A stretch of 64,000 bases of DNA, taken from assembly GCF_003932855.1 (NCBI RefSeq), contig NZ_RQYZ01000002.1, forward strand, positions 1-64,000, read 5' to 3'. The notes beneath the pieces were generated by a model, which worked only from the letters and a program-made list of their open reading frames with translations, had not been told where the DNA came from and searched no databases. A program made the position numbers and the translations under genes. Shown piece after piece: positions 1-64,000 of the stretch (the stretch's first letter is position 1; every line of letters begins with the position of its first letter). This DNA is from Tessaracoccus sp. OH4464_COT-324. Lineage in GTDB: Bacteria; Actinomycetota; Actinomycetes; Propionibacteriales; Propionibacteriaceae.

Positions 1-197
1 AACCCATCACCCACCTCACCGCCCACACCGACTCCGTGACCGCGGCCGCCTGGCACCCCGACGGCCACCAACTCGCCACCACCAGCGACGACGGCAGCTG
101 CATCATCTGGGACCCACACACCGGCCAACCCATCACCCACCTCACCGCCCACACCGACTCCGTGACCGCGGCCGCCTGGCACCCCGACGGCCACCAA
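1..197 (+). repeat. Tandem 126-bp repeat encoding WD40 blades
   Basis: Bases 1-71 are identical to bases 127-197, a shift of 126 bp (42 codons, one WD40 blade). The first difference is at 72 versus 198. The array probably continues to the left of the window. Confidence 0.9.
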
Positions 198-434
198 ATC
201 GCCGTCGGCGAGGGCTCCGGCCTGATCGGCCTGCGGCGGGCCGACGGCCAGTTGCTGCGCTCGATGGTGGCCGTCCGGCCGCGGATCCCCGGGCTCGCCA
301 GCCACGCCAGCTGGACCCCCACCACCCTGGACAGCTGCGCGGGCGAGGCCTGGCGTGTGCTCCGCGAGGAGACGCCCGCCGGCACCCGCCCGCTGCAGCT
401 CCCCGGCCTCGCCTATGAGCCCCCCGAAGGCTAG
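3..434 (+). CDS. WD40-repeat protein, C-terminal end (5' end outside the window)
   Basis: The frame is open from the left edge of the window, so only the last part of a longer protein is seen. It holds at least one full WD40-type blade of 42 residues (ending in the IIWDPHTG signature) and the start of another, followed by a tail of about 75 residues without repeats. WD40 blades build beta-propellers that bind proteins or ligands. In multicellular actinobacteria such arrays often sit at the C-terminus of STAND/NLR-like ATPases or Ser/Thr kinases, but the N-terminal module here lies outside the window, so the class cannot be named. Successive blades are almost identical at DNA level, which points to recent duplication. 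The end of the gene is clear. Confidence 0.8.
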   Translation, partial: PITHLTAHTDSVTAAAWHPDGHQLATTSDDGSCIIWDPHTGQPITHLTAHTDSVTAAAWHPDGHQIAVGEGSGLIGLRRADGQLLRSMVAVRPRIPGLASHASWTPTTLDSCAGEAWRVLREETPAGTRPLQLPGLAYEPPEG

Positions 435-503
435 GCGTCGCGAAGCTCGGCCCGGCCGGGCCCGCCAAGGAAGCCCCGGCCCGACGGCACCCCGCGCTCG
501 GCG

Positions 504-1172
504 CTAGTCCCGCAAGATCGGCGGGTGCAAGGTGGTGGCGCCGCCCGCGCGGTAGAGCGCCGCGGGGCGGCCGCGCCCGCCGGAGCGAATGCCGCACTCG
601 ACGACGAAGCCCGGCGAGCCCAGCACCTTGCGAGAGAAGTTCCTCGGGTCGAGCTGCGTGCCCCAGGCCGCCTCGTACACCCCGCGCAGCTCGGTCATGG
701 TGAACTCCGGCGGGCAGAAGCGGGTGGCCATCGTCGTGTACTCCAGCTTCGCCCGGGCGCGCTCCAGCCCGACGGCGAGGATCTCGGCGTGATCGAAGGC
801 GAGCGGCGGCAGGTCGTCGACGGGGCACCAGCGCGCGCCCGCGGCGTCGGAACCGGCGGACACCCCGCCGAGCGACGCGGCGAAGGCCAGGTAGGCCACC
901 GCCACCACCCGGCCGCGCGGGTCGCGGCCCACCTCGCCGAAGGTGGCCAGCTGCTCCAGGTGGCCTGCGGGCAGGTGCAGCCCGGCCTCCTCCGCCAGCT
1001 CGCGCCTGGCCGCGTGGTCGACGGACTCGTGGCTCAGCACGAACCCGCCGGGCAGCGCCCAGCGGCCCGTATAGGGCTCGATGCCCCGGGACACGAGTGC
1101 CGCGGAGAGGCGCGAGTCGATGATGGTCAGCGCAACCAGGTCCACGGCCACCGCCATGCGAGGAATGTCCAT
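504..1172 (-). CDS. Nudix-family regulator, NrtR-like (Nudix plus winged helix)
   Basis: A protein of about 222 residues. The N-terminal half carries a complete Nudix box (around residues 43-65: GG, then ESVDHAARRELAEEAG), the site that binds metal and hydrolyses nucleoside-diphosphate compounds such as ADP-ribose. The C-terminal half, after about residue 130, has the layout of the winged-helix domain of NrtR-type regulators, which sense ADP-ribose and control NAD genes. The ATG at 1172 is preferred over GTG at 1178, because a TAATCT -10 element lies 6 bp upstream, giving a leaderless message. It is divergent from the SPFH/NAD-kinase-like pair, so it may control both. An intact Nudix box means an enzyme role is also possible. 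The NrtR assignment is by motif reading. Confidence 0.75.
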   Translation of the reverse strand: MDIPRMAVAVDLVALTIIDSRLSAALVSRGIEPYTGRWALPGGFVLSHESVDHAARRELAEEAGLHLPAGHLEQLATFGEVGRDPRGRVVAVAYLAFAASLGGVSAGSDAAGARWCPVDDLPPLAFDHAEILAVGLERARAKLEYTTMATRFCPPEFTMTELRGVYEAAWGTQLDPRNFSRKVLGSPGFVVECGIRSGGRGRPAALYRAGGATTLHPPILRD

Positions 1173-1249
1173 GACCACAGATTACCGTCGAGTTGACAGA
1201 ATTACCAGAGTTCATTAATGTCATTTTCACAGTAATTAAGGAGGTACCC
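1173..1249. promoter_or_regulatory. Divergent control region between the Nudix regulator and the SPFH gene
   Basis: On the + strand TTGACA (1193-1198) is a perfect -35, with an AT-rich -10 near 1214-1219 and a strong ribosome site AAGGAGGT (1238-1245) before the ATG at 1250. On the - strand a TAATCT -10 (1184-1179) serves the Nudix gene. ATTACC occurs at 1181-1186 and 1201-1206, exactly 20 bp apart, and GTAATT at 1232-1237 is the inverted form. These are candidate operator half-sites. Confidence 0.45.
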
Positions 1250-2257
1250 ATGCCCACGATCCGCCGCTACCCCTGGCTCTCCCACGCCACCAGCTCCGCC
1301 ACCCGCGTCCTCGTGCAGGGGAGGAACGGCCAACTCACCGTCCGCCCCGCCGGCTCGTCACTCTGGTTCCGGCCGCTCGGCACCACCCTCTCCGAGGTGC
1401 CCCTCGACGACCTCGAATTCGGCAACATCTTCCGCGTCACCACCGCAGACCGCCAGGAGATCAGCGTGCAGACCGCCATCACCGTGCGCTTCTTCGAACC
1501 CGAGCGCGCCGCGCGCCGCCTCGACTTCGCCGTCCACCTCCGCACCGGCGAATGGACCGGACAGCCCCTCCAAACCCTGCGCAACCGGCTCGGCGAATCA
1601 ATCCAGCAGTTCGCGGCCCAGGTTGCGGCCGCCAGCAGCCTCCAAGACATGCTCGACGACGGCCTCAACCTCGTGCGCGAAGCCATCGAAACCGGGCTGC
1701 ACGCCGACCCCCAGCTGCCCGAAGCCGGCCTCCAGGTGGTGGGCGTGCGCGTCATCGCCGTCCGCGCCGACGAGGAGTTGGAGCGCGCCCTGCAGACACA
1801 GGTGCGTGAAGAGGCCCAGGCCGCAGCCGACCGCGCAACCTACGACCGCCGCGCGCTGGCCGTCGACCGCGAGCGCGCCATCAAGGAAAACGAGCTGAAC
1901 AACCGCACCGAGCTCGCCCGCCGCGAGGCCGAACTCGTCGAACTCGAAGGCGCAAACGACCGCCGGCGCACCGAGCTCGACATGGAACGCGCCCGCCTCA
2001 TCAGCGAGGCCGAGAACACCGGAAAGAAGCTCGCCGTCGACGCCCGCGTCGACGAGATCAGCCGCGTCGCCGAGGCCGAGAACGCGGCCCTCCAAGCCAA
2101 GCTGACCACCTACTCGTCGGCCGACGCGCTGGCCCTCGTCGCGGCCGCCGCGCCGCAGGTGCTCGCCGCGCTGCCGAAGATCGACTCCCTCACCCTCACC
2201 CCAGACATGCTCACCAGCGCGGTCGCCAAGGTGCTGGCCGAGGTGAAGAACGCATGA
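1250..2257 (+). CDS. SPFH/Band-7 (flotillin-like) domain protein
   Basis: A 335-residue protein. Residues about 15-170 resemble the SPFH/prohibitin fold, and residues about 185-290 are a long charged helix rich in E, R, A and L that should form a coiled coil. A short Ala-rich tail follows. SPFH proteins assemble into large rings or cages on membranes and often partner with proteases or enzymes. Here there is no obvious signal peptide or membrane segment at the N-terminus, so the protein may be cytoplasmic or peripheral. The start is fixed by AAGGAGGT five bases upstream. The stop overlaps the start of the NAD-kinase-like gene (ATGA), indicating coupled translation and a shared job, which is unknown. 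Confidence 0.75.
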   Translation: MPTIRRYPWLSHATSSATRVLVQGRNGQLTVRPAGSSLWFRPLGTTLSEVPLDDLEFGNIFRVTTADRQEISVQTAITVRFFEPERAARRLDFAVHLRTGEWTGQPLQTLRNRLGESIQQFAAQVAAASSLQDMLDDGLNLVREAIETGLHADPQLPEAGLQVVGVRVIAVRADEELERALQTQVREEAQAAADRATYDRRALAVDRERAIKENELNNRTELARREAELVELEGANDRRRTELDMERARLISEAENTGKKLAVDARVDEISRVAEAENAALQAKLTTYSSADALALVAAAAPQVLAALPKIDSLTLTPDMLTSAVAKVLAEVKNA

Positions 2258-3123
2258 GCGCCCCCCGGCTGGTGGTGGTCCACCGCGAGACCCAGCTTGC
2301 CCAGCTGCTCGCCGAACACTCGACGATGGGCGCCGTCGAGTTCTTCCTCGCCAGCCGCGGCCAGAGCGTCACCGACCTCGTCGCCGCCGACGACGCCCAG
2401 CGGCGCGCGCTGGAGCTCGCCACCCGCGCCGTGCCCGCCCAGTGGCGCCTCGCCATCGTGGAGCGCAACCAGCTGTCGCGCTTCCTGTTCGAGCCCGACG
2501 ACCTCGTCGCCGTCATCGGCCAGGACGGGCTGGTGCCCAACGTCAGCAAGTACCTCGACGGCCAGGCCGTCCTGGGCATCAGCCCGCAGCGGCCCGGGCC
2601 CCTGTGCCGCCACACCCCCCACGACCTGACCCGCTTCCTCGACGGTGCGCGGCACCGCGTCGAGGAACGGGCGATGGTCGAAGCCACCAGCGACGACGGC
2701 CAGCGGCTGCGCGCCCTCAACGAGGTCTTCGTCGGCGACCGCGGCCACCAATCCGCCCGCTACGAGATACACGTGGGCGGCGAGCAGGAAACCCAGTCCT
2801 CCTCCGGCCTCATCGTGGGCACCGGCACCGGCTCCTCCGGCTGGCTCGCGTCCCTCTGGCTCCAGACCAGGCCCGGCTTCCAGCTGCCCGCCCCCGACTC
2901 CACCGCGCTCGCCTACTTCGTCCGCGAGGCCTGGCCGTCGCCCAGCACCGGCACCCAGCTCGTCGCCGGGCTGATCGCCGACGACGCGGCCATCAAACTG
3001 GTCACCCGCTCGCCGCTGGTGGTGTTCGGCGACGGCATCGAACGCGACTGCCTCCGCCTCGACTGGGGGCAGCGCCTCACCATCCGCCGCGCCCCCAACT
3101 CCCTGCGGTTACTGCTCCTCTGA
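2254..3123 (+). CDS. NAD kinase-like (diacylglycerol/NAD kinase superfamily) protein
   Basis: A 289-residue protein with the ordered signatures of ATP-NAD kinase: GQDG at 89-92 in place of GGDG, a following SKYLDGQAVLGI stretch, the NE pair at 156-157 (LNEVFV), and GTGTGSS at 189-195 in place of TPTGST. The catalytic-type Asp and the Asn-Glu pair that binds the nicotinamide ribose are kept, so NAD(H) phosphorylation or a related reaction is possible. The first glycine of the GGDG loop is replaced by Gln, and the usual N-terminal region is divergent, so it is probably not the housekeeping NAD kinase. It is translationally coupled to the SPFH gene and divergent from a Nudix regulator, consistent with a specialised NAD-linked unit. 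Confidence 0.65.
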   Translation: MSAPRLVVVHRETQLAQLLAEHSTMGAVEFFLASRGQSVTDLVAADDAQRRALELATRAVPAQWRLAIVERNQLSRFLFEPDDLVAVIGQDGLVPNVSKYLDGQAVLGISPQRPGPLCRHTPHDLTRFLDGARHRVEERAMVEATSDDGQRLRALNEVFVGDRGHQSARYEIHVGGEQETQSSSGLIVGTGTGSSGWLASLWLQTRPGFQLPAPDSTALAYFVREAWPSPSTGTQLVAGLIADDAAIKLVTRSPLVVFGDGIERDCLRLDWGQRLTIRRAPNSLRLLLL

Positions 3124-3140
3124 CCCCAGAGAAAGCCGAC

Positions 3141-3163
3141 GGCGGTCCCACCCGGGGACCGCC
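3141..3163. terminator. Hairpin between convergent genes (bidirectional terminator)
   Basis: GGCGGTCCC (3141-3149) pairs perfectly with GGGACCGCC (3155-3163) across a 5-base loop. It lies between the 3' ends of the NAD-kinase-like gene and aconitase. There is no T-run, which is common in high-GC actinobacteria. Confidence 0.55.
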
Positions 3164-3181
3164 GCCAAGCCCTGCGCCCGA

Positions 3182-5854
<2,673 letters not shown>

Positions 5855-5884
5855 CGCTCTCCTTTAGCGCTGATTACATTCGTG

Positions 5885-5965
5885 GCTCAGTGTAGTGTGA
5901 TTTGCCGCACGGCGCCCCAAAATAAATCGACAGATTTACCTTTCCTAATTCGCTCTGATTAGGCC
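5885..5965 (-). promoter_or_regulatory. Upstream region of acnA with two inverted repeats
   Basis: This is an AT-rich patch in a GC-rich genome. It contains TACACT (5894-5889, - strand) as a likely -10, an AAATC/GATTT inverted repeat with a 4-base spacer near 5926-5939, and CCTAAT (5944-5949) / ATTAGG (5958-5963) with an 8-base spacer. The repeats could be operators for acnA or the end of the upstream methyltransferase message. Confidence 0.3.
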
Positions 5966-6010
5966 TGATGCCTCCTTCCGGCGACGATGGCCCGGCAACC
6001 CCGGGACGGC

Positions 6011-7102
6011 TCAGCCGGGCGCCAGCCGGGCCACGCACTCCACATGATGGGTCTGCGGAAATAGGTCAAAGGCCCTGACCTGAGTGGTCGCATAACCCAG
6101 CTCCGCGAAGTAACCCAGATCGCGCGCGAACGCCGCCGGATCGCAGGCCACATAGCTCACCGCGCGGGGCCGCATCGCCACCACCGCGGCCACCACCTTC
6201 CGGCCCGCTCCCCTGCGCGGCGGATCCAGCACCACCACATCCGTCCGAGCGGGCAGCCCGCTCAGGAAGCGATCGATGTTCGCGGCGACGAAGTGCGCCT
6301 CCGGCACGTTGCGCCGCGCGAACTGGACCGCGCGCCTGCTCAGCTCAACGCCCAGCACGAGCGCACCCTGGCGCGCCAACGCGCCGGCGAACAGCCCGGC
6401 CCCGCAGTACAGATCCACGGCGTTCTCCCCCGCGCGCACCTCCAGCTGGGCCAGCACCGCCTCGGCCAACGTATCCGCCGCCCTCGGATGAATCTGCCAG
6501 AAGCCGTTGGCCGCCAGCCGAAACTCGCGGCCCATCGCCCGCTCCACGACGACGGCCTCCCCCGCCACCAGCCGGCCGTCGGCGAAGACGCTGCGCCCCG
6601 AGGCCGCATCGGTGACGCTCAGATCCCGCTCGACCGGCACGTCGGGCACCGGGCCCGCCGCGATCAGGCACCCCTCCGCGGGCAGCCGCACCACGTCGTG
6701 CGACCGTTTGCCCAGCAGCCCCGGCCCCGGCGAGTAACGCATCCGCGTGCGCCAACCAAAGGTGGGCAGCACCTGCTCGACCACCCCGGACCACTCCAGG
6801 CCGGCGAGCCGAACCAGCTGCTCCGCCACCACCCGCCGCTTCAACTCCAGCTGGAACTCGGCGCTGGCGTGCTGCCAGTCGCAGCCGCCGCACACCTCCG
6901 CCACGGCACACGGCGGCGTGACCCGCTCGGGATGCGGCTCCAACACCTCGCTCACCCGGCCCCGATCAAACCGGCTCCCCCGCTCCGTGATCTCCACCCG
7001 GACCCGCTCCCCCGGCAGCCCGCCGGTAACGAAGGTGACCTTGCCATCGATGCGCGCCACCACGAACCCGCCGTGCGCCACCTCACCGAGCACCGTCTCC
7101 AC
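6011..7102 (-). CDS. TrmA/RumA-family SAM-dependent RNA m5U methyltransferase
   Basis: A 363-residue enzyme that methylates C5 of uridine in rRNA or tRNA. It has an N-terminal TRAM RNA-binding domain (about 1-60), cysteines of a [4Fe-4S] cluster site (CAVAEVCGGCDWQ), a Rossmann methyltransferase core with LYCGAGLFAGALA, and LDPPRRGAG followed by YVACDPAAFARDL, where the Cys is the catalytic nucleophile. Whether the target is 23S rRNA (RlmCD-like) or tRNA cannot be told. The GTG start at 7102 is preferred because GGGAGGG lies 6 bases upstream; a TTG at 7132 is the longest alternative. It is divergent from the TrkA pair. Confidence 0.88.
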   Translation of the reverse strand: METVLGEVAHGGFVVARIDGKVTFVTGGLPGERVRVEITERGSRFDRGRVSEVLEPHPERVTPPCAVAEVCGGCDWQHASAEFQLELKRRVVAEQLVRLAGLEWSGVVEQVLPTFGWRTRMRYSPGPGLLGKRSHDVVRLPAEGCLIAAGPVPDVPVERDLSVTDAASGRSVFADGRLVAGEAVVVERAMGREFRLAANGFWQIHPRAADTLAEAVLAQLEVRAGENAVDLYCGAGLFAGALARQGALVLGVELSRRAVQFARRNVPEAHFVAANIDRFLSGLPARTDVVVLDPPRRGAGRKVVAAVVAMRPRAVSYVACDPAAFARDLGYFAELGYATTQVRAFDLFPQTHHVECVARLAPG

Positions 7103-7151
7103 TTCGACCCCTCCCGTTTTGATACCGTTCAACAGATACTAGGGAGTTTCT

Positions 7152-7814
7152 ATGCACATCGTGATCATGGGCTGCGGCCGCACCGGCGCCATGCTGGCGC
7201 GCGGGCTGGAGGAGCGCGGCCACTCGGTAGGCGTGATCGATACACGCGAGGAGGCCTTCGCCCGCCTCAGCCCGCGCTTCAGGGGCCAAACCGTGCGCGG
7301 CGTGGGCTTCGACCGCCAGGTGCTGGAAGCTGCGGGTATCCGCACCGCGGGCGGCTTCGCGGCCGTGTCCAGCGGCGACAACTCGAACATCCTCGCCGCA
7401 CGAGTGGTCAAAGAAATCTACCGTGTGGAAAACGTGGTGGCCCGCATCTACGACCAAGGCCGGGCGCAGGTGTACGAGCGCCTCGGCATCCCGACGGTGG
7501 CCCCCGTGCGCTGGACCACCGCCATGGTGATGCGCCGCCTACTGCCCGAAGGATCCGAGCCGGTGTGGCGCGACCCCTCCGGGCAGGCGCGCATCCTCCA
7601 GGTTGCCGTGCACCGCGGCTGGGTCAACCGCCGGATCAGCGAGCTGTCCGCGGCGGCCGGATGCGTGATCCCCGTCATCACCCGGCTCGGCACCGGCATC
7701 GTGCCGAACAACCAGACAGTATTCCAAGACGGCGACCTCGTCTTCGCCGCCTGCGAGATCGAGCAGACCTCCAACGTCGAACTCGTGCTGGGCAATCCTC
7801 CGAAGGGACATTGA
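7152..7814 (+). CDS. TrkA-family potassium uptake regulator (first copy, CeoB-like)
   Basis: A 220-residue cytoplasmic regulator of Trk/Ktr-type K+ channels. The N-terminal Rossmann (RCK_N) domain opens with the nucleotide-binding motif GCGRTGAMLARGL, followed by an acidic residue at the end of strand 2 (VIDTREEAF). Residues about 140-215 form the RCK_C ligand-sensing domain. In mycobacteria the equivalent tandem genes are ceoB and ceoC, at the same place beside the OB-fold/DUF3710/dut operon. No TrkH/TrkG membrane subunit is present in the window. AGGGAG upstream supports the ATG. The second copy starts two bases after the stop, so the pair is an operon. Confidence 0.9.
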   Translation: MHIVIMGCGRTGAMLARGLEERGHSVGVIDTREEAFARLSPRFRGQTVRGVGFDRQVLEAAGIRTAGGFAAVSSGDNSNILAARVVKEIYRVENVVARIYDQGRAQVYERLGIPTVAPVRWTTAMVMRRLLPEGSEPVWRDPSGQARILQVAVHRGWVNRRISELSAAAGCVIPVITRLGTGIVPNNQTVFQDGDLVFAACEIEQTSNVELVLGNPPKGH

Positions 7815-7816
7815 GC

Positions 7817-8521
7817 ATGAAGGTGTCGATCGCTGGCGCAGGCCAGGTCGGGCGCTCGATCGCCCGCGAACTCATCGCAAACGGCCACCAGGTGACGCTC
7901 ATCGAGCGCGAGGGCCAAGCCATCAAACAGGACACCGTCCTGGGCGCCACCTGGATTCACGCTGATGCCTGCGAGATGAGCACCCTCGAAGACGCCGGGC
8001 TGGAAAACTTCGACGTGGCCATCGCAGCCACCGGCGACGACAAGGCCAACCTCGTCCACTCGCTGCTGGCAAAGACGGAGTTCGGGGTGCCGCGCACCGT
8101 GTCGCGGGTGAACCACCCGGGCAACGAGTGGCTCTTCGACCGCCAGTGGGGCGTGGACGCGGCCGTGTCGACGCCGCGGCTGATGGCGGCGCTCGTCGAG
8201 GAAGCTGTCGAGGCGGGCAACCTCGTGCGGATCCTGTCATTCAAGGAATCCGACACCCACCTGTCCGAGGTGACCATCTCGTCGGAATCCGGCCTGGTGG
8301 GCCGCGCGATCGGCGAGCTGGACATCCCCGAGGACGTGGCCCCCGTCGCGCTGGTGCGCAAGAACCGCCCGCAGGCGCCACGCATCGACGAGCGCCTGCA
8401 GGTGGGCGACAAGCTATTCTTCCTCACCCCCGATCGCTCAGAGGCGGAGCTAGCCGAACTGTTCCAGCATCAGCCCCCGGAGCAGTCTCAGGTGGGCAGC
8501 ACCGAGAACTCCGGGTTGTAG
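7817..8521 (+). CDS. TrkA-family potassium uptake regulator (second copy, CeoC-like)
   Basis: A 234-residue partner of the preceding gene, with its own RCK_N domain (GAGQVGRSIARELIANGH at 7-24, and LIEREGQAI after strand 2) and a C-terminal RCK_C domain. Tandem TrkA genes normally form a hetero-oligomer gating K+ uptake in response to NAD(H), ATP or cyclic dinucleotides, depending on the species; the ligand here is unknown. The ATG at 7817 gives the correct beta-alpha-beta start. Its 3' end overlaps the convergent OB-fold gene by 34 bp. Confidence 0.9.
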   Translation: MKVSIAGAGQVGRSIARELIANGHQVTLIEREGQAIKQDTVLGATWIHADACEMSTLEDAGLENFDVAIAATGDDKANLVHSLLAKTEFGVPRTVSRVNHPGNEWLFDRQWGVDAAVSTPRLMAALVEEAVEAGNLVRILSFKESDTHLSEVTISSESGLVGRAIGELDIPEDVAPVALVRKNRPQAPRIDERLQVGDKLFFLTPDRSEAELAELFQHQPPEQSQVGSTENSGL

Positions 8522-8826
8522 AGCGCCAGGTCCTCGCCCAGGCGCGCCAGGCGGCCGCGCGCGGTGACGGTGGCCCCCGGATAGAGGCAATCCATCGACT
8601 TGCGGCCCATCCAGATGAGCCGCACACAGCCCGACGGGTCGCTCAGCTCAGCCTCGAACCAGCCGGTGGTCAGGTTGACGCCCGTTGCCGTGATGGTTCC
8701 GCCGACTTCGACGCGCTGCCTGAGAGCACACTCGCCGATCCGGGTGCAGGCCACAGCATCCCGACGCGGTGTGCGCTCGGGCGAGGCGAGGAGCCAACGC
8801 TTCAGCCGGCCCAGTGTCTGGTTCAT
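8488..8826 (-). CDS. OB-fold nucleic-acid-binding protein (Rv2694c-like)
   Basis: A 112-residue protein whose second half reads as an OB-fold: a VGGTITATGVNL strand, then LSDPSGCVRLIWMGR, then PGATVTARGRLA, the pattern of RecG/aaRS-type OB domains. Its position, last in the DUF3093-dut-DUF3710 operon and convergent with trkA, matches Rv2694c of Mycobacterium. The ATG overlaps the DUF3710 stop (ATGA), so translation is coupled. Its role is unknown; nucleic-acid binding is inferred from the fold. The DUF3159 membrane protein found beside it in mycobacteria is absent here. Confidence 0.78.
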   Translation of the reverse strand: MNQTLGRLKRWLLASPERTPRRDAVACTRIGECALRQRVEVGGTITATGVNLTTGWFEAELSDPSGCVRLIWMGRKSMDCLYPGATVTARGRLARLGEDLALYNPEFSVLPT

Positions 8827-9557
8827 GACTTCGCGGCCGCCTCGGGCAGATCTGGCAGCGTGAGCGGGATCACCGAGCCCGCCGCCACGGGGCGCGAGCC
8901 GCGACGCACGACGAGGTTGGCGAAGCATTCGAGCAGCGTCAGCGCAATGTCTTCGTTGTCGGGCTCCATCGCGGCCTTGCCGAACACCACGCCGCGCACG
9001 ATCCACGCCGGGCCCTCCGCCATCCAGGTCCGGGTGACCTGCACCACGTCGCGACCGTCCTCGGTGCGCAGCGGCATCGCGCGCAGCAGCTCGGTGCCGA
9101 ACGGGCCCTTGCGCACCGAGAGCTTCGTGCCGGGCTGGTTCTGGGTGGCCGCGATGATCTCGTTGCGGACCTCGGCGAGATACGAGCTGCGCGAGGGCGC
9201 ACCAAACAGCGAGATCTCCATGCCGGAGTCCTCCGTCGCGACGATCACCGCCTGCGGCACCTGCTGCTGGTTCACCGAGATTTGCATCTTCATGCCCTCG
9301 AAGGGCGTGACCACCAGGGTTCCGAGGTCGACGCGCGTCACGTCGTCGGCGCCCAGATCCACCTCCTCGATGTCGAACGGGCCGTTCTCGCGGTCGAACT
9401 CCTCATCCCATCTGGCCCACTCCTGGCGGGCCTCGGCCAGCGCGCGCTCGGCCTCGCTCGACTCCGGCTGTTCTTCGGCCGCGCTCTCCTCCTCGAAGGA
9501 CTCCAGCTCCTCGGCCTTCGGCTCCTCCGTGACGCGCTTCCTACGTCCAAAAATCAT
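8823..9557 (-). CDS. DUF3710 family protein
   Basis: A 244-residue soluble protein of a family conserved in actinobacteria next to dut (Rv2696c in M. tuberculosis). It opens with a basic patch (FGRRKR) and about 55 strongly acidic residues, then a conserved core with [32 protein letters not shown] and [12 protein letters not shown]. There is no signal peptide or membrane segment. The biochemical role is not known. The start overlaps the dut stop (ATGA), and its own stop overlaps the OB-fold gene start, so three proteins are made from one tightly coupled message. Confidence 0.85.
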
Positions 9558-9997
9558 GACTCAGCTCCACTCAACATCTGGCTTCCACCAGAAGAACCAT
9601 AACCGCCGGCACCGCGCTCGGTCTCATCGAGAACGGTGACCGGCTCGAACATAGCGGAAATGAAGGGCACAATCACCAGTTGGGCGATGCGTTCCCCCTG
9701 CCGGAGCCGGATCTCGGACTCCGGGTCGTGGTTGATCAGGCACACCTTGATCTCGCCGCGATACCCGGAGTCGATGATGCCCGGCGAGTTGACGATGCCA
9801 AGCCCGGCGCGCGCCGCCAGCCCGGAGCGCGGCGTCACCATGCCGACGGTGCCCGCCGGAAGCGCGAGCCGCACCCCGGTGCCCACCAGCTTCCGTTCGC
9901 CCGGGCGGAGCAGCACGTCCTGGGCGGCCGTCAGATCCGCTCCCGCATCGCCCGGCAGCGCGTAGCGCGGCACGGGACCAATCACCGGTATCCGCAT
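9554..9997 (-). CDS. dut: dUTP diphosphatase (deoxyuridine triphosphatase)
   Basis: A 147-residue trimeric enzyme that hydrolyses dUTP to dUMP and PPi, keeping uracil out of DNA and feeding dTMP synthesis. The five family motifs can be followed: GDAGADLTA (motif 1), [13 protein letters not shown] (motif 2), [15 protein letters not shown] (motif 3), [14 protein letters not shown] (motif 4) and [10 protein letters not shown] (motif 5, glycine-rich tail). The length is typical. The ATG at 9997 is used; it lies two bases from the upstream DUF3093 stop. It is first in the dut-DUF3710-OB chain by overlap. Confidence 0.95.
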
Positions 9998-9999
9998 GG

Positions 10000-10422
10000 C
10001 TAGCGCACCAGCCCTTGAATGGCCTCGGCGAGCCGCTCGCCGTTGCGGGTCGAGACGAACCAGGCCGGGTGGGGGTCGGCGGGATCGTCCAACACCACCC
10101 GCACCTGCTGCTTGCAGTAGGGCCGGAGAATAAGGAAGGAATCGTGCTCGCCCATGCCGGGCAGTTCCTCCACTGCCTCGACCGAGGCGATGTACTCGGG
10201 CTCCAGCAGGTGCTGGCCCACCCGCAGCCCGTCGTCGCCCACCCGGATGCGCAGCGTGTAGCCCAGGAGAGCCACGACGGTGGCCACCCCCGCCAAGGCC
10301 ACCAGCAGTATCGCCAGCCACAGTTCCACGTAGGCGAACACGGCCACCGCGACAGAAACCACCAGGCCCAACCCGGCCAGCCACCAAGAAAGCGGCGGCA
10401 CGACTCGTTCTTCGTACTTCAC
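10000..10422 (-). CDS. DUF3093 family membrane protein
   Basis: A protein of about 140 residues with two hydrophobic helices (starting [17 protein letters not shown] and [20 protein letters not shown]) followed by a soluble domain of about 85 residues containing [14 protein letters not shown] and ARPYCKQQ-like sequence. DUF3093 proteins (Rv2698 relatives) sit beside dut across actinobacteria; no function is established. The GTG at 10422 starts the family-like KYEERVVPP sequence; a TTG at 10449 would add nine residues. No clear ribosome site separates the two. The gene is the promoter-proximal member of the dut operon. Confidence 0.8.
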
Positions 10423-10470
10423 GCGAGCAAATCTACCCAGGCTCGGCAATAATGGCTGCAGGAGGATCCA

Positions 10471-10764
10471 ATGAAACTAACCGAAAAGGTCATCTGGAAC
10501 GTCTACACCGGCGTTCTCTCAACCTTGGCCACGTTCATCGCCCAGAAGGTCATCACCAAGGTCTGGGAGGCCGCGACGGGGGACGAGCCCCCGGACCCGA
10601 ACGACCCCGAGACCCCTGCGATTCAGGCGCTGATCTGGGCCGTCTCCAGCGGCGTCGGCATCGGCGTCACCCAGATCATGATGAACCGCTTCGTGCAGAA
10701 GCGCTGGTCCGATTCGATGGGTTCGGCCCCCGGAAAGTTGAAGAACCACCTCGACATCCGTTGA
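10471..10764 (+). CDS. DUF4235 family small membrane protein
   Basis: A 97-residue protein with hydrophobic stretches at about 10-27 and 52-66 and the family pattern KVIWNVYTGVLSTLA, then KVWEAATGDEPPDPND, then a second membrane helix. DUF4235 proteins are common short actinobacterial membrane proteins of unknown role. The ATG at 10471 follows GGAGG at a good distance. The stop codon lies within the loop of a 10-bp hairpin. Confidence 0.85.
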   Translation: MKLTEKVIWNVYTGVLSTLATFIAQKVITKVWEAATGDEPPDPNDPETPAIQALIWAVSSGVGIGVTQIMMNRFVQKRWSDSMGSAPGKLKNHLDIR

Positions 10765-10776
10765 TCGTCGAGGTGG
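10746..10776 (+). terminator. Hairpin across the DUF4235 stop codon
   Basis: CCACCTCGAC (10746-10755) pairs perfectly with GTCGAGGTGG (10767-10776), with an 11-base loop containing the TGA stop. It is a probable terminator without a T-run. The following bases up to 10953 hold nothing I can recognise. Confidence 0.5.
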
Positions 10777-10953
10777 CTCGTGTGGCCTGCTGCGAAGGCT
10801 CTGCCGGGCTGCGGCGCACCGGAGCGGGCCACAGGGAGCCCCGCATGACCCCGGACCGGCGCGTCCGCAGTCGGCAGCCGCTTGGAGTCCGCCCCGTCTC
10901 GCCCGGATATCCTTCGCTCCCACGGCACTTTCGCAGCGCGGCCCGGCGATGGC

Positions 10954-11250
10954 TCAGATGCAGTCCACGCAGATCTGCTCGCCGCCGCGCTCCTGCGCAA
11001 GCTGGGATTGCGACTTCACCAAGTAGCACTTGGAGCAGGTGAACTCGTTCGCCTGCCGGGGCAGAACTCGAACGGTGAGTTCTTCGTGCGAAAGATCCGC
11101 CCCGGGCAATTCGAACGATTCGGCCGCCTCGACCTCGTCTTCGTCCACCTTGCCCGAGTTCTTGTCGTTTCGGCGCGACTTCAATTCCTCAAGGGAATCC
11201 TCCTGCATTTCCTCATCGGTCTTACGCGGAGCATCGTAATCGGTTGCCAT
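10954..11250 (-). CDS. DUF4193 family zinc-ribbon protein (Rv2699c-like)
   Basis: A 98-residue acidic protein. The C-terminal 35 residues carry two Cys pairs, CSKC and CVDC, spaced as a zinc ribbon. The N-terminal part is charged and probably disordered. DUF4193 proteins lie between dut and sigA/sepH genes in many actinobacteria, and no function is proven. The ATG at 11250 has AGGAAGG 7 bases upstream; an in-frame GTG at 11256 is the alternative. It is divergent from sepH. Confidence 0.85.
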   Translation of the reverse strand: MATDYDAPRKTDEEMQEDSLEELKSRRNDKNSGKVDEDEVEAAESFELPGADLSHEELTVRVLPRQANEFTCSKCYLVKSQSQLAQERGGEQICVDCI

Positions 11251-11393
11251 GGCCACCCTTCCTGATCGTTACTCGATCGTTACTCGCGCATATTGTTACC
11301 ACACCCAGCCGTCGTTTGCTCGTCAGGGTGGCCGAGCCTGGCGTTATTCGCTGGTAGATTGGGCGGGGATACGACTCGTCTGCGAGGAAACCG

Positions 11394-12293
11394 ATGAACA
11401 GTGCCCTGTCCCCCCGAGAGATTCAGGCGCGGATCCGCGCCGGCGCCTCCCCGGCTGAGGTGGCTGCTCAGGCTGGGCTGGAGGAAGCGGACATCCAAGG
11501 CTTCGCCGGCCCCGTGCTGGGCGAGCGCGAGTTCGTAGCCAACAGCGCCCTGGCCTCCACCATCCGGCGCCGCGGCGAGAACGCCCACCGCAACCTGGGA
11601 GAGCTAGTCGCCGACCGGATGCGTCAACGCGGCATCAAGGCCGAGGAGATCGTGTGGGATGCGTGGCGCCAGGAGGACCTTCGCTGGCGCGTGGTGGGCG
11701 TGCTACGCGACGAGGCGGGCGAACGTCGAGCAGAGTTCATCTACGACCGGAAGGCCCGGCTAAGCACCGCCCACAACGCCGACGCCCGGTGGATGATCGG
11801 CGAGGAACTGCTCGGCGCAAAACGCGAAGACGAGAACACCATCGACCTCGACGATGAGCTGGCCCTGCTACGCGCCACCAAGGAGCGCCCGCGGCCGCTG
11901 CCCGCGAACCCGGGCCAGGAGGTGCCCGATCCGGAGGCGATGCACGACGACTTCGAGGACACCTCGCAGCTGGACGAGCTCTACGACATGCTCAGCGGGA
12001 TCAGCGAGGATTCGGTGCGGCTCTACGCCGGGTTCGTGCCATTCGACGACGAGCCCGCGGAGAGCGCACCCGACGACGAGGCGCCAGCCCAGGAGGCCGA
12101 CGAGGACACCGTCGTGCTGCCCAAATCCCCGCGCTCGGAGGCCGAGCCGTTCGAGCAGCCGGAGGCCCAGCCCGAGGATTCGGTTCAGGACTCGCTGCTC
12201 GCCGGCGAACCCACCAAGCCCAAGAAGAGATCCCGCCGCAAGGGCCGCGCCAGCGTCCCCAGCTGGGACGAGATCATGTTCGGTGGCCGCTAG
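11394..12293 (+). CDS. sepH: SepH septum-site protein (DUF3071 family)
   Basis: A 299-residue protein. The conserved part is the helix-turn-helix region LSPREIQARIRAGASPAEVA and the following GPVLGEREFV stretch, up to about residue 110. The rest is acidic and disordered, ending in a basic KPKKRSRRKGRA patch and SWDEIMFG, the usual SepH C-terminal signature. SepH binds FtsZ and stimulates assembly of the division ring in Streptomyces and Mycobacterium. The start at 11394 follows GAGGAA at a good distance, but the protein then lacks the roughly 40-50 residue beta-rich segment that normally precedes the helix-turn-helix in this family. No in-frame upstream sequence resembles it. Confidence 0.85.
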   Translation: MNSALSPREIQARIRAGASPAEVAAQAGLEEADIQGFAGPVLGEREFVANSALASTIRRRGENAHRNLGELVADRMRQRGIKAEEIVWDAWRQEDLRWRVVGVLRDEAGERRAEFIYDRKARLSTAHNADARWMIGEELLGAKREDENTIDLDDELALLRATKERPRPLPANPGQEVPDPEAMHDDFEDTSQLDELYDMLSGISEDSVRLYAGFVPFDDEPAESAPDDEAPAQEADEDTVVLPKSPRSEAEPFEQPEAQPEDSVQDSLLAGEPTKPKKRSRRKGRASVPSWDEIMFGGR

Positions 12294-12442
12294 AGTCCGT
12301 TCGCGAAAGCGCTCGTCGGAGCGAGGACGCTCCGGGCGCCGCGCTGGACCCTCGACGGCCGCCTCCTGTGCTGGGCCTTCAGGTCAGGGGGCTGGGCACC
12401 CCCGGCGCGCCACGGCCCGGGGCCTTCCTTCGCGGCAGCGCC

Positions 12443-13096
12443 TCAGCCCCAGTCCTCGTTGTCGAAGGGCAGCGGGTCGGGAGACAGCGTTGCCTTGGCG
12501 AGCGCCTTCGTCACCTTGCGGCGATGGTGTAGTCGGCACAGCACCTCGTAGCGAATCTCGCCCAGCCCGAGAGTGTCGCCCACAGCGATCTGCGAGCCCT
12601 CCGTCACCATCTGTCCGCCGACCGTGCGCGCGTTGTGCGTGCCCCGCTGACCGCACCAGCACAGTGGGCCGAGCGGCAGCGTCTCCGTGCGGTCGGCAAG
12701 CTCCACCAGGCGTCGGGAGCCGGGGAACAGCTGCGTGCGGAAGTCCGCGAGGATGCCGAAGGCGTAAACATCTATCTGCAGCTCGTCCACGATGCGGGCC
12801 AGCTGCTCGATGTGCTCCGGGTGATAAAACTGGGCCTCGTCGCAGATCAGATAATCGATGCGCTTGCCCGTGGTCAGCTCGCGGATCACGAAGGTCCAGA
12901 AGTTGAACTCGTCTTCAACCTCAAGCGCCTCCTGTGACAGGCCGAGCCGCGACGTGACGGCAGGCCTGCCGGAACGATCCTGCCGGGTGAACAGCCGGCC
13001 CTTGCGGCCGTGGGCCGACTGCGTGTAGTCCATCTGCAGCGCGAGGGTCGACTTCCCGCAGTCCATCGGCCCGGTGTGGAATACAAGCTCAGCCAA
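12443..13096 (-). CDS. tdk: Thymidine kinase (type II)
   Basis: A 217-residue enzyme phosphorylating thymidine to dTMP in the salvage pathway. The P-loop GPMDCGKST is at 9-17, DEAQF is the Walker B-like catalytic site (Glu as base), the lasso region has RTETLPLG, and zinc ligands are present in LCWCGQRGTHNAR and YEVLCRLHH. The TTG start at 13096 has GGAGG seven bases upstream. The gene is convergent with sepH, with about 150 bp between that hold no clear gene. Confidence 0.95.
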   Translation of the reverse strand: MAELVFHTGPMDCGKSTLALQMDYTQSAHGRKGRLFTRQDRSGRPAVTSRLGLSQEALEVEDEFNFWTFVIRELTTGKRIDYLICDEAQFYHPEHIEQLARIVDELQIDVYAFGILADFRTQLFPGSRRLVELADRTETLPLGPLCWCGQRGTHNARTVGGQMVTEGSQIAVGDTLGLGEIRYEVLCRLHHRRKVTKALAKATLSPDPLPFDNEDWG

Positions 13097-13204
13097 CTTA
13101 CTGCCTCCGATCGCTAATTTCCCCGCACCCGCCGCGCCCGGGCAGTTGGGAGATCCACCAGATTTCAGGAAACGCTGCTCGTCTGCGCCCGGGAGGGCCG
13201 GGAA

Positions 13205-14325
13205 TCACCGTCGCCCCCCGACGCTGAACAGCGGCACGAGCATTTCGGCGCTGGTCAGCGAACCGTGCATGCCCACCAGCGTGAACTCGCCCGCGAACCG
13301 TCGGCTCATCACCGCCCAGTCCTCCAGCATCACCACCAGCACGTCGCCGATGCGCGGCAGCGTCTTGGCCGACACCTCCGGGCCGAACCAGCCGCGCGCG
13401 ATCGCGTCCTCCTTGGTCACGACGACGGCGCGCTCCCCCAGGAACGTCTGCCAGGCTGCGGCCAGCTTCTCCGGTTTGGGCCCGTAGAGTTGGCGGAACC
13501 TCCCCTCACCGCCGATGCGCTGAAAACCGGCCAGCTCGTCGTGGTCCTCGGCGACGATCCGCCGGTCGGCGGGCACGTTCACCATGCCGTGATCGCCGGT
13601 GACCAACACACACACACGTCCTCACTCGCCACGTCCAGGAGCGCGGCGACCATGTCGTCCACCTTGACCAGCTGTTCAAGCCATTGCCACGACCCGAAGC
13701 CGTAGGAGTGTCCAGAGTGGTCAAGGAGGCGCTCGTAGCAGTACACGATATCGTGCCGGGTAAGCGCCTGAGAGACGCGCTCCACGACGCCCGACACCTC
13801 GTTCTCGTCGCTCGGACGGGCCACCAACTCGGTTCCCGCGAACGCGAGAGCCGTCAGCGCACTCCCCGCGAAGCGCTGCAAGGTGACAGCCGCGCTGCTT
13901 CGGCCCTGCATCCGCAACTGCTGGAACTTCGTCGGCACCTGGCGGAAGCTGGAAACATTTCGGGGCCCATTCTCCCAGGTGAGCGCGTTGACGATGGCGG
14001 CAACGCTCGGCTCGTAGAAGGAATAACCAACGACGCCGTGGCGCCCGGGCGCATAACCGGTGCCGAGGCTCGTCAGCGAGGTGGCGGTCGTCGACGGCAC
14101 CGAGCAGGTGAGTTGGAGCCGGTCCAGCCGCGTCAGGTTCTCCGCGTGACCCGCGTACACGTCGCTCAGCTCGTAGCCCAGCCCGTCCACCATCAGCACG
14201 ACGTACTTCTTCGCCCTCGGCAGCAAGATGATCGGTTCCTCGCCGCGCAGGCAGGCCGCCACGCTGGGCAGCAGGTTGACCAGCGCATCGCCATCGTATT
14301 TCGGCGCGACCAGTTCGGCGTTCAC
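13205..14325 (-). pseudogene. Alkaline phosphatase superfamily / nucleotide pyrophosphatase-like gene, frameshifted
   Basis: Together the two frames make a full nucleotide-pyrophosphatase/phosphodiesterase-like protein of about 373 residues. The first frame (14325-13579) contains the metal Asp (VVLMVDGLGYE), the Thr nucleophile region (CSVPSTTATSLTSLGTG) and LLDHSGHSYGFG. The second frame (from about 13615 to 13205) contains the remaining metal sites VTGDHGMVNVP and GMHGSL. The switch occurs inside a (GT)6 run (13617-13606, coding strand): removing one GT unit, or a -1 ribosomal slip, joins DV-CV to LVTGDHG in frame. As read, the protein ends after 248 residues and loses two metal ligands. 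It may be a sequencing error, a decayed gene or a switchable one. The GTG start overlaps the DUF5998 stop (GTGA). Confidence 0.8.
13606..13617. repeat. (AC)6 / (GT)6 dinucleotide tract at the frameshift
   Basis: Six AC units on the + strand lie exactly where the reading frame of the phosphodiesterase gene changes. Slipped-strand loss of one unit restores the frame. Confidence 0.9.
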
Positions 14326-14882
14326 TGCACAGCCCCCTGCAGCAGTGCGCCGAACTCCACCAGCTTCCCCACGGCCTGGTCCCCGTCCGCGTCGCGGCTC
14401 ATCCGAAGGACATAGTCGTCGGCGGTGGACATACCGGTGTAGCCGTGGTCAGCCTCGCAGCCCGGCTCGTCACAGCCCGCCGGCTGCACGTCAACGCGCC
14501 TGGCCGCTCCCCAGATCACCGTCAGCCAGGCCTCGGCGAGGCCCGCGCGGGAAGAGGCCGCGTCGGCCACCGAACGGGTCATGATCACGGAGTCGATCGC
14601 CCGCAGCTTCACGAGCTCGGTGGTGACAACCGCCCGGCCGTCGCCGGCCTCGTCCGCGTGGCAAATGATGAATGCTCCCTCGACCAGAGCCAACACGGTG
14701 AGATGCCGATGCACCTCGTTGGTGGCGAAGGTGGCTTCATGGTGCACCAGGTGGCCAAGAACCCTGCGTCGCCCGACCGCGCCGTTCAGGGCGTCCACTA
14801 CGACGGCGGGGTAGAAACCGCAATCGGCCACCTCCGCGAGCAGTTGCTGGGGCAGGCCTTGGATGCAGTGGGTATCGGTCAC
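14322..14882 (-). CDS. DUF5998 family protein
   Basis: A 186-residue soluble protein of an actinobacterial family found beside the alkaline-phosphatase-like gene and thymidine kinase. A conserved-looking N-terminal part (IQGLPQQLLAEVADCGFYPAVVVDAL and HHEATFATNEVHRHL) is followed by a beta-rich core and a Cys/His-containing loop CDEPGCEADHGYTG that could bind metal. No function is established for the family. Its stop overlaps the start of the downstream phosphodiesterase gene by four bases, so the two are translationally coupled. Confidence 0.75.
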   Translation of the reverse strand: MTDTHCIQGLPQQLLAEVADCGFYPAVVVDALNGAVGRRRVLGHLVHHEATFATNEVHRHLTVLALVEGAFIICHADEAGDGRAVVTTELVKLRAIDSVIMTRSVADAASSRAGLAEAWLTVIWGAARRVDVQPAGCDEPGCEADHGYTGMSTADDYVLRMSRDADGDQAVGKLVEFGALLQGAVQ

Positions 14883-14937
14883 CGCTCCATCATAGGCGCC
14901 CAGTGCGCCCAGCTGTGGAACCGACTATCTTGGTCCC

Positions 14938-15972
14938 ATGCGCAACCGCCCATTCATCGGCGCTCGCCTGGAAGACCACATCAAGCGGATGATAAACCGA
15001 GTCCTCATCCGACGAGGCTGGCAGGAGGCGATCCTGCCCTACATCGGATACGGCACCCGCGAGCAGCTCCGCGTCATGTCCCGCGTGCTGCTCGCCCCGG
15101 CCGACGGCGACCCCTTGGCGCGCGCCGCTGGTGCCGCCCTCTACCGGCGCGGCTGGCGAAACTTCATTGCCGTCAGCCGGATGGACGCCGCGGTCACCCT
15201 CACCATCGGCAACGCCAGGGTGCCGGTGGCCGCCGACCGCGGCGGATACATCGACGTGCGCATCAAGAATCCCGGCCTGCCGCCCGGCTGGCACGACATC
15301 ACCATCACCAGCGCGGGCGGCGTCTCCGCCGTGGCACCGGTGCAGGTGATTGACGACGACGTGCGCTTCGGCATCGTCTCCGACATTGACGACACGATTC
15401 TCTCCACCTGGCTGCCCCGGCCGATGCTCGCGGCCTGGAACTCCCTGATCCTCACCGAGCAGGCCCGGCAGGCGGTGCCCGGCATGGCGCGCTGGTTCCA
15501 GCAGCTGCTGGCGGCTCACCCGGGAGCGCCCATCATCTACGTCTCCACCGGCGCCTACAATACGTTCCCGATGATCCGGCGCTTCCAGGGTCGACACGGG
15601 TTCCCCACCGGCGCCATGCTGCTCACCGACTGGGGTCCCACAAACACCGGTTGGTTCCGCTCCGGGCCCGACCACAAGCGGACCGCTCTGCGCGAACTTG
15701 CTCGCGACCTGCCTAACGTCCGTTGGCTGCTGATCGGCGACGACGGCCAGCACGACCCACAGCTCTACGCCGAGTTTGCCGAGCTGCAGCCCGACCACGT
15801 CCTCGCGCGCGGCATCCGTGAGCTGACGCCCGGCGAGCTCGTGTTGGCGCACGGCATCCGCCTCGATGGCGGCGAGTTGCGCTGGAACCCCAAGCAGACA
15901 CCCGAGTTTCGTGCCCCCGACGGCGACGGCCTGGCGGATAGGCTGAGGCGGTTGGCGATCATCGACTTCTAG
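14938..15972 (+). CDS. App1-type phosphatase (DUF2183, HAD-like)
   Basis: A 344-residue protein. The C-terminal half is the App1 phosphatidate-phosphatase catalytic domain, with the HAD-like motif DIDDT at 149-153, a Ser/Thr motif in YVSTGAYN, a Lys in DHKRTAL and the acidic motif LIGDDGQHD. The N-terminal 140 residues resemble the beta-rich domain that precedes it in bacterial homologues. In yeast App1 dephosphorylates phosphatidic acid; bacterial substrates are not known. A TATCTT -10 (14926-14931) lies only six bases before the ATG, so the message is probably leaderless. ParC follows after nine bases, suggesting one operon. Confidence 0.85.
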   Translation: MRNRPFIGARLEDHIKRMINRVLIRRGWQEAILPYIGYGTREQLRVMSRVLLAPADGDPLARAAGAALYRRGWRNFIAVSRMDAAVTLTIGNARVPVAADRGGYIDVRIKNPGLPPGWHDITITSAGGVSAVAPVQVIDDDVRFGIVSDIDDTILSTWLPRPMLAAWNSLILTEQARQAVPGMARWFQQLLAAHPGAPIIYVSTGAYNTFPMIRRFQGRHGFPTGAMLLTDWGPTNTGWFRSGPDHKRTALRELARDLPNVRWLLIGDDGQHDPQLYAEFAELQPDHVLARGIRELTPGELVLAHGIRLDGGELRWNPKQTPEFRAPDGDGLADRLRRLAIIDF

Positions 15973-15981
15973 GAGAGTGCT

Positions 15982-18465
15982 GTGGCAAAGGTGGACGACG
16001 ACTTCGTTGACGAGGAGCACATCGTCGACATCGACGTCACGCAGGAGATGGAATCCAGCTTCCTGGAATATGCCTACTCCGTGATCTACGCGCGCGCCCT
16101 GCCCGATGCTCGCGACGGCCTGAAACCGGTGCAGCGTCGGATCCTGTTCTCCATGGACGAGATGGGTATCCGCCCCGACAAATCACACGTGAAGTGCGCG
16201 CGCGTCGTCGGCCAGGTGATGGGCGCGCTGCACCCGCACGGCGATGGCGCGATCTACGACGCGCTGGTGCGCCTAGCTCAGCCCTGGAGCATGCGGCTGC
16301 CCCTGATTGATGGCCACGGCAACTTCGGCAGCCTCGACGCAGGTCCCGCCGCGATGCGCTACACCGAATGCCGGATGGATCAGCCCGCCGTCGCGATGAC
16401 CCGCGGCATCGATGAGGAGACCGTCGACTTCAAACCGAACTACGACGGCAAGGAATCCGAACCCGAGGTGCTGCCCGCCGCCGTGCCCAACCTGCTCGTC
16501 AACGGGGCCACGGGCATCGCCGTCGGCATGGCCACGAACATCGCCCCCCACAACCTCATCGAGGTGGTGGCTGCTCTCAAAGAGTTGATCCGAGACCCCG
16601 GGATCGGTCTCGAAGGACTGATGCGCCACATCCCCGGCCCGGACTTCCCGGCCGGCGGCAAGATCGTCGGACTGGGCGGCATCCGCGACGCCTACGCCAC
16701 CGGGCGCGGATCGTTCAAGATCCGGGCCACGACGCGGATCGAGAAGGTCAGCCCCCGCCGCATGGGGATCGTCGTGAGCGAACTGCCGTACATGGTCGGG
16801 CCGGAGCGCATCATCGAACAGATCAAGAAGGGCGTCAGCGACAAGAAAATCAGCGGCGTCCACGACGTGAAGGATCTGACCGATCTGGAGCGCGGCACCC
16901 GACTCGTCATCGAGGTGAAGAACGGCATCAACCCCGAGGCGCTGCTGGAGCAGCTGTTCAAGCAGACCAAGATGGAGGACACCTTCGCCATCAACGCGGT
17001 GGCCCTCGTCGACGGGCAGCCGCGCACACTGACGCTCAAGGAGATGCTGGAGGTTTACCTGTCCCACCGCCGCGACGTCATCGGCCGCCGTACCCGCTAC
17101 CGCCTGGGCCGGGCCAGCGACCGACTGCACCTGGTGGAGGGGCTGCTGATCGCCATCGTGGACATCGACGACGTGATCCAGATCGTGCGCACTTCCGACG
17201 ACGTCGCCGCTGCTCGCGCCCGACTGATCGAAGCCTTCGAGCTGACCGAGGTCCAGGCCAACTACATCCTCGACATGCAGCTGCGTCGGCTGACGAAGTT
17301 CTCCACCATCGAGCTGCAGAAGGAGGCCGACGAGTTGCGCGACCGCATAGCGGAATTGCAGGCCATCCTCGACGATCCCCGCAAGCTCGACCGGGTGCTG
17401 ATCGGCGAACTCGACGAGGTCGCGAAAACCTACGGAACACCGCGGCGAACCGTGCTCCTCGCTGGCGCGGGCCTGCCGTCGGCCGCCGCGCAGCCCCTGG
17501 AAATCGCCGACGCGCCGTGCCGGGTGCTGCTCAGCGGCTCGGGTCTGGTGGCACGCATCGACTCCACCGAGCTGCCCCCGACGGTGGGTCGGGCCGCGCA
17601 CGACGTCGTGGTTTCCACCTGCGTCGCCACCACGAAGGGCCACTTCGGCGTGATCACCAACGCCGGCAGGTTGTTGAAGGCTCCCGCCATAGAACTACCG
17701 ACGGTGCCGCTGGCCGCACAGGCCCCGAACCTGCAGGGCGGGTCCCCCGTCGCGGAGATGTGGCCGCTGGAGAAGAACGAGCGCGCGCTCGCCGTCGTCT
17801 CCCTCGCTGAGGACTCGCTGGGGCTCGCGCTGGGCACGGCGGAGGGGATCGTGAAGCGCGTGCACCCGGAAGTGCTCGGCAAGGATTCCTGGGATGTCAT
17901 CCGGCTGAACGACGGCGACGAGCTGGTGGGTGCCGCCGAGCTGTTGAGCGAGCAGCATCACCTGCTCTTCATCACCTCCGACGCCCAGCTGCTGCACTAC
18001 GGCGCCGACTCCGTGCGACCGCAGGGCCGCGCGGGCGGCGGGGTCGCCGGGATCAAGCTAGGCAAGGGGGCCCGGGTCATCTGGTTCGGTGCCGTAGACC
18101 CGCGGGCCGCCGAGGTGGTCACCATCTCTGGCAGTTCGGCCTCCCTGCCCGGCACAGAAGCCGGAGGCGCGAAGGTCACCCCGCTCGACGAGTTCCCAAC
18201 CAAGGGCCGCGGCACCGGCGGCGTCCGCTGCCACCGCTTCCTGAAGGGAGAGGACCGGCTGCTCGTCGCGGCTGCCGGCCCGTCTCCGATGATCGCCCAG
18301 GCGGCCTCCGGCCTCCCGGTCGACCTGCCCGACGCCCCGGGCCGCCGCGACGGCTCCGGGGCCCCACTGGCGCAACCGGTTACCGCAATCGCCCCCCGCC
18401 TGGGCTCCGGGGCGGATGTAAGCACCAAAGGCGCCGCAGTCGTCGAAGAGAGAGAGCGAAGATGA
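15982..18465 (+). CDS. parC: DNA topoisomerase IV subunit A (ParC / GyrA-like)
   Basis: An 827-residue type IIA topoisomerase subunit that cuts and rejoins DNA during decatenation. The breakage-reunion domain includes [10 protein letters not shown], the [14 protein letters not shown] quinolone-region motif, and the catalytic Tyr127 in AAMRYTEC. The C-terminal part forms the beta-pinwheel, with repeated G-rich blades and no clear GyrA box (QRRGGKG), which argues for ParC rather than GyrA. GTG start with AGGAGAG upstream. Its partner parE lies convergently just downstream, with the carbonic anhydrase gene between. The last codons overlap the carbonic anhydrase start (ATGA). Confidence 0.93.
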
Positions 18466-18953
18466 GTTTCGACGATCTACTGGCAGCGAACCGTCGCTAC
18501 GCGGAAAGCTTCCCGCACGGCGGATTCGACGGCATCGCCCGCAAGGGCGTGCTGATGATCACCTGCATGGATTCCCGCATCGACCCGCTCGATGTGATCG
18601 GTCTGGGCCACGGGGATGCCAAGATCCTGCGCTCCCCCGGCGGTCAAGTATCCGAGACCATGCTGCGCGGGGCGATCCTGGGCGTCCACCTGCTGGGCGT
18701 GCAGCGGATCATGGTGATGCCCCACACCAAGTGTGCGATGGCCTCCGGCACCGACGCCGACCTGCGCGACCTGATCGCCGAGCACAGCGGGCTGGACACC
18801 ACCTGGATCAACTTCGGGGCCAGCCCGGATCAGTTGGCCCGCCTGCACGGTGACGTCTCGCGGATCGCCAACCACCCGCTGCTCAAGGACCGGGTCGAGG
18901 TGGGTGGCTTCATGTACGACGTGGACACGGGGCTCCTGGAGCAGCTGATCTGA
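18462..18953 (+). CDS. Beta-class carbonic anhydrase
   Basis: A 163-residue enzyme interconverting CO2 and bicarbonate. The zinc ligands of beta carbonic anhydrases are visible: Cys35 in ITCMDSR (with Asp37 and Arg39 forming the gating pair), then His88 and Cys91 in MPHTKC. The length matches the short actinobacterial (Rv1284-like) type. The ATG overlaps the parC stop, so it is co-translated with a topoisomerase subunit, an odd pairing. Its stop directly abuts the stop of convergent parE, with no intergenic base. Confidence 0.92.
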   Translation: MSFDDLLAANRRYAESFPHGGFDGIARKGVLMITCMDSRIDPLDVIGLGHGDAKILRSPGGQVSETMLRGAILGVHLLGVQRIMVMPHTKCAMASGTDADLRDLIAEHSGLDTTWINFGASPDQLARLHGDVSRIANHPLLKDRVEVGGFMYDVDTGLLEQLI

Positions 18954-21029
<2,076 letters not shown>

Positions 21030-21103
21030 CCACGCACTCTAGCGCCCGCCTCCGACATTTGCTCGTAGCGAAATGCGCTAGCCCCGCTGGGCTGCTTGGG
21101 TTG

Positions 21104-21130
21104 ATGTGGTTATGTTGGAAGCAACCACAT
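21104..21130 (+). promoter_or_regulatory. Inverted repeat upstream of the zinc-ribbon gene
   Basis: ATGTGGTT (21104-21111) and AACCACAT (21123-21130) are a perfect 8-bp inverted repeat with an 11-base spacer. The spacer region contains TATGTT, a possible -10. This looks like an operator over the core promoter, or an RNA hairpin in the leader, for the gene at 21152. Confidence 0.4.
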
Positions 21131-21151
21131 TGTGAACCTAGGAGGTGTCCC

Positions 21152-21352
21152 ATGACCGAGACCATGCCCGACCCGACGCTGACTGCACTGGATCGCTGTG
21201 ACCGCTGTGGCGCCCAGGCGTACCTCCGAGTGTTCCTGCGTACCGGCGGAGAGCTGCTCTTCTGTGCTCACCACGCCGCCCAGCACCGGGAGAAGCTGGC
21301 CGAGGTGGCCAGTCACATCCACGACGAGACAGGCAAGCTGCACCGAGGCTAG
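21152..21352 (+). CDS. Small zinc-ribbon protein (DUF7455-like)
   Basis: A 66-residue protein with CDRCGAQAY near residue 16 and CAHHAAQH near residue 38, giving a CxxC...CxxH metal site. Short proteins of this type (DUF7455) lie near parE or sigma-factor genes in many actinobacteria; no function is known. The ATG at 21152 has a strong AGGAGGTGTCC ribosome site, deciding the start. Its last four bases overlap the convergent nudC-like gene. An inverted repeat covers the probable promoter. Confidence 0.85.
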   Translation: MTETMPDPTLTALDRCDRCGAQAYLRVFLRTGGELLFCAHHAAQHREKLAEVASHIHDETGKLHRG

Positions 21353-22116
21353 CGCCACGCGTCGATCCACGCGTCGATCATTGCGCGCGCGATGGACGCT
21401 TCCGAGGGCAGCCGGATCGATCCTGCGGCGACTCGCGAGGCCAGCTCCTCCCGGGTGAGGAAGCTGGCCTCCACTATCTCGTCGCCGTCCACCCTAAGCC
21501 TGGCGGCTTCGACGGCGCGCGCAGTGAAGCCGAGCATAAGCGAACGCGGGTACGGCCACGGTTGACTCGCGAAGTACTGCAGATCCGAAAGCTGCAAGGC
21601 AACCTCCTCCGCAGCTTCTCTGCGGCACGCCTGCTCCAGAGACTCTCCCGGTTCGACGAAACCTGCGATTACCGAGAATCTGTGCTCGGCCCAGGAGGAG
21701 TGCCGGGCCAGAAGGATGCGGTCGTCGCCGTCGGTAATCCGCACGATGATGGCCGGATCCGTGCGGCAGAACTGCTCCGCCCCGCACGAGCCGCACCGTC
21801 GTCGCTGTCCGTGGTGGTGGGGGATCGTCGGCTGCTGGCAGCGCTCACAGCGCGGCCCGGCCGCGTGCCAGCGCACGAGTTGCACCGCGGCGGCCACCAG
21901 CGGCGTCGGCTGCTCTCGGAAGTCCGTCCCCGCTGCGAGCCGGGCAACCGGCCGAGCAAACCACTGCACACCGTGCGTCGTCCCCAGCAGATAGTCCTGG
22001 GGCGACGCCGCGCCCGCGCCGGGCGCCACCCGGCCCTCGGGCGTGACCAGCAGCACCTGTCGGGGCGCGCCCGCCTCCGGCGACCGGTCCAGCACCATCT
22101 CTTCGTCCCAGCGCAC
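21349..22116 (-). CDS. nudC: NADH pyrophosphatase, NudC-like Nudix hydrolase
   Basis: A 255-residue enzyme with the NudC arrangement: a divergent N-terminal domain, a zinc ribbon (CERC then CGSC, about 95-117), and a Nudix box GFVEPGESLEQACRREAAEEVAL, followed by the NudC-specific SQPWPYPRSLM. NudC hydrolyses NAD(H) to NMN(H) and AMP and removes NAD caps from RNA. GTG start. The next gene upstream is adnB, which ends three bases before the start. The same nudC/adnB/adnA neighbourhood exists in Mycobacterium (Rv3199c to Rv3202c). Confidence 0.92.
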   Translation of the reverse strand: MRWDEEMVLDRSPEAGAPRQVLLVTPEGRVAPGAGAASPQDYLLGTTHGVQWFARPVARLAAGTDFREQPTPLVAAAVQLVRWHAAGPRCERCQQPTIPHHHGQRRRCGSCGAEQFCRTDPAIIVRITDGDDRILLARHSSWAEHRFSVIAGFVEPGESLEQACRREAAEEVALQLSDLQYFASQPWPYPRSLMLGFTARAVEAARLRVDGDEIVEASFLTREELASRVAAGSIRLPSEASIARAMIDAWIDAWR

Positions 22117-22119
22117 CGC

Positions 22120-25083
22120 TCACACCTCCAAAACCCCGCGCAGTTGTTCGTCGTCGGCCGCGACGAACTGCAGCCTGTCCTGCCTGACGTGGTAGAACGC
22201 CGCACCCACCCGCTCGATGGGCAGCCCGCGCGCTTCCGCCCAGGCTCGCCGGTAGACGACCAGTTGGAGTTCGTCCGCCTCCATGTTGGAAGTCTTCCAG
22301 TCGACGACGATCTCGTCGAATGGGCCGGACCACTCGTAGGCTGCGTCGATCCTGCCGCGCACCTGGAAGCCGTCCACCGGCAGCGAGAACGCGATCTCGA
22401 CGCCGATGGGCACGCGGTGGGCGAACTGCCCGCGCTCGAACGCGGCGATCAGCTGCGCCAGCTGCGGGTCCTGTGCCCGTTCGAAGGCCTCGTCCAGGCC
22501 ACCGAGCAGCTCGAAACGCCGCTGCACCCACTCATGGAACCGGGTCCCCAGGGTGGCCGCCGAGGAGGGCCTGCGCGGCATCCGGCGCAGCAGCTGCTCG
22601 GCGAAGGCCTGAGGGTCGTTCTTCAGGGCGATCGCCGCGGTGGCGGTCAGGCCCACGGGTAGCCGCACGTCGCGGCTGGTGGCCGGCGCCAGCACATGAG
22701 CAACGGCCTCGTCCCAAGCCGTCAGCTGTGCCTCCTCCTCCGGCGGCAGCTGACCAGAGCGGGCCACCCAGTCCGCCCCCGGCCGGGCCTGGGCCACCAG
22801 CTCCGCGGCCGCCTGCAGTTCGGCGAGCGCGTGCTCATCGATGCGTTCCGGCCATCCCCGTTCGGTTCGCTGCTGAGCCGTCGGGTTGGCCGTGGCGCTA
22901 CTCGAATGGTCGACGAAGTGTCCCTCCCTGGCGGCTTCCCGGGCGAGTACCTCGAAGTAGCGCGAGGGCTTCCGCGCCCGTGCCGCGCCGGGCGACCAGT
23001 CGTGGCAGGTGCCGACGAGCAGGCGCTTGGCGCGGGTGGCTGCGACGTAGGCCAGCCGGTCCTCCGCCTGGAGGTGTTCCAGCTTTAACTCCGCCTGGTA
23101 CTGCTTGAGCGCCGCGTCCGAGTACTCCATCAGCTGTGGAATCGAGTCCGCGTCGCCGCGCAGCGGGGCGGGCAGTTGTTGGGCTGCGCTCACCCAGCTG
23201 CCGTCGAGGTTGCGCGCCGGGAACAGCCCTTCTGCGAGCCCCACCAGGAAGACCGTGTCCCACTCCAGCCCCTTGGCGCGGTGCACGGTGAGCAGTTTCA
23301 CCGAATTGGCCTCCGATACGCTCGCCTGCTCGAAACCGATCCCCGCGGTCTCCTCGGCATCTAGGTAACTGAGCAGCCCGGGCAGGGTTTCCTCCCCCGC
23401 GACGATGGGGCGAGCCGAACACGCCCGTTGGAAGGCCTCCAGCTGGCTCAGGTCGTGGCCGCTGACGCGCAGCTCTTCCTCCAACCCGCTCTCCTGCACG
23501 ATTCGGTGCACCAGATCCGCGACCGGCTCCCCCACGTGGCTTCGCAGCCTGCGATACTCGGCGAGGAAGCCGGCCAGCGCCGAACGGGCGTGGGGACTCA
23601 ACCCCGCCGGCCGACTTTCGGCCGCGTCAAGTAGGCTGGCGTCTTCGGCCAGCTCCCTGGCGTGCCTAGCGAGAATCACCATGTCCGGCAGCCCCACACC
23701 CCAGCGAGGACCGGTGAGCAGGGTGGCCAGGGCGGGGTTGGCGCTCGGATCCGCCAGCAGCCTGAGCGTCGAAACCACATGGGCTACCTCCGGCACCCCC
23801 AGCAGACCGCCGATGCCGACCACCTCCGTCGGCACCCCCTGGGCCCGCAGCTTCGCTGCCAGCACGCCGAGCGTCGCGTTGCGCCGCGAGAGCACGGCGA
23901 TGTCCGACCACTTGCGGCTGCCCTCCAGCGTCAGGATGCGTTCGACGACGTGGGCGAGCTCTTCGTCCTCCGAGTCGAAGCGCGCCGCCTCCACCAGCCC
24001 TCGCTGGGCGTCCTCGGGGGGAACTAGGGTGACGCTGATCGGGGAGCTGATCGGGCTTTTCAGTTCGTTTCCGACGTCCAGAATCCTGCTGTGGCTGCGG
24101 CGGTTGATCCCCAGGCTCACCCGGGAGGAGTGGCCGAACCCGGTCTCGAACTCCAGGATGTTGCTCGCGGCCGCGCCCCGCCAACCGTAGATGGCCTGGA
24201 ACGGGTCGCCGACCGCTGTCACCGGATGCCCCGCGAACAGCGACGTCAGCAGCTTGGCCTGCGCCGACGACGTGTCCTGGTATTCGTCGAGCAGCACCAA
24301 CCGGTAACGCCTGCGCAGGTCTGCACCGATCGCCGGGTGCTCAGCGACGAGGCGCGCGGCCAAGCGTAGCTGGTCGGCGAACTCGGCCACGCCCAACTTG
24401 CGTTTTAATTCCTGATACTGATCGACCAGCCCGAGCAGTTCCAGTCGCTCGTCGCACCGCTCGGCCGCCGTGAGCATCGAGGCGTAGGGCTTCGGGCTCT
24501 TCTTCCCATACATCGGCGCGTTCAGGAAACCGAGCTTCGCCTCACCCGTGTAACGGCGCACGTCCGCAGATTCGACCAGGTGCGACTGCATGGCGTCGTC
24601 CAGCGCGCGCACCCGTTCGATGATCGTCGTGACACTGTACTGGCTCAGCAGGGGAAGGTCCTCCGCGTCGTGCACCACGCGGGCCAGCAGCTGGTGGGCG
24701 GTGGCTCCGTCGATGAGTTGCGGCGTGTGATCGATGCCCGAGCGGATGGCGTGCTCGGTGACCAGCGACGCGGCGAAGGAGTCGTAGGTGGCGACCCGCT
24801 CGCGGCTCTCTTCGTCGACGAGGCCCGCCTTCGCAAGGGCCTGCTGGATTCGCTGGGCCAGTTCCGCGGCCGCCTTCCGGGTGAAAGTCAGCCCGAGAAC
24901 TTCTTCGGGCCTGACCTGCGCGGTGCCGACGAGCCACACCACGCGTGCCGCCATCACGGTTGTCTTGCCGGTGCCTGCGCCTGCGATGACTACCCCTGGG
25001 GCAAGCTCAGCGGTGATCGCGGCCAGCTGCTCGTCGCTGAACGGCACCTCCATCGCGGCGCAAAGCGAATGAGTGTCCATCAT
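22120..25083 (-). CDS. adnB: AdnB-like UvrD-family helicase-nuclease
   Basis: A 987-residue protein that with AdnA processes DNA double-strand breaks for recombination, replacing RecBCD/AddAB in actinobacteria. The helicase part has Walker A AGAGTGKTT (34-42), LTFTRKAAAEL (Ia), LLDEYQDTSSAQ (II), and VKLLTVHRAKGLEWDTVFL (V). The C-terminal RecB-type nuclease is visible as RIDAAYEW, then VVDWKTS, then ELQLVVYRRAW. The ATG at 25083 overlaps the adnA stop (ATGA), so subunits are made in equal amounts. M. tuberculosis AdnB is of similar size. The longer upstream frame lies within adnA and is rejected. Confidence 0.93.
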   Translation of the reverse strand: MMDTHSLCAAMEVPFSDEQLAAITAELAPGVVIAGAGTGKTTVMAARVVWLVGTAQVRPEEVLGLTFTRKAAAELAQRIQQALAKAGLVDEESRERVATYDSFAASLVTEHAIRSGIDHTPQLIDGATAHQLLARVVHDAEDLPLLSQYSVTTIIERVRALDDAMQSHLVESADVRRYTGEAKLGFLNAPMYGKKSPKPYASMLTAAERCDERLELLGLVDQYQELKRKLGVAEFADQLRLAARLVAEHPAIGADLRRRYRLVLLDEYQDTSSAQAKLLTSLFAGHPVTAVGDPFQAIYGWRGAAASNILEFETGFGHSSRVSLGINRRSHSRILDVGNELKSPISSPISVTLVPPEDAQRGLVEAARFDSEDEELAHVVERILTLEGSRKWSDIAVLSRRNATLGVLAAKLRAQGVPTEVVGIGGLLGVPEVAHVVSTLRLLADPSANPALATLLTGPRWGVGLPDMVILARHARELAEDASLLDAAESRPAGLSPHARSALAGFLAEYRRLRSHVGEPVADLVHRIVQESGLEEELRVSGHDLSQLEAFQRACSARPIVAGEETLPGLLSYLDAEETAGIGFEQASVSEANSVKLLTVHRAKGLEWDTVFLVGLAEGLFPARNLDGSWVSAAQQLPAPLRGDADSIPQLMEYSDAALKQYQAELKLEHLQAEDRLAYVAATRAKRLLVGTCHDWSPGAARARKPSRYFEVLAREAAREGHFVDHSSSATANPTAQQRTERGWPERIDEHALAELQAAAELVAQARPGADWVARSGQLPPEEEAQLTAWDEAVAHVLAPATSRDVRLPVGLTATAAIALKNDPQAFAEQLLRRMPRRPSSAATLGTRFHEWVQRRFELLGGLDEAFERAQDPQLAQLIAAFERGQFAHRVPIGVEIAFSLPVDGFQVRGRIDAAYEWSGPFDEIVVDWKTSNMEADELQLVVYRRAWAEARGLPIERVGAAFYHVRQDRLQFVAADDEQLRGVLEV

Positions 25084-28061
25084 GCCCCCTGGGTGCTCGG
25101 GCAGCCCTGCCGGAACTCGCAGTGCCGGCAGTGCGCCCCCGGCCTGGCCGGAAACTGTCCAGCCGACAGGATCCCCGCGGCCGCCGCAATCCTGCTGTGG
25201 ATCCAGGAGGGCTGCTCGTCGGGTTCGAGATCCCTCGGCCAAGGCTGGGCAGCCAACGTCGATTGCTCGCACACCGCAGGCAGGCCGTCCTCGTCGTGGC
25301 GCAGCAGCACCAGCGTCGGCTCCGCAACCCGAGCGCCCGGCGCCCCGAAGGCGCCATGCTGGGCGGCTAGCTGGTAGACCCCCAGCTGAACATTCTCCGC
25401 CAACTCGCGCGCGGTGGGCTTGTTCTTGATGGTCTTGAAATCGACGACACGCACCGCCTCGACCCCATCACGCTCGACGATGTCCACCCGATCGGCTCGG
25501 CCCCGCAACACCACCTCGCGTCCGCCGACGGTCAACTCAACGGTGAACTCCTGCTCCACCCCGAACGGATCGGGCTGGTTCGCCAGCCAGCGGGCGGCGC
25601 GCTCAAGGATGCCCCGGGCAGCGGCCCGCTCCTTCCTGGCCAGCCAGGGCACCTCGATCACCAGCTCTCCCCAGCGCTGGTCGAGCAACTGCTGGGCATC
25701 TGACAACCCGATCCCACATTGCATCTCCTGCACGATCTCGTGGATCAGTGTTCCCAGCGATGCGCTGCGGTTCATCGGAGGGCCGCCGCCCGCCTTGCGC
25801 ACCAGGAAATAGCGACGCGGGCAGGTGAGGATATCCTCGATGGCCGATCCGCTCAGCTCGCAGCGCCCGGCAGGCAGGCGCGACGCCCCGAAATCCAGAC
25901 CCCACCAGCTGGCGCTGTCCGCGCTGCGAACGCCCTGCTCGGCTAGGTGGGCAAGGCGCTGGGCCGCGCCACGTCGAAGCGCGGGGCTGCTGGCCGCGTC
26001 GCCGAGCACCCGACGCAGTTGCCCCACGAGCGCCGCCGCGGTCATCGGCTGCTGCGGCCTGCCCGGCTTCTCCTGCACCGATACCCCCAGATCGGCGCAG
26101 AACCGCGATATCCCGGCCTCTGCGGTGCCGCTGACATGCACCGAGTCCCGGGCCCTGGAGCAGGCCAGGTAGAACAGTCGCCGCTCGTCTCGCAGATGCT
26201 CCTGGACCGTACGTCGAGCCCCGTCCAGGAGCAGATCAGGGTCGATCAGCAGGCCAGCGGGCGCGGAACGCGGCCAGCGGCCCTCTTCGACGCCCACCAC
26301 CCAGACGTGCCGCCATTGCCGGCCCTTGGTCTGGTGCGCGGTGGTCAGCGTGACCCCTCGCCCAGTGAGCGCCAGCTCGCGCGCCGTGTCTGCCGAGATC
26401 TCCTCCGCGGCCACGTCCCGGATCAGCGCCAGCGCACCTGCCCGACCGGAACGCAGCGGTTGCAGGCTCGCCCGGTGAAACAGCTCCACCATCGCGTCGA
26501 GATGGTGGTGGGCGCGCCGTGCGCCGGCGAGCGCCGCCTTGCGCAGCCTCTCCGGCCAGTCGGTGGCCGACCAAATGCACCAGAGGGCCTCCTGCACAGG
26601 CAGGCCCTTGCCGAGCTGTTCCCGGGCGCCGAGGAGCGCATCCGCCAACCGTCGCGCGTCGGCCCACGACTCCCCCGCATCCGGGTCGATGGACCGCTGC
26701 CACAGGCTGCCAGGCGAGTCCGAGCGCGCGAGCTTCCGGAGGTCCAGCACGTCGTATCCGCCCAGCTGGGACGTCAGCACGGCGGCCCAGTCGTCGTCGC
26801 CCGGTTCCTCTTCGGCAGCGGCCAGCGCCAGACAGCCCAGCAGCAGCCGAACCGCATCGTCGTTGGCGAGCAGTACGTCCTGCGCCGGCACCTCGACGGG
26901 GATGCCCAGCCTGACCAGTTCCCCCACCAGCGGAGCAAGCTGTGTCCTGCCCGCGCGGGTGATCACGGCCAGCTCCCCCCACGCGCAACCCTGAGCTACC
27001 TTTCGCCGCAACTGATCGGCAACGTGAGCAGCTTCGGCCGCACCGTCGTCGTAGACGGCGACCGTCACCTCGCCGGGAAACTCGCGCGTACCGCGCAGAG
27101 CTACCCGCGCTCCCTTGCCGCCGATGCGTGCACGCAACCCGGCCAGGCTCGCGAGCACCGCCGCAGAGTGGCGGAATGAGTCGCCCAACTCGATTGTGCG
27201 AAGGTTCGGCAGTGCGGTGAGCTCCTTCAGGGCGTCCGAGGAAGCACCCCGAAAGCCGGACACCACCTGTTGTTCGTCGGCGAACACGGTGACCGGCAGT
27301 CCGGCGCGGGCCAGGTCGCCGATCAGCGCCAGCTGGGTGCCGTCCAGGTCGTGAGCGTCGTCGACGAACACCCCCTTGTAGTTCGCGGTCAGCGCACTGG
27401 CGGTGTCTGGCTCGTGGACCAGAAGACGTACCCGGTAGACGAGCTCGGCATAGTCGAGGGCGCGCTCCAGGTCGCCCACATTCAGGTATTCGGTGAAGAA
27501 CTCCGCAACTGCTCGAAGCGTGTCGTCGCCGCGTTCGCGGGCCAGACCCGCCAAGCGGTGCTCGTCCCAGGACCGCTGCCGAATACGGGCGAGCAACTCG
27601 CGCAGTTGTCGGGCAAACGTCCCCGTGGGCAGCGCCTGCTCCAGCTCGTCGGGCCACTGGACGCGGCTGCGGGAGAGCAACTCCCGGATTCTTTCCTCCT
27701 GCTGCGGGGCCCGCAACAGCACCCAGGGTTCGTCCGTGACGGGTTCGTGCCTCCGCATGAGGCCCAGCGCGAAGCCGTGCACCGTGGTGACGACCGGGCT
27801 GAGTTGAGTCTGGGAGCTGGCCGAGATCACCGCCCGCCTGATCCGTTGGGCAGCTGCCCGGGATGCGGCGAGCACCACATGGTCCGACAGCTGATGGCCG
27901 GAGAGGAGTTTGTGGGCGAGCGCGGCGACGAGGCTACTCGTCTTTCCCGAGCCTGGACCACCCCACACGAGGGTACTTCCCGGCCAAGGCTCCGCCACTC
28001 GCTGTTGGGCTGCGCTGAGCGTCGGGGCAGACTCCGGTTCAGGGGGCAGCAGATTCCACAC
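25080..28061 (-). CDS. adnA: AdnA-like UvrD-family helicase-nuclease
   Basis: About 993 residues. N-terminal Walker A is GGPGSGKTS near residue 30; the motif II position reads VFVDDAHDLDGTQ rather than DEYQD, so the ATPase is divergent, as in known AdnA subunits, where AdnB is the main motor. The RecB-like nuclease contains GRADRVDI, VVDFKT and QLGVYQLA. A Cys in LTCPRRYFL and three in HCRHCEFRQGC near the C-terminus form an AddB-like Fe-S site. The start is uncertain: GTG at 28061 or TTG at 28073 precede the conserved LSAAQQRV sequence, and neither has a strong ribosome site. It is divergent from the PP2C gene. Confidence 0.9.
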   Translation of the reverse strand: MWNLLPPEPESAPTLSAAQQRVAEPWPGSTLVWGGPGSGKTSSLVAALAHKLLSGHQLSDHVVLAASRAAAQRIRRAVISASSQTQLSPVVTTVHGFALGLMRRHEPVTDEPWVLLRAPQQEERIRELLSRSRVQWPDELEQALPTGTFARQLRELLARIRQRSWDEHRLAGLARERGDDTLRAVAEFFTEYLNVGDLERALDYAELVYRVRLLVHEPDTASALTANYKGVFVDDAHDLDGTQLALIGDLARAGLPVTVFADEQQVVSGFRGASSDALKELTALPNLRTIELGDSFRHSAAVLASLAGLRARIGGKGARVALRGTREFPGEVTVAVYDDGAAEAAHVADQLRRKVAQGCAWGELAVITRAGRTQLAPLVGELVRLGIPVEVPAQDVLLANDDAVRLLLGCLALAAAEEEPGDDDWAAVLTSQLGGYDVLDLRKLARSDSPGSLWQRSIDPDAGESWADARRLADALLGAREQLGKGLPVQEALWCIWSATDWPERLRKAALAGARRAHHHLDAMVELFHRASLQPLRSGRAGALALIRDVAAEEISADTARELALTGRGVTLTTAHQTKGRQWRHVWVVGVEEGRWPRSAPAGLLIDPDLLLDGARRTVQEHLRDERRLFYLACSRARDSVHVSGTAEAGISRFCADLGVSVQEKPGRPQQPMTAAALVGQLRRVLGDAASSPALRRGAAQRLAHLAEQGVRSADSASWWGLDFGASRLPAGRCELSGSAIEDILTCPRRYFLVRKAGGGPPMNRSASLGTLIHEIVQEMQCGIGLSDAQQLLDQRWGELVIEVPWLARKERAAARGILERAARWLANQPDPFGVEQEFTVELTVGGREVVLRGRADRVDIVERDGVEAVRVVDFKTIKNKPTARELAENVQLGVYQLAAQHGAFGAPGARVAEPTLVLLRHDEDGLPAVCEQSTLAAQPWPRDLEPDEQPSWIHSRIAAAAGILSAGQFPARPGAHCRHCEFRQGCPSTQGA

Positions 28062-28199
28062 ACAGCTATCCAAGCACGTTCTTCCGACACTTCTTAGACG
28101 GGTTCGCGCGCAAGCTGCCCACCTGCCGTTAGTATGTGGCTCAGTCGATGAAGTGCCCAAAGTATGATCTGGCTTCGGTCAGTCGCAGAGGAGTCAAAT

Positions 28200-28985
28200 G
28201 TGAGCCATTCCGAACGCGCCCATTACTCCCGCACCCTCGACTCATGGATCTCGGGATGTAGTGATGTCGGACTGCGCCACCAAAGTAACCAGGATGCATT
28301 CTTCATGGCGGCCCGCAGCGAACCGGAGCGAGCGGCCGTTATCGCGGTGGCCGACGGGGTTTCCTCCGCAGCCGGTTCTGAGCTGGCTTCCCTGGTAGCC
28401 GTCGAAACCTGTGTTGAGTCCTTGCTTCAGCAATTCGCTTCGGGGGTGCCCAGCAGCGTCGCATTTATGCGAGCTTTTGTTGACGCAAATCGTGCCGTAC
28501 TTGAGGCCAAGACCGATGGCCAGCCTTCAGCTTGCACGCTGATTTCGGCTCACTTCGAGGGCAAGCAGATCGCCATTGCAAACGTCGGAGATTCCCGAGC
28601 CTATTGGTTCGGCGACGATGGCTCCGCCCAAATCTTGACCGTTGATGATTCGATGGCGCAGGCCCGAATCATGATGGGCGAACCCCGCGAAGAGGCCGAG
28701 CGGGGCTCGCACGCGATCACGAAATGGCTCGGCCTGAACGCAGCCAATGTCGCCCCGACGGTAACTGGTCTGGCGCCCTCGACTCCAGGCTGGTTGCTGC
28801 TATGCACCGACGGGTTGTGGAACTACGCGAGCGCCCCGGAGACGCTGCACGGCGTGTTTCGGCGGCTACTGGAAAGCAGTGAGTCCCTGGAGCAGCTGAC
28901 AGAATCGCTGGTGCACTGGGCCAACGAGCAGGGCGGACGAGACAACACCACCGTCGTATTGTTGCGCGTTTCATCAGCCCCCTAA
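28200..28985 (+). CDS. PP2C-family protein phosphatase
   Basis: A 261-residue Ser/Thr protein phosphatase without membrane segments. PP2C motifs in order are QSNQDAFF, AVADGVSSAAGSE (metal Asp-Gly), SACTLISA, IANVGDSRAYW, LLLCTDGLWN and GRDNTTVVLL (metal Asp). It probably reverses phosphorylation by a soluble Ser/Thr kinase; none is in the window. The GTG at 28200 has AGGAG seven bases upstream. A TATGAT -10 lies at 28163-28168 with a poor -35. It is divergent from adnA and precedes DUF3107 by 24 bases. Confidence 0.92.
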   Translation: MSHSERAHYSRTLDSWISGCSDVGLRHQSNQDAFFMAARSEPERAAVIAVADGVSSAAGSELASLVAVETCVESLLQQFASGVPSSVAFMRAFVDANRAVLEAKTDGQPSACTLISAHFEGKQIAIANVGDSRAYWFGDDGSAQILTVDDSMAQARIMMGEPREEAERGSHAITKWLGLNAANVAPTVTGLAPSTPGWLLLCTDGLWNYASAPETLHGVFRRLLESSESLEQLTESLVHWANEQGGRDNTTVVLLRVSSAP

Positions 28986-29009
28986 GCTGTTGATCGAGGA
29001 GGAGATTGC

Positions 29010-29240
29010 ATGCAAATCAAGATCGGTATCGCCCAGGTGGCTCGGGAACTCAGCTTCGAGACCAGCGAAACTGTTGAGCAGGTCGAGGAGAAGCTCACTG
29101 CAGCTCTTGCCGGAGAGGACGGCGGAACCTTGTCCATCAGCGACGTCAGCGGACGCAAGGTCGTGGTTCCCGCCGCGCGGCTCGGCTATATCGAGTTCGG
29201 TTCTCCGAACGCCCAGCCCGTCGGCTTCGGCGCGGTCTGA
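29010..29240 (+). CDS. DUF3107 family protein (TB9.4-like)
   Basis: A 76-residue protein with the family layout: a beta strand MQIKIGIAQVARELSF, a helix with ETVEQVEEKL, and a GRKVVVPAARLGYIEFG ending. DUF3107 (Rv3208A, TB9.4) is conserved in actinobacteria near a RhlE-type helicase gene, exactly as here. Function is not known. The ATG has GAGGAGGAG upstream. Confidence 0.9.
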   Translation: MQIKIGIAQVARELSFETSETVEQVEEKLTAALAGEDGGTLSISDVSGRKVVVPAARLGYIEFGSPNAQPVGFGAV

Positions 29241-29335
29241 GCACCGCACGGCCGCTCGCTGGTAGGATTCAGCAGGGGGCACGTTGCTCCGCCTGGCCGT
29301 CGGCGGCGGCCGGAAGACATTTAAGAGGTTTCATC

Positions 29336-30706
29336 CTGACTGAGCAGGTTTCACAAGACACTTTCTTGGACCTCGGCGTCGCTGACCCGATTGCCGAGGC
29401 GCTGGCGGAGGTCGGCATCATCCGGCCGTTCCCCATCCAGGCCCTTGCGATCCCACTGGCCTTGGGCGGTGCGGATCTGATCGGCCAGGCCCGAACCGGC
29501 ACTGGCAAGACCTTGGCGTTCGGCATCACCATGCTGCATCGTTTGGCTGGGCTGGCCCCCGAGAAGCCCGCGCGCGGCTTCCCCCGCGGCCTGGTGGTGT
29601 GCCCGACGCGTGAGCTGGCGGTGCAGGTGGGCAAGGACCTTGAACTCGCGGGCAGCAAACTCAGCACCCGAGTGCTCACCATCTACGGCGGAACCGGCTA
29701 CGAGGATCAGCTTTCCGCGCTCAGCAAGGGCGTCGATGTTGTCGTCGGCACCCCGGGGCGGCTGCTCGACCTCATGCAGCGGCGTGCGCTCAACCTGTCC
29801 AAGATCCAGGTGCTGGTGCTCGATGAGGCCGACGAGATGCTCGATCTGGGTTTCCTACCCGACGTCGAGCGCATCCTGGACAAGACGCCGGACTCGCGCC
29901 AGACGATGCTGTTCTCCGCGACGATGCCACCGGCCATTCTCTCGCTCGCCCGTTCGCGCCTCAACCGGCCGATCAACATCCGGGCCGAGGGCGAGGATGC
30001 CAGCGCCACGGTTCCAGATATCACGCAGTTCATCTATCAGGCTCACGACCTTGACAAACCCGAGGTGGTTTCCCGGATAGTCCAGGCCGAGGACGCCGAG
30101 AAGGTCATGATCTTCACCCGCACCAAGCGTGCAGCCCAACGCTTGACTGATGAGCTGATCGAGCGCGGCTTCCCGGCCACCTCAATCCACGGCGACCTGA
30201 ACCAGTCGGCCCGCGAGCGTGGTTTGAAGAAGTTCCGGCAGGGAACGATCCGCATCTTGGTGGCCACAGATGTTGCGGCTCGCGGCATCGACATCACGGG
30301 CGTCAGCCATGTGATCAACTACGAATGCCCCGATACGGACGCCACCTACGTGCACCGCATCGGCCGTACGGGACGCGCCGGCAACAGTGGCGTGGCCGTG
30401 ACTCTCGTCGACTGGACGGATCTGCACCGTTGGAAGCTGATCGATCAGGCCTTGGAGCTGGGCAAGGGCGAGCCGATGGAGACCTACTCTTCGTCGCCGC
30501 ACCTCTACAGCGATCTCTCGATCCCTGAAGGAACCAAGGGCCGCATCGCCCGGCCCAAGCAGCACCGCAGCGAGGAGGAGCGAGAGAAGTCTCGGGAACG
30601 CAAGCGGGCGGAGCGGGCCGAACGCACCACCCGCCCTCGGAAGCGCCGTCGGATCCGGGCCGGTGTCGAAGTGCCCCGCGACGCGAAGTCGCCCGAAGGC
30701 AGCTGA
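29336..30706 (+). CDS. DEAD-box RNA helicase, apparent CTG start
   Basis: About 456 residues. Counting from the CTG, the Q-motif FPIQ is at 32-35, Walker A ARTGTGKT at 52-59, then PTRELAVQV, VLDEADEM, FSATMP, and the second RecA domain with VATDVAARGID and HRIGRTGRAG. The C-terminus is highly basic. Such helicases unwind structured RNA or assist ribosome assembly. No ATG, GTG or TTG exists in frame between the DUF3107 stop and a TTG at 29366; that TTG would cut off the Phe that conserved homologues carry before the Q-motif. CTG at 29336 has AAGAGG seven bases upstream and gives TEQVSQDTF, so it is chosen. Confidence 0.88.
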   Translation: MTEQVSQDTFLDLGVADPIAEALAEVGIIRPFPIQALAIPLALGGADLIGQARTGTGKTLAFGITMLHRLAGLAPEKPARGFPRGLVVCPTRELAVQVGKDLELAGSKLSTRVLTIYGGTGYEDQLSALSKGVDVVVGTPGRLLDLMQRRALNLSKIQVLVLDEADEMLDLGFLPDVERILDKTPDSRQTMLFSATMPPAILSLARSRLNRPINIRAEGEDASATVPDITQFIYQAHDLDKPEVVSRIVQAEDAEKVMIFTRTKRAAQRLTDELIERGFPATSIHGDLNQSARERGLKKFRQGTIRILVATDVAARGIDITGVSHVINYECPDTDATYVHRIGRTGRAGNSGVAVTLVDWTDLHRWKLIDQALELGKGEPMETYSSSPHLYSDLSIPEGTKGRIARPKQHRSEEEREKSRERKRAERAERTTRPRKRRRIRAGVEVPRDAKSPEGS

Positions 30707-30713
30707 GGACGAG

Positions 30714-30746
30714 CTGATGGGCCGGGCCCGAGGCCCGGCCCATCAG
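30714..30746. terminator. Strong bidirectional terminator hairpin
   Basis: CTGATGGGCCGGGCC (30714-30728) pairs perfectly with GGCCCGGCCCATCAG (30732-30746) over a 3-base loop, and the stem extends outward for about six more pairs with one wobble. It lies between the convergent helicase and trpS genes. Confidence 0.85.
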
Positions 30747-30750
30747 TTCG

Positions 30751-31842
30751 TCATCTGTAGACCATCTGCATCGCTTGGCGCACCTCGTCGAGGGTAGCCG
30801 CCGCAATGGCTCGTGCCTTCTCATTCCCTGCCGCGAGTACCTCGGCCAGGTAGCCGGGTTCCGCCTGCAACTCCGCCCGACGTGCTCTGTGTGGGGCCAG
30901 GTAGTCGTTGAGCGCCTGCGTGACCAGTTTCTTGAGACCTCCGCCGCCGGCGTCGCCCAGTTCCTCCGCGACGTCGTGTGGCTCCCTGCCGAGCGCGAGC
31001 GCCGCGATGTTCACCAAGTTCGACACCTCCGGCCGATTCTCCGGGTCGTAGGTGATGTGCCGATCCGAGTCGGTGACCGCGCGCTTGATGAGTTTTGCGG
31101 TCTCGTCCGCCGTGAAGCCCAGCTCGATCGAATTGTTCTTGGACTTGGACATCTTTTGCCCGTCCAGGCCCAGGATGGTGCCCGATCGGCTCAGCAGCGC
31201 CTCCGGTTCCGGGAAGACCGGCCGGGACTCGTCGCTGCGACCAAACCGCTCGTCGAAGCGACGTGCCAGGACACGTGCCTGCTCCAGGTGCGGCAGCTGA
31301 TCCTTACCGACGGGCACCAGGTTGGCCTTGCAGAAAAGGATGTCCGCAGCCTGATGAACGGGGTAGGTCAGCATCAGGCCGGACATCGGCCTGCCGCCGG
31401 TGTCATCCAGCTCCGATTTGACTGTCGGGTTGCGGCGCAGCTCGGCGTCTGTGGCGAGCGCGAGCAGAGGCAGCATCAGCTGGTTCAGCTCGGGAATCGA
31501 AGAATGCGTGAAGATGATCACTTTATGCGGATCGATGCCGGCAGCCAGATAGTCGGACAGCACCGAATAGACCCGCTCGCGGATCGGACCCACCCCGTCT
31601 CTGTCCGTGATCACCTGATAGTCAGCGATCAGGATGAGTGTCTCGACGCCGGCGTTCGCCAGCCGAACCCGGTTCTCCAGCGAGCCAAAGAGGTGCCCGA
31701 TGTGGAGGTTTCCCGTGGGGCGATCACCGGTGAGGATACGGAAACGGCTGGGATCGGTGCGGATCTCCTCCTCGATTTCGAGGCTCCGTCTGGTGGAACG
31801 TGCCAGTGATGCGCCAGTGTCGAAATGGGTCTCCGCAGTCAT
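30751..31842 (-). CDS. trpS: Tryptophan--tRNA ligase
   Basis: A 363-residue class I aminoacyl-tRNA synthetase charging tRNA-Trp. The HIGH-type motif is GNLHIGH at 44-50 and KMSKS is seen in LDGQKMSKSKN. Tryptophanyl signatures include GDRPTGNLHIGH and LMLTYPVHQAADILFC. The N-terminal extension of about 30 residues is somewhat longer than E. coli TrpS. The ATG at 31842 is the natural start; the longer frame upstream has no support. The PHP gene upstream on the same strand ends 52 bases before it. Confidence 0.93.
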   Translation of the reverse strand: MTAETHFDTGASLARSTRRSLEIEEEIRTDPSRFRILTGDRPTGNLHIGHLFGSLENRVRLANAGVETLILIADYQVITDRDGVGPIRERVYSVLSDYLAAGIDPHKVIIFTHSSIPELNQLMLPLLALATDAELRRNPTVKSELDDTGGRPMSGLMLTYPVHQAADILFCKANLVPVGKDQLPHLEQARVLARRFDERFGRSDESRPVFPEPEALLSRSGTILGLDGQKMSKSKNNSIELGFTADETAKLIKRAVTDSDRHITYDPENRPEVSNLVNIAALALGREPHDVAEELGDAGGGGLKKLVTQALNDYLAPHRARRAELQAEPGYLAEVLAAGNEKARAIAAATLDEVRQAMQMVYR

Positions 31843-31894
31843 GCAGGACACGATAGCAGCAGGGCATGGCGCGTCTCGACGCCGGCAATCTGCG

Positions 31895-32746
31895 CTATAC
31901 GACACCTCCCCGGCGCCGGATGCGCGACACCAGCTCGTTGTAAGCGGACACTCGGGTGAGATTGCAGCCCAACTCGTGGTTCACCTTCCCCTTCCCGTGG
32001 TAGTCCGACGAGCCGGTGCGGATCAACCCAAGCCTGGCTCCCATCTCGAAGAGCAACTCCCTGGTGTCCATGTCGTGGTCCTGGTGGTCGACCTCGATTC
32101 CGTCCAGCTGGTGCTCCAGCACGAGTCGCTCCAGCACCGGCGCGGTCAGCACGGCACGCGACTCCCGTGACCATGGGTGTGCGATGATGGCGACTCCGCG
32201 GGCGGAGTGGATGAGGTCGATCGCTTCCTCAAGCGGGCAGGCATAGCGTTCCGCGTACCCGGGCTGGTTGACGCCGATCCAACTCTTGAAGGCCTCAGCC
32301 CTGGTGGCCACCACGCCCTTCTTCACCAAGATATCGGCGACGTGTGGCCGCCCTACCGCGGACGCGTCGCCCGCGTGCTCATACACCTCATCCACCGTGA
32401 TGTCGATTCCGTTGTCCTGCAATTGTTCGATCATGCGCGGCAGCCGCTCAGTGCGGCCAGCTCGGATACGCGCCAGCTCCGCCTTGAGGTCGGCGTTTCG
32501 CGGATCACACCCGTAACCCAACAGATGCACGGATTCACCACCGAACTTGGTGGACATCTCTAGCCCGTTGAGCACCTTCAGCCCGGAACGCCGACCAGCT
32601 TCCTGCGCCTCGGCTACGCCAGCGAACGTGTCGTGGTCAGTGAGCGCGATCACATCCAGACCAGCGCTGATAGCCGCGTGGACAAGGGTAGTTGGGGTAT
32701 CGGTGCCGTCTGAGACGTTGGAGTGGGTGTGCAAGTCGATCCGCAT
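31895..32746 (-). CDS. PHP-domain phosphoesterase (RNase AM / TrpH-like)
   Basis: A 283-residue metal-dependent phosphoesterase. The PHP metal sites are visible as HTHSNVSDGTD at residues 6-16, ALTDHDTFAG, VHLLGYGC, AIIAHPWSR and SSDYHG. The closest known group (YciV/RNase AM) removes nucleotides from 5'-monophosphate RNA or hydrolyses 3',5'-bisphosphonucleotides. The ATG at 32746 directly precedes the first strand RIDLHTH. It is divergent from the DUF2505 gene. Confidence 0.9.
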   Translation of the reverse strand: MRIDLHTHSNVSDGTDTPTTLVHAAISAGLDVIALTDHDTFAGVAEAQEAGRRSGLKVLNGLEMSTKFGGESVHLLGYGCDPRNADLKAELARIRAGRTERLPRMIEQLQDNGIDITVDEVYEHAGDASAVGRPHVADILVKKGVVATRAEAFKSWIGVNQPGYAERYACPLEEAIDLIHSARGVAIIAHPWSRESRAVLTAPVLERLVLEHQLDGIEVDHQDHDMDTRELLFEMGARLGLIRTGSSDYHGKGKVNHELGCNLTRVSAYNELVSRIRRRGGVV

Positions 32747-32831
32747 GGGGCCAATCCTAATCGGCCTCACGTCAAACCGTTCGGAGTTGGTGAAACCTCC
32801 CTGGGTTTTTCCTGCCCCTAGAATGTGGCGC

Positions 32832-33299
32832 ATGAAACTCGCGTTTACGCACCACTACCCCGCCAACCCCTCCGAGGTTGCCGCCCTGCTACGCAACGAG
32901 GCCTTCCTCGCCGATGTCGCGCAACACGCGGGCGCGATCGCGCACTCCAGCAGCATCGGTGAGGACACCACCTTGAGCATGACGCTGCCTGCGCCGGAGA
33001 ACGCGCGCCGCTTCGTTGGGACGACCATCCCAGTTCGACTCGTGTTCACCATGGCCGAGCCGGACGAGATGGGTCAGGTTTCGGGTGCGGTGTTGCTGCT
33101 GGTGGACGGTGCTCCGGTCGAGGCCGGCGCACGAGTTTCGCTGACTCCGCAGGGCGAGCACACCGTCGGGCAGTATGACGGCGACCTTACCGTCCGGGTG
33201 CCGCTCGTCGGTCGGAAAGTGGAGCAGACGGTCGAGCCATTCGTCATCGACGCGTTCGGCGGTATCCAGCGGCGGGCCAACGACTGGCTCAGCCGCTAG
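32832..33299 (+). CDS. DUF2505 family protein
   Basis: A 155-residue protein with the DUF2505 pattern: FTHHYPANPSEVAALLRNEAFL at the start, VRVPLVGRKVEQTVEPF near the end. The family has a START/Bet v1-like fold suited to binding a hydrophobic ligand; the ligand is unknown. TAGAAT (32819-32824) lies seven bases before the ATG, so the message is probably leaderless. There is no ribosome site. Confidence 0.85.
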   Translation: MKLAFTHHYPANPSEVAALLRNEAFLADVAQHAGAIAHSSSIGEDTTLSMTLPAPENARRFVGTTIPVRLVFTMAEPDEMGQVSGAVLLLVDGAPVEAGARVSLTPQGEHTVGQYDGDLTVRVPLVGRKVEQTVEPFVIDAFGGIQRRANDWLSR

Positions 33300-33349
33300 G
33301 CCGTTTCGCGAGGGCGCGGGCGAGGCGAGGAGATCCCGATGGATGGAAC

Positions 33350-33808
33350 CTAGGCTCTGCGATACTCGGCCACGTCGTTCCACAGCAGTTCGTGCTCGTG
33401 CAGTAGCTGCTGCACCTCTGGGCGCCCCCAGGCCTCGTCGATGCTGATTCCGCGAGGCAGGGTTGGCACTGCCACGCCGGGGGCGTCAACGAACCAGGCG
33501 GTGATCGCTCCCGGCGGGCAGAAGGTCAGCACACATTCGCCGTTCGGGGAGTCCTCCCCGGGTTCGAGCAGTGCGGGGTCCACCTCGGCCACCACGACGA
33601 CCCGCTCACCGTATTCGATCAGGCCCGCCACCGAGGCCAGCACCAGGACCGCGTACTCGGCGTCCTCGCGCATGTCCGCCGAGTATTCGAGTTCGGCGAG
33701 CAGATCAGGGGTCACCGTGTAAGCTCGGCGGCTGTTGAGCGACGTCTCCCCGGTAAGCGCACTCAGTTCGCTGGTGGACACGGGAATGCACACTAGTTGT
33801 CTGGTCAC
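33350..33808 (-). CDS. DUF6912 family protein
   Basis: A 152-residue protein matching the small actinobacterial DUF6912 group by its opening LVCIPVSTSELSAL and AYTVTPDLLAEL, and its acidic core. No catalytic motif or membrane segment is seen. Function is unknown. The GTG at 33808 has TACGCT a few bases upstream, so it too may be leaderless. It is convergent with DUF2505 and divergent from the lipoprotein gene. Confidence 0.65.
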   Translation of the reverse strand: MTRQLVCIPVSTSELSALTGETSLNSRRAYTVTPDLLAELEYSADMREDAEYAVLVLASVAGLIEYGERVVVVAEVDPALLEPGEDSPNGECVLTFCPPGAITAWFVDAPGVAVPTLPRGISIDEAWGRPEVQQLLHEHELLWNDVAEYRRA

Positions 33809-33894
33809 CCGGCTAGCGTAAACCAGCAGGACTACATGGGCCAGAGGACTTTCCCCGAGCCGCTTGATAGGTTCGTCTCGGAAAGGAGAGCCAA

Positions 33895-34224
33895 ATGTCA
33901 CGTCTGCTAATCATCTGTTGCGCGGCTCTGCTCGCCCTATGCGGTTGCAATTCTCCCGCTGCCGAGCCGGTGACGGTGGAGCTCACGGTGCCAACCGGCG
34001 GGCTGCCGGAGACCATCGTGCAGGAGGTGCCGGTCGGCGCCGAGGTGACGTTCAAAGTCACCACCGCCACGGATGACGTCGTGCACATTCACGGCTACGA
34101 GATCGAGTTCCCCACCAAGGCCGACGAGCCGGTGACCAAGATCTTCACCGCCAACATGGCTGGGGCCTACGAGGTAGAGAGCCACGTGACGAATCAGATC
34201 TACATGAAGTTGAAGATCAAGTGA
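33895..34224 (+). CDS. Small lipoprotein with a cupredoxin-like domain
   Basis: A 109-residue secreted protein. The signal peptide ends in a lipobox-like LCGC with Cys18 as the lipid-attachment site. The rest is beta-rich and resembles the cupredoxin-1 type: PVGAEVTFKVTT, DDVVHIHGYEIEF (two His), and GAYEVESH near the end. The Cys of a type-1 copper site is absent, although His residues and a Met remain, so copper binding is possible but not classical. GGAGAG precedes the ATG at 33895. Its stop overlaps the next gene (GTGA), so the two proteins are coupled. Confidence 0.75.
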   Translation: MSRLLIICCAALLALCGCNSPAAEPVTVELTVPTGGLPETIVQEVPVGAEVTFKVTTATDDVVHIHGYEIEFPTKADEPVTKIFTANMAGAYEVESHVTNQIYMKLKIK

Positions 34225-35486
34225 CCCCGCTGCATGGTATAGCGTCGCGACACGACCTGCCTTTGCCCTTCGAGCTGGTGCTTGCCGGAGCCGCTGCGGT
34301 ACTCCTGATCACCTTCTGGGTGGTTTTCTTCGCCTGGCGGGAGCCCCGCTACGAGGAGGGCGGAGGACGCCCGCTCCCTCGCCTGACGACGCTCGTCAAC
34401 TCCCGGACCTTCGACGTGCTCTCCCGCGGGCTAGTGGCCGCGCTTTGGCTGCTGGCCCTCGTGGCTCTAGTTTTCGGCGTGGACCGGATAGACAACCCAG
34501 TCGTGGGGTTCGTCTACGTTCTGGTTTGGGTTGGCTTGGTCGTCGTCGGCGTGCTGCTGGGCGACGTGTATCGCCGCACCAACCCAGTTCGGTTGCTTCT
34601 CTTGGGGCGAGGGACCCGCGAGGCGGATTCTCTCGCCGGCCGTTGGCCCGGAGCATTGGCCTTGGCGCTCTTTCTCTATTTGGAGCTGGTGGTCCCAGGG
34701 GGAGTGACCCTTCCAGTACTACGCGTAGGCGCAGCCGTCTGGCTGGCCTGGGTCATCGTCGGGGCGCTAGTGCGCGCTGACTGGGTGGAGCGTGCCGAGC
34801 CCTTCGAAGTTTATTCAACGACGGTTTCACACCTCTCGCCCTGGCGGAAGCAGGGGGGCGTGATCCATTTGGTGAATCCGCTGCGCAACTTGGCCAGCTG
34901 GGCTCCACCGCGCAATTCCTGGGCCATCGCCATCGTGCTTCTCGGTGGTACAGCTTTCGACGCCATGTCGAACACGGCGTGGTGGCAGCGCATGATCCAG
35001 GTTAGTTCGACTCCAGACTGGGCGTATGGCACCGTCGGCTTGGCGGGGATGATTGTGCTCGTCGGCATGTTCTACGCCTTCGGCGCCCGCTTCCTCGACG
35101 ACGGCTCGGGCCTGTTCGGCACGATGGATCGGCTCTCGCCTGGGCTCGTGCCCCTCGTCGTGGGCTACTGTTTCGCGCACTACGGCACTTATCTCTACTT
35201 GGAAGGCCAGCGGACCCTGATCAGGTTCAACGACCCGTTGGGCACCGGCCAAAACTGGTTCGGGTTCGGTGAAACCGCCCCCGACGTGTCGTTGCTCGCT
35301 TTCCCAACGGCCGTGGCATGGGCCCAGGTGATCCTCATCGTTGGCGGGCACGTGCTGGGCGTGTTGGTCACGCACGACGTGGCCCTCAGAAAGCCCGCCG
35401 GCCGCATCCTCACTCGTCAGCTTCCACTGCTACTCGTGATGGTGGGGTTCACCGTCGGAGGCCTCCTGCTGATGTTCGGTTCCTAG
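34221..35486 (+). CDS. Multi-pass membrane protein paired with the cupredoxin-like lipoprotein
   Basis: A 421-residue protein with about ten hydrophobic helices. It starts with HGIASRHDLPLPFELVLAGAA, a signature of an actinobacterial membrane family that some databases label fenitrothion-hydrolase-like, a name with little bearing on its native role. Histidines and aromatic residues cluster in and near helices (YCFAHYGTYLYLEGQ, GGHVLGVLVTHDVAL), as expected for metal or haem ligands or a quinone site, but no known motif is complete. It is co-translated with the lipoprotein upstream, suggesting that the two act together at the membrane. Function is unknown. Confidence 0.7.
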   Translation: MTPLHGIASRHDLPLPFELVLAGAAAVLLITFWVVFFAWREPRYEEGGGRPLPRLTTLVNSRTFDVLSRGLVAALWLLALVALVFGVDRIDNPVVGFVYVLVWVGLVVVGVLLGDVYRRTNPVRLLLLGRGTREADSLAGRWPGALALALFLYLELVVPGGVTLPVLRVGAAVWLAWVIVGALVRADWVERAEPFEVYSTTVSHLSPWRKQGGVIHLVNPLRNLASWAPPRNSWAIAIVLLGGTAFDAMSNTAWWQRMIQVSSTPDWAYGTVGLAGMIVLVGMFYAFGARFLDDGSGLFGTMDRLSPGLVPLVVGYCFAHYGTYLYLEGQRTLIRFNDPLGTGQNWFGFGETAPDVSLLAFPTAVAWAQVILIVGGHVLGVLVTHDVALRKPAGRILTRQLPLLLVMVGFTVGGLLLMFGS

Positions 35487-35569
35487 GTTTTCGTTCAACC
35501 GGAGAAAAGTTATCCCCAGGCGCGCCATAGCGCCTCGAACTGACCCCTTCCACCGCCTAACGTTGCGCT

Positions 35570-35940
35570 ATGGCAAATAGAATTTCTTTCCCCAAACGAA
35601 TCCCCCTCATCCTGCCCGGGCCGAAGCGCAGGCGCCCACGGCAGGCGGTAGCACTAGCGATCGCCCTCGTCGAGGCATCCGTCGGGCACCGGCCACTGCA
35701 CCAGGTGAGACGCTTGTTGTCCCTGGAAGCCTTCGAACAGTTGACCGAGCACCGGAGCAGCCGGCGCTACGGCACCAACATTCTTCGAATCAGCAGCTTC
35801 CAGCTGCCCTCGCCCAACTCTGCCGAAGTGGTCATCCGGCTGGCCACCGCAGCATATCTGCAGGTTTGCACGCTGCGCCTCGAGTTAAGCGATGGCAGCT
35901 GGATGTGTACCGACTTCTCTGTGCTTGGCCCACGAAGTGG

Positions 35941-35956
<16 letters not shown>
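35570..35956 (+). CDS. Rv3235-family protein
   Basis: A 128-residue basic protein located next to secA, where mycobacteria carry Rv3235. The C-terminal half ([20 protein letters not shown], then [19 protein letters not shown]) matches the family's short beta domain, reminiscent of SecA-adjacent regulatory or NTF2-like sequences, but no role is known. TAACGT (35558-35563) six bases before the ATG suggests a leaderless message. The 3' end overlaps secA by 16 bp in a convergent arrangement. Confidence 0.7.
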
Positions 35957-38691
<2,735 letters not shown>

Positions 38692-38762
38692 GTCAAGTGT
38701 CCTTTGGTCGCAAAACAGATGCCTTGGCAATCCTAGCGCTGCGCAGCAAGGTGAGAAACACC

Positions 38763-38795
38763 GGAAGGCGCACGCCCCAAGGGCGCGCGCCTTCC
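38763..38795 (-). terminator. Hairpin between hpf and secA
   Basis: GGAAGGCGC (38763-38771) pairs with GCGCCTTCC (38787-38795), with an inner CGCCC/GGGCG stem. It probably ends the hpf message or separates it from secA. Confidence 0.5.
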
Positions 38796-38815
38796 AGGCT
38801 CTCGTGCTGCGGACG

Positions 38816-39415
38816 CTACTCGGCGACGTCCAGGTGAATCACGCCGTAGTTGTATGCCTTACGCCGGTAGACCACCGAGGGCCGGCCAGTCACCGCATCC
38901 TGATACAGGAAGAAATCGTGCCCGACGAGTTCCATCTCGTCGAGGGCCTGAGCGAGGGTGAGAGGCGTTGCAGTAAAAACTTTCTCCCGCACCACGAGCG
39001 GTCCGTCCCCCGTCACGACCATGCCAGCGATCTCGTGCGTGGGCACGGCTTCTTCTTCGGGCGCCTCCGCTTCAAGAGTAGGCAGTTCCGCCAAGCTAGA
39101 GCGCAGCCCGCGGTGGGTCTTGCGACGATCAGCTGCCTTGCGCAGCTGTGTCTTGAGACGATCGAGCGCCGTCTCGAAGGCGAGCATCTTGTCGGAGGAA
39201 CGTCCTTCGGCCCTCACCACGGGCCCACGGCTCCTGAGGGTGATTTGCACCACCATCGCATCCTCCGGGTCCTTGGTGGCCTCTCGGGCGAGGAACTCGA
39301 CCTCGGCTCGGATGACCCGGTCCCTCAAACGCTCAACGCTTGCCAGTCGCTCGGCAATCGTTTCACGCGTTTCAGGGTTGATGGTGCAGTGACGTCCAGT
39401 GACAACGATGTCCAT
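38816..39415 (-). CDS. hpf: Ribosome hibernation promoting factor, long form
   Basis: A 199-residue protein. The N-terminal domain (about 1-105) is the S30AE/YfiA fold that occupies the decoding site of idle ribosomes. After an acidic linker, the C-terminal domain (about 140-199, with [16 protein letters not shown] and [19 protein letters not shown]) dimerises ribosomes into 100S particles. The length marks the long HPF of most bacteria. The ATG has AGGAGGAG upstream. In mycobacteria the corresponding gene also lies between secA and comF. Confidence 0.94.
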
Positions 39416-39534
39416 GGCTCCTCCTAGCTAGAAAGCACAGAACCGCAGTGATCAGCTGGCTGCTGAAGTTCCGCGGCTCTCCATGACTCAACGTTACCGC
39501 TTCGAGACAAACCTTCGCAGCCACCTGTCGCTTT

Positions 39535-40152
39535 TCATTCGTCCGCATTCGCAATAACGGCTGCGGCAAGCACAGTTGCCTTCACCTTCCTCAGAGCGCG
39601 CTCAGCTTCGATGAGCGTGGCTCCGGTGGTGACGATATCGTCTACCAAAATGACCGGCCCCCGAGGCAATTTCGCTCGCATTGAGCCCGCCACATTCACC
39701 CTCCTCGCGGCCCGGCCCAGTCCTTGCTGGTCCAAGCCCGCCGGAGCGCGGGTCAGCGCCGGCTGCATCCGCAGGCCAGTTAGCCGCGCGGCTTTGCCCG
39801 CCAGCCTCGCCGCGTGATCCAGCCCACGGCGCCTGACCGCGGCTTTCAGCGAAGGCACCGGAACGAGCACGGCATGCGGTGGTGGCGCCAGAGACGCGAC
39901 CGCCCGCGCCAGGAGCCCGCTTAGAACCGATTCCAGATGCAGCGCCCCGTCATCCTTGTAGGAAGGGATGGTGCGTGCCAGGATCGGCCGGTAGTTGGCG
40001 GCCGCCGCAACGGTGAGGTGCGCACGCCGCACCAGTTGCGGGGTTTGATCCAGCTGGACTAAGCACTGCGGGCACAGCCCCCAGTAGGCCCGATTGCAGC
40101 CGGGACATGTTGCTCCGAGCAGCAGATCGGCACAGGCATCAACAATTCGCAT
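39535..40152 (-). CDS. comF: ComF family phosphoribosyltransferase
   Basis: A protein of about 205 residues. An N-terminal zinc finger (CPGC then CPQC) is followed by a phosphoribosyltransferase fold, with the PRPP motif ILVDDIVTTGATL near the C-terminus. ComF supports DNA uptake in competent Gram-positives and is widespread in non-competent ones, where its job is unclear. The ATG at 40152 gives the family-like start RIVDACADLLLG; a GTG at 40188 would add twelve residues, with a GGAG only three bases away. The gene follows lpqB by about 47 bases. Confidence 0.9.
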   Translation of the reverse strand: MRIVDACADLLLGATCPGCNRAYWGLCPQCLVQLDQTPQLVRRAHLTVAAAANYRPILARTIPSYKDDGALHLESVLSGLLARAVASLAPPPHAVLVPVPSLKAAVRRRGLDHAARLAGKAARLTGLRMQPALTRAPAGLDQQGLGRAARRVNVAGSMRAKLPRGPVILVDDIVTTGATLIEAERALRKVKATVLAAAVIANADE

Positions 40153-40198
40153 GCCCCATTCACGGACCTCAATACCAGAAACCTGCACTTCTCCACAG

Positions 40199-41869
40199 TC
40201 AACCGGCGTAGGTGATCGACGACGCCTCTATTTCGGTGGAAACCCATCGGTTTGGCGGGACGTGCTTCAACACCGTCCCGTTGCGCAACCGGGCAGCAAC
40301 CGGCCCTCCGCCCGCCCGCGGTAACGCGGTCACGCTCCCGACATGCTCCGTAAACCGGCCCAGCTCCCGCACCTCAGTGCCGTCTGCACGCAGTGAAAAC
40401 ACAGCCTGGGTGTCCCCCACCTGTCCCAGCACCACCAGTGTGGAATCTGAGGTCCAGCGAACATCGCGAAGTTGGGTCACCTCTTCGCCGCTAGGCAGAT
40501 AGACCGGCATGCGCTGCCATCCCCGCAGCTCGCCCGCGTTCAGAGTCGCCATCACAAGGCCCGCGTCATCCCCGGTGGGCAAAACCGCAACCCATCCTCC
40601 GGCTTGGTTGATGGAAAAGCTGCGGATGCGCTGATCTTCCGGATATTCCATCCGTAACAACTCCAATTCCCGCTCTTGGGAAACTCGGAACAGCCGCGTA
40701 TGGCCTCGGGCGTCCTCACCCAGGCCGTACAGCTTACCCCCGGCCCACTGCGTCTCCCGCAAACCCGTCAGTTCGGGGCTTACCGGATCCAGCTGCTGGT
40801 CTCGCTCGCCCAGCACCATCGTCGAGCGCCCCGCGTTCACCACGCAAATCTTCCGCTGGTCGATGGAAACCGCGACCTCCGCGGCTGAACTGTTCAATCC
40901 CATCGGCCGGAACTCATCCGCCTCACTGATGTACCCGACCACGCCTTCGCGCACGGCCAGCAGTTCCCCCGCAGGAACGTGGGACAGCACCTGGTAGCTG
41001 TGCAGGGTATCCAGCGTCAACACTCCGCTAGCGTTCTGGCCGGGCAGGTGAAAGGGCCAACCGTCGCTGTGCACGCGCAGCCCGGTGACTCTCGGCACCG
41101 CCGCCATGCTCCACAGGAGTTGGGCCCCCAACAGGCGGCGCTGTTCCATCGCCATCCCGATGTCCAGCCCGGCGAAATCGACCGTAACCGTGCCCAGTTC
41201 GTCGATGCTCGCTCCCTCCCTCGCCAGCCGTACCGTGGCGGGCATTGGGTCATAAACGATCGGTTTCAACCGCGGGCTCGGCCCCTGAAACAGTCTGCGA
41301 ACAACACTTTCCGGAGTGCGTCTGGTTTCCGGCACTACCCGGAAGTCCGGCACCAAGTTCTGCCCAGCGCTGTCCGCGAAGTAGATGGTGATGGGTGCGT
41401 AGTAGCGCTCGAACAGGTATTGGGTGATCAAGACCTGCTCAGGCGGGTTGCTGATTCGCCATTGACCAGCTTCCTCGACGACGCCAAAGTTATGCTCCAG
41501 GCGGTCCGTTGCGGGTTGAAAGTGCCCCTGCCTGTTCACCCGCCCAACCACTTGCCCGTTGGCCGTTATCCCATCTTCACTCTCGACCAGGTTGCCTGCG
41601 TATACGGTTAGTTCCTCGGTGGGGCTCCACCTGTTGGCCGCATCCGCCGTCAGGTAAGTCTGCGCCACTGAGAAGTCCGAATCCGGATCGGCGATAGCCA
41701 GCAAGAAGCCTTCGACGATCCGCGCCTGCGAGTCATCGGGTTGCGGGGGTTGTGGGGCGATTTCGATTCCCGGTTGATCCGCAGGCACCGAGATCTCCTC
41801 GACCGGGCCTTCCGTGGCGATGGTGGTGCAGCCCACCAGAAACAGCACAAGACACAGCAGGCGCTTCAC
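40199..41869 (-). CDS. lpqB: LpqB lipoprotein, MtrAB-associated
   Basis: A 556-residue membrane-anchored lipoprotein with lipobox LVGC (Cys14). It has a GerMN-type domain at about residues 180-290 and a C-terminal beta-propeller-like region. In mycobacteria LpqB binds the extracellular domain of the MtrB sensor and affects MtrA phosphorylation and cell-wall homeostasis. The ATG overlaps the mtrB stop (ATGA). The order mtrA-mtrB-lpqB is a hallmark of actinobacteria. Confidence 0.93.
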   Translation of the reverse strand: MKRLLCLVLFLVGCTTIATEGPVEEISVPADQPGIEIAPQPPQPDDSQARIVEGFLLAIADPDSDFSVAQTYLTADAANRWSPTEELTVYAGNLVESEDGITANGQVVGRVNRQGHFQPATDRLEHNFGVVEEAGQWRISNPPEQVLITQYLFERYYAPITIYFADSAGQNLVPDFRVVPETRRTPESVVRRLFQGPSPRLKPIVYDPMPATVRLAREGASIDELGTVTVDFAGLDIGMAMEQRRLLGAQLLWSMAAVPRVTGLRVHSDGWPFHLPGQNASGVLTLDTLHSYQVLSHVPAGELLAVREGVVGYISEADEFRPMGLNSSAAEVAVSIDQRKICVVNAGRSTMVLGERDQQLDPVSPELTGLRETQWAGGKLYGLGEDARGHTRLFRVSQERELELLRMEYPEDQRIRSFSINQAGGWVAVLPTGDDAGLVMATLNAGELRGWQRMPVYLPSGEEVTQLRDVRWTSDSTLVVLGQVGDTQAVFSLRADGTEVRELGRFTEHVGSVTALPRAGGGPVAARLRNGTVLKHVPPNRWVSTEIEASSITYAG

Positions 41870-43383
41870 GCCCCACTCCTCTCAATCGGAGCAACGGGAA
41901 GAGGTGAAACCAGAACCTTGTTTTCCGGCCCTCGGGGAAGCGTCAGCCGGAACTGCGCGCCCTTCCACGGGCGGCCCCATGCTGTCAGAGTGCCGCGGTG
42001 CAGCTTGGTATCCTCCATCGCGATCGACAGTCCGAGCCCGGTGCCACCCACCACCCGGGTGCGTGACGGGTCAGCCCGCCAGAAGCGGTCGAACAATCGC
42101 GCTGCAAGTGACGGTTCGAATCCCACTCCGTAGTCCCGCACTACGACGGCAACCGTGGCTTCGTCGGCGGCCACCGTGATGTCCACCGGATGCCCGGCCC
42201 CGTGGTCGATCGCGTTGCTCAGCAGGTTGCGCAGCACACGGCGGATGCGCCTGCCGTCCAGTTCCGCATGCGTGTCCTTGGAGCGGATCTCCAACCGCAG
42301 CTCGACTCCCTGTCTGGATGCCAGCGGGCGGTGGGCCGCAACCTCGTCGGTGACCAACTCGGCGAAGTCGATGTCGTCGTAGTTGGCCACGGCAGCGCCC
42401 GCGTCGAAGCGCGAGATCTCCAGCAAATCGCTCAACAGCACCTCGAACCGATCGATTTCACTGGCCAGCAACTCGATTGATCGGCGTGCGACGGGGTCGG
42501 CCTCATCGCGACTCTCGAAGAGCATCTCGGAGGCCATCCTTATCGTGGTCAGGGGGGTGCGCAGCTCATGTGAAACATCAGAAACGAAGCGCCGCTGTAC
42601 CGCGGAGAGGCTCTCCAGCTGACTGATCCTCGACTGAAGCTCGCCAGCCATCTTGTTCATCGAATCAGCAAGGGTGGCCACCTCGTCAGCCCCCTTGACG
42701 GGGAGGCGCTCATCCAGGTCGCCGCTCGCCAGCCTGAGCGCGGTAGCACTCGCCCTGCGCATGGGTTCGACAGCCTGCCAGCCGGCCAGATAGACGATCA
42801 GGGTGAGGCCTGCAGCCAGCAGCACAAAGGTGATTATGACCGCGTAGCAGATGAAGTCGAGCACTTGCTGCTCCGAGCTCATCGGAAACAGATAGTAAAT
42901 GGGGACCCGCTCGCCGCCCACTGTGGTTAATGTCGTGCCTATCGCCAACCCGGGTTCCTCAGATGGGACCGGTGAGACCACCCGGATAAGCGTCGGGGTG
43001 ATAAACAACCCCTCCCGCTCAGCGATCCTGTCCTGCAGCACTCTGGGGACGGATTCGGAGGCCATACCCGCCGAAACCAGCGTTGATGTCGGTGCCTGGA
43101 TCACCAGCCGAAACTGGCTGGTTTGAGCACCGGTCTCATCCGCGAGACGGTCCAGCGCCTCGCTGACCGCCAGCGAGCGTAGTTCCGCGCCTCTGAGCCG
43201 CTGCTGCATGAACGAGTGTGCGCCGAGCGCCTCGTTGACCGCTGATTGCCGCTTAGCCTCGACGATGCTGCTCGCCGCCAACCGCATAAGGATGACGCCA
43301 GTCAGACCAAGCAACAGCAGACTGGCGGCGATGGTGGTGGCCAACACACGCAGCCGCAGCGACGAGTGCCAACGCTTTCGCAT
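41866..43383 (-). CDS. mtrB: Sensor histidine kinase MtrB
   Basis: A 505-residue membrane kinase. TM1 is at about 13-36, an extracellular sensor of about 140 residues follows, TM2 is at about 177-201, then a HAMP linker. The phosphorylated His272 sits in VSDVSHELRTPL. The ATPase domain has NLLSNAIDHG (N box), VRDYGVGFE and GGTGLGLSIAMED (G boxes). It phosphorylates MtrA in response to cell-wall or division signals. It starts two bases after the mtrA stop and overlaps lpqB. Confidence 0.95.
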   Translation of the reverse strand: MRKRWHSSLRLRVLATTIAASLLLLGLTGVILMRLAASSIVEAKRQSAVNEALGAHSFMQQRLRGAELRSLAVSEALDRLADETGAQTSQFRLVIQAPTSTLVSAGMASESVPRVLQDRIAEREGLFITPTLIRVVSPVPSEEPGLAIGTTLTTVGGERVPIYYLFPMSSEQQVLDFICYAVIITFVLLAAGLTLIVYLAGWQAVEPMRRASATALRLASGDLDERLPVKGADEVATLADSMNKMAGELQSRISQLESLSAVQRRFVSDVSHELRTPLTTIRMASEMLFESRDEADPVARRSIELLASEIDRFEVLLSDLLEISRFDAGAAVANYDDIDFAELVTDEVAAHRPLASRQGVELRLEIRSKDTHAELDGRRIRRVLRNLLSNAIDHGAGHPVDITVAADEATVAVVVRDYGVGFEPSLAARLFDRFWRADPSRTRVVGGTGLGLSIAMEDTKLHRGTLTAWGRPWKGAQFRLTLPRGPENKVLVSPLPVAPIERSGA

Positions 43384-43385
43384 GG

Positions 43386-44072
43386 CTAACGCGTCTCACC
43401 AGCCCGATAGCCGACGCCACGGACAGTTATCACAATCTCTGGCCGTTCAGGATCCTTCTCGATCTTGGCTCGTAGCCTCTGGACGTGCACGTTGACCAGA
43501 CGCGTGTCGGCCGAGTTCTGATATCCCCACACCGCTTCCAACAGTTCTTCTCGTCGCATCACCTGGTTCGGGCGTTTCGCCAAAGCCAGCAGCAACTCGA
43601 ACTCCAGTGGAGTAAGGTTCAGCGATTGATTACCACGCTTGACCGAGTGGGCGGAAACCGAGATGGTAAGGTCCCCGATCCGGTAAACATCCTTCCCCTC
43701 ATCAGCTACCCTTCTCAGCCGGGTACGAATCCGGGCAATTAATTCCTTCTTCTTGAAGGGCTTCGCCACATAGTCGTCGGCCCCTGCCTCCAGCCCCGCA
43801 ACCACGTCAACGGTGTCAGACTTCGCCGTCAACATGATGATTGGTACGCCCGACTGTTGACGAAGTTGCCGACACACCGATACCCCGTCTACACCAGGCA
43901 ACATGAGATCCAGCAAGACCAGATCAGGTTTGCTGACGGAGAACTCCCTGAGCGCAGCATCCCCGCTACCCGCGCACACGGTGTCGAAGCCCTCATGCCG
44001 CAGCACCAACTGCAGCATCTCCGCAAGCGCTGCATCATCGTCGACGATCAGGATCTTTCTGGCTTCAGGCAC
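43386..44072 (-). CDS. mtrA: Response regulator MtrA
   Basis: A 228-residue OmpR-family regulator. The acidic pocket DDD is at 11-13, the phosphoacceptor is Asp55 in LVLLDLMLPG, and the Lys of the receiver is in AKPFKKKEL. The winged-helix DNA-binding domain ends in TVRGVGYRAG. MtrA controls cell-wall hydrolase and replication genes in actinobacteria. GTG start with AGGAGG six bases upstream. TAGGAT (44099-44094) is a good -10 for the mtrA-mtrB-lpqB message. Confidence 0.96.
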   Translation of the reverse strand: MPEARKILIVDDDAALAEMLQLVLRHEGFDTVCAGSGDAALREFSVSKPDLVLLDLMLPGVDGVSVCRQLRQQSGVPIIMLTAKSDTVDVVAGLEAGADDYVAKPFKKKELIARIRTRLRRVADEGKDVYRIGDLTISVSAHSVKRGNQSLNLTPLEFELLLALAKRPNQVMRREELLEAVWGYQNSADTRLVNVHVQRLRAKIEKDPERPEIVITVRGVGYRAGETR

Positions 44073-44136
44073 CTCGACCTCCTAACGCCCTACATCCTAA
44101 CTGTCGGAGGAAGCCTTCGGGACCAGATCGTTAGCA

Positions 44137-44889
44137 TCACGCTCCAACCAGCGCGCTCCTAGCGCTGCTTGCCACCCCTGCCAAAGACCTGAAAGTGCCG
44201 CCGACGTTCGCTTCCAAACCTCGCCACTCACCACCGGCCCGGTAGGCGGTCAACTCGGCCGCGCACTGCTGCAAAGCAGCGGCCACCTCTGCGGTTCGCC
44301 GTGCCACTGCGAAGGTGGCCGGCGTCGCCGCGATGGGTCGCATCGCGGAAACATGGCAGGTACCCCGAGCCTTCTCCATCTTAGCCAGGATCGCCGAGTC
44401 CATTACGGTCAGGATCTGCAGGGCTCGCTGGATCGCGTTGCCCAACTGTTCTGGCAATCCGCTACTGGCCGCGCAACTGTCGATCAGCTTTCGGGTACGA
44501 GCATCCCAGCCTTCTTTGCTCGCCCCTGACCAGCTGTTGCCCCGCCCTCTGGCGTACTGACTCTCGGAATCGTTCTGCAACGACTTGCAGGTAGCCCCGG
44601 CTGCCTGCCAAGCCTCTCCTGCGCTACGCAGCTGTGCCGCATCCTGTTCAGCGGTGGAAAACCAGTCGAGTACCGCTTGGATAGCAGCCAAGCTACCCGC
44701 GGCCGCTGCGGCCGCCTGATGCACTCGCCGGGCCAGCCCGGAACAGGTTGCCGGAGAAACCAGCTCTTGCCCGGTGCTGTCGGCGAGCATGGAGATGCGG
44801 TTGATTTCGATCAGATCACTGGCACTCGCCTGCGCGACAAGCCCAACGCATTCCTGCAACAGTTGCTGAGACTTCTTGCCAAGCGTCAC
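44137..44889 (-). CDS. Helical protein with two WXG motifs (type VII secretion-like)
   Basis: A 250-residue, almost all-helical protein without signal peptide or membrane segment. Two W-X-G turns, WSG at 120-122 and WRG at 222-224, each sit between long amphipathic helices, so it reads as two WXG100-like hairpins in one chain. WXG100 proteins are substrates or chaperones of ESX secretion. GTG start with GGAG seven bases upstream; the start overlaps the stop of the preceding gene (GTGA). I do not recognise a named family. The next gene downstream on this strand is mtrA, about 65 bases away. Confidence 0.55.
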   Translation of the reverse strand: MTLGKKSQQLLQECVGLVAQASASDLIEINRISMLADSTGQELVSPATCSGLARRVHQAAAAAAGSLAAIQAVLDWFSTAEQDAAQLRSAGEAWQAAGATCKSLQNDSESQYARGRGNSWSGASKEGWDARTRKLIDSCAASSGLPEQLGNAIQRALQILTVMDSAILAKMEKARGTCHVSAMRPIAATPATFAVARRTAEVAAALQQCAAELTAYRAGGEWRGLEANVGGTFRSLAGVASSARSALVGA

Positions 44890-46568
44890 TTTCCAACTCC
44901 TTCTGAAATGGATGCACCAAGGTCTTCTTGCCGGTCGTAGGCGGCGGCGCTCGCCCTGAGCCTCAAGGCCACATCCGAGGCGAAATCCCCCCGAGCGGCG
45001 ACCCCACTCATGATTTCCCGGGCCGCGGTCGTGTACGGGGCGATCAGGCCCGTCAAGACACTGAACATGCTCCCTGGATCCGGCATATTCGAGTAGCTGC
45101 CTGCCAAGGCGCCATGCTCTTCCCCGATGGAGCGCCAACCGTCGGCCTCGCTGCGCAGTTCGGATGTGTTGACAGTGTAGCCGCTGTAGTCGCCCCCGCT
45201 GACGGCTGCTGCTCCCGCTGCTGCTGCCGCCAACGCCCCGGCGGCAGCAGCAGCTGCTGCCCCACCAGCCACCACCTGCTCGAAGCGGGTGACGCCGTAA
45301 CGAGCATTGATCTCCGCAGCCTTGGCCGCAGCATCCCGAGCTGCCCGCTCGGCCGCGTCGGAGGTCGAACCTCGGAAGCGGTCCGGCGAGGATCCCCCCC
45401 GGTCGTTTGCGGCTGCAGAACGTCCCGGTGCGGAATTGAACCGCCCCGAATAGGACGCCCCTGCCCCAGGGGCGGCCGGCCGAGCCGGCGCGACCGCTCC
45501 ACCGGAACCCGCAGCGCCTGGAGAGCTGGGGGGAAGCGGCGCTCCCCACTGGCTGCCTGAGCCACCCACCTCGGAGCCTCTGGAGCCGGAGTCCGAGTCG
45601 CCGACCCTGTCGTGGTCGCTTCTTCTCGGCTGCGGAGGCGGCGGCGCTACGGTGATGCCACCGCCGGGCCCTTGGTTGCCGGGACCGCCGATCTCCATGC
45701 CTGGGCGAACCGATTCCCCACCCATCGCGTACATGCTTGGCGGTCGATAGTACGGGTTGGCATGCATTCGACCATCAGGGCCAAGGATGTACTCGTCGGT
45801 GACGTTGATCCCCTCTTCCTCGAATCGCTGGTTGAGTTCCGAAGAACTGAGCGTCCGCATGTCTGCGCCAGCAGCCATCACCCCCGTCGACATGGGGGCG
45901 AAGAACGCGCCGCTGGATTTCTGGGCTTGGAGCATGGCGATCGTGTTCGCGCTCACCGGGCCGCCCAGACCGCCGAATGCTCCCGGGACCGGAACGCCCA
46001 TGCCCCCCATGGCACCGCCCATCGATCCTTGACCCACGCCGACGGGCAGGCCAATCTGCGGTCCCATGCTGGAGCCGCCCATCCCAGTTGTGGCAGCGCC
46101 AAAGCCGCCGGCCCCGGCTGTCGCACCGGCCCCGATACCCAGGGAAGTTAGTGGCATACCACCCTGTGTTTCACCGCGATCAGAGCCACGGGTGCCCGAG
46201 CGACTCACCCCAGCCCGCTTATCGCGGTCATCCTCGGGTGCGGGCACATCGTCGAGACCTTGGTTGATCCCCCACGGGTCGTCCTCATTCTCGGGCGAGG
46301 GCTGCCCAGCGACCAGTTGATCGTCGGTGAAGTGCACCTCCTCGCGCGTGGTGGCCGCGGAGGCCACAGCGGCTCCGCCGAGGCCAGCCATGCCTGCGGC
46401 CGGGACCATCCCGGCGGTCGTGGGTACTCCTCCGCCGACCACCGGCGTGGCACGCCCCAACTTTCGGTCCTTCTCGGCCCGCCTCGCCAGCTTCTTGTAG
46501 TTCAGGCTCGGTTCCAGTTCGTCTGGGTCGTGATCAACGAACACGTTTGGCTTGCGGTTGTCACTCAT
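44886..46568 (-). CDS. Large Gly/Ala/Pro-rich protein with an EspC/WXG100-like C-terminal domain
   Basis: A 560-residue protein. The N-terminal 440 residues are low-complexity, rich in Gly, Ala, Pro and Met, with acidic patches and one conserved-looking stretch (LNQRFEEEGINVTDEYILGPDGRM). The last 95 residues, beginning YTVNTSELRSEADGW, form helices like EspC or WXG100 proteins and carry YDRQE near residue 544, which fits the YxxxD/E export signal of type VII secretion. No signal peptide. It overlaps both neighbours by four bases. Likely role: ESX substrate or substrate-associated protein (inference). No ESX core gene is in the window. Confidence 0.6.
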   Translation of the reverse strand: MSDNRKPNVFVDHDPDELEPSLNYKKLARRAEKDRKLGRATPVVGGGVPTTAGMVPAAGMAGLGGAAVASAATTREEVHFTDDQLVAGQPSPENEDDPWGINQGLDDVPAPEDDRDKRAGVSRSGTRGSDRGETQGGMPLTSLGIGAGATAGAGGFGAATTGMGGSSMGPQIGLPVGVGQGSMGGAMGGMGVPVPGAFGGLGGPVSANTIAMLQAQKSSGAFFAPMSTGVMAAGADMRTLSSSELNQRFEEEGINVTDEYILGPDGRMHANPYYRPPSMYAMGGESVRPGMEIGGPGNQGPGGGITVAPPPPQPRRSDHDRVGDSDSGSRGSEVGGSGSQWGAPLPPSSPGAAGSGGAVAPARPAAPGAGASYSGRFNSAPGRSAAANDRGGSSPDRFRGSTSDAAERAARDAAAKAAEINARYGVTRFEQVVAGGAAAAAAAGALAAAAAGAAAVSGGDYSGYTVNTSELRSEADGWRSIGEEHGALAGSYSNMPDPGSMFSVLTGLIAPYTTAAREIMSGVAARGDFASDVALRLRASAAAYDRQEDLGASISEGVGK

Positions 46569-47233
46569 GCGATCCCTTCCGTCATCAGCGATTGAGCGGT
46601 TGCCTGTAGGAACTCAAGCTCGGCCACGAGCTCCTCCCGTTCGCCCGGCACATAGGTGGGCGGAACGAAGTGGTCATATGCGATCTTGTGCGCTTGTTGA
46701 ACGCTATCCGTGATCTCGGCGTCCGTGGCGTTGAGCAGCCAACGCCGGTCAAACTCGATTCGTTCGGCGATACCAGCCGGACTCAGCCAGACGGCGACGC
46801 CACGAACGGTGGCTCCCTGAGGCTCTCCTCTGAAATCCCCCCAGCGAACGTTCTCCGGAGCTCGGGCATCAAGCTCATCAATTCGGTCCAGCACGGCAGA
46901 GATGCGCTCCTGGACGTCGTCGATGGTGCCACGAAACTCCTCGCTGTGCCTGGGAACATAGCTCTCCGGGAGTTTCGGCATCACATCGCAGGTGATATAA
47001 GCCACGAAGTACGCTTCCAAGAAAGCGTCTGAAAGCGAACGCCCGCTCAGCCGGTCTCGCCACCGCTGCGACAGCTTCACCTTGTGCACCGCTCCAGAGT
47101 CTCTCTCGACCCAGATACGCACAACATGGCGGGAATCGGTGAAGCCGTGAGAAAGCCGCCACAGGCCACCAGCCTCAGCAAACTCGTCCTGCTCCTCCAT
47201 ACCGGGAGGAGCGAGAAGCTCATCTTCGTACAC
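46565..47233 (-). CDS. YbaB/EbfC-like protein (EspL-like)
   Basis: A protein of about 220 residues. Residues following GFTDSRHVVRIWVERDSG and running through VKLSQRWRDRL to AFLEAYFVAY have the pattern of the YbaB/EbfC domain, as in EspL of mycobacterial ESX-1. The C-terminal third is helical. The start is not settled: GTG at 47233 and TTG at 47278 are possible, with weak ribosome sites, and ATG at 47200 is shortest. It ends in a four-base overlap with the large Gly-rich protein, so the three genes form one coupled unit downstream of yqgE. Confidence 0.55.
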   Translation of the reverse strand: MYEDELLAPPGMEEQDEFAEAGGLWRLSHGFTDSRHVVRIWVERDSGAVHKVKLSQRWRDRLSGRSLSDAFLEAYFVAYITCDVMPKLPESYVPRHSEEFRGTIDDVQERISAVLDRIDELDARAPENVRWGDFRGEPQGATVRGVAVWLSPAGIAERIEFDRRWLLNATDAEITDSVQQAHKIAYDHFVPPTYVPGEREELVAELEFLQATAQSLMTEGIA

Positions 47234-47318
47234 CTTCGAATAGGCCCTTTCTTCCTTCTGGGGCTCCCGGCTAGTCAACCACGTTCCAGGGTCAACTTTG
47301 GGATAAACGGGGCGATTT

Positions 47319-47882
47319 TCAGTTGAGTGTCGGATTGGCCGACCATGTAGACCATCTGCCGACGGTTCCGCCAACGCGACGCAGCGTTCTACGCCAAAGG
47401 TCGTCGGGCGTGCCGAAAACCTCTTCAGCGCGGGCTTTCGCCCGGAACCACCCGCCCCCCAGCAGCTCACTCGCCAGCTGACCGGGGGCCCACCCGGAAA
47501 GGCTCATGAACAGTCTCACCTGGGCGAACGCACCGCGCATCAACTCCTCGGGAGCATCCATGTCGATCATTCCAACATCGTCGAAAACAGTTCGGAAACC
47601 AGGCGGGTTGAAGTGGGGATGGGCCAGCTGGCCGAGTAGCACCGCTGATCCCTCCATCACTGGGCCTCCTTCAAACAACACTCCCGGCGGGGCAAGCAGC
47701 CCTTCCCACTGCTTGACCTGCCAAGGCAACTCCCGATCCGTAGGCTTGTTAAGCACCACTCCGATGGTGGACTCCGGGCAGTGGTCCAGCAACAGCACGA
47801 CAGTCCGCTCGAAGTAGCCGCTGCCGCCGGGCTGAGCCGCTATCACGAGCTGCCCTGTTGCCAACGGTCCGAGCCTCATCAT
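47319..47882 (-). CDS. YqgE/AlgH family protein
   Basis: A 187-residue protein of the UPF0301 family. Signatures are GQLVIAAQP, FERTVVLLLDHCPESTIGVVLNKPT, LFEGGPV and the WAPGQLASELLGGGW segment. Structures of relatives are known, but the biochemical role is not. The ATG-ATG pair at 47882 is used. In mycobacteria and corynebacteria it is usually monocistronic; here an ESX-like trio follows on the same strand about 40-85 bases downstream. It is divergent from the gene at 47976. Confidence 0.9.
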   Translation of the reverse strand: MMRLGPLATGQLVIAAQPGGSGYFERTVVLLLDHCPESTIGVVLNKPTDRELPWQVKQWEGLLAPPGVLFEGGPVMEGSAVLLGQLAHPHFNPPGFRTVFDDVGMIDMDAPEELMRGAFAQVRLFMSLSGWAPGQLASELLGGGWFRAKARAEEVFGTPDDLWRRTLRRVGGTVGRWSTWSANPTLN

Positions 47883-47975
47883 GCTTCAACCCTACCCGCA
47901 CCCACCGCATGCATAGCGCAACCACACCGCCCGGGCGAACTGCGTTCGGGATACGCTGACGCTGGAAGGTGGATC

Positions 47976-48392
47976 ATGGACTCTAACCCATATCAAGTGG
48001 ACTACGACTGGCTGTGGTCGCGGCCACCCGGCAACGACGGCACCCCAGCGACGCTCCTGCTGCACCTGGACGGGAAGACAGCGGAGATCGCCAGATTGAG
48101 CGCCGCCCGCTGGCTCTCCACCCTCGCCCGGGACTCGGCGGGTATCCGTGGCTCCGGGGGGTGGCGCGCCGACCTGTACGGGCTGGCCGCTAACCGCGTG
48201 ACTCTTGCGCTGACTTCCGGAGGGGAGGATGTTGCCGACGGGATTTCCGACGCCGCGGACAACGCCTTCGCCCAGCTGGGCGCTATCCCCGGGCTCACTC
48301 TGATCTGGGAGCAGCTTCCCAGGAAGCGAGGGTCGGAGGGGATCGCGTTCGCGCCGGTTCCCGAGTCAGCCTTGGTGGTGCGCCCCCGTTAG
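47976..48392 (+). CDS. Hypothetical protein, 138 residues
   Basis: I do not recognise this gene. It has a good ribosome site (GGAAGGTGG) and a TACACG-like upstream -10 (TACGCT at 47952-47957). The sequence is mixed alpha/beta: LLLHLDGKTAEIARL, then RWLSTLARDS, then VTLALTSGGEDVADGISDAADNAFAQLG, and a LTLIWEQL strand. No signal peptide, membrane helix or metal motif is seen. Codon use resembles neighbours, so it is probably native. Confidence 0.6.
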   Translation: MDSNPYQVDYDWLWSRPPGNDGTPATLLLHLDGKTAEIARLSAARWLSTLARDSAGIRGSGGWRADLYGLAANRVTLALTSGGEDVADGISDAADNAFAQLGAIPGLTLIWEQLPRKRGSEGIAFAPVPESALVVRPR

Positions 48393-48503
48393 CGAACGGC
48401 TCAGGGAGCTTCCGCCCAGGACCTACTGTGCAGACTGTGCTGAGTTGCTGTCGGGTACGAGATCGCCAGCCACCGATGGCCCTCCCCTCAGGAAGGAACA
48501 ACC

Positions 48504-48863
48504 ATGCCGAGCAACAAGATGACCAGTGACTTCTCCGGCAAGCCGAAGACCGATTCCTTCTACCAGGCTATTGATGAGTACGTCATGAGCCTGGGTGAAG
48601 TCGAGAGAGAGTTCCGTTCGCAGGTCAGCTATGCCGTCAACCGGAAGTTCCTCTGGATGTGGGCCTACGAGAAGACCGCGGACGGCACGCTGTATTTCAA
48701 TGTGGCCTTGGACCGCCGGGAGGACGACAAGAACATCCACAAGGTCACTCAGGTCAGCCCCAATCGATGGAACCATCACGTTGAGGTCAAGTCGCTGCAG
48801 ATGGCGAAGAGCCGGTGGCTGCGTGCCTTGATCGGCAAGGGTTTCGAGTTCTCCACCCAGTGA
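48504..48863 (+). CDS. DUF5655 domain protein
   Basis: A 119-residue protein. The helix DSFYQAIDEYVMSLGEVEREF followed by AVNRKFLWMWAYEKTADGTLYFNVALD matches the DUF5655 domain, found alone or fused to restriction-like and DUF262/GmrSD-type enzymes. No catalytic motif is present, so a binding role for nucleic acid or a partner is a guess. AGGAAGG precedes the ATG. It borders decayed transposon DNA on its right, hinting at an accessory origin. Confidence 0.75.
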   Translation: MPSNKMTSDFSGKPKTDSFYQAIDEYVMSLGEVEREFRSQVSYAVNRKFLWMWAYEKTADGTLYFNVALDRREDDKNIHKVTQVSPNRWNHHVEVKSLQMAKSRWLRALIGKGFEFSTQ

Positions 48864-49080
48864 TCTCCGGGGAGAGCCAGGCCACGATCCACCAGGAGTA
48901 CACGTCGACGATGAGTGCGGCATAGACCCACCCGGCCTCGCCGATCAGCTTGTTGGCAAGATTGTGCAGGGTCGCGTTGTGGTGGTCGCCAATTTTGCGA
49001 CGAGCATCGTGTGCCCAATGCGCCGTTCACAGGTTTTCTCATCAGTCGCCTTCGGCATGACTGCATCCCCTCGAATTCAA
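48864..49080 (-). mobile_element. Decayed IS3/IS481-type transposase fragment
   Basis: On the minus strand, around 48940-48870, the sequence reads GWVYAALIVDVYSWWIVAW, which resembles the integrase-core segment around the second catalytic Asp of IS3/IS481 transposases. Upstream on that strand a MPKATDEK-like start is in a different frame. No complete open frame or terminal repeats can be found, so it is a remnant. The following 206 bases (49081-49286) contain only a short interrupted frame (ETDELGRTTNRHIDM then a stop) that I cannot assign. Confidence 0.6.
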
Positions 49081-49286
49081 GCAGATGCAGCATCAAACTT
49101 GAAGGCTTCACGAGTTCGCCCGGCTCGTGACCGCCGAGACCGACGAACTCGGCCGTACCACCAACCGCCACATCGACATGCTCCTCGGCCCCTAGACCAA
49201 CCCCAACGCCCTCACCTGGGCCCAAAACAACAGCAAGGCCCGAACCGAAACCATCGACGATGGCAAGGTTCGAGCCTTGTGCACGG

Positions 49287-49652
49287 GGTGGAGGCGGCGG
49301 GAATCGAACCCGCGTCCTTAAGCGGCGAAGCCAGTCTTCTCCGGGCGCAGCTCATGAAGACGTGTTCTTGGCCCTGGCGCTCGCATGAGCGCGTCACCAA
49401 CAGGCCCAGTATCAGTAGCGTCCTGCCCAACCCCTGATACACAGGTCAAGCAGCAAGCCCTCTAGACGAGGCCAGGCACCGGACCGAAGGCATGTCCGGG
49501 CTGACCCTTCGATCGCTGATCAGGCAGCGAGAGCGAAGTCAGTGCGATTGTTCTTGGCACTTATTTGTTCCCATGCGCGTTAACGAGATAAGCATGGTTC
49601 CTCGGCCCGCTTCTCTTGCGACTACCGTCCCAAGTCGAAACCGATCACCCCC
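49287..49652 (-). ncRNA. ssrA: Transfer-messenger RNA (tmRNA)
   Basis: The 5' end GGGGGTGATCGGTTTCGAC (from 49652) pairs through an acceptor stem with CGCCTCC near 49290, and the T-arm GGGTTCGATTCCC is at the 3' end. The mRNA-like part encodes AKNNRTDFALAA followed by a TGA stop (49558-49520), the degradation tag added to proteins from stalled ribosomes. The encoded 3' end is ACCC rather than ACCA, so the terminal A must be added by CCA transferase. smpB, the partner protein, lies just upstream. Confidence 0.96.
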
Positions 49653-49682
49653 TGTTGAGTTGTGCTCACCAGTGTAGCAAAC

Positions 49683-50162
49683 TCAGTGCCGGTACCGGTT
49701 GCGCTGGGCGAGGGCCCGCCGGGCCTCCCTGTCCAGCTCCCGCTCCTTGATCGCGCGACGCTTGTCCCAGTCCTTCTTACCCGTCGCCAGCGCGATCTGC
49801 GCCTTCGCGTAGCCGTCCTTGAAGTAGAGGGCCAGCGGAACGATCGTCGTGCCGGGAGACTCGATGGCCCGAGCCAACTTCGCGATCTCCTTTTTGTTGA
49901 GCAGCAACTTGCGGGTGCGGCGCGCGGAGTGGCTGCCCCGCCAAGAGCCGAACTCGTATTCCGGAATGTTGGCGTTGATCAGCCAGGCCTCCCCGCCGTC
50001 GATCGTCGCGTAGGCATCGGCTATGGTCGCCCGCCCCTTCCGCAGCGTCTTGACCTCGGTCCCGGTCAGCACAAGACCGGCTTCAAACGTCTCTCCGATC
50101 TCGTAATCGTGACGGGCCTTCTTGTTCTGCGCGATCATCGTCCGGCCGGTTTCCTTGGGCAT
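49683..50162 (-). CDS. smpB: SsrA-binding protein SmpB
   Basis: A 159-residue protein that binds tmRNA and takes it to stalled ribosomes. Conserved stretches are [49 protein letters not shown] and the basic C-terminal tail with GKKDWDKR, which enters the mRNA channel. Length is typical. The ATG at 50162 gives [15 protein letters not shown], the normal start; the longer frame upstream is not supported. ssrA follows 30 bases downstream on the same strand. Confidence 0.96.
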
Positions 50163-50204
50163 TGCTCCAGTATGGCAGATGCTCGAAACAGCGAGGAAAG
50201 CGAG

Positions 50205-50228
50205 AGGGGGCGACCCTGGCCGCCCCCT
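50205..50228 (-). terminator. Hairpin after the M23 peptidase gene
   Basis: AGGGGGCG (50205-50212) pairs with CGCCCCCT (50221-50228) over an 8-base loop. It lies between the peptidase stop and smpB and should end the ftsE-ftsX-peptidase message. Confidence 0.6.
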
Positions 50229-50245
50229 ACCCGTAGGATCCTCGA

Positions 50246-51739
50246 TCAGAACCAGCGTCTCATCGGGTCGACGACGCCGCCGTTCTCCCAGACCATCAGG
50301 TGGAGATGGCAACCCGTCGAGTAGCCCGTTGACCCCACGTAGCCGATCACCTGGCCACGCTCAACGTGTTCGCCCTTGTCGACCGTGTAGTGCGTCGCGT
50401 GGTTGTATCCGGTTGTGATGAACTTGCCCTGGATCCGCCCGTGGTCGATCATCAACCTGTTCCCGTAACCACGGTTGAAGTACTTCTCCGCCACCACGCC
50501 GTCTGCGGCCGCGCGGATCGGGGTTCCGCAGGAAGCGCCGAAGTCCGTGCCGTCGTGCAGCTTGACGATCCCGGTGACCGGGTGCCTGCGCATGCCGAAC
50601 GGCGAGGTCAGCCTGCCGTTGACAGGGCGCAACAGGGCGGAACTGGGAGCCGGTGCGGCAACGGGAGCCGCCGGTTTTGCTGGCGCGGGAGCCTTGGCGT
50701 GTTCAGGGTTTGTCTTGGCTCGCTCGGCTTTGCTCCGTTTCTCTGCCTCTGCTGCCTTGCGCGCGGCCTCCTCCTCGGCGGCCTTCTTGGCCGCAGCCTC
50801 TCGAGCCTTGCGCTCCTCTTCTCGCTTGCGGTTTCGCTCCTGAATCTGCTGGTCGAGCTCATCCGCCCGGGCCATCCGGGACTTGATCCGCTCAGCCACC
50901 GCGGCCTGCTCGTCCTCCATCGCTCGGGCGTTGGCTTCCTCGTCGGCCAGGGCATCGGCCGCGAGCTTCGCTGCTTGGTCCTTCTCGCTCACCAAAGCGG
51001 ACACCTCTCGGCGCAGAGAGTCAGCCTTACGCGTGGCCGCTTGCCGCTTCTTGAGCTGTTCCTCGGCCGCGCTCTTTGCCGTCCGTGCTGCGTCCTCCGC
51101 TTCGGTGGCGGCACGCTCGGCTTCCTCCATCCGGAAGCGAAGCCGCTCGGCTTCGTCGAGTTCCTGAGCGGACAGATCGAACAGCGTGGCCCCCATCTGG
51201 GCCGTGTAGTTGAGTTCGGCCGCGTCCGTCTCGGTGAGCAGCAGTGCGAAGTTCATCAGCGGCCCGTTCTGCTGCGTGATCAGGCTGACTTCCTGATCGA
51301 TCCTGCGCGACAAGTCGTTGTAGGCCTGCACCGCCTTGTTGAGTTCCTCTCGAGCGACGCGCAGCTCATCCTCGGCCTGCGAGAGCTCTCGCGCCCGCTG
51401 GTCGTCGAGTTCGCGCGCCTCACGCTCCTGGCGTTCTGCCGAACGCAGGTTCTCCTCGGCTCGGGACAGCTTCTCCTGCGCCTTCTTCAGGGCGTCCACA
51501 GCCTGTATGTTGCGCTGGTTCGCCTCGGCAACCTCCTGCCGCTGCTGCGCTACCTGGTCTTGCAGTTCCTTCTGCTGGTCGTCCAACTGCCCTAGTTCTT
51601 GATCCACCCGCTTGCGCTCATCATCGAGATCATCAGCGGTGGCCAGGGGGGCCGTCGCGATGACGGCCCCCGCCAAGAGAGCGGCCAGCGTGGAGCGGAT
51701 GCCGGCGACCATGCGCCGGAGGGGAAGTTCTCTGCTCAC
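50246..51739 (-). CDS. Secreted M23 peptidase with long coiled coil (FtsX partner)
   Basis: A 497-residue exported protein. A signal peptide with an Arg pair and [18 protein letters not shown] is followed by about 300 residues of charged coiled coil, a Pro/Ala linker, and a LytM/M23 domain. The zinc site is complete: HDGTD (His and Asp) and HLHLMVW. It cleaves peptidoglycan cross-links. With FtsE and FtsX it forms the division-hydrolase module, like EnvC in E. coli, PcsB in streptococci or RipC in mycobacteria. GTG at 51739 has AGGAAAGGAAG upstream. Unlike EnvC, the active site looks intact, so it may itself be the hydrolase. Confidence 0.88.
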
Positions 51740-51753
51740 GCTGCTTCCTTTCC

Positions 51754-52656
51754 TCAGATTTGTACGTACTTTCGCGTAGCTATGAGGGTTGGCACGATGG
51801 CTAGTGTCACCCCTACTGCTGCCAGGATCAGCATTGCACCAAGAACCTCGGACCACCCAATCCAGGCTAAAGCTGTGATTAAGGGTTGGACTGTCTGAGC
51901 GATGATGAAGTAGTAGCCCAAGGCCAGCACCGAACAAGCAATCAGGATGCCGATGACGCCGGCAACCAAGGACTCCAACAAGAAGGGCAGGAGGATGTAG
52001 AGGTTCGATGCTCCCACCAGCCGCATGATCCCGATCTCCCGCCGTCGGGTGAAAGCCGCCACGCGAATCGTGTTACCGATTTGCAGCGCCGCCGCCAGCA
52101 ACAGAAAGACGGACAGCGCGATGGTGGCCCACTGGACGGCGGAGACAGTCGTGAACAGCGGCTTCAGTAGGCTTTCCAGGTCCTGCACGCTGTTGACGCC
52201 TTGCAGTCCTTTGGCCTCGCTGACGACGCCCTGATAATTCTCCGGGTTGACGAGTTTGATGCGGAACGAGTCCTGCATCTGCTCCTCCGTGCGCGACGCC
52301 AGAAGTGGCGAGTCGGCGTAAATCTTCTTGAACTGCTCGTACGCCTCTGCCTTAGATTCGTACATCACCTCGGCCACTTCCGGGTTCGCTTCCAGCGTCT
52401 TGCGAATGTTGTCCCGCTGGGCGTCGGTAACCCCCTGATCGGGTTCGCAGTTACCGCCCTTAGTGAAATCGGTGCAGAGGAAAACCGAGACCTCAATCTT
52501 GTCGTACCAGTTTCCGCGGACTTTCTTCACCTGAGCGTCGGTGAGCAGACCGACTCCGAACAGCGTCAGCGAGACTCCGACGGTCACGATAACCGCAATC
52601 GTCATCGCAAAATTGCGCCGCAGACCGGACCAAGTCTCACGAAGAGTGTGCCTCAT
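51754..52656 (-). CDS. ftsX: Cell division ABC protein FtsX
   Basis: A 300-residue membrane protein with one N-terminal helix (about 18-38), an extracellular domain (about 45-165) that carries the signal to hydrolases, and three C-terminal helices starting TIALSVFLLLAAALQIG. FTRRREIGIMRLVGA is the typical coupling segment to FtsE. Two extracellular Cys (FLCTDF, GNCEPD) may form a disulphide. TAGGAGAAC upstream of the ATG is a good ribosome site. The M23 peptidase partner follows. Confidence 0.95.
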   Translation of the reverse strand: MRHTLRETWSGLRRNFAMTIAVIVTVGVSLTLFGVGLLTDAQVKKVRGNWYDKIEVSVFLCTDFTKGGNCEPDQGVTDAQRDNIRKTLEANPEVAEVMYESKAEAYEQFKKIYADSPLLASRTEEQMQDSFRIKLVNPENYQGVVSEAKGLQGVNSVQDLESLLKPLFTTVSAVQWATIALSVFLLLAAALQIGNTIRVAAFTRRREIGIMRLVGASNLYILLPFLLESLVAGVIGILIACSVLALGYYFIIAQTVQPLITALAWIGWSEVLGAMLILAAVGVTLAIVPTLIATRKYVQI

Positions 52657-52667
52657 ATGCTGTTCTC

Positions 52668-53354
52668 CTATGCGTTTCCGTAGATGCCCTTGGACTGGTC
52701 GCGAACGAGTTCGCCGTCGCGCAGCTCAAGCACTCGTCGGCGCATCTGGTCGACGATAGAGGCATCATGGGTGGCCATGAGCACGGTGGTTTCCGTGCGG
52801 TTGATTCGGTCCAGCAGTTTCATGATCCCGACGCTGGTCTCCGGGTCGAGATTGCCCGTGGGTTCGTCGGCGATGAGGATCTTCGGCCGGTTGACGAAAG
52901 CCCGCGCGATGGCTACCCGCTGCTGCTCACCACCAGAAAGCTCCTCCCCCGCACGGTCCGCCTTGCCCGCGAGGCCCACCAGTTCGAGCGTCTCCGGGAC
53001 GATGCGGGCGATGTGCCTGCTGGACTTGCCGATCACCTGGAGCGCGAACGCGACATTCTCGTACACGGTCTTGCCCGGCAACAGGCGGAAGTCCTGAAAC
53101 ACCATGCCCATCTGGCGGCGCAACTGCGGCACCTTCCACTGGTTCATCGTCGTCAGGTTCTTTCCCGCCACGTACAGGTTGCCAGAGGTCGGCTTGAGTT
53201 CCCGGAGGATCAGGCGCAGGAAGGTCGACTTGCCGGAACCTGACTGGCCCACCAGGAAGACGAACTCGCCTTTGTCAATCTCCAAGTTGATGTTCTTCAG
53301 CGCAGCCACGGGCTGGTCTGGATAGAACTTGGTGACGTTCTCGAACTTGATCAC
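52668..53354 (-). CDS. ftsE: Cell division ATP-binding protein FtsE
   Basis: A 228-residue ABC ATPase. Walker A is GQSGSGKS at 36-43, the signature motif is [15 protein letters not shown], Walker B is [13 protein letters not shown], and the switch His is in ATHDASIV. FtsE powers FtsX to activate peptidoglycan hydrolases during division. The GTG at 53354 starts [11 protein letters not shown], which matches the family, with GGAG seven bases upstream; a TTG two codons earlier is less likely. Confidence 0.95.
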
Positions 53355-53449
53355 GCACAATCTCCGACCACTAGGAAAAACTGAGAGAATCTCAGCTTAG
53401 TCGACCTGAGTCTATGCGCCCAGACCAAGCTATGGCCAATGACACGCCG

Positions 53450-54562
53450 TCAGGCGCCGGTTTCGCTCTTCTTGCGCCAGCGAATGCCCGCGTCGATGAA
53501 GTCGTCAATCTCCCCGTCGAAAACGGCAGCCGGGTTGCCGACCTCGTGCTCGGTGCGCAGATCCTTGACCATCTGGTACGGGTTCATAACGTAGGACCGC
53601 ATCTGAGCGCCCCACGAGTTGCCGCCGTCGCCCTTCAAGGCATTCATCTCGGCTTCGCGCTCCTGCCGAGCGCGCTCCAGCAGACGCGATTGCAACACGC
53701 GAAGCGCCGCCGCCTTGTTCTGGATCTGCGACTTCTCGTTCTGGCAGCTGACCACCAATCCCGTCGGCAGGTGCGTGATGCGCACCGCGGAGTCCGTCGT
53801 GTTCACCGACTGCCCGCCCGGCCCGGATGAGCGGAAGACATCCACCCGAATGTCTGACTCCGGGATGTCGATGTGGTCAGTTTCCTCAGTGACCGGCAAC
53901 ACCTCCACTCCCGCGAAGGAGGTCTGACGGCGGCCCTGATTGTCGAAGGGCGAGATCCGCACCAACCGGTGCGTACCCTGCTCAACGGACAGGGTCCCGT
54001 AGGCGAAGGGAGCCTTCACCGCAAAGGTGGCGGACTTGAGCCCAGCCTCCTCGGCGTAGGAGGTGTCGTAGATCTCGACCGCGTAGCCGTGCCGGTCCGC
54101 CCAGCGCAGGTACATGCGCATCAGCATCTCGGCGAAATCAGCCGCGTCCACGCCCCCAGCTTCGGCCCGGATGGTCACCAGCGCGTCACGCGGGTCGTAT
54201 TCCCCGGAGAGCAGGGTGCGCACCTCCAGCGCCTCGATCTCCTTAGCCAGCCGGCCCAGCTCCACCCGAACCTCTTCCGCGGTATCCACGTCAGCCTCTT
54301 CCGCCGCCAGTTCGAGCATGACGCCGGCATCGTCCAGCCGCCCGCGCAACCCTTCCAACCGCTCCAGCTCGGAGTTCTTGGCGGACAGCATCGAAGTGAC
54401 CCGCTGGGCGTTTTCCTGGTTCTCCCACAGGTCGGGGGCAACTGCCTCCTCCTGAAGAACTGCGATCTCCTCCCTCAGTTTCGGTAGATCGGCCACAGCC
54501 TCGATCGACTCCAACGAGTGAGCGAGTTCCTGAATACGCGAGACGAGATCTTCGTGTGCCAC
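53450..54562 (-). CDS. prfB: Peptide chain release factor 2
   Basis: A 370-residue factor that releases proteins at UGA and UAA codons. The stop-codon recognition tripeptide is SPF ([11 protein letters not shown]), and the peptidyl-tRNA hydrolysis motif is GGQ in [13 protein letters not shown]. No internal frameshift is needed: the frame is open throughout, unlike E. coli prfB. TAGAAT (54576-54571) lies eight bases before the GTG, so the message is probably leaderless. It is divergent from hisN and upstream of ftsE. Confidence 0.96.
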
Positions 54563-54570
54563 GGTCAGCC

Positions 54571-54614
54571 ATTCTACCCGCCAACCGCCAGATTGCATTT
54601 CCATCCACTAGCCT
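54571..54614. promoter_or_regulatory. Divergent leaderless promoters of prfB and hisN
   Basis: TAGAAT on the minus strand (54576-54571) is eight bases from the prfB GTG, and TAGCCT on the plus strand (54609-54614) is seven bases from the hisN ATG at 54622. Neither gene has a ribosome site. The two cores face away from each other within 44 bp, so shared control is possible. Confidence 0.5.
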
Positions 54615-54621
54615 TGAAGCC

Positions 54622-55407
54622 ATGGTTGGCTCCTTCAACGACGATCTCCGGCTCGCTCACGTCCTGGCGAATGACGCCGACTCCCTTGCCATGAGCCGGT
54701 TCAAGGCCCAAGATCTACAGGTCAGCTCAAAACCGGACCGCACGCCCGTCACGGAGACGGACACCGCCGTCGAGGAGTCCATCCGCCGCTCCCTCTCCAG
54801 AGTCAGGCCGCGCGATGGAATCCACGGGGAGGAGTTGGGCTCCGCGGGCGACGTGTCCCGCCGCTGGATCGTGGATCCCATAGATGGCACCGCAAACTAC
54901 CTCCGCGGCGTCCCGGTCTGGGCGACCCTGATCGCGTTGGAGGCCGAGGGCGAGATCGTCGCTTCCGTGGTGAGTGCCCCCGCTCTGGGCAGACGTTGGT
55001 GGGCCAGCAAGGGCTCCGGCGCGTTCACCGGGAAGAGCATCTTGAACGCCAGCCAGATGCACGTCTCGAAGGTCTCCAGCATCTCCGATGCGTCAGTTTC
55101 CTACTCTTCCCTGGACGGCTGGGTCAACTCGCCTCGCGGACAGGGATTCGTCAACCTGCTGCGCGCCGCCTGGCGCACACGAGCCTACGGCGACTTCTGG
55201 AGCTACATGCTCGTGGCCGAAGGCGCGGTCGACATCGCAACCGAGCCAGATCTGGAGCTGTACGACATGGCGGCTCTGGACATCATCGTGCGAGAGGCCG
55301 GGGGCAGGTTCAGCAACCTGGATGGCGTTGACGGAGTGTCCGGTCGGGGCGCGCTCGCCACCAACCGGATACTCCACGACGAGGTGCTCAGCCACCTAAA
55401 GGTTTGA
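54622..55407 (+). CDS. hisN: Histidinol-phosphatase / inositol monophosphatase family
   Basis: A 261-residue Mg-dependent phosphatase. The metal site is GEELGSAG followed by IVDPIDGTANYLRG, and the second motif is ELYDMAALDIIVREAGG. In actinobacteria the enzyme next to prfB is usually HisN, which removes phosphate from histidinol phosphate in histidine synthesis. Activity on inositol or other phosphates cannot be ruled out. The start is set by a leaderless promoter. Its 3' end meets serA with three bases between stops. Confidence 0.85.
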   Translation: MVGSFNDDLRLAHVLANDADSLAMSRFKAQDLQVSSKPDRTPVTETDTAVEESIRRSLSRVRPRDGIHGEELGSAGDVSRRWIVDPIDGTANYLRGVPVWATLIALEAEGEIVASVVSAPALGRRWWASKGSGAFTGKSILNASQMHVSKVSSISDASVSYSSLDGWVNSPRGQGFVNLLRAAWRTRAYGDFWSYMLVAEGAVDIATEPDLELYDMAALDIIVREAGGRFSNLDGVDGVSGRGALATNRILHDEVLSHLKV

Positions 55408-55410
55408 GCC

Positions 55411-56604
55411 TCACGGGAGCACCCGCACCCGGATCGTGCCGTCGAGGGAGCGCAGCTGTTCGAGCATGCCCTCCTCCGGCGCACCCTCCACATCCGTGAT
55501 GGCGTAGCCGATCTGGCCCCGCGTGGCCAGCGACTGGGCGCCAATGTTCAGATCACTGTTGGCCAGAATGCGGTTCAGGCCCGCCATCACACCCGGAACG
55601 TTGTGGTGCAGATGCACGATCCGCCTGGCCTTGAACGAGCCTGTCGGGATGTCCGGCAGGTTCACCGACATCGATGTCGAGCCCAGCGCGTCGTAGTCAG
55701 CGAGCTTACCAGCGACGTAGCGGCCGATATCCTCCTGCGCCTCCAACGTGGAGCCGCCCACGTGCGGGGTCAGGATCACGTTGGGCATGTGCTGAAGCAC
55801 CGAGCCGAAGTTGTCATCTCGTTTCTTGGGCTCGCTGGGGAACACGTCGATGGCTGCACCCGCCAGGTGTCCCGAGGCCAGCACGTCGTGCAATGCCTCA
55901 TGATCGACGACATGGCCCCGGCATAGGTTGATGAAGTGCGACTTCGGGCGCATCGCGGCGAACTCGTTCGCCCCGAAGAAGCCTGCGTTCTCGGCGCGGC
56001 CATCCACGTGCAGGCTCACGATGTCGGACTCCCCCAGCAGCTCGACGAGCGTGTCGCAACGCCGCGCGTTGCCCAGCGGTAGGCGGTCGGCAATGTCGAA
56101 GAACAGTACCCGCATGCCGAGCGCTTCGGCGAGCACGGACAGCTGGGAACCGATATTGCCGTAGCCGATGATGCCGAGCGTGCGACCGCGGACCTCGTGC
56201 GATCCGACCGCAGACTTGTCCCAGAGCCCGGCGTGCATGTTGCAGTTCTTCTCGGTGAGGCCCCGTGACAGGGAGATCACCTCCGCGATGGCCAGCTCGA
56301 CGACGGAGCGGGTGTTCGAGTAGGGCGCGTTGAAGACAGCGACCCCATTGCGTGAGGCGGCTGCCAGATCAATCTGGTTGGTTCCGATGCAGAAGGCCCC
56401 GATCGCACGCAGCTCGGGCGAGGAGTCGAGCACCTCGGCCGGGACATCCGTCGTGGAGCGAATACCCAGATAGTTGACCCCCGACAGGGCTTCCGTCAAC
56501 TCTTCCGGGGACAACGCGGTGGCGCGAGTCTCTACTTCGAAGCCCCGCGCGGACAATACGCGCTCAGCCTCGGAATGGATGTTTTCGAGTAGCAGTGCCT
56601 TCAC
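55411..56604 (-). CDS. serA: Phosphoglycerate dehydrogenase (E. coli SerA type)
   Basis: A 397-residue NAD-dependent enzyme for the first step of serine synthesis. The NAD-binding motif is GIIGYGNIGSQLS; catalytic residues are the Arg in NLCRGHVVD, a Glu in DVFPSEP and the His in LTPHVGGST. The C-terminal ACT domain (from about 325, RIVHLHHNVPGVMA) senses serine. The size is that of the short E. coli type rather than the longer mycobacterial enzyme. GTG at 56604 is preceded by TACCAT eight bases upstream, so probably leaderless. Confidence 0.93.
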   Translation of the reverse strand: MKALLLENIHSEAERVLSARGFEVETRATALSPEELTEALSGVNYLGIRSTTDVPAEVLDSSPELRAIGAFCIGTNQIDLAAASRNGVAVFNAPYSNTRSVVELAIAEVISLSRGLTEKNCNMHAGLWDKSAVGSHEVRGRTLGIIGYGNIGSQLSVLAEALGMRVLFFDIADRLPLGNARRCDTLVELLGESDIVSLHVDGRAENAGFFGANEFAAMRPKSHFINLCRGHVVDHEALHDVLASGHLAGAAIDVFPSEPKKRDDNFGSVLQHMPNVILTPHVGGSTLEAQEDIGRYVAGKLADYDALGSTSMSVNLPDIPTGSFKARRIVHLHHNVPGVMAGLNRILANSDLNIGAQSLATRGQIGYAITDVEGAPEEGMLEQLRSLDGTIRVRVLP

Positions 56605-56652
56605 ACTGGCGAATGGTAGTCGCGTTCGACGCGGCACGGCCAAAACTGTCCG

Positions 56653-57384
56653 TCAGAGGGATACGGCGGCCGCCAACAGCTGCTTGGTATAGGGATGCTG
56701 CGGGCTCTCGAACACTTCGGCAAGTGGGGCATCCTCCACGATTTCGCCGCGATTCAGCACCACGACGCGTGTACAAATTTGTCTAACGATCGTCAGGTCA
56801 TGGCTGATCATCGCGAGGGCCACCTGACGGGCTGAAACCACGTCGCGAAGCACTCGAAGCACCTGAGCACGCACGAGCACATCCAGTGCGGACACCGGCT
56901 CGTCGGCCACGACCAGTTCGGGGCCAGCGATCAGCCCACGCGCTATCGCAACCCGCTGCCGCTGCCCTCCGGAGAGCTGATGCGGGAATCGGCGGGCGAG
57001 CGTTGGGTCAAGCCCAACCGCTCCGAGCGCCTCCGCCACGGCGCCCGCCGGAACGGTGCCGTGCAGCGGCTCCGCGACAATGCTGCCCACGCGCATTCGG
57101 GGGTTCAGGGAAGAGTTGGGATCCTGGTAGATCAGCGAGGCGCTGCGCCTGAGTTCCGCGAGGCTCTCCCCCAGCGGGCGGCCTTTCCAGAATACTTGGC
57201 CCGCCGTAGGCTGCACGAGTCCCAGCATCAGTCTAGCCAGCGTGGTCTTGCCGGATCCGGAGCCACCGATGACCCCGACCCGTTCCCCGGGAGAGATGCT
57301 CAAGTTCACCCCGGACAACGCCACGACGCTCCGTCCCCGGCTGCGGTAGGTCACCGCACCCTCGACAACCTCGATCAGGCTCAC
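56653..57384 (-). CDS. Peptide/nickel ABC transporter ATPase (DppF/OppF-like)
   Basis: A 243-residue ATPase. Walker A is GGSGSGKTT, the Q-loop YQDPNSSLNPRM is typical of oligopeptide systems, the signature is QLSGGQRQRVAIARG, Walker B VVADEPVSALD. It is shorter than most DppF proteins (about 320), lacking the C-terminal oligopeptide-specific extension with the Cys-rich cluster. GTG start overlapping the stop of the partner ATPase (GTGA). Last gene of the five-gene transporter operon. Confidence 0.9.
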   Translation of the reverse strand: MSLIEVVEGAVTYRSRGRSVVALSGVNLSISPGERVGVIGGSGSGKTTLARLMLGLVQPTAGQVFWKGRPLGESLAELRRSASLIYQDPNSSLNPRMRVGSIVAEPLHGTVPAGAVAEALGAVGLDPTLARRFPHQLSGGQRQRVAIARGLIAGPELVVADEPVSALDVLVRAQVLRVLRDVVSARQVALAMISHDLTIVRQICTRVVVLNRGEIVEDAPLAEVFESPQHPYTKQLLAAAVSL

Positions 57385-58136
57385 AGTTCCCCCTTCGCCG
57401 CTGTGACCAGCGCCCGCGTGTAGTCATGCCGCGGCTGGTTGATCAGCTGGTCCACCAGGCCCTCCTCCACGATCCGCCCCGACTGCATCACGATCGCTCG
57501 CGGACACACCTGCCGCACCACCGCCAGGTCGTGCGTGATGAACAGCGCAGATCGCCCCACAAGCACCTCGTCGAGAAGGTCGAGGATCTGCCGCTGCACA
57601 AGAACATCGAGCGCGGTCGTCGGCTCATCGCAGATCACTAGATCCGGCTGGTTGACGATGGCCATGGCGATCAGCGCACGCTGGCGCTGCCCGCCGGAGA
57701 GTTCATGCGGGAAGGAGTCAGCCACTCGTCTCGGATCGGAGATACCAACCCGCTCCAGCTCCGCCTCCACGCTCCGGCGTTTGCCGGTGCGCCGCGAGTG
57801 CAGGCCAATGGTTTCCGCGATCTGCCGGCCGACGGGCATCGTCGGGTCGAGGGCGGTCATGGGTTCTTGGAAGACCATGGAGAACCTGTTGCCGCGCAGC
57901 TTCCGCCAATGCTTCTCGCGCATCCCGACGAGTTCCTGGCCGTCCAAGCGAATGCTTCCCGAGATTCGGGCGGTCTCGGATAACAGCCCGGCCACGGCCA
58001 GCGCCGTCACCGATTTCCCCGACCCGGAGGCGCCGATGATGCCCAGGCGCTCGCCATCGCCCACAGCGAAGCTCACATCATCAACGACGGTGGTGTCCGC
58101 AAACTTGATCGTCAGGTTCTGCACCACGAGGCTCAT
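57381..58136 (-). CDS. Peptide/nickel ABC transporter ATPase (DppD/OppD-like)
   Basis: A 251-residue ATPase with Walker A GASGSGKS, Q-loop VFQEPMTALDPTM, signature ELSGGQRQRALIAMA, and Walker B VICDEPTTALD. The RQIL segment and HDLAVVRQVCPRAIVM follow. It pairs with the next ATPase to energise uptake. The ATG overlaps the stop of the permease gene. Like its partner it lacks the usual C-terminal extension. Confidence 0.92.
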   Translation of the reverse strand: MSLVVQNLTIKFADTTVVDDVSFAVGDGERLGIIGASGSGKSVTALAVAGLLSETARISGSIRLDGQELVGMREKHWRKLRGNRFSMVFQEPMTALDPTMPVGRQIAETIGLHSRRTGKRRSVEAELERVGISDPRRVADSFPHELSGGQRQRALIAMAIVNQPDLVICDEPTTALDVLVQRQILDLLDEVLVGRSALFITHDLAVVRQVCPRAIVMQSGRIVEEGLVDQLINQPRHDYTRALVTAAKGEL

Positions 58137-58942
58137 GCGCGCTCCCTCAACCGCGGGTCCAGGACGTCGCGCAGCCCGTCGCCCAGCAGGTTGAACCCCA
58201 TGGTGGCCAGCGCAACCGCAAACCCCGGCCAGAGGGCGAGCAGCGGGGTCGAGAATATGTGGTCCTGGGCTTCGCGCAGCATCCTGCCCCACGTGGGCTC
58301 GTCTGGGCCGCTGCCCAGGCCGAGGTAAGACAGTCCGGCTTCGGCAAGAATGGCGAGCCCGAAACTGACCGAGGCCTGCACAAGCACTACCGGCCAGATG
58401 TTGGGCAGCACGTGCCGCCAAGCGATGGTCAGCCGGTTGATTCCCATCAACTCCGCGGCCTCAACGAAAGGCTGATTCAGCACTTCGAGGCTCGCAGCCC
58501 GGGCCACCCGCACGAAAGCGGGAATGGAGGCGATGCCGATGGCCAGCACCGCGGTCCACGTCGAGCCCCCCAGCGCAGCAGCGAACAAGATCGCCAGCAG
58601 CAGCGCCGGAAAGCCGTACAGAATGTCGCTCAGCCGCGCTGGGATCTCCCCCAGCCAGCGGGGCAACATGGCCGTGGCCAAGCCAACCGGCACCCCGATG
58701 ATCGCAGCGCCAAGCACGCTGAGTACCCCCACCAGCACCACCAGCTTCGCGCCTGCCATGAGTCTGGACAGGACATCGGTGCCGAACGCATCGGTACCCA
58801 GCACGTGCGGCCAGCCTGGCCCGGCGAGCCGCACAGGGCCATTGCCCGTCGGGCTGAACGGAGTCCACAGCAGGCCGACGATGGCCACCACCAGAACCAG
58901 GCCGACAAGGAGAGCGCCGGCGAGCAGCGAAGGGCGTCTCAT
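58133..58942 (-). CDS. Peptide ABC transporter permease (DppC-like)
   Basis: A 269-residue membrane protein with an N-terminal helix, a short periplasmic segment containing HVLGTDAFGTDVLSR, and five further helices. The EAA loop (AAELMGINRLTIAWRHVLPN) contacts the ATPases. The GTD motif is the family signature of the second permease. Overlaps both neighbours by four bases. Confidence 0.93.
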   Translation of the reverse strand: MRRPSLLAGALLVGLVLVVAIVGLLWTPFSPTGNGPVRLAGPGWPHVLGTDAFGTDVLSRLMAGAKLVVLVGVLSVLGAAIIGVPVGLATAMLPRWLGEIPARLSDILYGFPALLLAILFAAALGGSTWTAVLAIGIASIPAFVRVARAASLEVLNQPFVEAAELMGINRLTIAWRHVLPNIWPVVLVQASVSFGLAILAEAGLSYLGLGSGPDEPTWGRMLREAQDHIFSTPLLALWPGFAVALATMGFNLLGDGLRDVLDPRLRERA

Positions 58943-59886
58943 TTCGTAACCTTCTTCAATCGAGGGTCCAGGAAACGGTAGGCGACGTCGACGAGGAAGT
59001 TGACCACCAACACTGCCCAGACCAGCAACAAAACAATGCCCTGCACGACCGACAGGTCACGCTGCGTGACAGCCAAGAGCAGGCGGGAGCCCAGCCCGGG
59101 CAGCGCGAAGACCTGCTCGATGATGATCGCGCCAACCAACAGCGTGGCCACCTGCAGACCCAGAACCGTGATGAGCGATATGGAGATGTTGCGCAGCCCG
59201 TGCCGCCATAGCGCGCCTACTCGGCTCCAACCCACCGCGCGCGCGGTGCGGAAGTAGTCGGTATGCATGACATCTATCACCGCGCTGCGCACATACCGGC
59301 TGAGGACGCTGGCCTGCACTATTGCCAGCGAGGCGACGGGCAGAACCATGTGCCGTGCCCATTGCGCCAGCGATTCCTGGTACGGTACGTATCCTCCGGC
59401 GGGCAGCCAGCCCAGTTGAACCGAGAACAACACGACCAGCCAGATGCCGGCCCAGAAAGCGGGTACAGCGAGACCCACCTGGGACAGCGCGGAAACCGCC
59501 AGACCGTCCAGGTGGCGACGGCGCAGCGCCGCGAAAGCGCCGACAGGCAGGGCCACGAGGAGCGAGCCGAGCGTAGCCAGCGCCGCGAGCCAGACCGAGA
59601 CCTCCAACCTGGGCAGGATCAGGCCGGTAACCGATCTACCGGAGATGTAGGACTTGCCGAAGTCCCCGCTGAGGGCTCCCCCAAGCCATTCGAAATAGCG
59701 AACGAGAAAGGGACGGTTCAACCCTAACTTCTCCCTGAGCGCGGCCACTTCCTGCGGAGTGGCGTTGTGTCCCAGGAGGACATTGGCGATATCGCCCGGC
59801 AGGGCATTGGTGGCCCAGAAGATCAGCAGGGAGGCCAGCAGCAGGCTGCCGACGAGCCATGCCAGGCGATATGCCAGCCGTTTCAT
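58939..59886 (-). CDS. Peptide ABC transporter permease (DppB-like)
   Basis: A 315-residue membrane protein with six helices and a large loop between helix 1 and 2 containing LREKLGLNRPFLVRYFEWL and GDFGKSY, both typical of DppB/OppB. The EAA loop is ARAVGWSRVGALWRHGLRN. It forms the channel with the DppC-like subunit. Its ATG follows the binding-protein stop by one base. Confidence 0.94.
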   Translation of the reverse strand: MKRLAYRLAWLVGSLLLASLLIFWATNALPGDIANVLLGHNATPQEVAALREKLGLNRPFLVRYFEWLGGALSGDFGKSYISGRSVTGLILPRLEVSVWLAALATLGSLLVALPVGAFAALRRRHLDGLAVSALSQVGLAVPAFWAGIWLVVLFSVQLGWLPAGGYVPYQESLAQWARHMVLPVASLAIVQASVLSRYVRSAVIDVMHTDYFRTARAVGWSRVGALWRHGLRNISISLITVLGLQVATLLVGAIIIEQVFALPGLGSRLLLAVTQRDLSVVQGIVLLLVWAVLVVNFLVDVAYRFLDPRLKKVTK

Positions 59887-59887
59887 C

Positions 59888-61402
59888 TCACCTGGCAGAT
59901 GCGATCTTCGTCACGTCGAAGGCGAGCGAGGTCTGGTCCTTGGTGACGCCCACGATGTCGGACTGAGTGATGATGATATTGGGCAGCAGGAACAGCCAGT
60001 TGCTGGCCGCATCCTCGGTGAGCACCCGGGCCGCTGCACGCTGCTTCGTGACGAACTCCTCTGCGCTGCCCGCGTCGGCGGACTTCACGAGCTCATCGAA
60101 CTCCGGCTTGACATAGCCCATATAGTTCTCGGCGCGCGAGTACATCTTGAGGTCATAGGGCTCGACGTGGGCGACGATTGTCATGTCGTAGTCGTGTTGG
60201 CTGTAAACGAGGTCCAGCCAACGACTGAACTCCAGTTCCTCGATCTCCACCTTGACACCAACCTCGCTCAGCTGCGACTGGATCGAGCGCGCCGCGGGCG
60301 GCGCATAGGGCAGGGTGGGCACCCGCAGACGGAGCGTAAGCCCTGATTCGTAGCCCGCGGCGGCGAGCAACTCCCGCGCCTTCGTCGGGTCGTGCGGGTA
60401 GACCCCGTTGAGATCCTCGTACCACGGAGCATTCGGCGGCACCATAGAGCCGATCAACTCGCCTTTGCCGGCCCACGCGCTCTCCATCACGAGCTTCCGA
60501 TCAACAGCGAAGTTGAGCGCCTGACGGACCTCGCGCTTGGCGAGTGCCTCGTTCCGGTGGTTGTAGCTGAGCAGCACTTCGCCGTCGGTGACGCCCTCCA
60601 GCACCGTGTACTTGGAGCCGTCGGAGAACTGGCCGACGGCCTGCGGCACGGTCAGGTTGGAGATGATGTCCAACTGACCGGAGAGCATCGCCGTGTTCAT
60701 TGCGTTCGGGTCGGCGTAGTAGCGGAAGTTCACTTCTTGAAAGTGCGGATTGGTGCCCCAGTAGTTGGGGTTGAGCTTCAGGCGAACGTATTCGCCGGGC
60801 TCCCACGCGTCGAACAGATATGGACCCGACCCGGCCGGCTTCTCGTTGAGGGAGTCCTTGTCCACGGCCGGGTTGACGATGATGCCGCCCGCGTCGGCGA
60901 GCGTCAGCAGAAACTGGTTCGACGGCTGCTTCAGTTGAAGCTCGACGGTGTAGTCGCCCTTCGCTCGGACGGCTTTGAGCGGCGCGAAGTTGCCGAGCAC
61001 CTGCTTCTTGGCGTCTCCGTCGAGGATGCGCTGGAAACTGTGCACTACGGCCTGCGCGTTGACCGGGGTGCCGTCGGAGAACTTCGCCGCGCTGTCTAGG
61101 TTGAAGGTGTAGGTGAGCCGATCGTCGGAGATCTGCCAATCGGTGGCGAGCAGCGGTTTCGGAGTACGGTGCTCGTCCAGGCGAACCAGGGTTTCGTAGA
61201 CGTTGAACAGCAGAACGAACGGGGTTCCCGCCCCATCCACCGCAATCATGTCCAGGCCCGCGGGCTCCGCAGTGGCGCCGATCTGCAGGACCTTGTTCTC
61301 CTGAACCGCACCCCCCTCACTTGTACCCGCCGACGAGCAGGACACCGCCAGCAGTGCGCTGACCGCCACGGCGGCAGCTTGAATGACGCGTTTGAACCGC
61401 AT
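59888..61402 (-). CDS. ABC transporter substrate-binding lipoprotein (family 5)
   Basis: A 504-residue lipoprotein with signal peptide and lipobox AVSC (Cys22). Family 5 signatures include LDEHRTPKPLLATDWQ, YTFNLDSAAKFSDGTPVNAQ and REVRQALNFAVDRK. Such proteins bind peptides, nickel chelates or other small ligands; the substrate cannot be read from sequence. GAGGAGAGG is a strong ribosome site. TAGTCT (61445-61440) is a possible -10. The region 61403-61629 upstream holds no gene. It heads the five-gene uptake operon. Confidence 0.93.
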   Translation of the reverse strand: MRFKRVIQAAAVAVSALLAVSCSSAGTSEGGAVQENKVLQIGATAEPAGLDMIAVDGAGTPFVLLFNVYETLVRLDEHRTPKPLLATDWQISDDRLTYTFNLDSAAKFSDGTPVNAQAVVHSFQRILDGDAKKQVLGNFAPLKAVRAKGDYTVELQLKQPSNQFLLTLADAGGIIVNPAVDKDSLNEKPAGSGPYLFDAWEPGEYVRLKLNPNYWGTNPHFQEVNFRYYADPNAMNTAMLSGQLDIISNLTVPQAVGQFSDGSKYTVLEGVTDGEVLLSYNHRNEALAKREVRQALNFAVDRKLVMESAWAGKGELIGSMVPPNAPWYEDLNGVYPHDPTKARELLAAAGYESGLTLRLRVPTLPYAPPAARSIQSQLSEVGVKVEIEELEFSRWLDLVYSQHDYDMTIVAHVEPYDLKMYSRAENYMGYVKPEFDELVKSADAGSAEEFVTKQRAAARVLTEDAASNWLFLLPNIIITQSDIVGVTKDQTSLAFDVTKIASAR

Positions 61403-61629
61403 AGTTACCTCTCCTCAACCAATGCGTGGTCGTCGGCCCAGACTACTCTGCATCCGGCACCACCACCGAACCGTGAGCCAGGCGGACTCCCCCATCACGA
61501 CAAATGGTAGGACCAGTATGCCTCATGTTCCGACCCGCCGACGTCGCGCGGATTCAAGCCTAGCCGCGGTCCTGCGGACGACACGAGCACGAAACTCACC
61601 CAACTCGTGCGGTCCGGGAGGAGCTGTTG

Positions 61630-63999
61630 CTAAAGATTGGGGAGTTCTCGGACCTCGGGAAATCGTCTGAAACAGACGACGGAGTCCCTCGGCATCTGCT
61701 TCATCTCCCGCATACACCGCCAGTATTCCTCGGTCTCAGCGCAGTCGCTCCACCACTGGGCGGACTGTGTTCCTGGTCTCAGCCAAGGGGTTTTACCACT
61801 TCCGTCGGGGAGTTCCACCTCTTCGGAAACGTCGTGATTGGCGGTTTTGCTCAGGTCGAGTCTTTCTGCCTCGGGCTGATCGGGGGCGTCTCTGTAGGGG
61901 ATCAACTCGGCGCTCTCATTCTTATAGGCGATATAGGTGGGTTCGAGCACCACGAGGCCGAAACAGTCGAGCGCAGTTCTGAGCGGATACTTGATGAGCC
62001 TCGGGAGCTTGTCCTCCTTGTTGTCGTAGCAGAGGCAGTTGGAAAGCGCCTGGGTGGCCGAGCGGATCGGCGTCGCGGAGATATGGGCCGGCCATGAGCT
62101 GAGATCCAAACATTCTCTGGATCCGACATCGCCCTTCGAGGAGGCCGAAGCCACTTCGTATGTGTGGACCGCCACGCCGGTCGCCTCCCGGAGCGTGACG
62201 GCGATTTGACGGTCGAAAACCTCAAATACGCACCCGCGGATCGAGTCGGCGAGGTACAGCGCCCCATAGTTTTTCTTCTCGCTTGGGTCGTTTCCCTCCT
62301 CAGGCGATTCCCCGGGGTCGAATCTGCCGGGCGGGAACTCGGGCTCACCCGCGAGGGCGCGCTCCGTTAGTGTGCTTCTCCTGAAGTCCGGCAACTTACG
62401 CAGCTTCCACTCGAAGGGCACAGAGGAGGCCCACCAGTTCGGTTTACCGTAGCGCGCGTCCGTCACTCTGTAGAGTTTCCGCCCGGCCTCGGGACCCTCT
62501 TTCCTGTCCCCGTCGGCGACGTTGGACGCCTGCTCGATGTCGAACAGCTTCTTCTTTGCCTGCATCATGCGCCCTGGCGTTGCGTCGTTGGATCGGCGCA
62601 TCAGGGCACGCCCGTCCGCGAACCAGTTGTCCATCCAGAGCCCCTTCTGTCCGAGGCACTCGGTGAAGACCAGTTCTCGCTGACCGAAGGAGCCCAGCGT
62701 GTTGAAATCCCCGATCGCCACGCCGTTAACCACCCACTCGCCCATCTGCGCCAGCATGAACCTGAACCACAGCGCGGCCCGCCAGCCAGAAACCTGCCGC
62801 GACGAGCCAGCCATCGCGTTGGCGATATCCGCCCGCAAAAATGGGTACTCCGGATCCGTCAGGCGTACGTTGGCTTCCTTGCTCGCGTCCGCGTCCACCA
62901 CCTTGCCTTCACGCGATACCCAAACTCCGCCTCTCAAGCAGAAGTCGACGAACTGGAAACTGGGATAGCGTTTGACCCCCTGCCAATCCTCTACCTCGAT
63001 GAGCTTGCCGCTTTCGGCAAGGTTTCTCAGGGCTGAGTGATCGAAGGGAAACCAGCCGCCGTTGGAGCTGAACTCCCATCCCCGCTGAACGACCTGCTCT
63101 GCGGTCAGCAGAACATCGTTCTGCTCGAAAGGACTGAACTCCAGCGACGGCCTCGCTTCTTTAGGATTCGATGGCGATTCATCCCCTCCGGGCTTCGCAG
63201 TTCTCCTCTCTTTGTCGGGGAGCAGCTCGTTGAGGCGACTCGAAATTTCTCGTTCCAACCCACTCATCAGCTTGCCGAGTCGCTCCTTGTGGGAGAGGTA
63301 GGGCGTGTCCCAAGACAATTCGAGCGACATCACCATGAAAGCGCGGGTCAGCGAGTGCCAGACGTCGCCCAGCAGGTCCAGGTAGGTCACCTCGAGGGCG
63401 AGAACGGACTGGCTGCTGTCCACTATGACATCGTGGTCGAAGGGCAGCTGCTCTGGGGGCCAAACCAGCTGTCGGAGCCAGTCATCCCAGACATCGCTGG
63501 TCATGCTCTTAGGGTTTGGCTGGTTTTCTTCTCCGTTCAGGCTGAGAATACGGATTTCCCCCTCCGGCGAAGCCACATCCGCGGCGAAATGGGCGCGCGA
63601 GTTCTCTTCGTAGCGCGAGGTTTGGAGCAGCGGGGAAACGAACGCCAGTAGCGTGTCGAGGGCCAGGACCGCTCTCTTCAGCCGGCGGAAGGCGCCGAAG
63701 TTCCAGGGGAAGCCCCTGTCGGACAGCCAGTCGTGCAGCTGCTCCCACCTGTCAGACAGGTCGTCGAGATCTTTCTTGCTTTTGCCGAAGAGCGGATCCT
63801 TCTTGTTGAAGTACCGGAGCAGGTCTTCGACGTATTCGACTCCCTGTGGCTCCTTGCCCCAGGAAAGGACCGGGCAGGGAAGTCGAAAGTAGGTTTCTCG
63901 CAAGGCTTCGACCGCGCCTGCCAACGCCTGTCGGGCGGCCTCCGCCTCTGCTCCGCCTCTGGGAGCGTCTGCGGCTGTCGGCGCCAGCGCGGCCAGATA
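61630..63999 (-). CDS. Large antitoxin-like / RES-domain fusion protein (5' end outside the window)
   Basis: The frame is open to the right edge; at least 789 residues are seen. Numbered from Leu at 63924: residues 1-260 form a charged helical region I do not recognise. Residues about 268-410 resemble actinobacterial antitoxins: LLTAEQV, a recognition-helix-like ALRNLAESGKLIEV, RYPSFQF, then GWRAALWF and a G-containing NGVAIGDFN. Residues about 483-665 resemble a RES toxin domain: LYRVTDARYG, GRFDPGES, YGALYLADS, FEVFDRQ and LIKYPLR. RES proteins degrade NAD+. The Ser expected near YPxR is Leu648, so activity is uncertain. The stretch looks less GC-rich than its neighbours, suggesting transfer. 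Confidence 0.6.
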   Translation of the reverse strand, partial: YLAALAPTAADAPRGGAEAEAARQALAGAVEALRETYFRLPCPVLSWGKEPQGVEYVEDLLRYFNKKDPLFGKSKKDLDDLSDRWEQLHDWLSDRGFPWNFGAFRRLKRAVLALDTLLAFVSPLLQTSRYEENSRAHFAADVASPEGEIRILSLNGEENQPNPKSMTSDVWDDWLRQLVWPPEQLPFDHDVIVDSSQSVLALEVTYLDLLGDVWHSLTRAFMVMSLELSWDTPYLSHKERLGKLMSGLEREISSRLNELLPDKERRTAKPGGDESPSNPKEARPSLEFSPFEQNDVLLTAEQVVQRGWEFSSNGGWFPFDHSALRNLAESGKLIEVEDWQGVKRYPSFQFVDFCLRGGVWVSREGKVVDADASKEANVRLTDPEYPFLRADIANAMAGSSRQVSGWRAALWFRFMLAQMGEWVVNGVAIGDFNTLGSFGQRELVFTECLGQKGLWMDNWFADGRALMRRSNDATPGRMMQAKKKLFDIEQASNVADGDRKEGPEAGRKLYRVTDARYGKPNWWASSVPFEWKLRKLPDFRRSTLTERALAGEPEFPPGRFDPGESPEEGNDPSEKKNYGALYLADSIRGCVFEVFDRQIAVTLREATGVAVHTYEVASASSKGDVGSRECLDLSSWPAHISATPIRSATQALSNCLCYDNKEDKLPRLIKYPLRTALDCFGLVVLEPTYIAYKNESAELIPYRDAPDQPEAERLDLSKTANHDVSEEVELPDGSGKTPWLRPGTQSAQWWSDCAETEEYWRCMREMKQMPRDSVVCFRRFPEVRELPNL

Positions 64000-64000
64000 A

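Follow-up and report, generated by a model that had tools for sequence, protein, structure and literature searches.

Toxins of the RES family act as NAD+ phosphorylases, and their active site is entered by the C-terminal helix of the antitoxin (PMC11535050). A RES domain with R, R, Y and E positions is common to the type II systems RES-Xre, MbcTA and NatRT and to the protein described here, as is the coding of the cognate antitoxin, or a homologue of it, immediately ahead of the RES part. In those systems the two parts are two genes, whereas here they lie in one chain, to which a helix-rich N-terminus and a conserved component (component A) are added. Actinobacterial RES pairs with antitoxins of the YPxFQF type (among them loci L073, L123, L028 and L030) are the nearest in sequence both to the antitoxin-like module (E 2e-9 to 1e-4) and to the GRFD-type RES domain; they differ in being two small genes without component A. 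Bacterial immunity repeatedly ends in NAD+ depletion, and a 2024 paper described the known NAD-targeting immune systems as exclusively TIR and SIR2 while leaving open the role of RES toxins (PMC11535050). The toxin family of the locus described here is known; its arrangement is a new variant.

We analyzed a window of 64,000 nucleotides (the term refers to this whole stretch of DNA), in which a minus-strand frame remains open up to the right edge. A search for open reading frames (ORFs) on the contig extended this frame to 1509 codons (window coordinates 61630-66159), of which the 789 visible residues are the C-terminal part. The ATG, at contig position 66159 and outside the window, has AGGAGG upstream, a strong ribosome-binding site. 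The first ~660 residues form the separable component A, and the remaining, toxin half is referred to here as component B; its helix-rich region starts near aa ~700, just beyond the window, and lies likewise upstream of the antitoxin module in alignments of the separate B genes (Table 1). The original prediction had counted 260 residues or more in front of the antitoxin-like module and had proposed following the region to the right. About 1,000 residues in fact precede the module, and the extension of the gene to the right adds component A as a fused partner. An orthologue of the 1509-aa ORF is present in Arachnia propionica OH2822, the nearest named relative; the window genome falls in the same genus, which makes the host a mouth-type actinobacterium, an Arachnia species (Propionibacteriaceae). 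We rejected an assembly artefact as the source of the A-B fusion because this orthologue, 43% identical, has the identical junction in a separate assembly. The antitoxin-like module and the RES domain lie in one chain in 6/6 complete B proteins, all of which keep an RR-x-P terminus in alignment.

Table 1. Features of the fused gene and its flanks, with the evidence for each; residue numbers refer to the 1509-aa ORF.
Feature	Position	Strand	Basis
ABC transporter substrate-binding protein (flanking gene, not in the system)	59888..61402	minus	ORF list
Visible part of the ORF, 789 aa + stop	61630..64000	minus	ORF lists, own-genome search
C-terminal tail of B half, about aa 1421-1509, ends ...RDSVVCFRRFPEVRELPNL	61633..61899	minus	Alignment
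RES toxin domain, about aa 1229-1420	61900..62475	minus	Pfam PF08808, alignment with stand-alone RES proteins
Pfam RES core, aa 1265-1392	61984-62367	minus	PF08808
Antitoxin-like module, about aa 1017-1140	62740..63111	minus	hhalign, HMM tests with shuffled controls, reverse profile
Helix-rich N-terminal region of B half, aa ~721-1000 visible	63162..64000	minus	Alignments
tRNA-Met (other flank)	66623-66697		tRNA scan

Searched against the whole protein, PF08808 matched at E 8e-4 and 19.9 bits, which is below the curated cut-off of 23.2 bits, while a six-frame search gave 23.7 bits for this same match, just above it. The own-genome paralogue and two relatives lie above the cut-off (E 9e-6, 7e-7 and 1e-8), and the RES-like signatures first noted in the C-terminus are thereby borne out. 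When the family was aligned with four stand-alone RES proteins, five positions proved invariant (R1231, R1279, D1281, G1299 and E1313) and Y1302 nearly so; no column holding a serine, the S of R-E-S, is common to the B family and these four proteins. RES was the sole match of the whole window protein in Pfam, NCBIfam, PADLOC and PHROGs, and a PDB-sequence search with a profile of six B proteins matched no RES structure. The PADLOC models also gave no match for the paralogues, and a single chance-level match among the relatives of A and B.

The module ahead of the RES domain carries, in order, the motifs LLTAEQV, GVKRYPSFQF and GWRAALWF. Surveying the class for RES genes, we obtained a set of stand-alone antitoxins adjoining RES genes, which share a helix-turn-helix-like stretch, YPxFQF and then a W-containing helix motif. 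In the profile-profile comparison proposed earlier for this middle region, hhalign aligned the three nearest family members with nine stand-alone RES-cognate antitoxins at a score of 39.6 (probability 80%), against a maximum of 20.1 among 200 column-shuffled controls. An HMM of ten antitoxins found 7/7 B proteins at the expected place and ranked them over 1,400/1,400 shuffled decoys. L072 scored best (E 5.5e-9), the window copy reached 0.029 and its orthologue 0.13, compared with 0.55 for the best decoy. The reverse profile, made from the B proteins, retrieved stand-alone antitoxins in genomes G236 (a 202-aa gene, E 2.1e-9) and G588 (a 171-aa gene adjoining a RES gene, E 1.3e-4). These matches in both directions, with their shuffled controls, indicate that the module is a true relative of RES-cognate antitoxins. 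Since the Pfam RES match, hhalign, the antitoxin HMM and the reverse profile agree, we take both signatures and their fusion to be real, as the original prediction had proposed from motifs.

The assignment to the DUF2384/Xre antitoxins found no support in Pfam. No Pfam antitoxin model (Xre/MbcA/ParS, DUF2384) matches the window protein, a difference from the RES-Xre, MbcTA and NatRT systems, and the kinship is instead to the YPxFQF-type antitoxins beside actinobacterial RES genes; even a stand-alone cognate antitoxin scores just E 0.065 (PF23125). In L123 (119-1368, plus strand), the 202-aa gene of G236 is unusually near the window module, with the motifs LTAEQV, YPAFQF and GWELALWF, and the 221-aa ORF that follows it was judged by eye to encode a divergent RES-like protein. 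In the other sampled RES loci with a YPxFQF antitoxin, the antitoxin is a separate gene. One locus considered as a further antitoxin-RES fusion (L023), where a single frame seems to take in the antitoxin and the beginning of RES, was set aside, as it contains ambiguous bases and its RES continues in a different frame.

Components A and B occur together in every complete locus. The halves are fused in two genomes, both Arachnia (the window genome and A. propionica OH2822), and are adjacent separate genes in 5/7 loci. In the second locus of the window genome (L005) the genes are convergent and encode an A of 694 aa and a B of 637 aa; same-strand A-B pairs occur in L051, L052 and L053, from three genomes of a different genus, with gaps of 153, 52 and 125 bp, and in a contig fragment from a third genus (L072) A and B overlap by 41 bp. 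The 97 relatives searched first yielded two positive genomes, the window genome and A. propionica, and an order-wide sample (n=392) yielded five. Samples across the class and phylum held no further A-B system, the class-wide matches being ordinary RES or antitoxin genes, and searches of plasmids, phages and viral contigs returned no relatives, so that they gave no support to an origin on a phage or plasmid. The spread of the A-B system is narrow.

Two of the loci contain broken genes. The B gene of L072 falls into two frames, and in the A. propionica locus (L011, G023:C116) the A-B junction is fused while A is broken up over two frames that overlap. The break in A lies at 6692-6735 of L011, with an overlap of 44 bases and without a long homopolymer; it may be a frameshift, a sequencing error or a programmed event. 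These breaks, with the low RES score of the window copy, would fit a decaying or inactive locus in which the fused gene has no present function. We consider such decay highly improbable, given that the window ORF is unbroken over 1509 codons behind a strong ribosome-binding site, that its identity to the orthologue is 40-42% across both halves, and that the toxin positions are conserved.

Component A had no match in Pfam (PF00156 included), NCBIfam, PADLOC or PHROG. It has in common with the type I phosphoribosyltransferases (PRTases, PF00156) a DD-x4-G loop resembling the PRPP-binding motif, DD-x-x-x-[TS]-G. This loop is canonical in three A relatives (DDTKVTG in L052, DDTCISG in L053 and DDVEITG in L072) and degenerate in the window copy (DDLSRRG) as well as in L005 and L051; the degenerate loop, together with the missing Pfam match, sets A apart from that family. 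Against 17 bona fide PRTases, the A profile aligned at the PRPP-type loop with a score of 27.9 (null maximum 15.5) and an hhalign probability of 15%. PRTases are among the top PDB entries for the A profile, a purine PRTase being first at E 0.077, which is not significant. Foldseek with the A structure model (pLDDT 65, pTM 0.73) likewise gave no significant match, the highest listed probability being 0.60, to a PRTase. From sequence, component A appears distantly PRTase-like and no more, and the link is weak.

A weak match to the A profile in the phylum sample (G364/L013) sits among unrelated genes and was dismissed as chance. In another locus (L071, G668:C16:68001-84000), a distant A relative of 666 aa is followed, at 2819-8927 on the minus strand, by a 653-aa protein and a KAP-family NTPase gene. 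The 653-aa protein has only a borderline match to the RES profile (E 0.029, best decoy 0.089), and the locus may be a conflict system akin to this one in which A has another partner. With an unknown gene and a KAP NTPase gene next to this distant relative, A may be a module able to act with more than one partner.

A PRTase-like protein is also found in a known kind of defense system. Some type III retrons pair a PRTase-like protein with a winged-helix protein, and a RES domain is, as far as we are aware, not part of them. What recalls component A is the PRTase-like effector of type III retrons, which is part of a toxic defense module (PMC12548924). They differ from the A-B loci in their reverse transcriptase: a search with RVT_1 in five genomes found none beside the loci, and its matches in two genomes lay on other contigs. 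PADLOC gave no match either. We rejected membership in the type III retrons because no reverse transcriptase adjoins the loci. The two Arachnia genomes that carry the fusion do each have one reverse transcriptase, encoded on another contig (G000:C113:61031-61630 and G023:C104:36038-36649), the open frames being 627 and 721 aa long.

The reading that we favor, and to which we give an even chance, is a two-component NAD+-targeting toxin system in which B is a self-restrained RES effector and A its regulator or trigger, the two being fused in one polypeptide. Component B would carry in its own chain the module that ordinary RES pairs encode as a separate antitoxin, and this module would serve to restrain the RES domain in cis or keep it inactive. 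Component A would then free the RES domain, which, by analogy with the RES family, would break down NAD+ and stop growth. Of the N-terminal sensor originally envisaged, the large extra component stands, but it is a separable conserved protein, adjacent rather than fused in most loci, and any sensing by A is an inference. Counting against this reading are the near-threshold Pfam score of the window copy, the serine of R-E-S for which no shared column was seen, the weak PRTase link of A and its lack of database matches, the single case of a neighboring defense system, and the narrow spread with no phage, plasmid or viral relatives among those searched. The AlphaFold model of component B that was to show inhibition in cis is uninformative on that point, its pLDDT of 42 being too poor to read the geometry.

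Alternatively, A could be the real inhibitor, a new antitoxin, while the module in B has lost inhibition and now serves as a DNA-binding autoregulator or scaffold; the fusion would then merely tie the new antitoxin to its own toxin. That A goes with B wherever the locus is complete, and overlaps it or is fused to it in several loci, would suit such an arrangement, as would the divergence of the module in the window copy (E 0.029). A fold search with the B model also gave a weak winged-helix (MerR/BldC-like) resemblance in the modeled part of the module, a hint only, which may point to a DNA-binding domain. Against these stands the persistence of the P-x-FQF and GW signatures in B proteins just 21-41% identical to the window copy, which suggests that the function of the module is retained. 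In L005, moreover, A and B are convergent and not co-transcribed, as antitoxins usually are with their toxins. We regard A as the inhibitor as unlikely, and return to the reading of B as a self-restrained effector regulated by A.

The surroundings of the loci bear on what such a system might be for. In L052 (G838:C103, 272-7847, minus strand), the A-B pair lies directly downstream of the DISARM genes drmB and drmC, identified by PADLOC at E 6e-74 and 2e-92. Because the contig stops shortly past drmB, the remaining DISARM operon falls outside the visible sequence. This is the only pair that adjoins a known defense system; the other loci are single among core genes. The A and B genes have a lower GC content than the whole locus in 6/6 complete loci tested, for example 60.7% against 65.5% in the window and 52.9% against 63.2% in L011. 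Between Arachnia genomes, the interval from 61402 to contig position 66697, bounded by the ABC transporter gene and the tRNA-Met gene, varies: where the window genome has the toxin gene, G001 has a sigma factor-like gene and others, and G003 has regulator and reductase genes.

An ordinary RES-type stress or growth-arrest module, with a role in dormancy, persistence or genomic maintenance rather than defense, would be compatible with the mechanism that we favor and concerns its purpose. Characterized RES systems function in persistence and stress, most of the present loci lie among core genes without defense neighbors, and no RES system had been implicated in immunity as of 2024 (PMC11535050). 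The DISARM adjacency in one locus and the KAP NTPase beside an A relative speak against a stress module, and the patchy distribution, low GC and variable insertion site are more typical of conflict genes; on balance we think it rather unlikely that stress or growth arrest is the purpose. A defense role of the A-B locus is plausible, and because relatives carry the halves as neighbors, once by a phage-defense system, the locus looks like an undescribed, possibly defensive RES variant. Trigger-released, NAD-depleting abortive infection, as first proposed, is plausible only. The fullest version of this proposal, a new anti-phage abortive-infection system in which A is a PRTase-like sensor and B, under its control, a self-inhibited RES effector that destroys NAD+ on infection, we put forward tentatively, with some doubt.

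Among the open-licence papers searched, we found none that describes a RES toxin in one chain with its antitoxin, or one that has a PRTase-like protein as its partner, and thus no counter-example to the original statement that no system with this layout had been described. A RES effector with a built-in antitoxin and a conserved partner, once by DISARM, is a concrete and testable candidate. The loci form a natural series that starts with antitoxin and toxin as two genes, passes through a fused B with a separate A and ends in a single A-B chain; this series opens the intramolecular control of a toxin to experiment. If the anti-phage abortive-infection reading is true, the locus would encode a kind of RES-domain immune effector that the papers found do not report, with its antitoxin inside the effector, and in Arachnia the sensor and effector would be joined in one 1509-residue chain.
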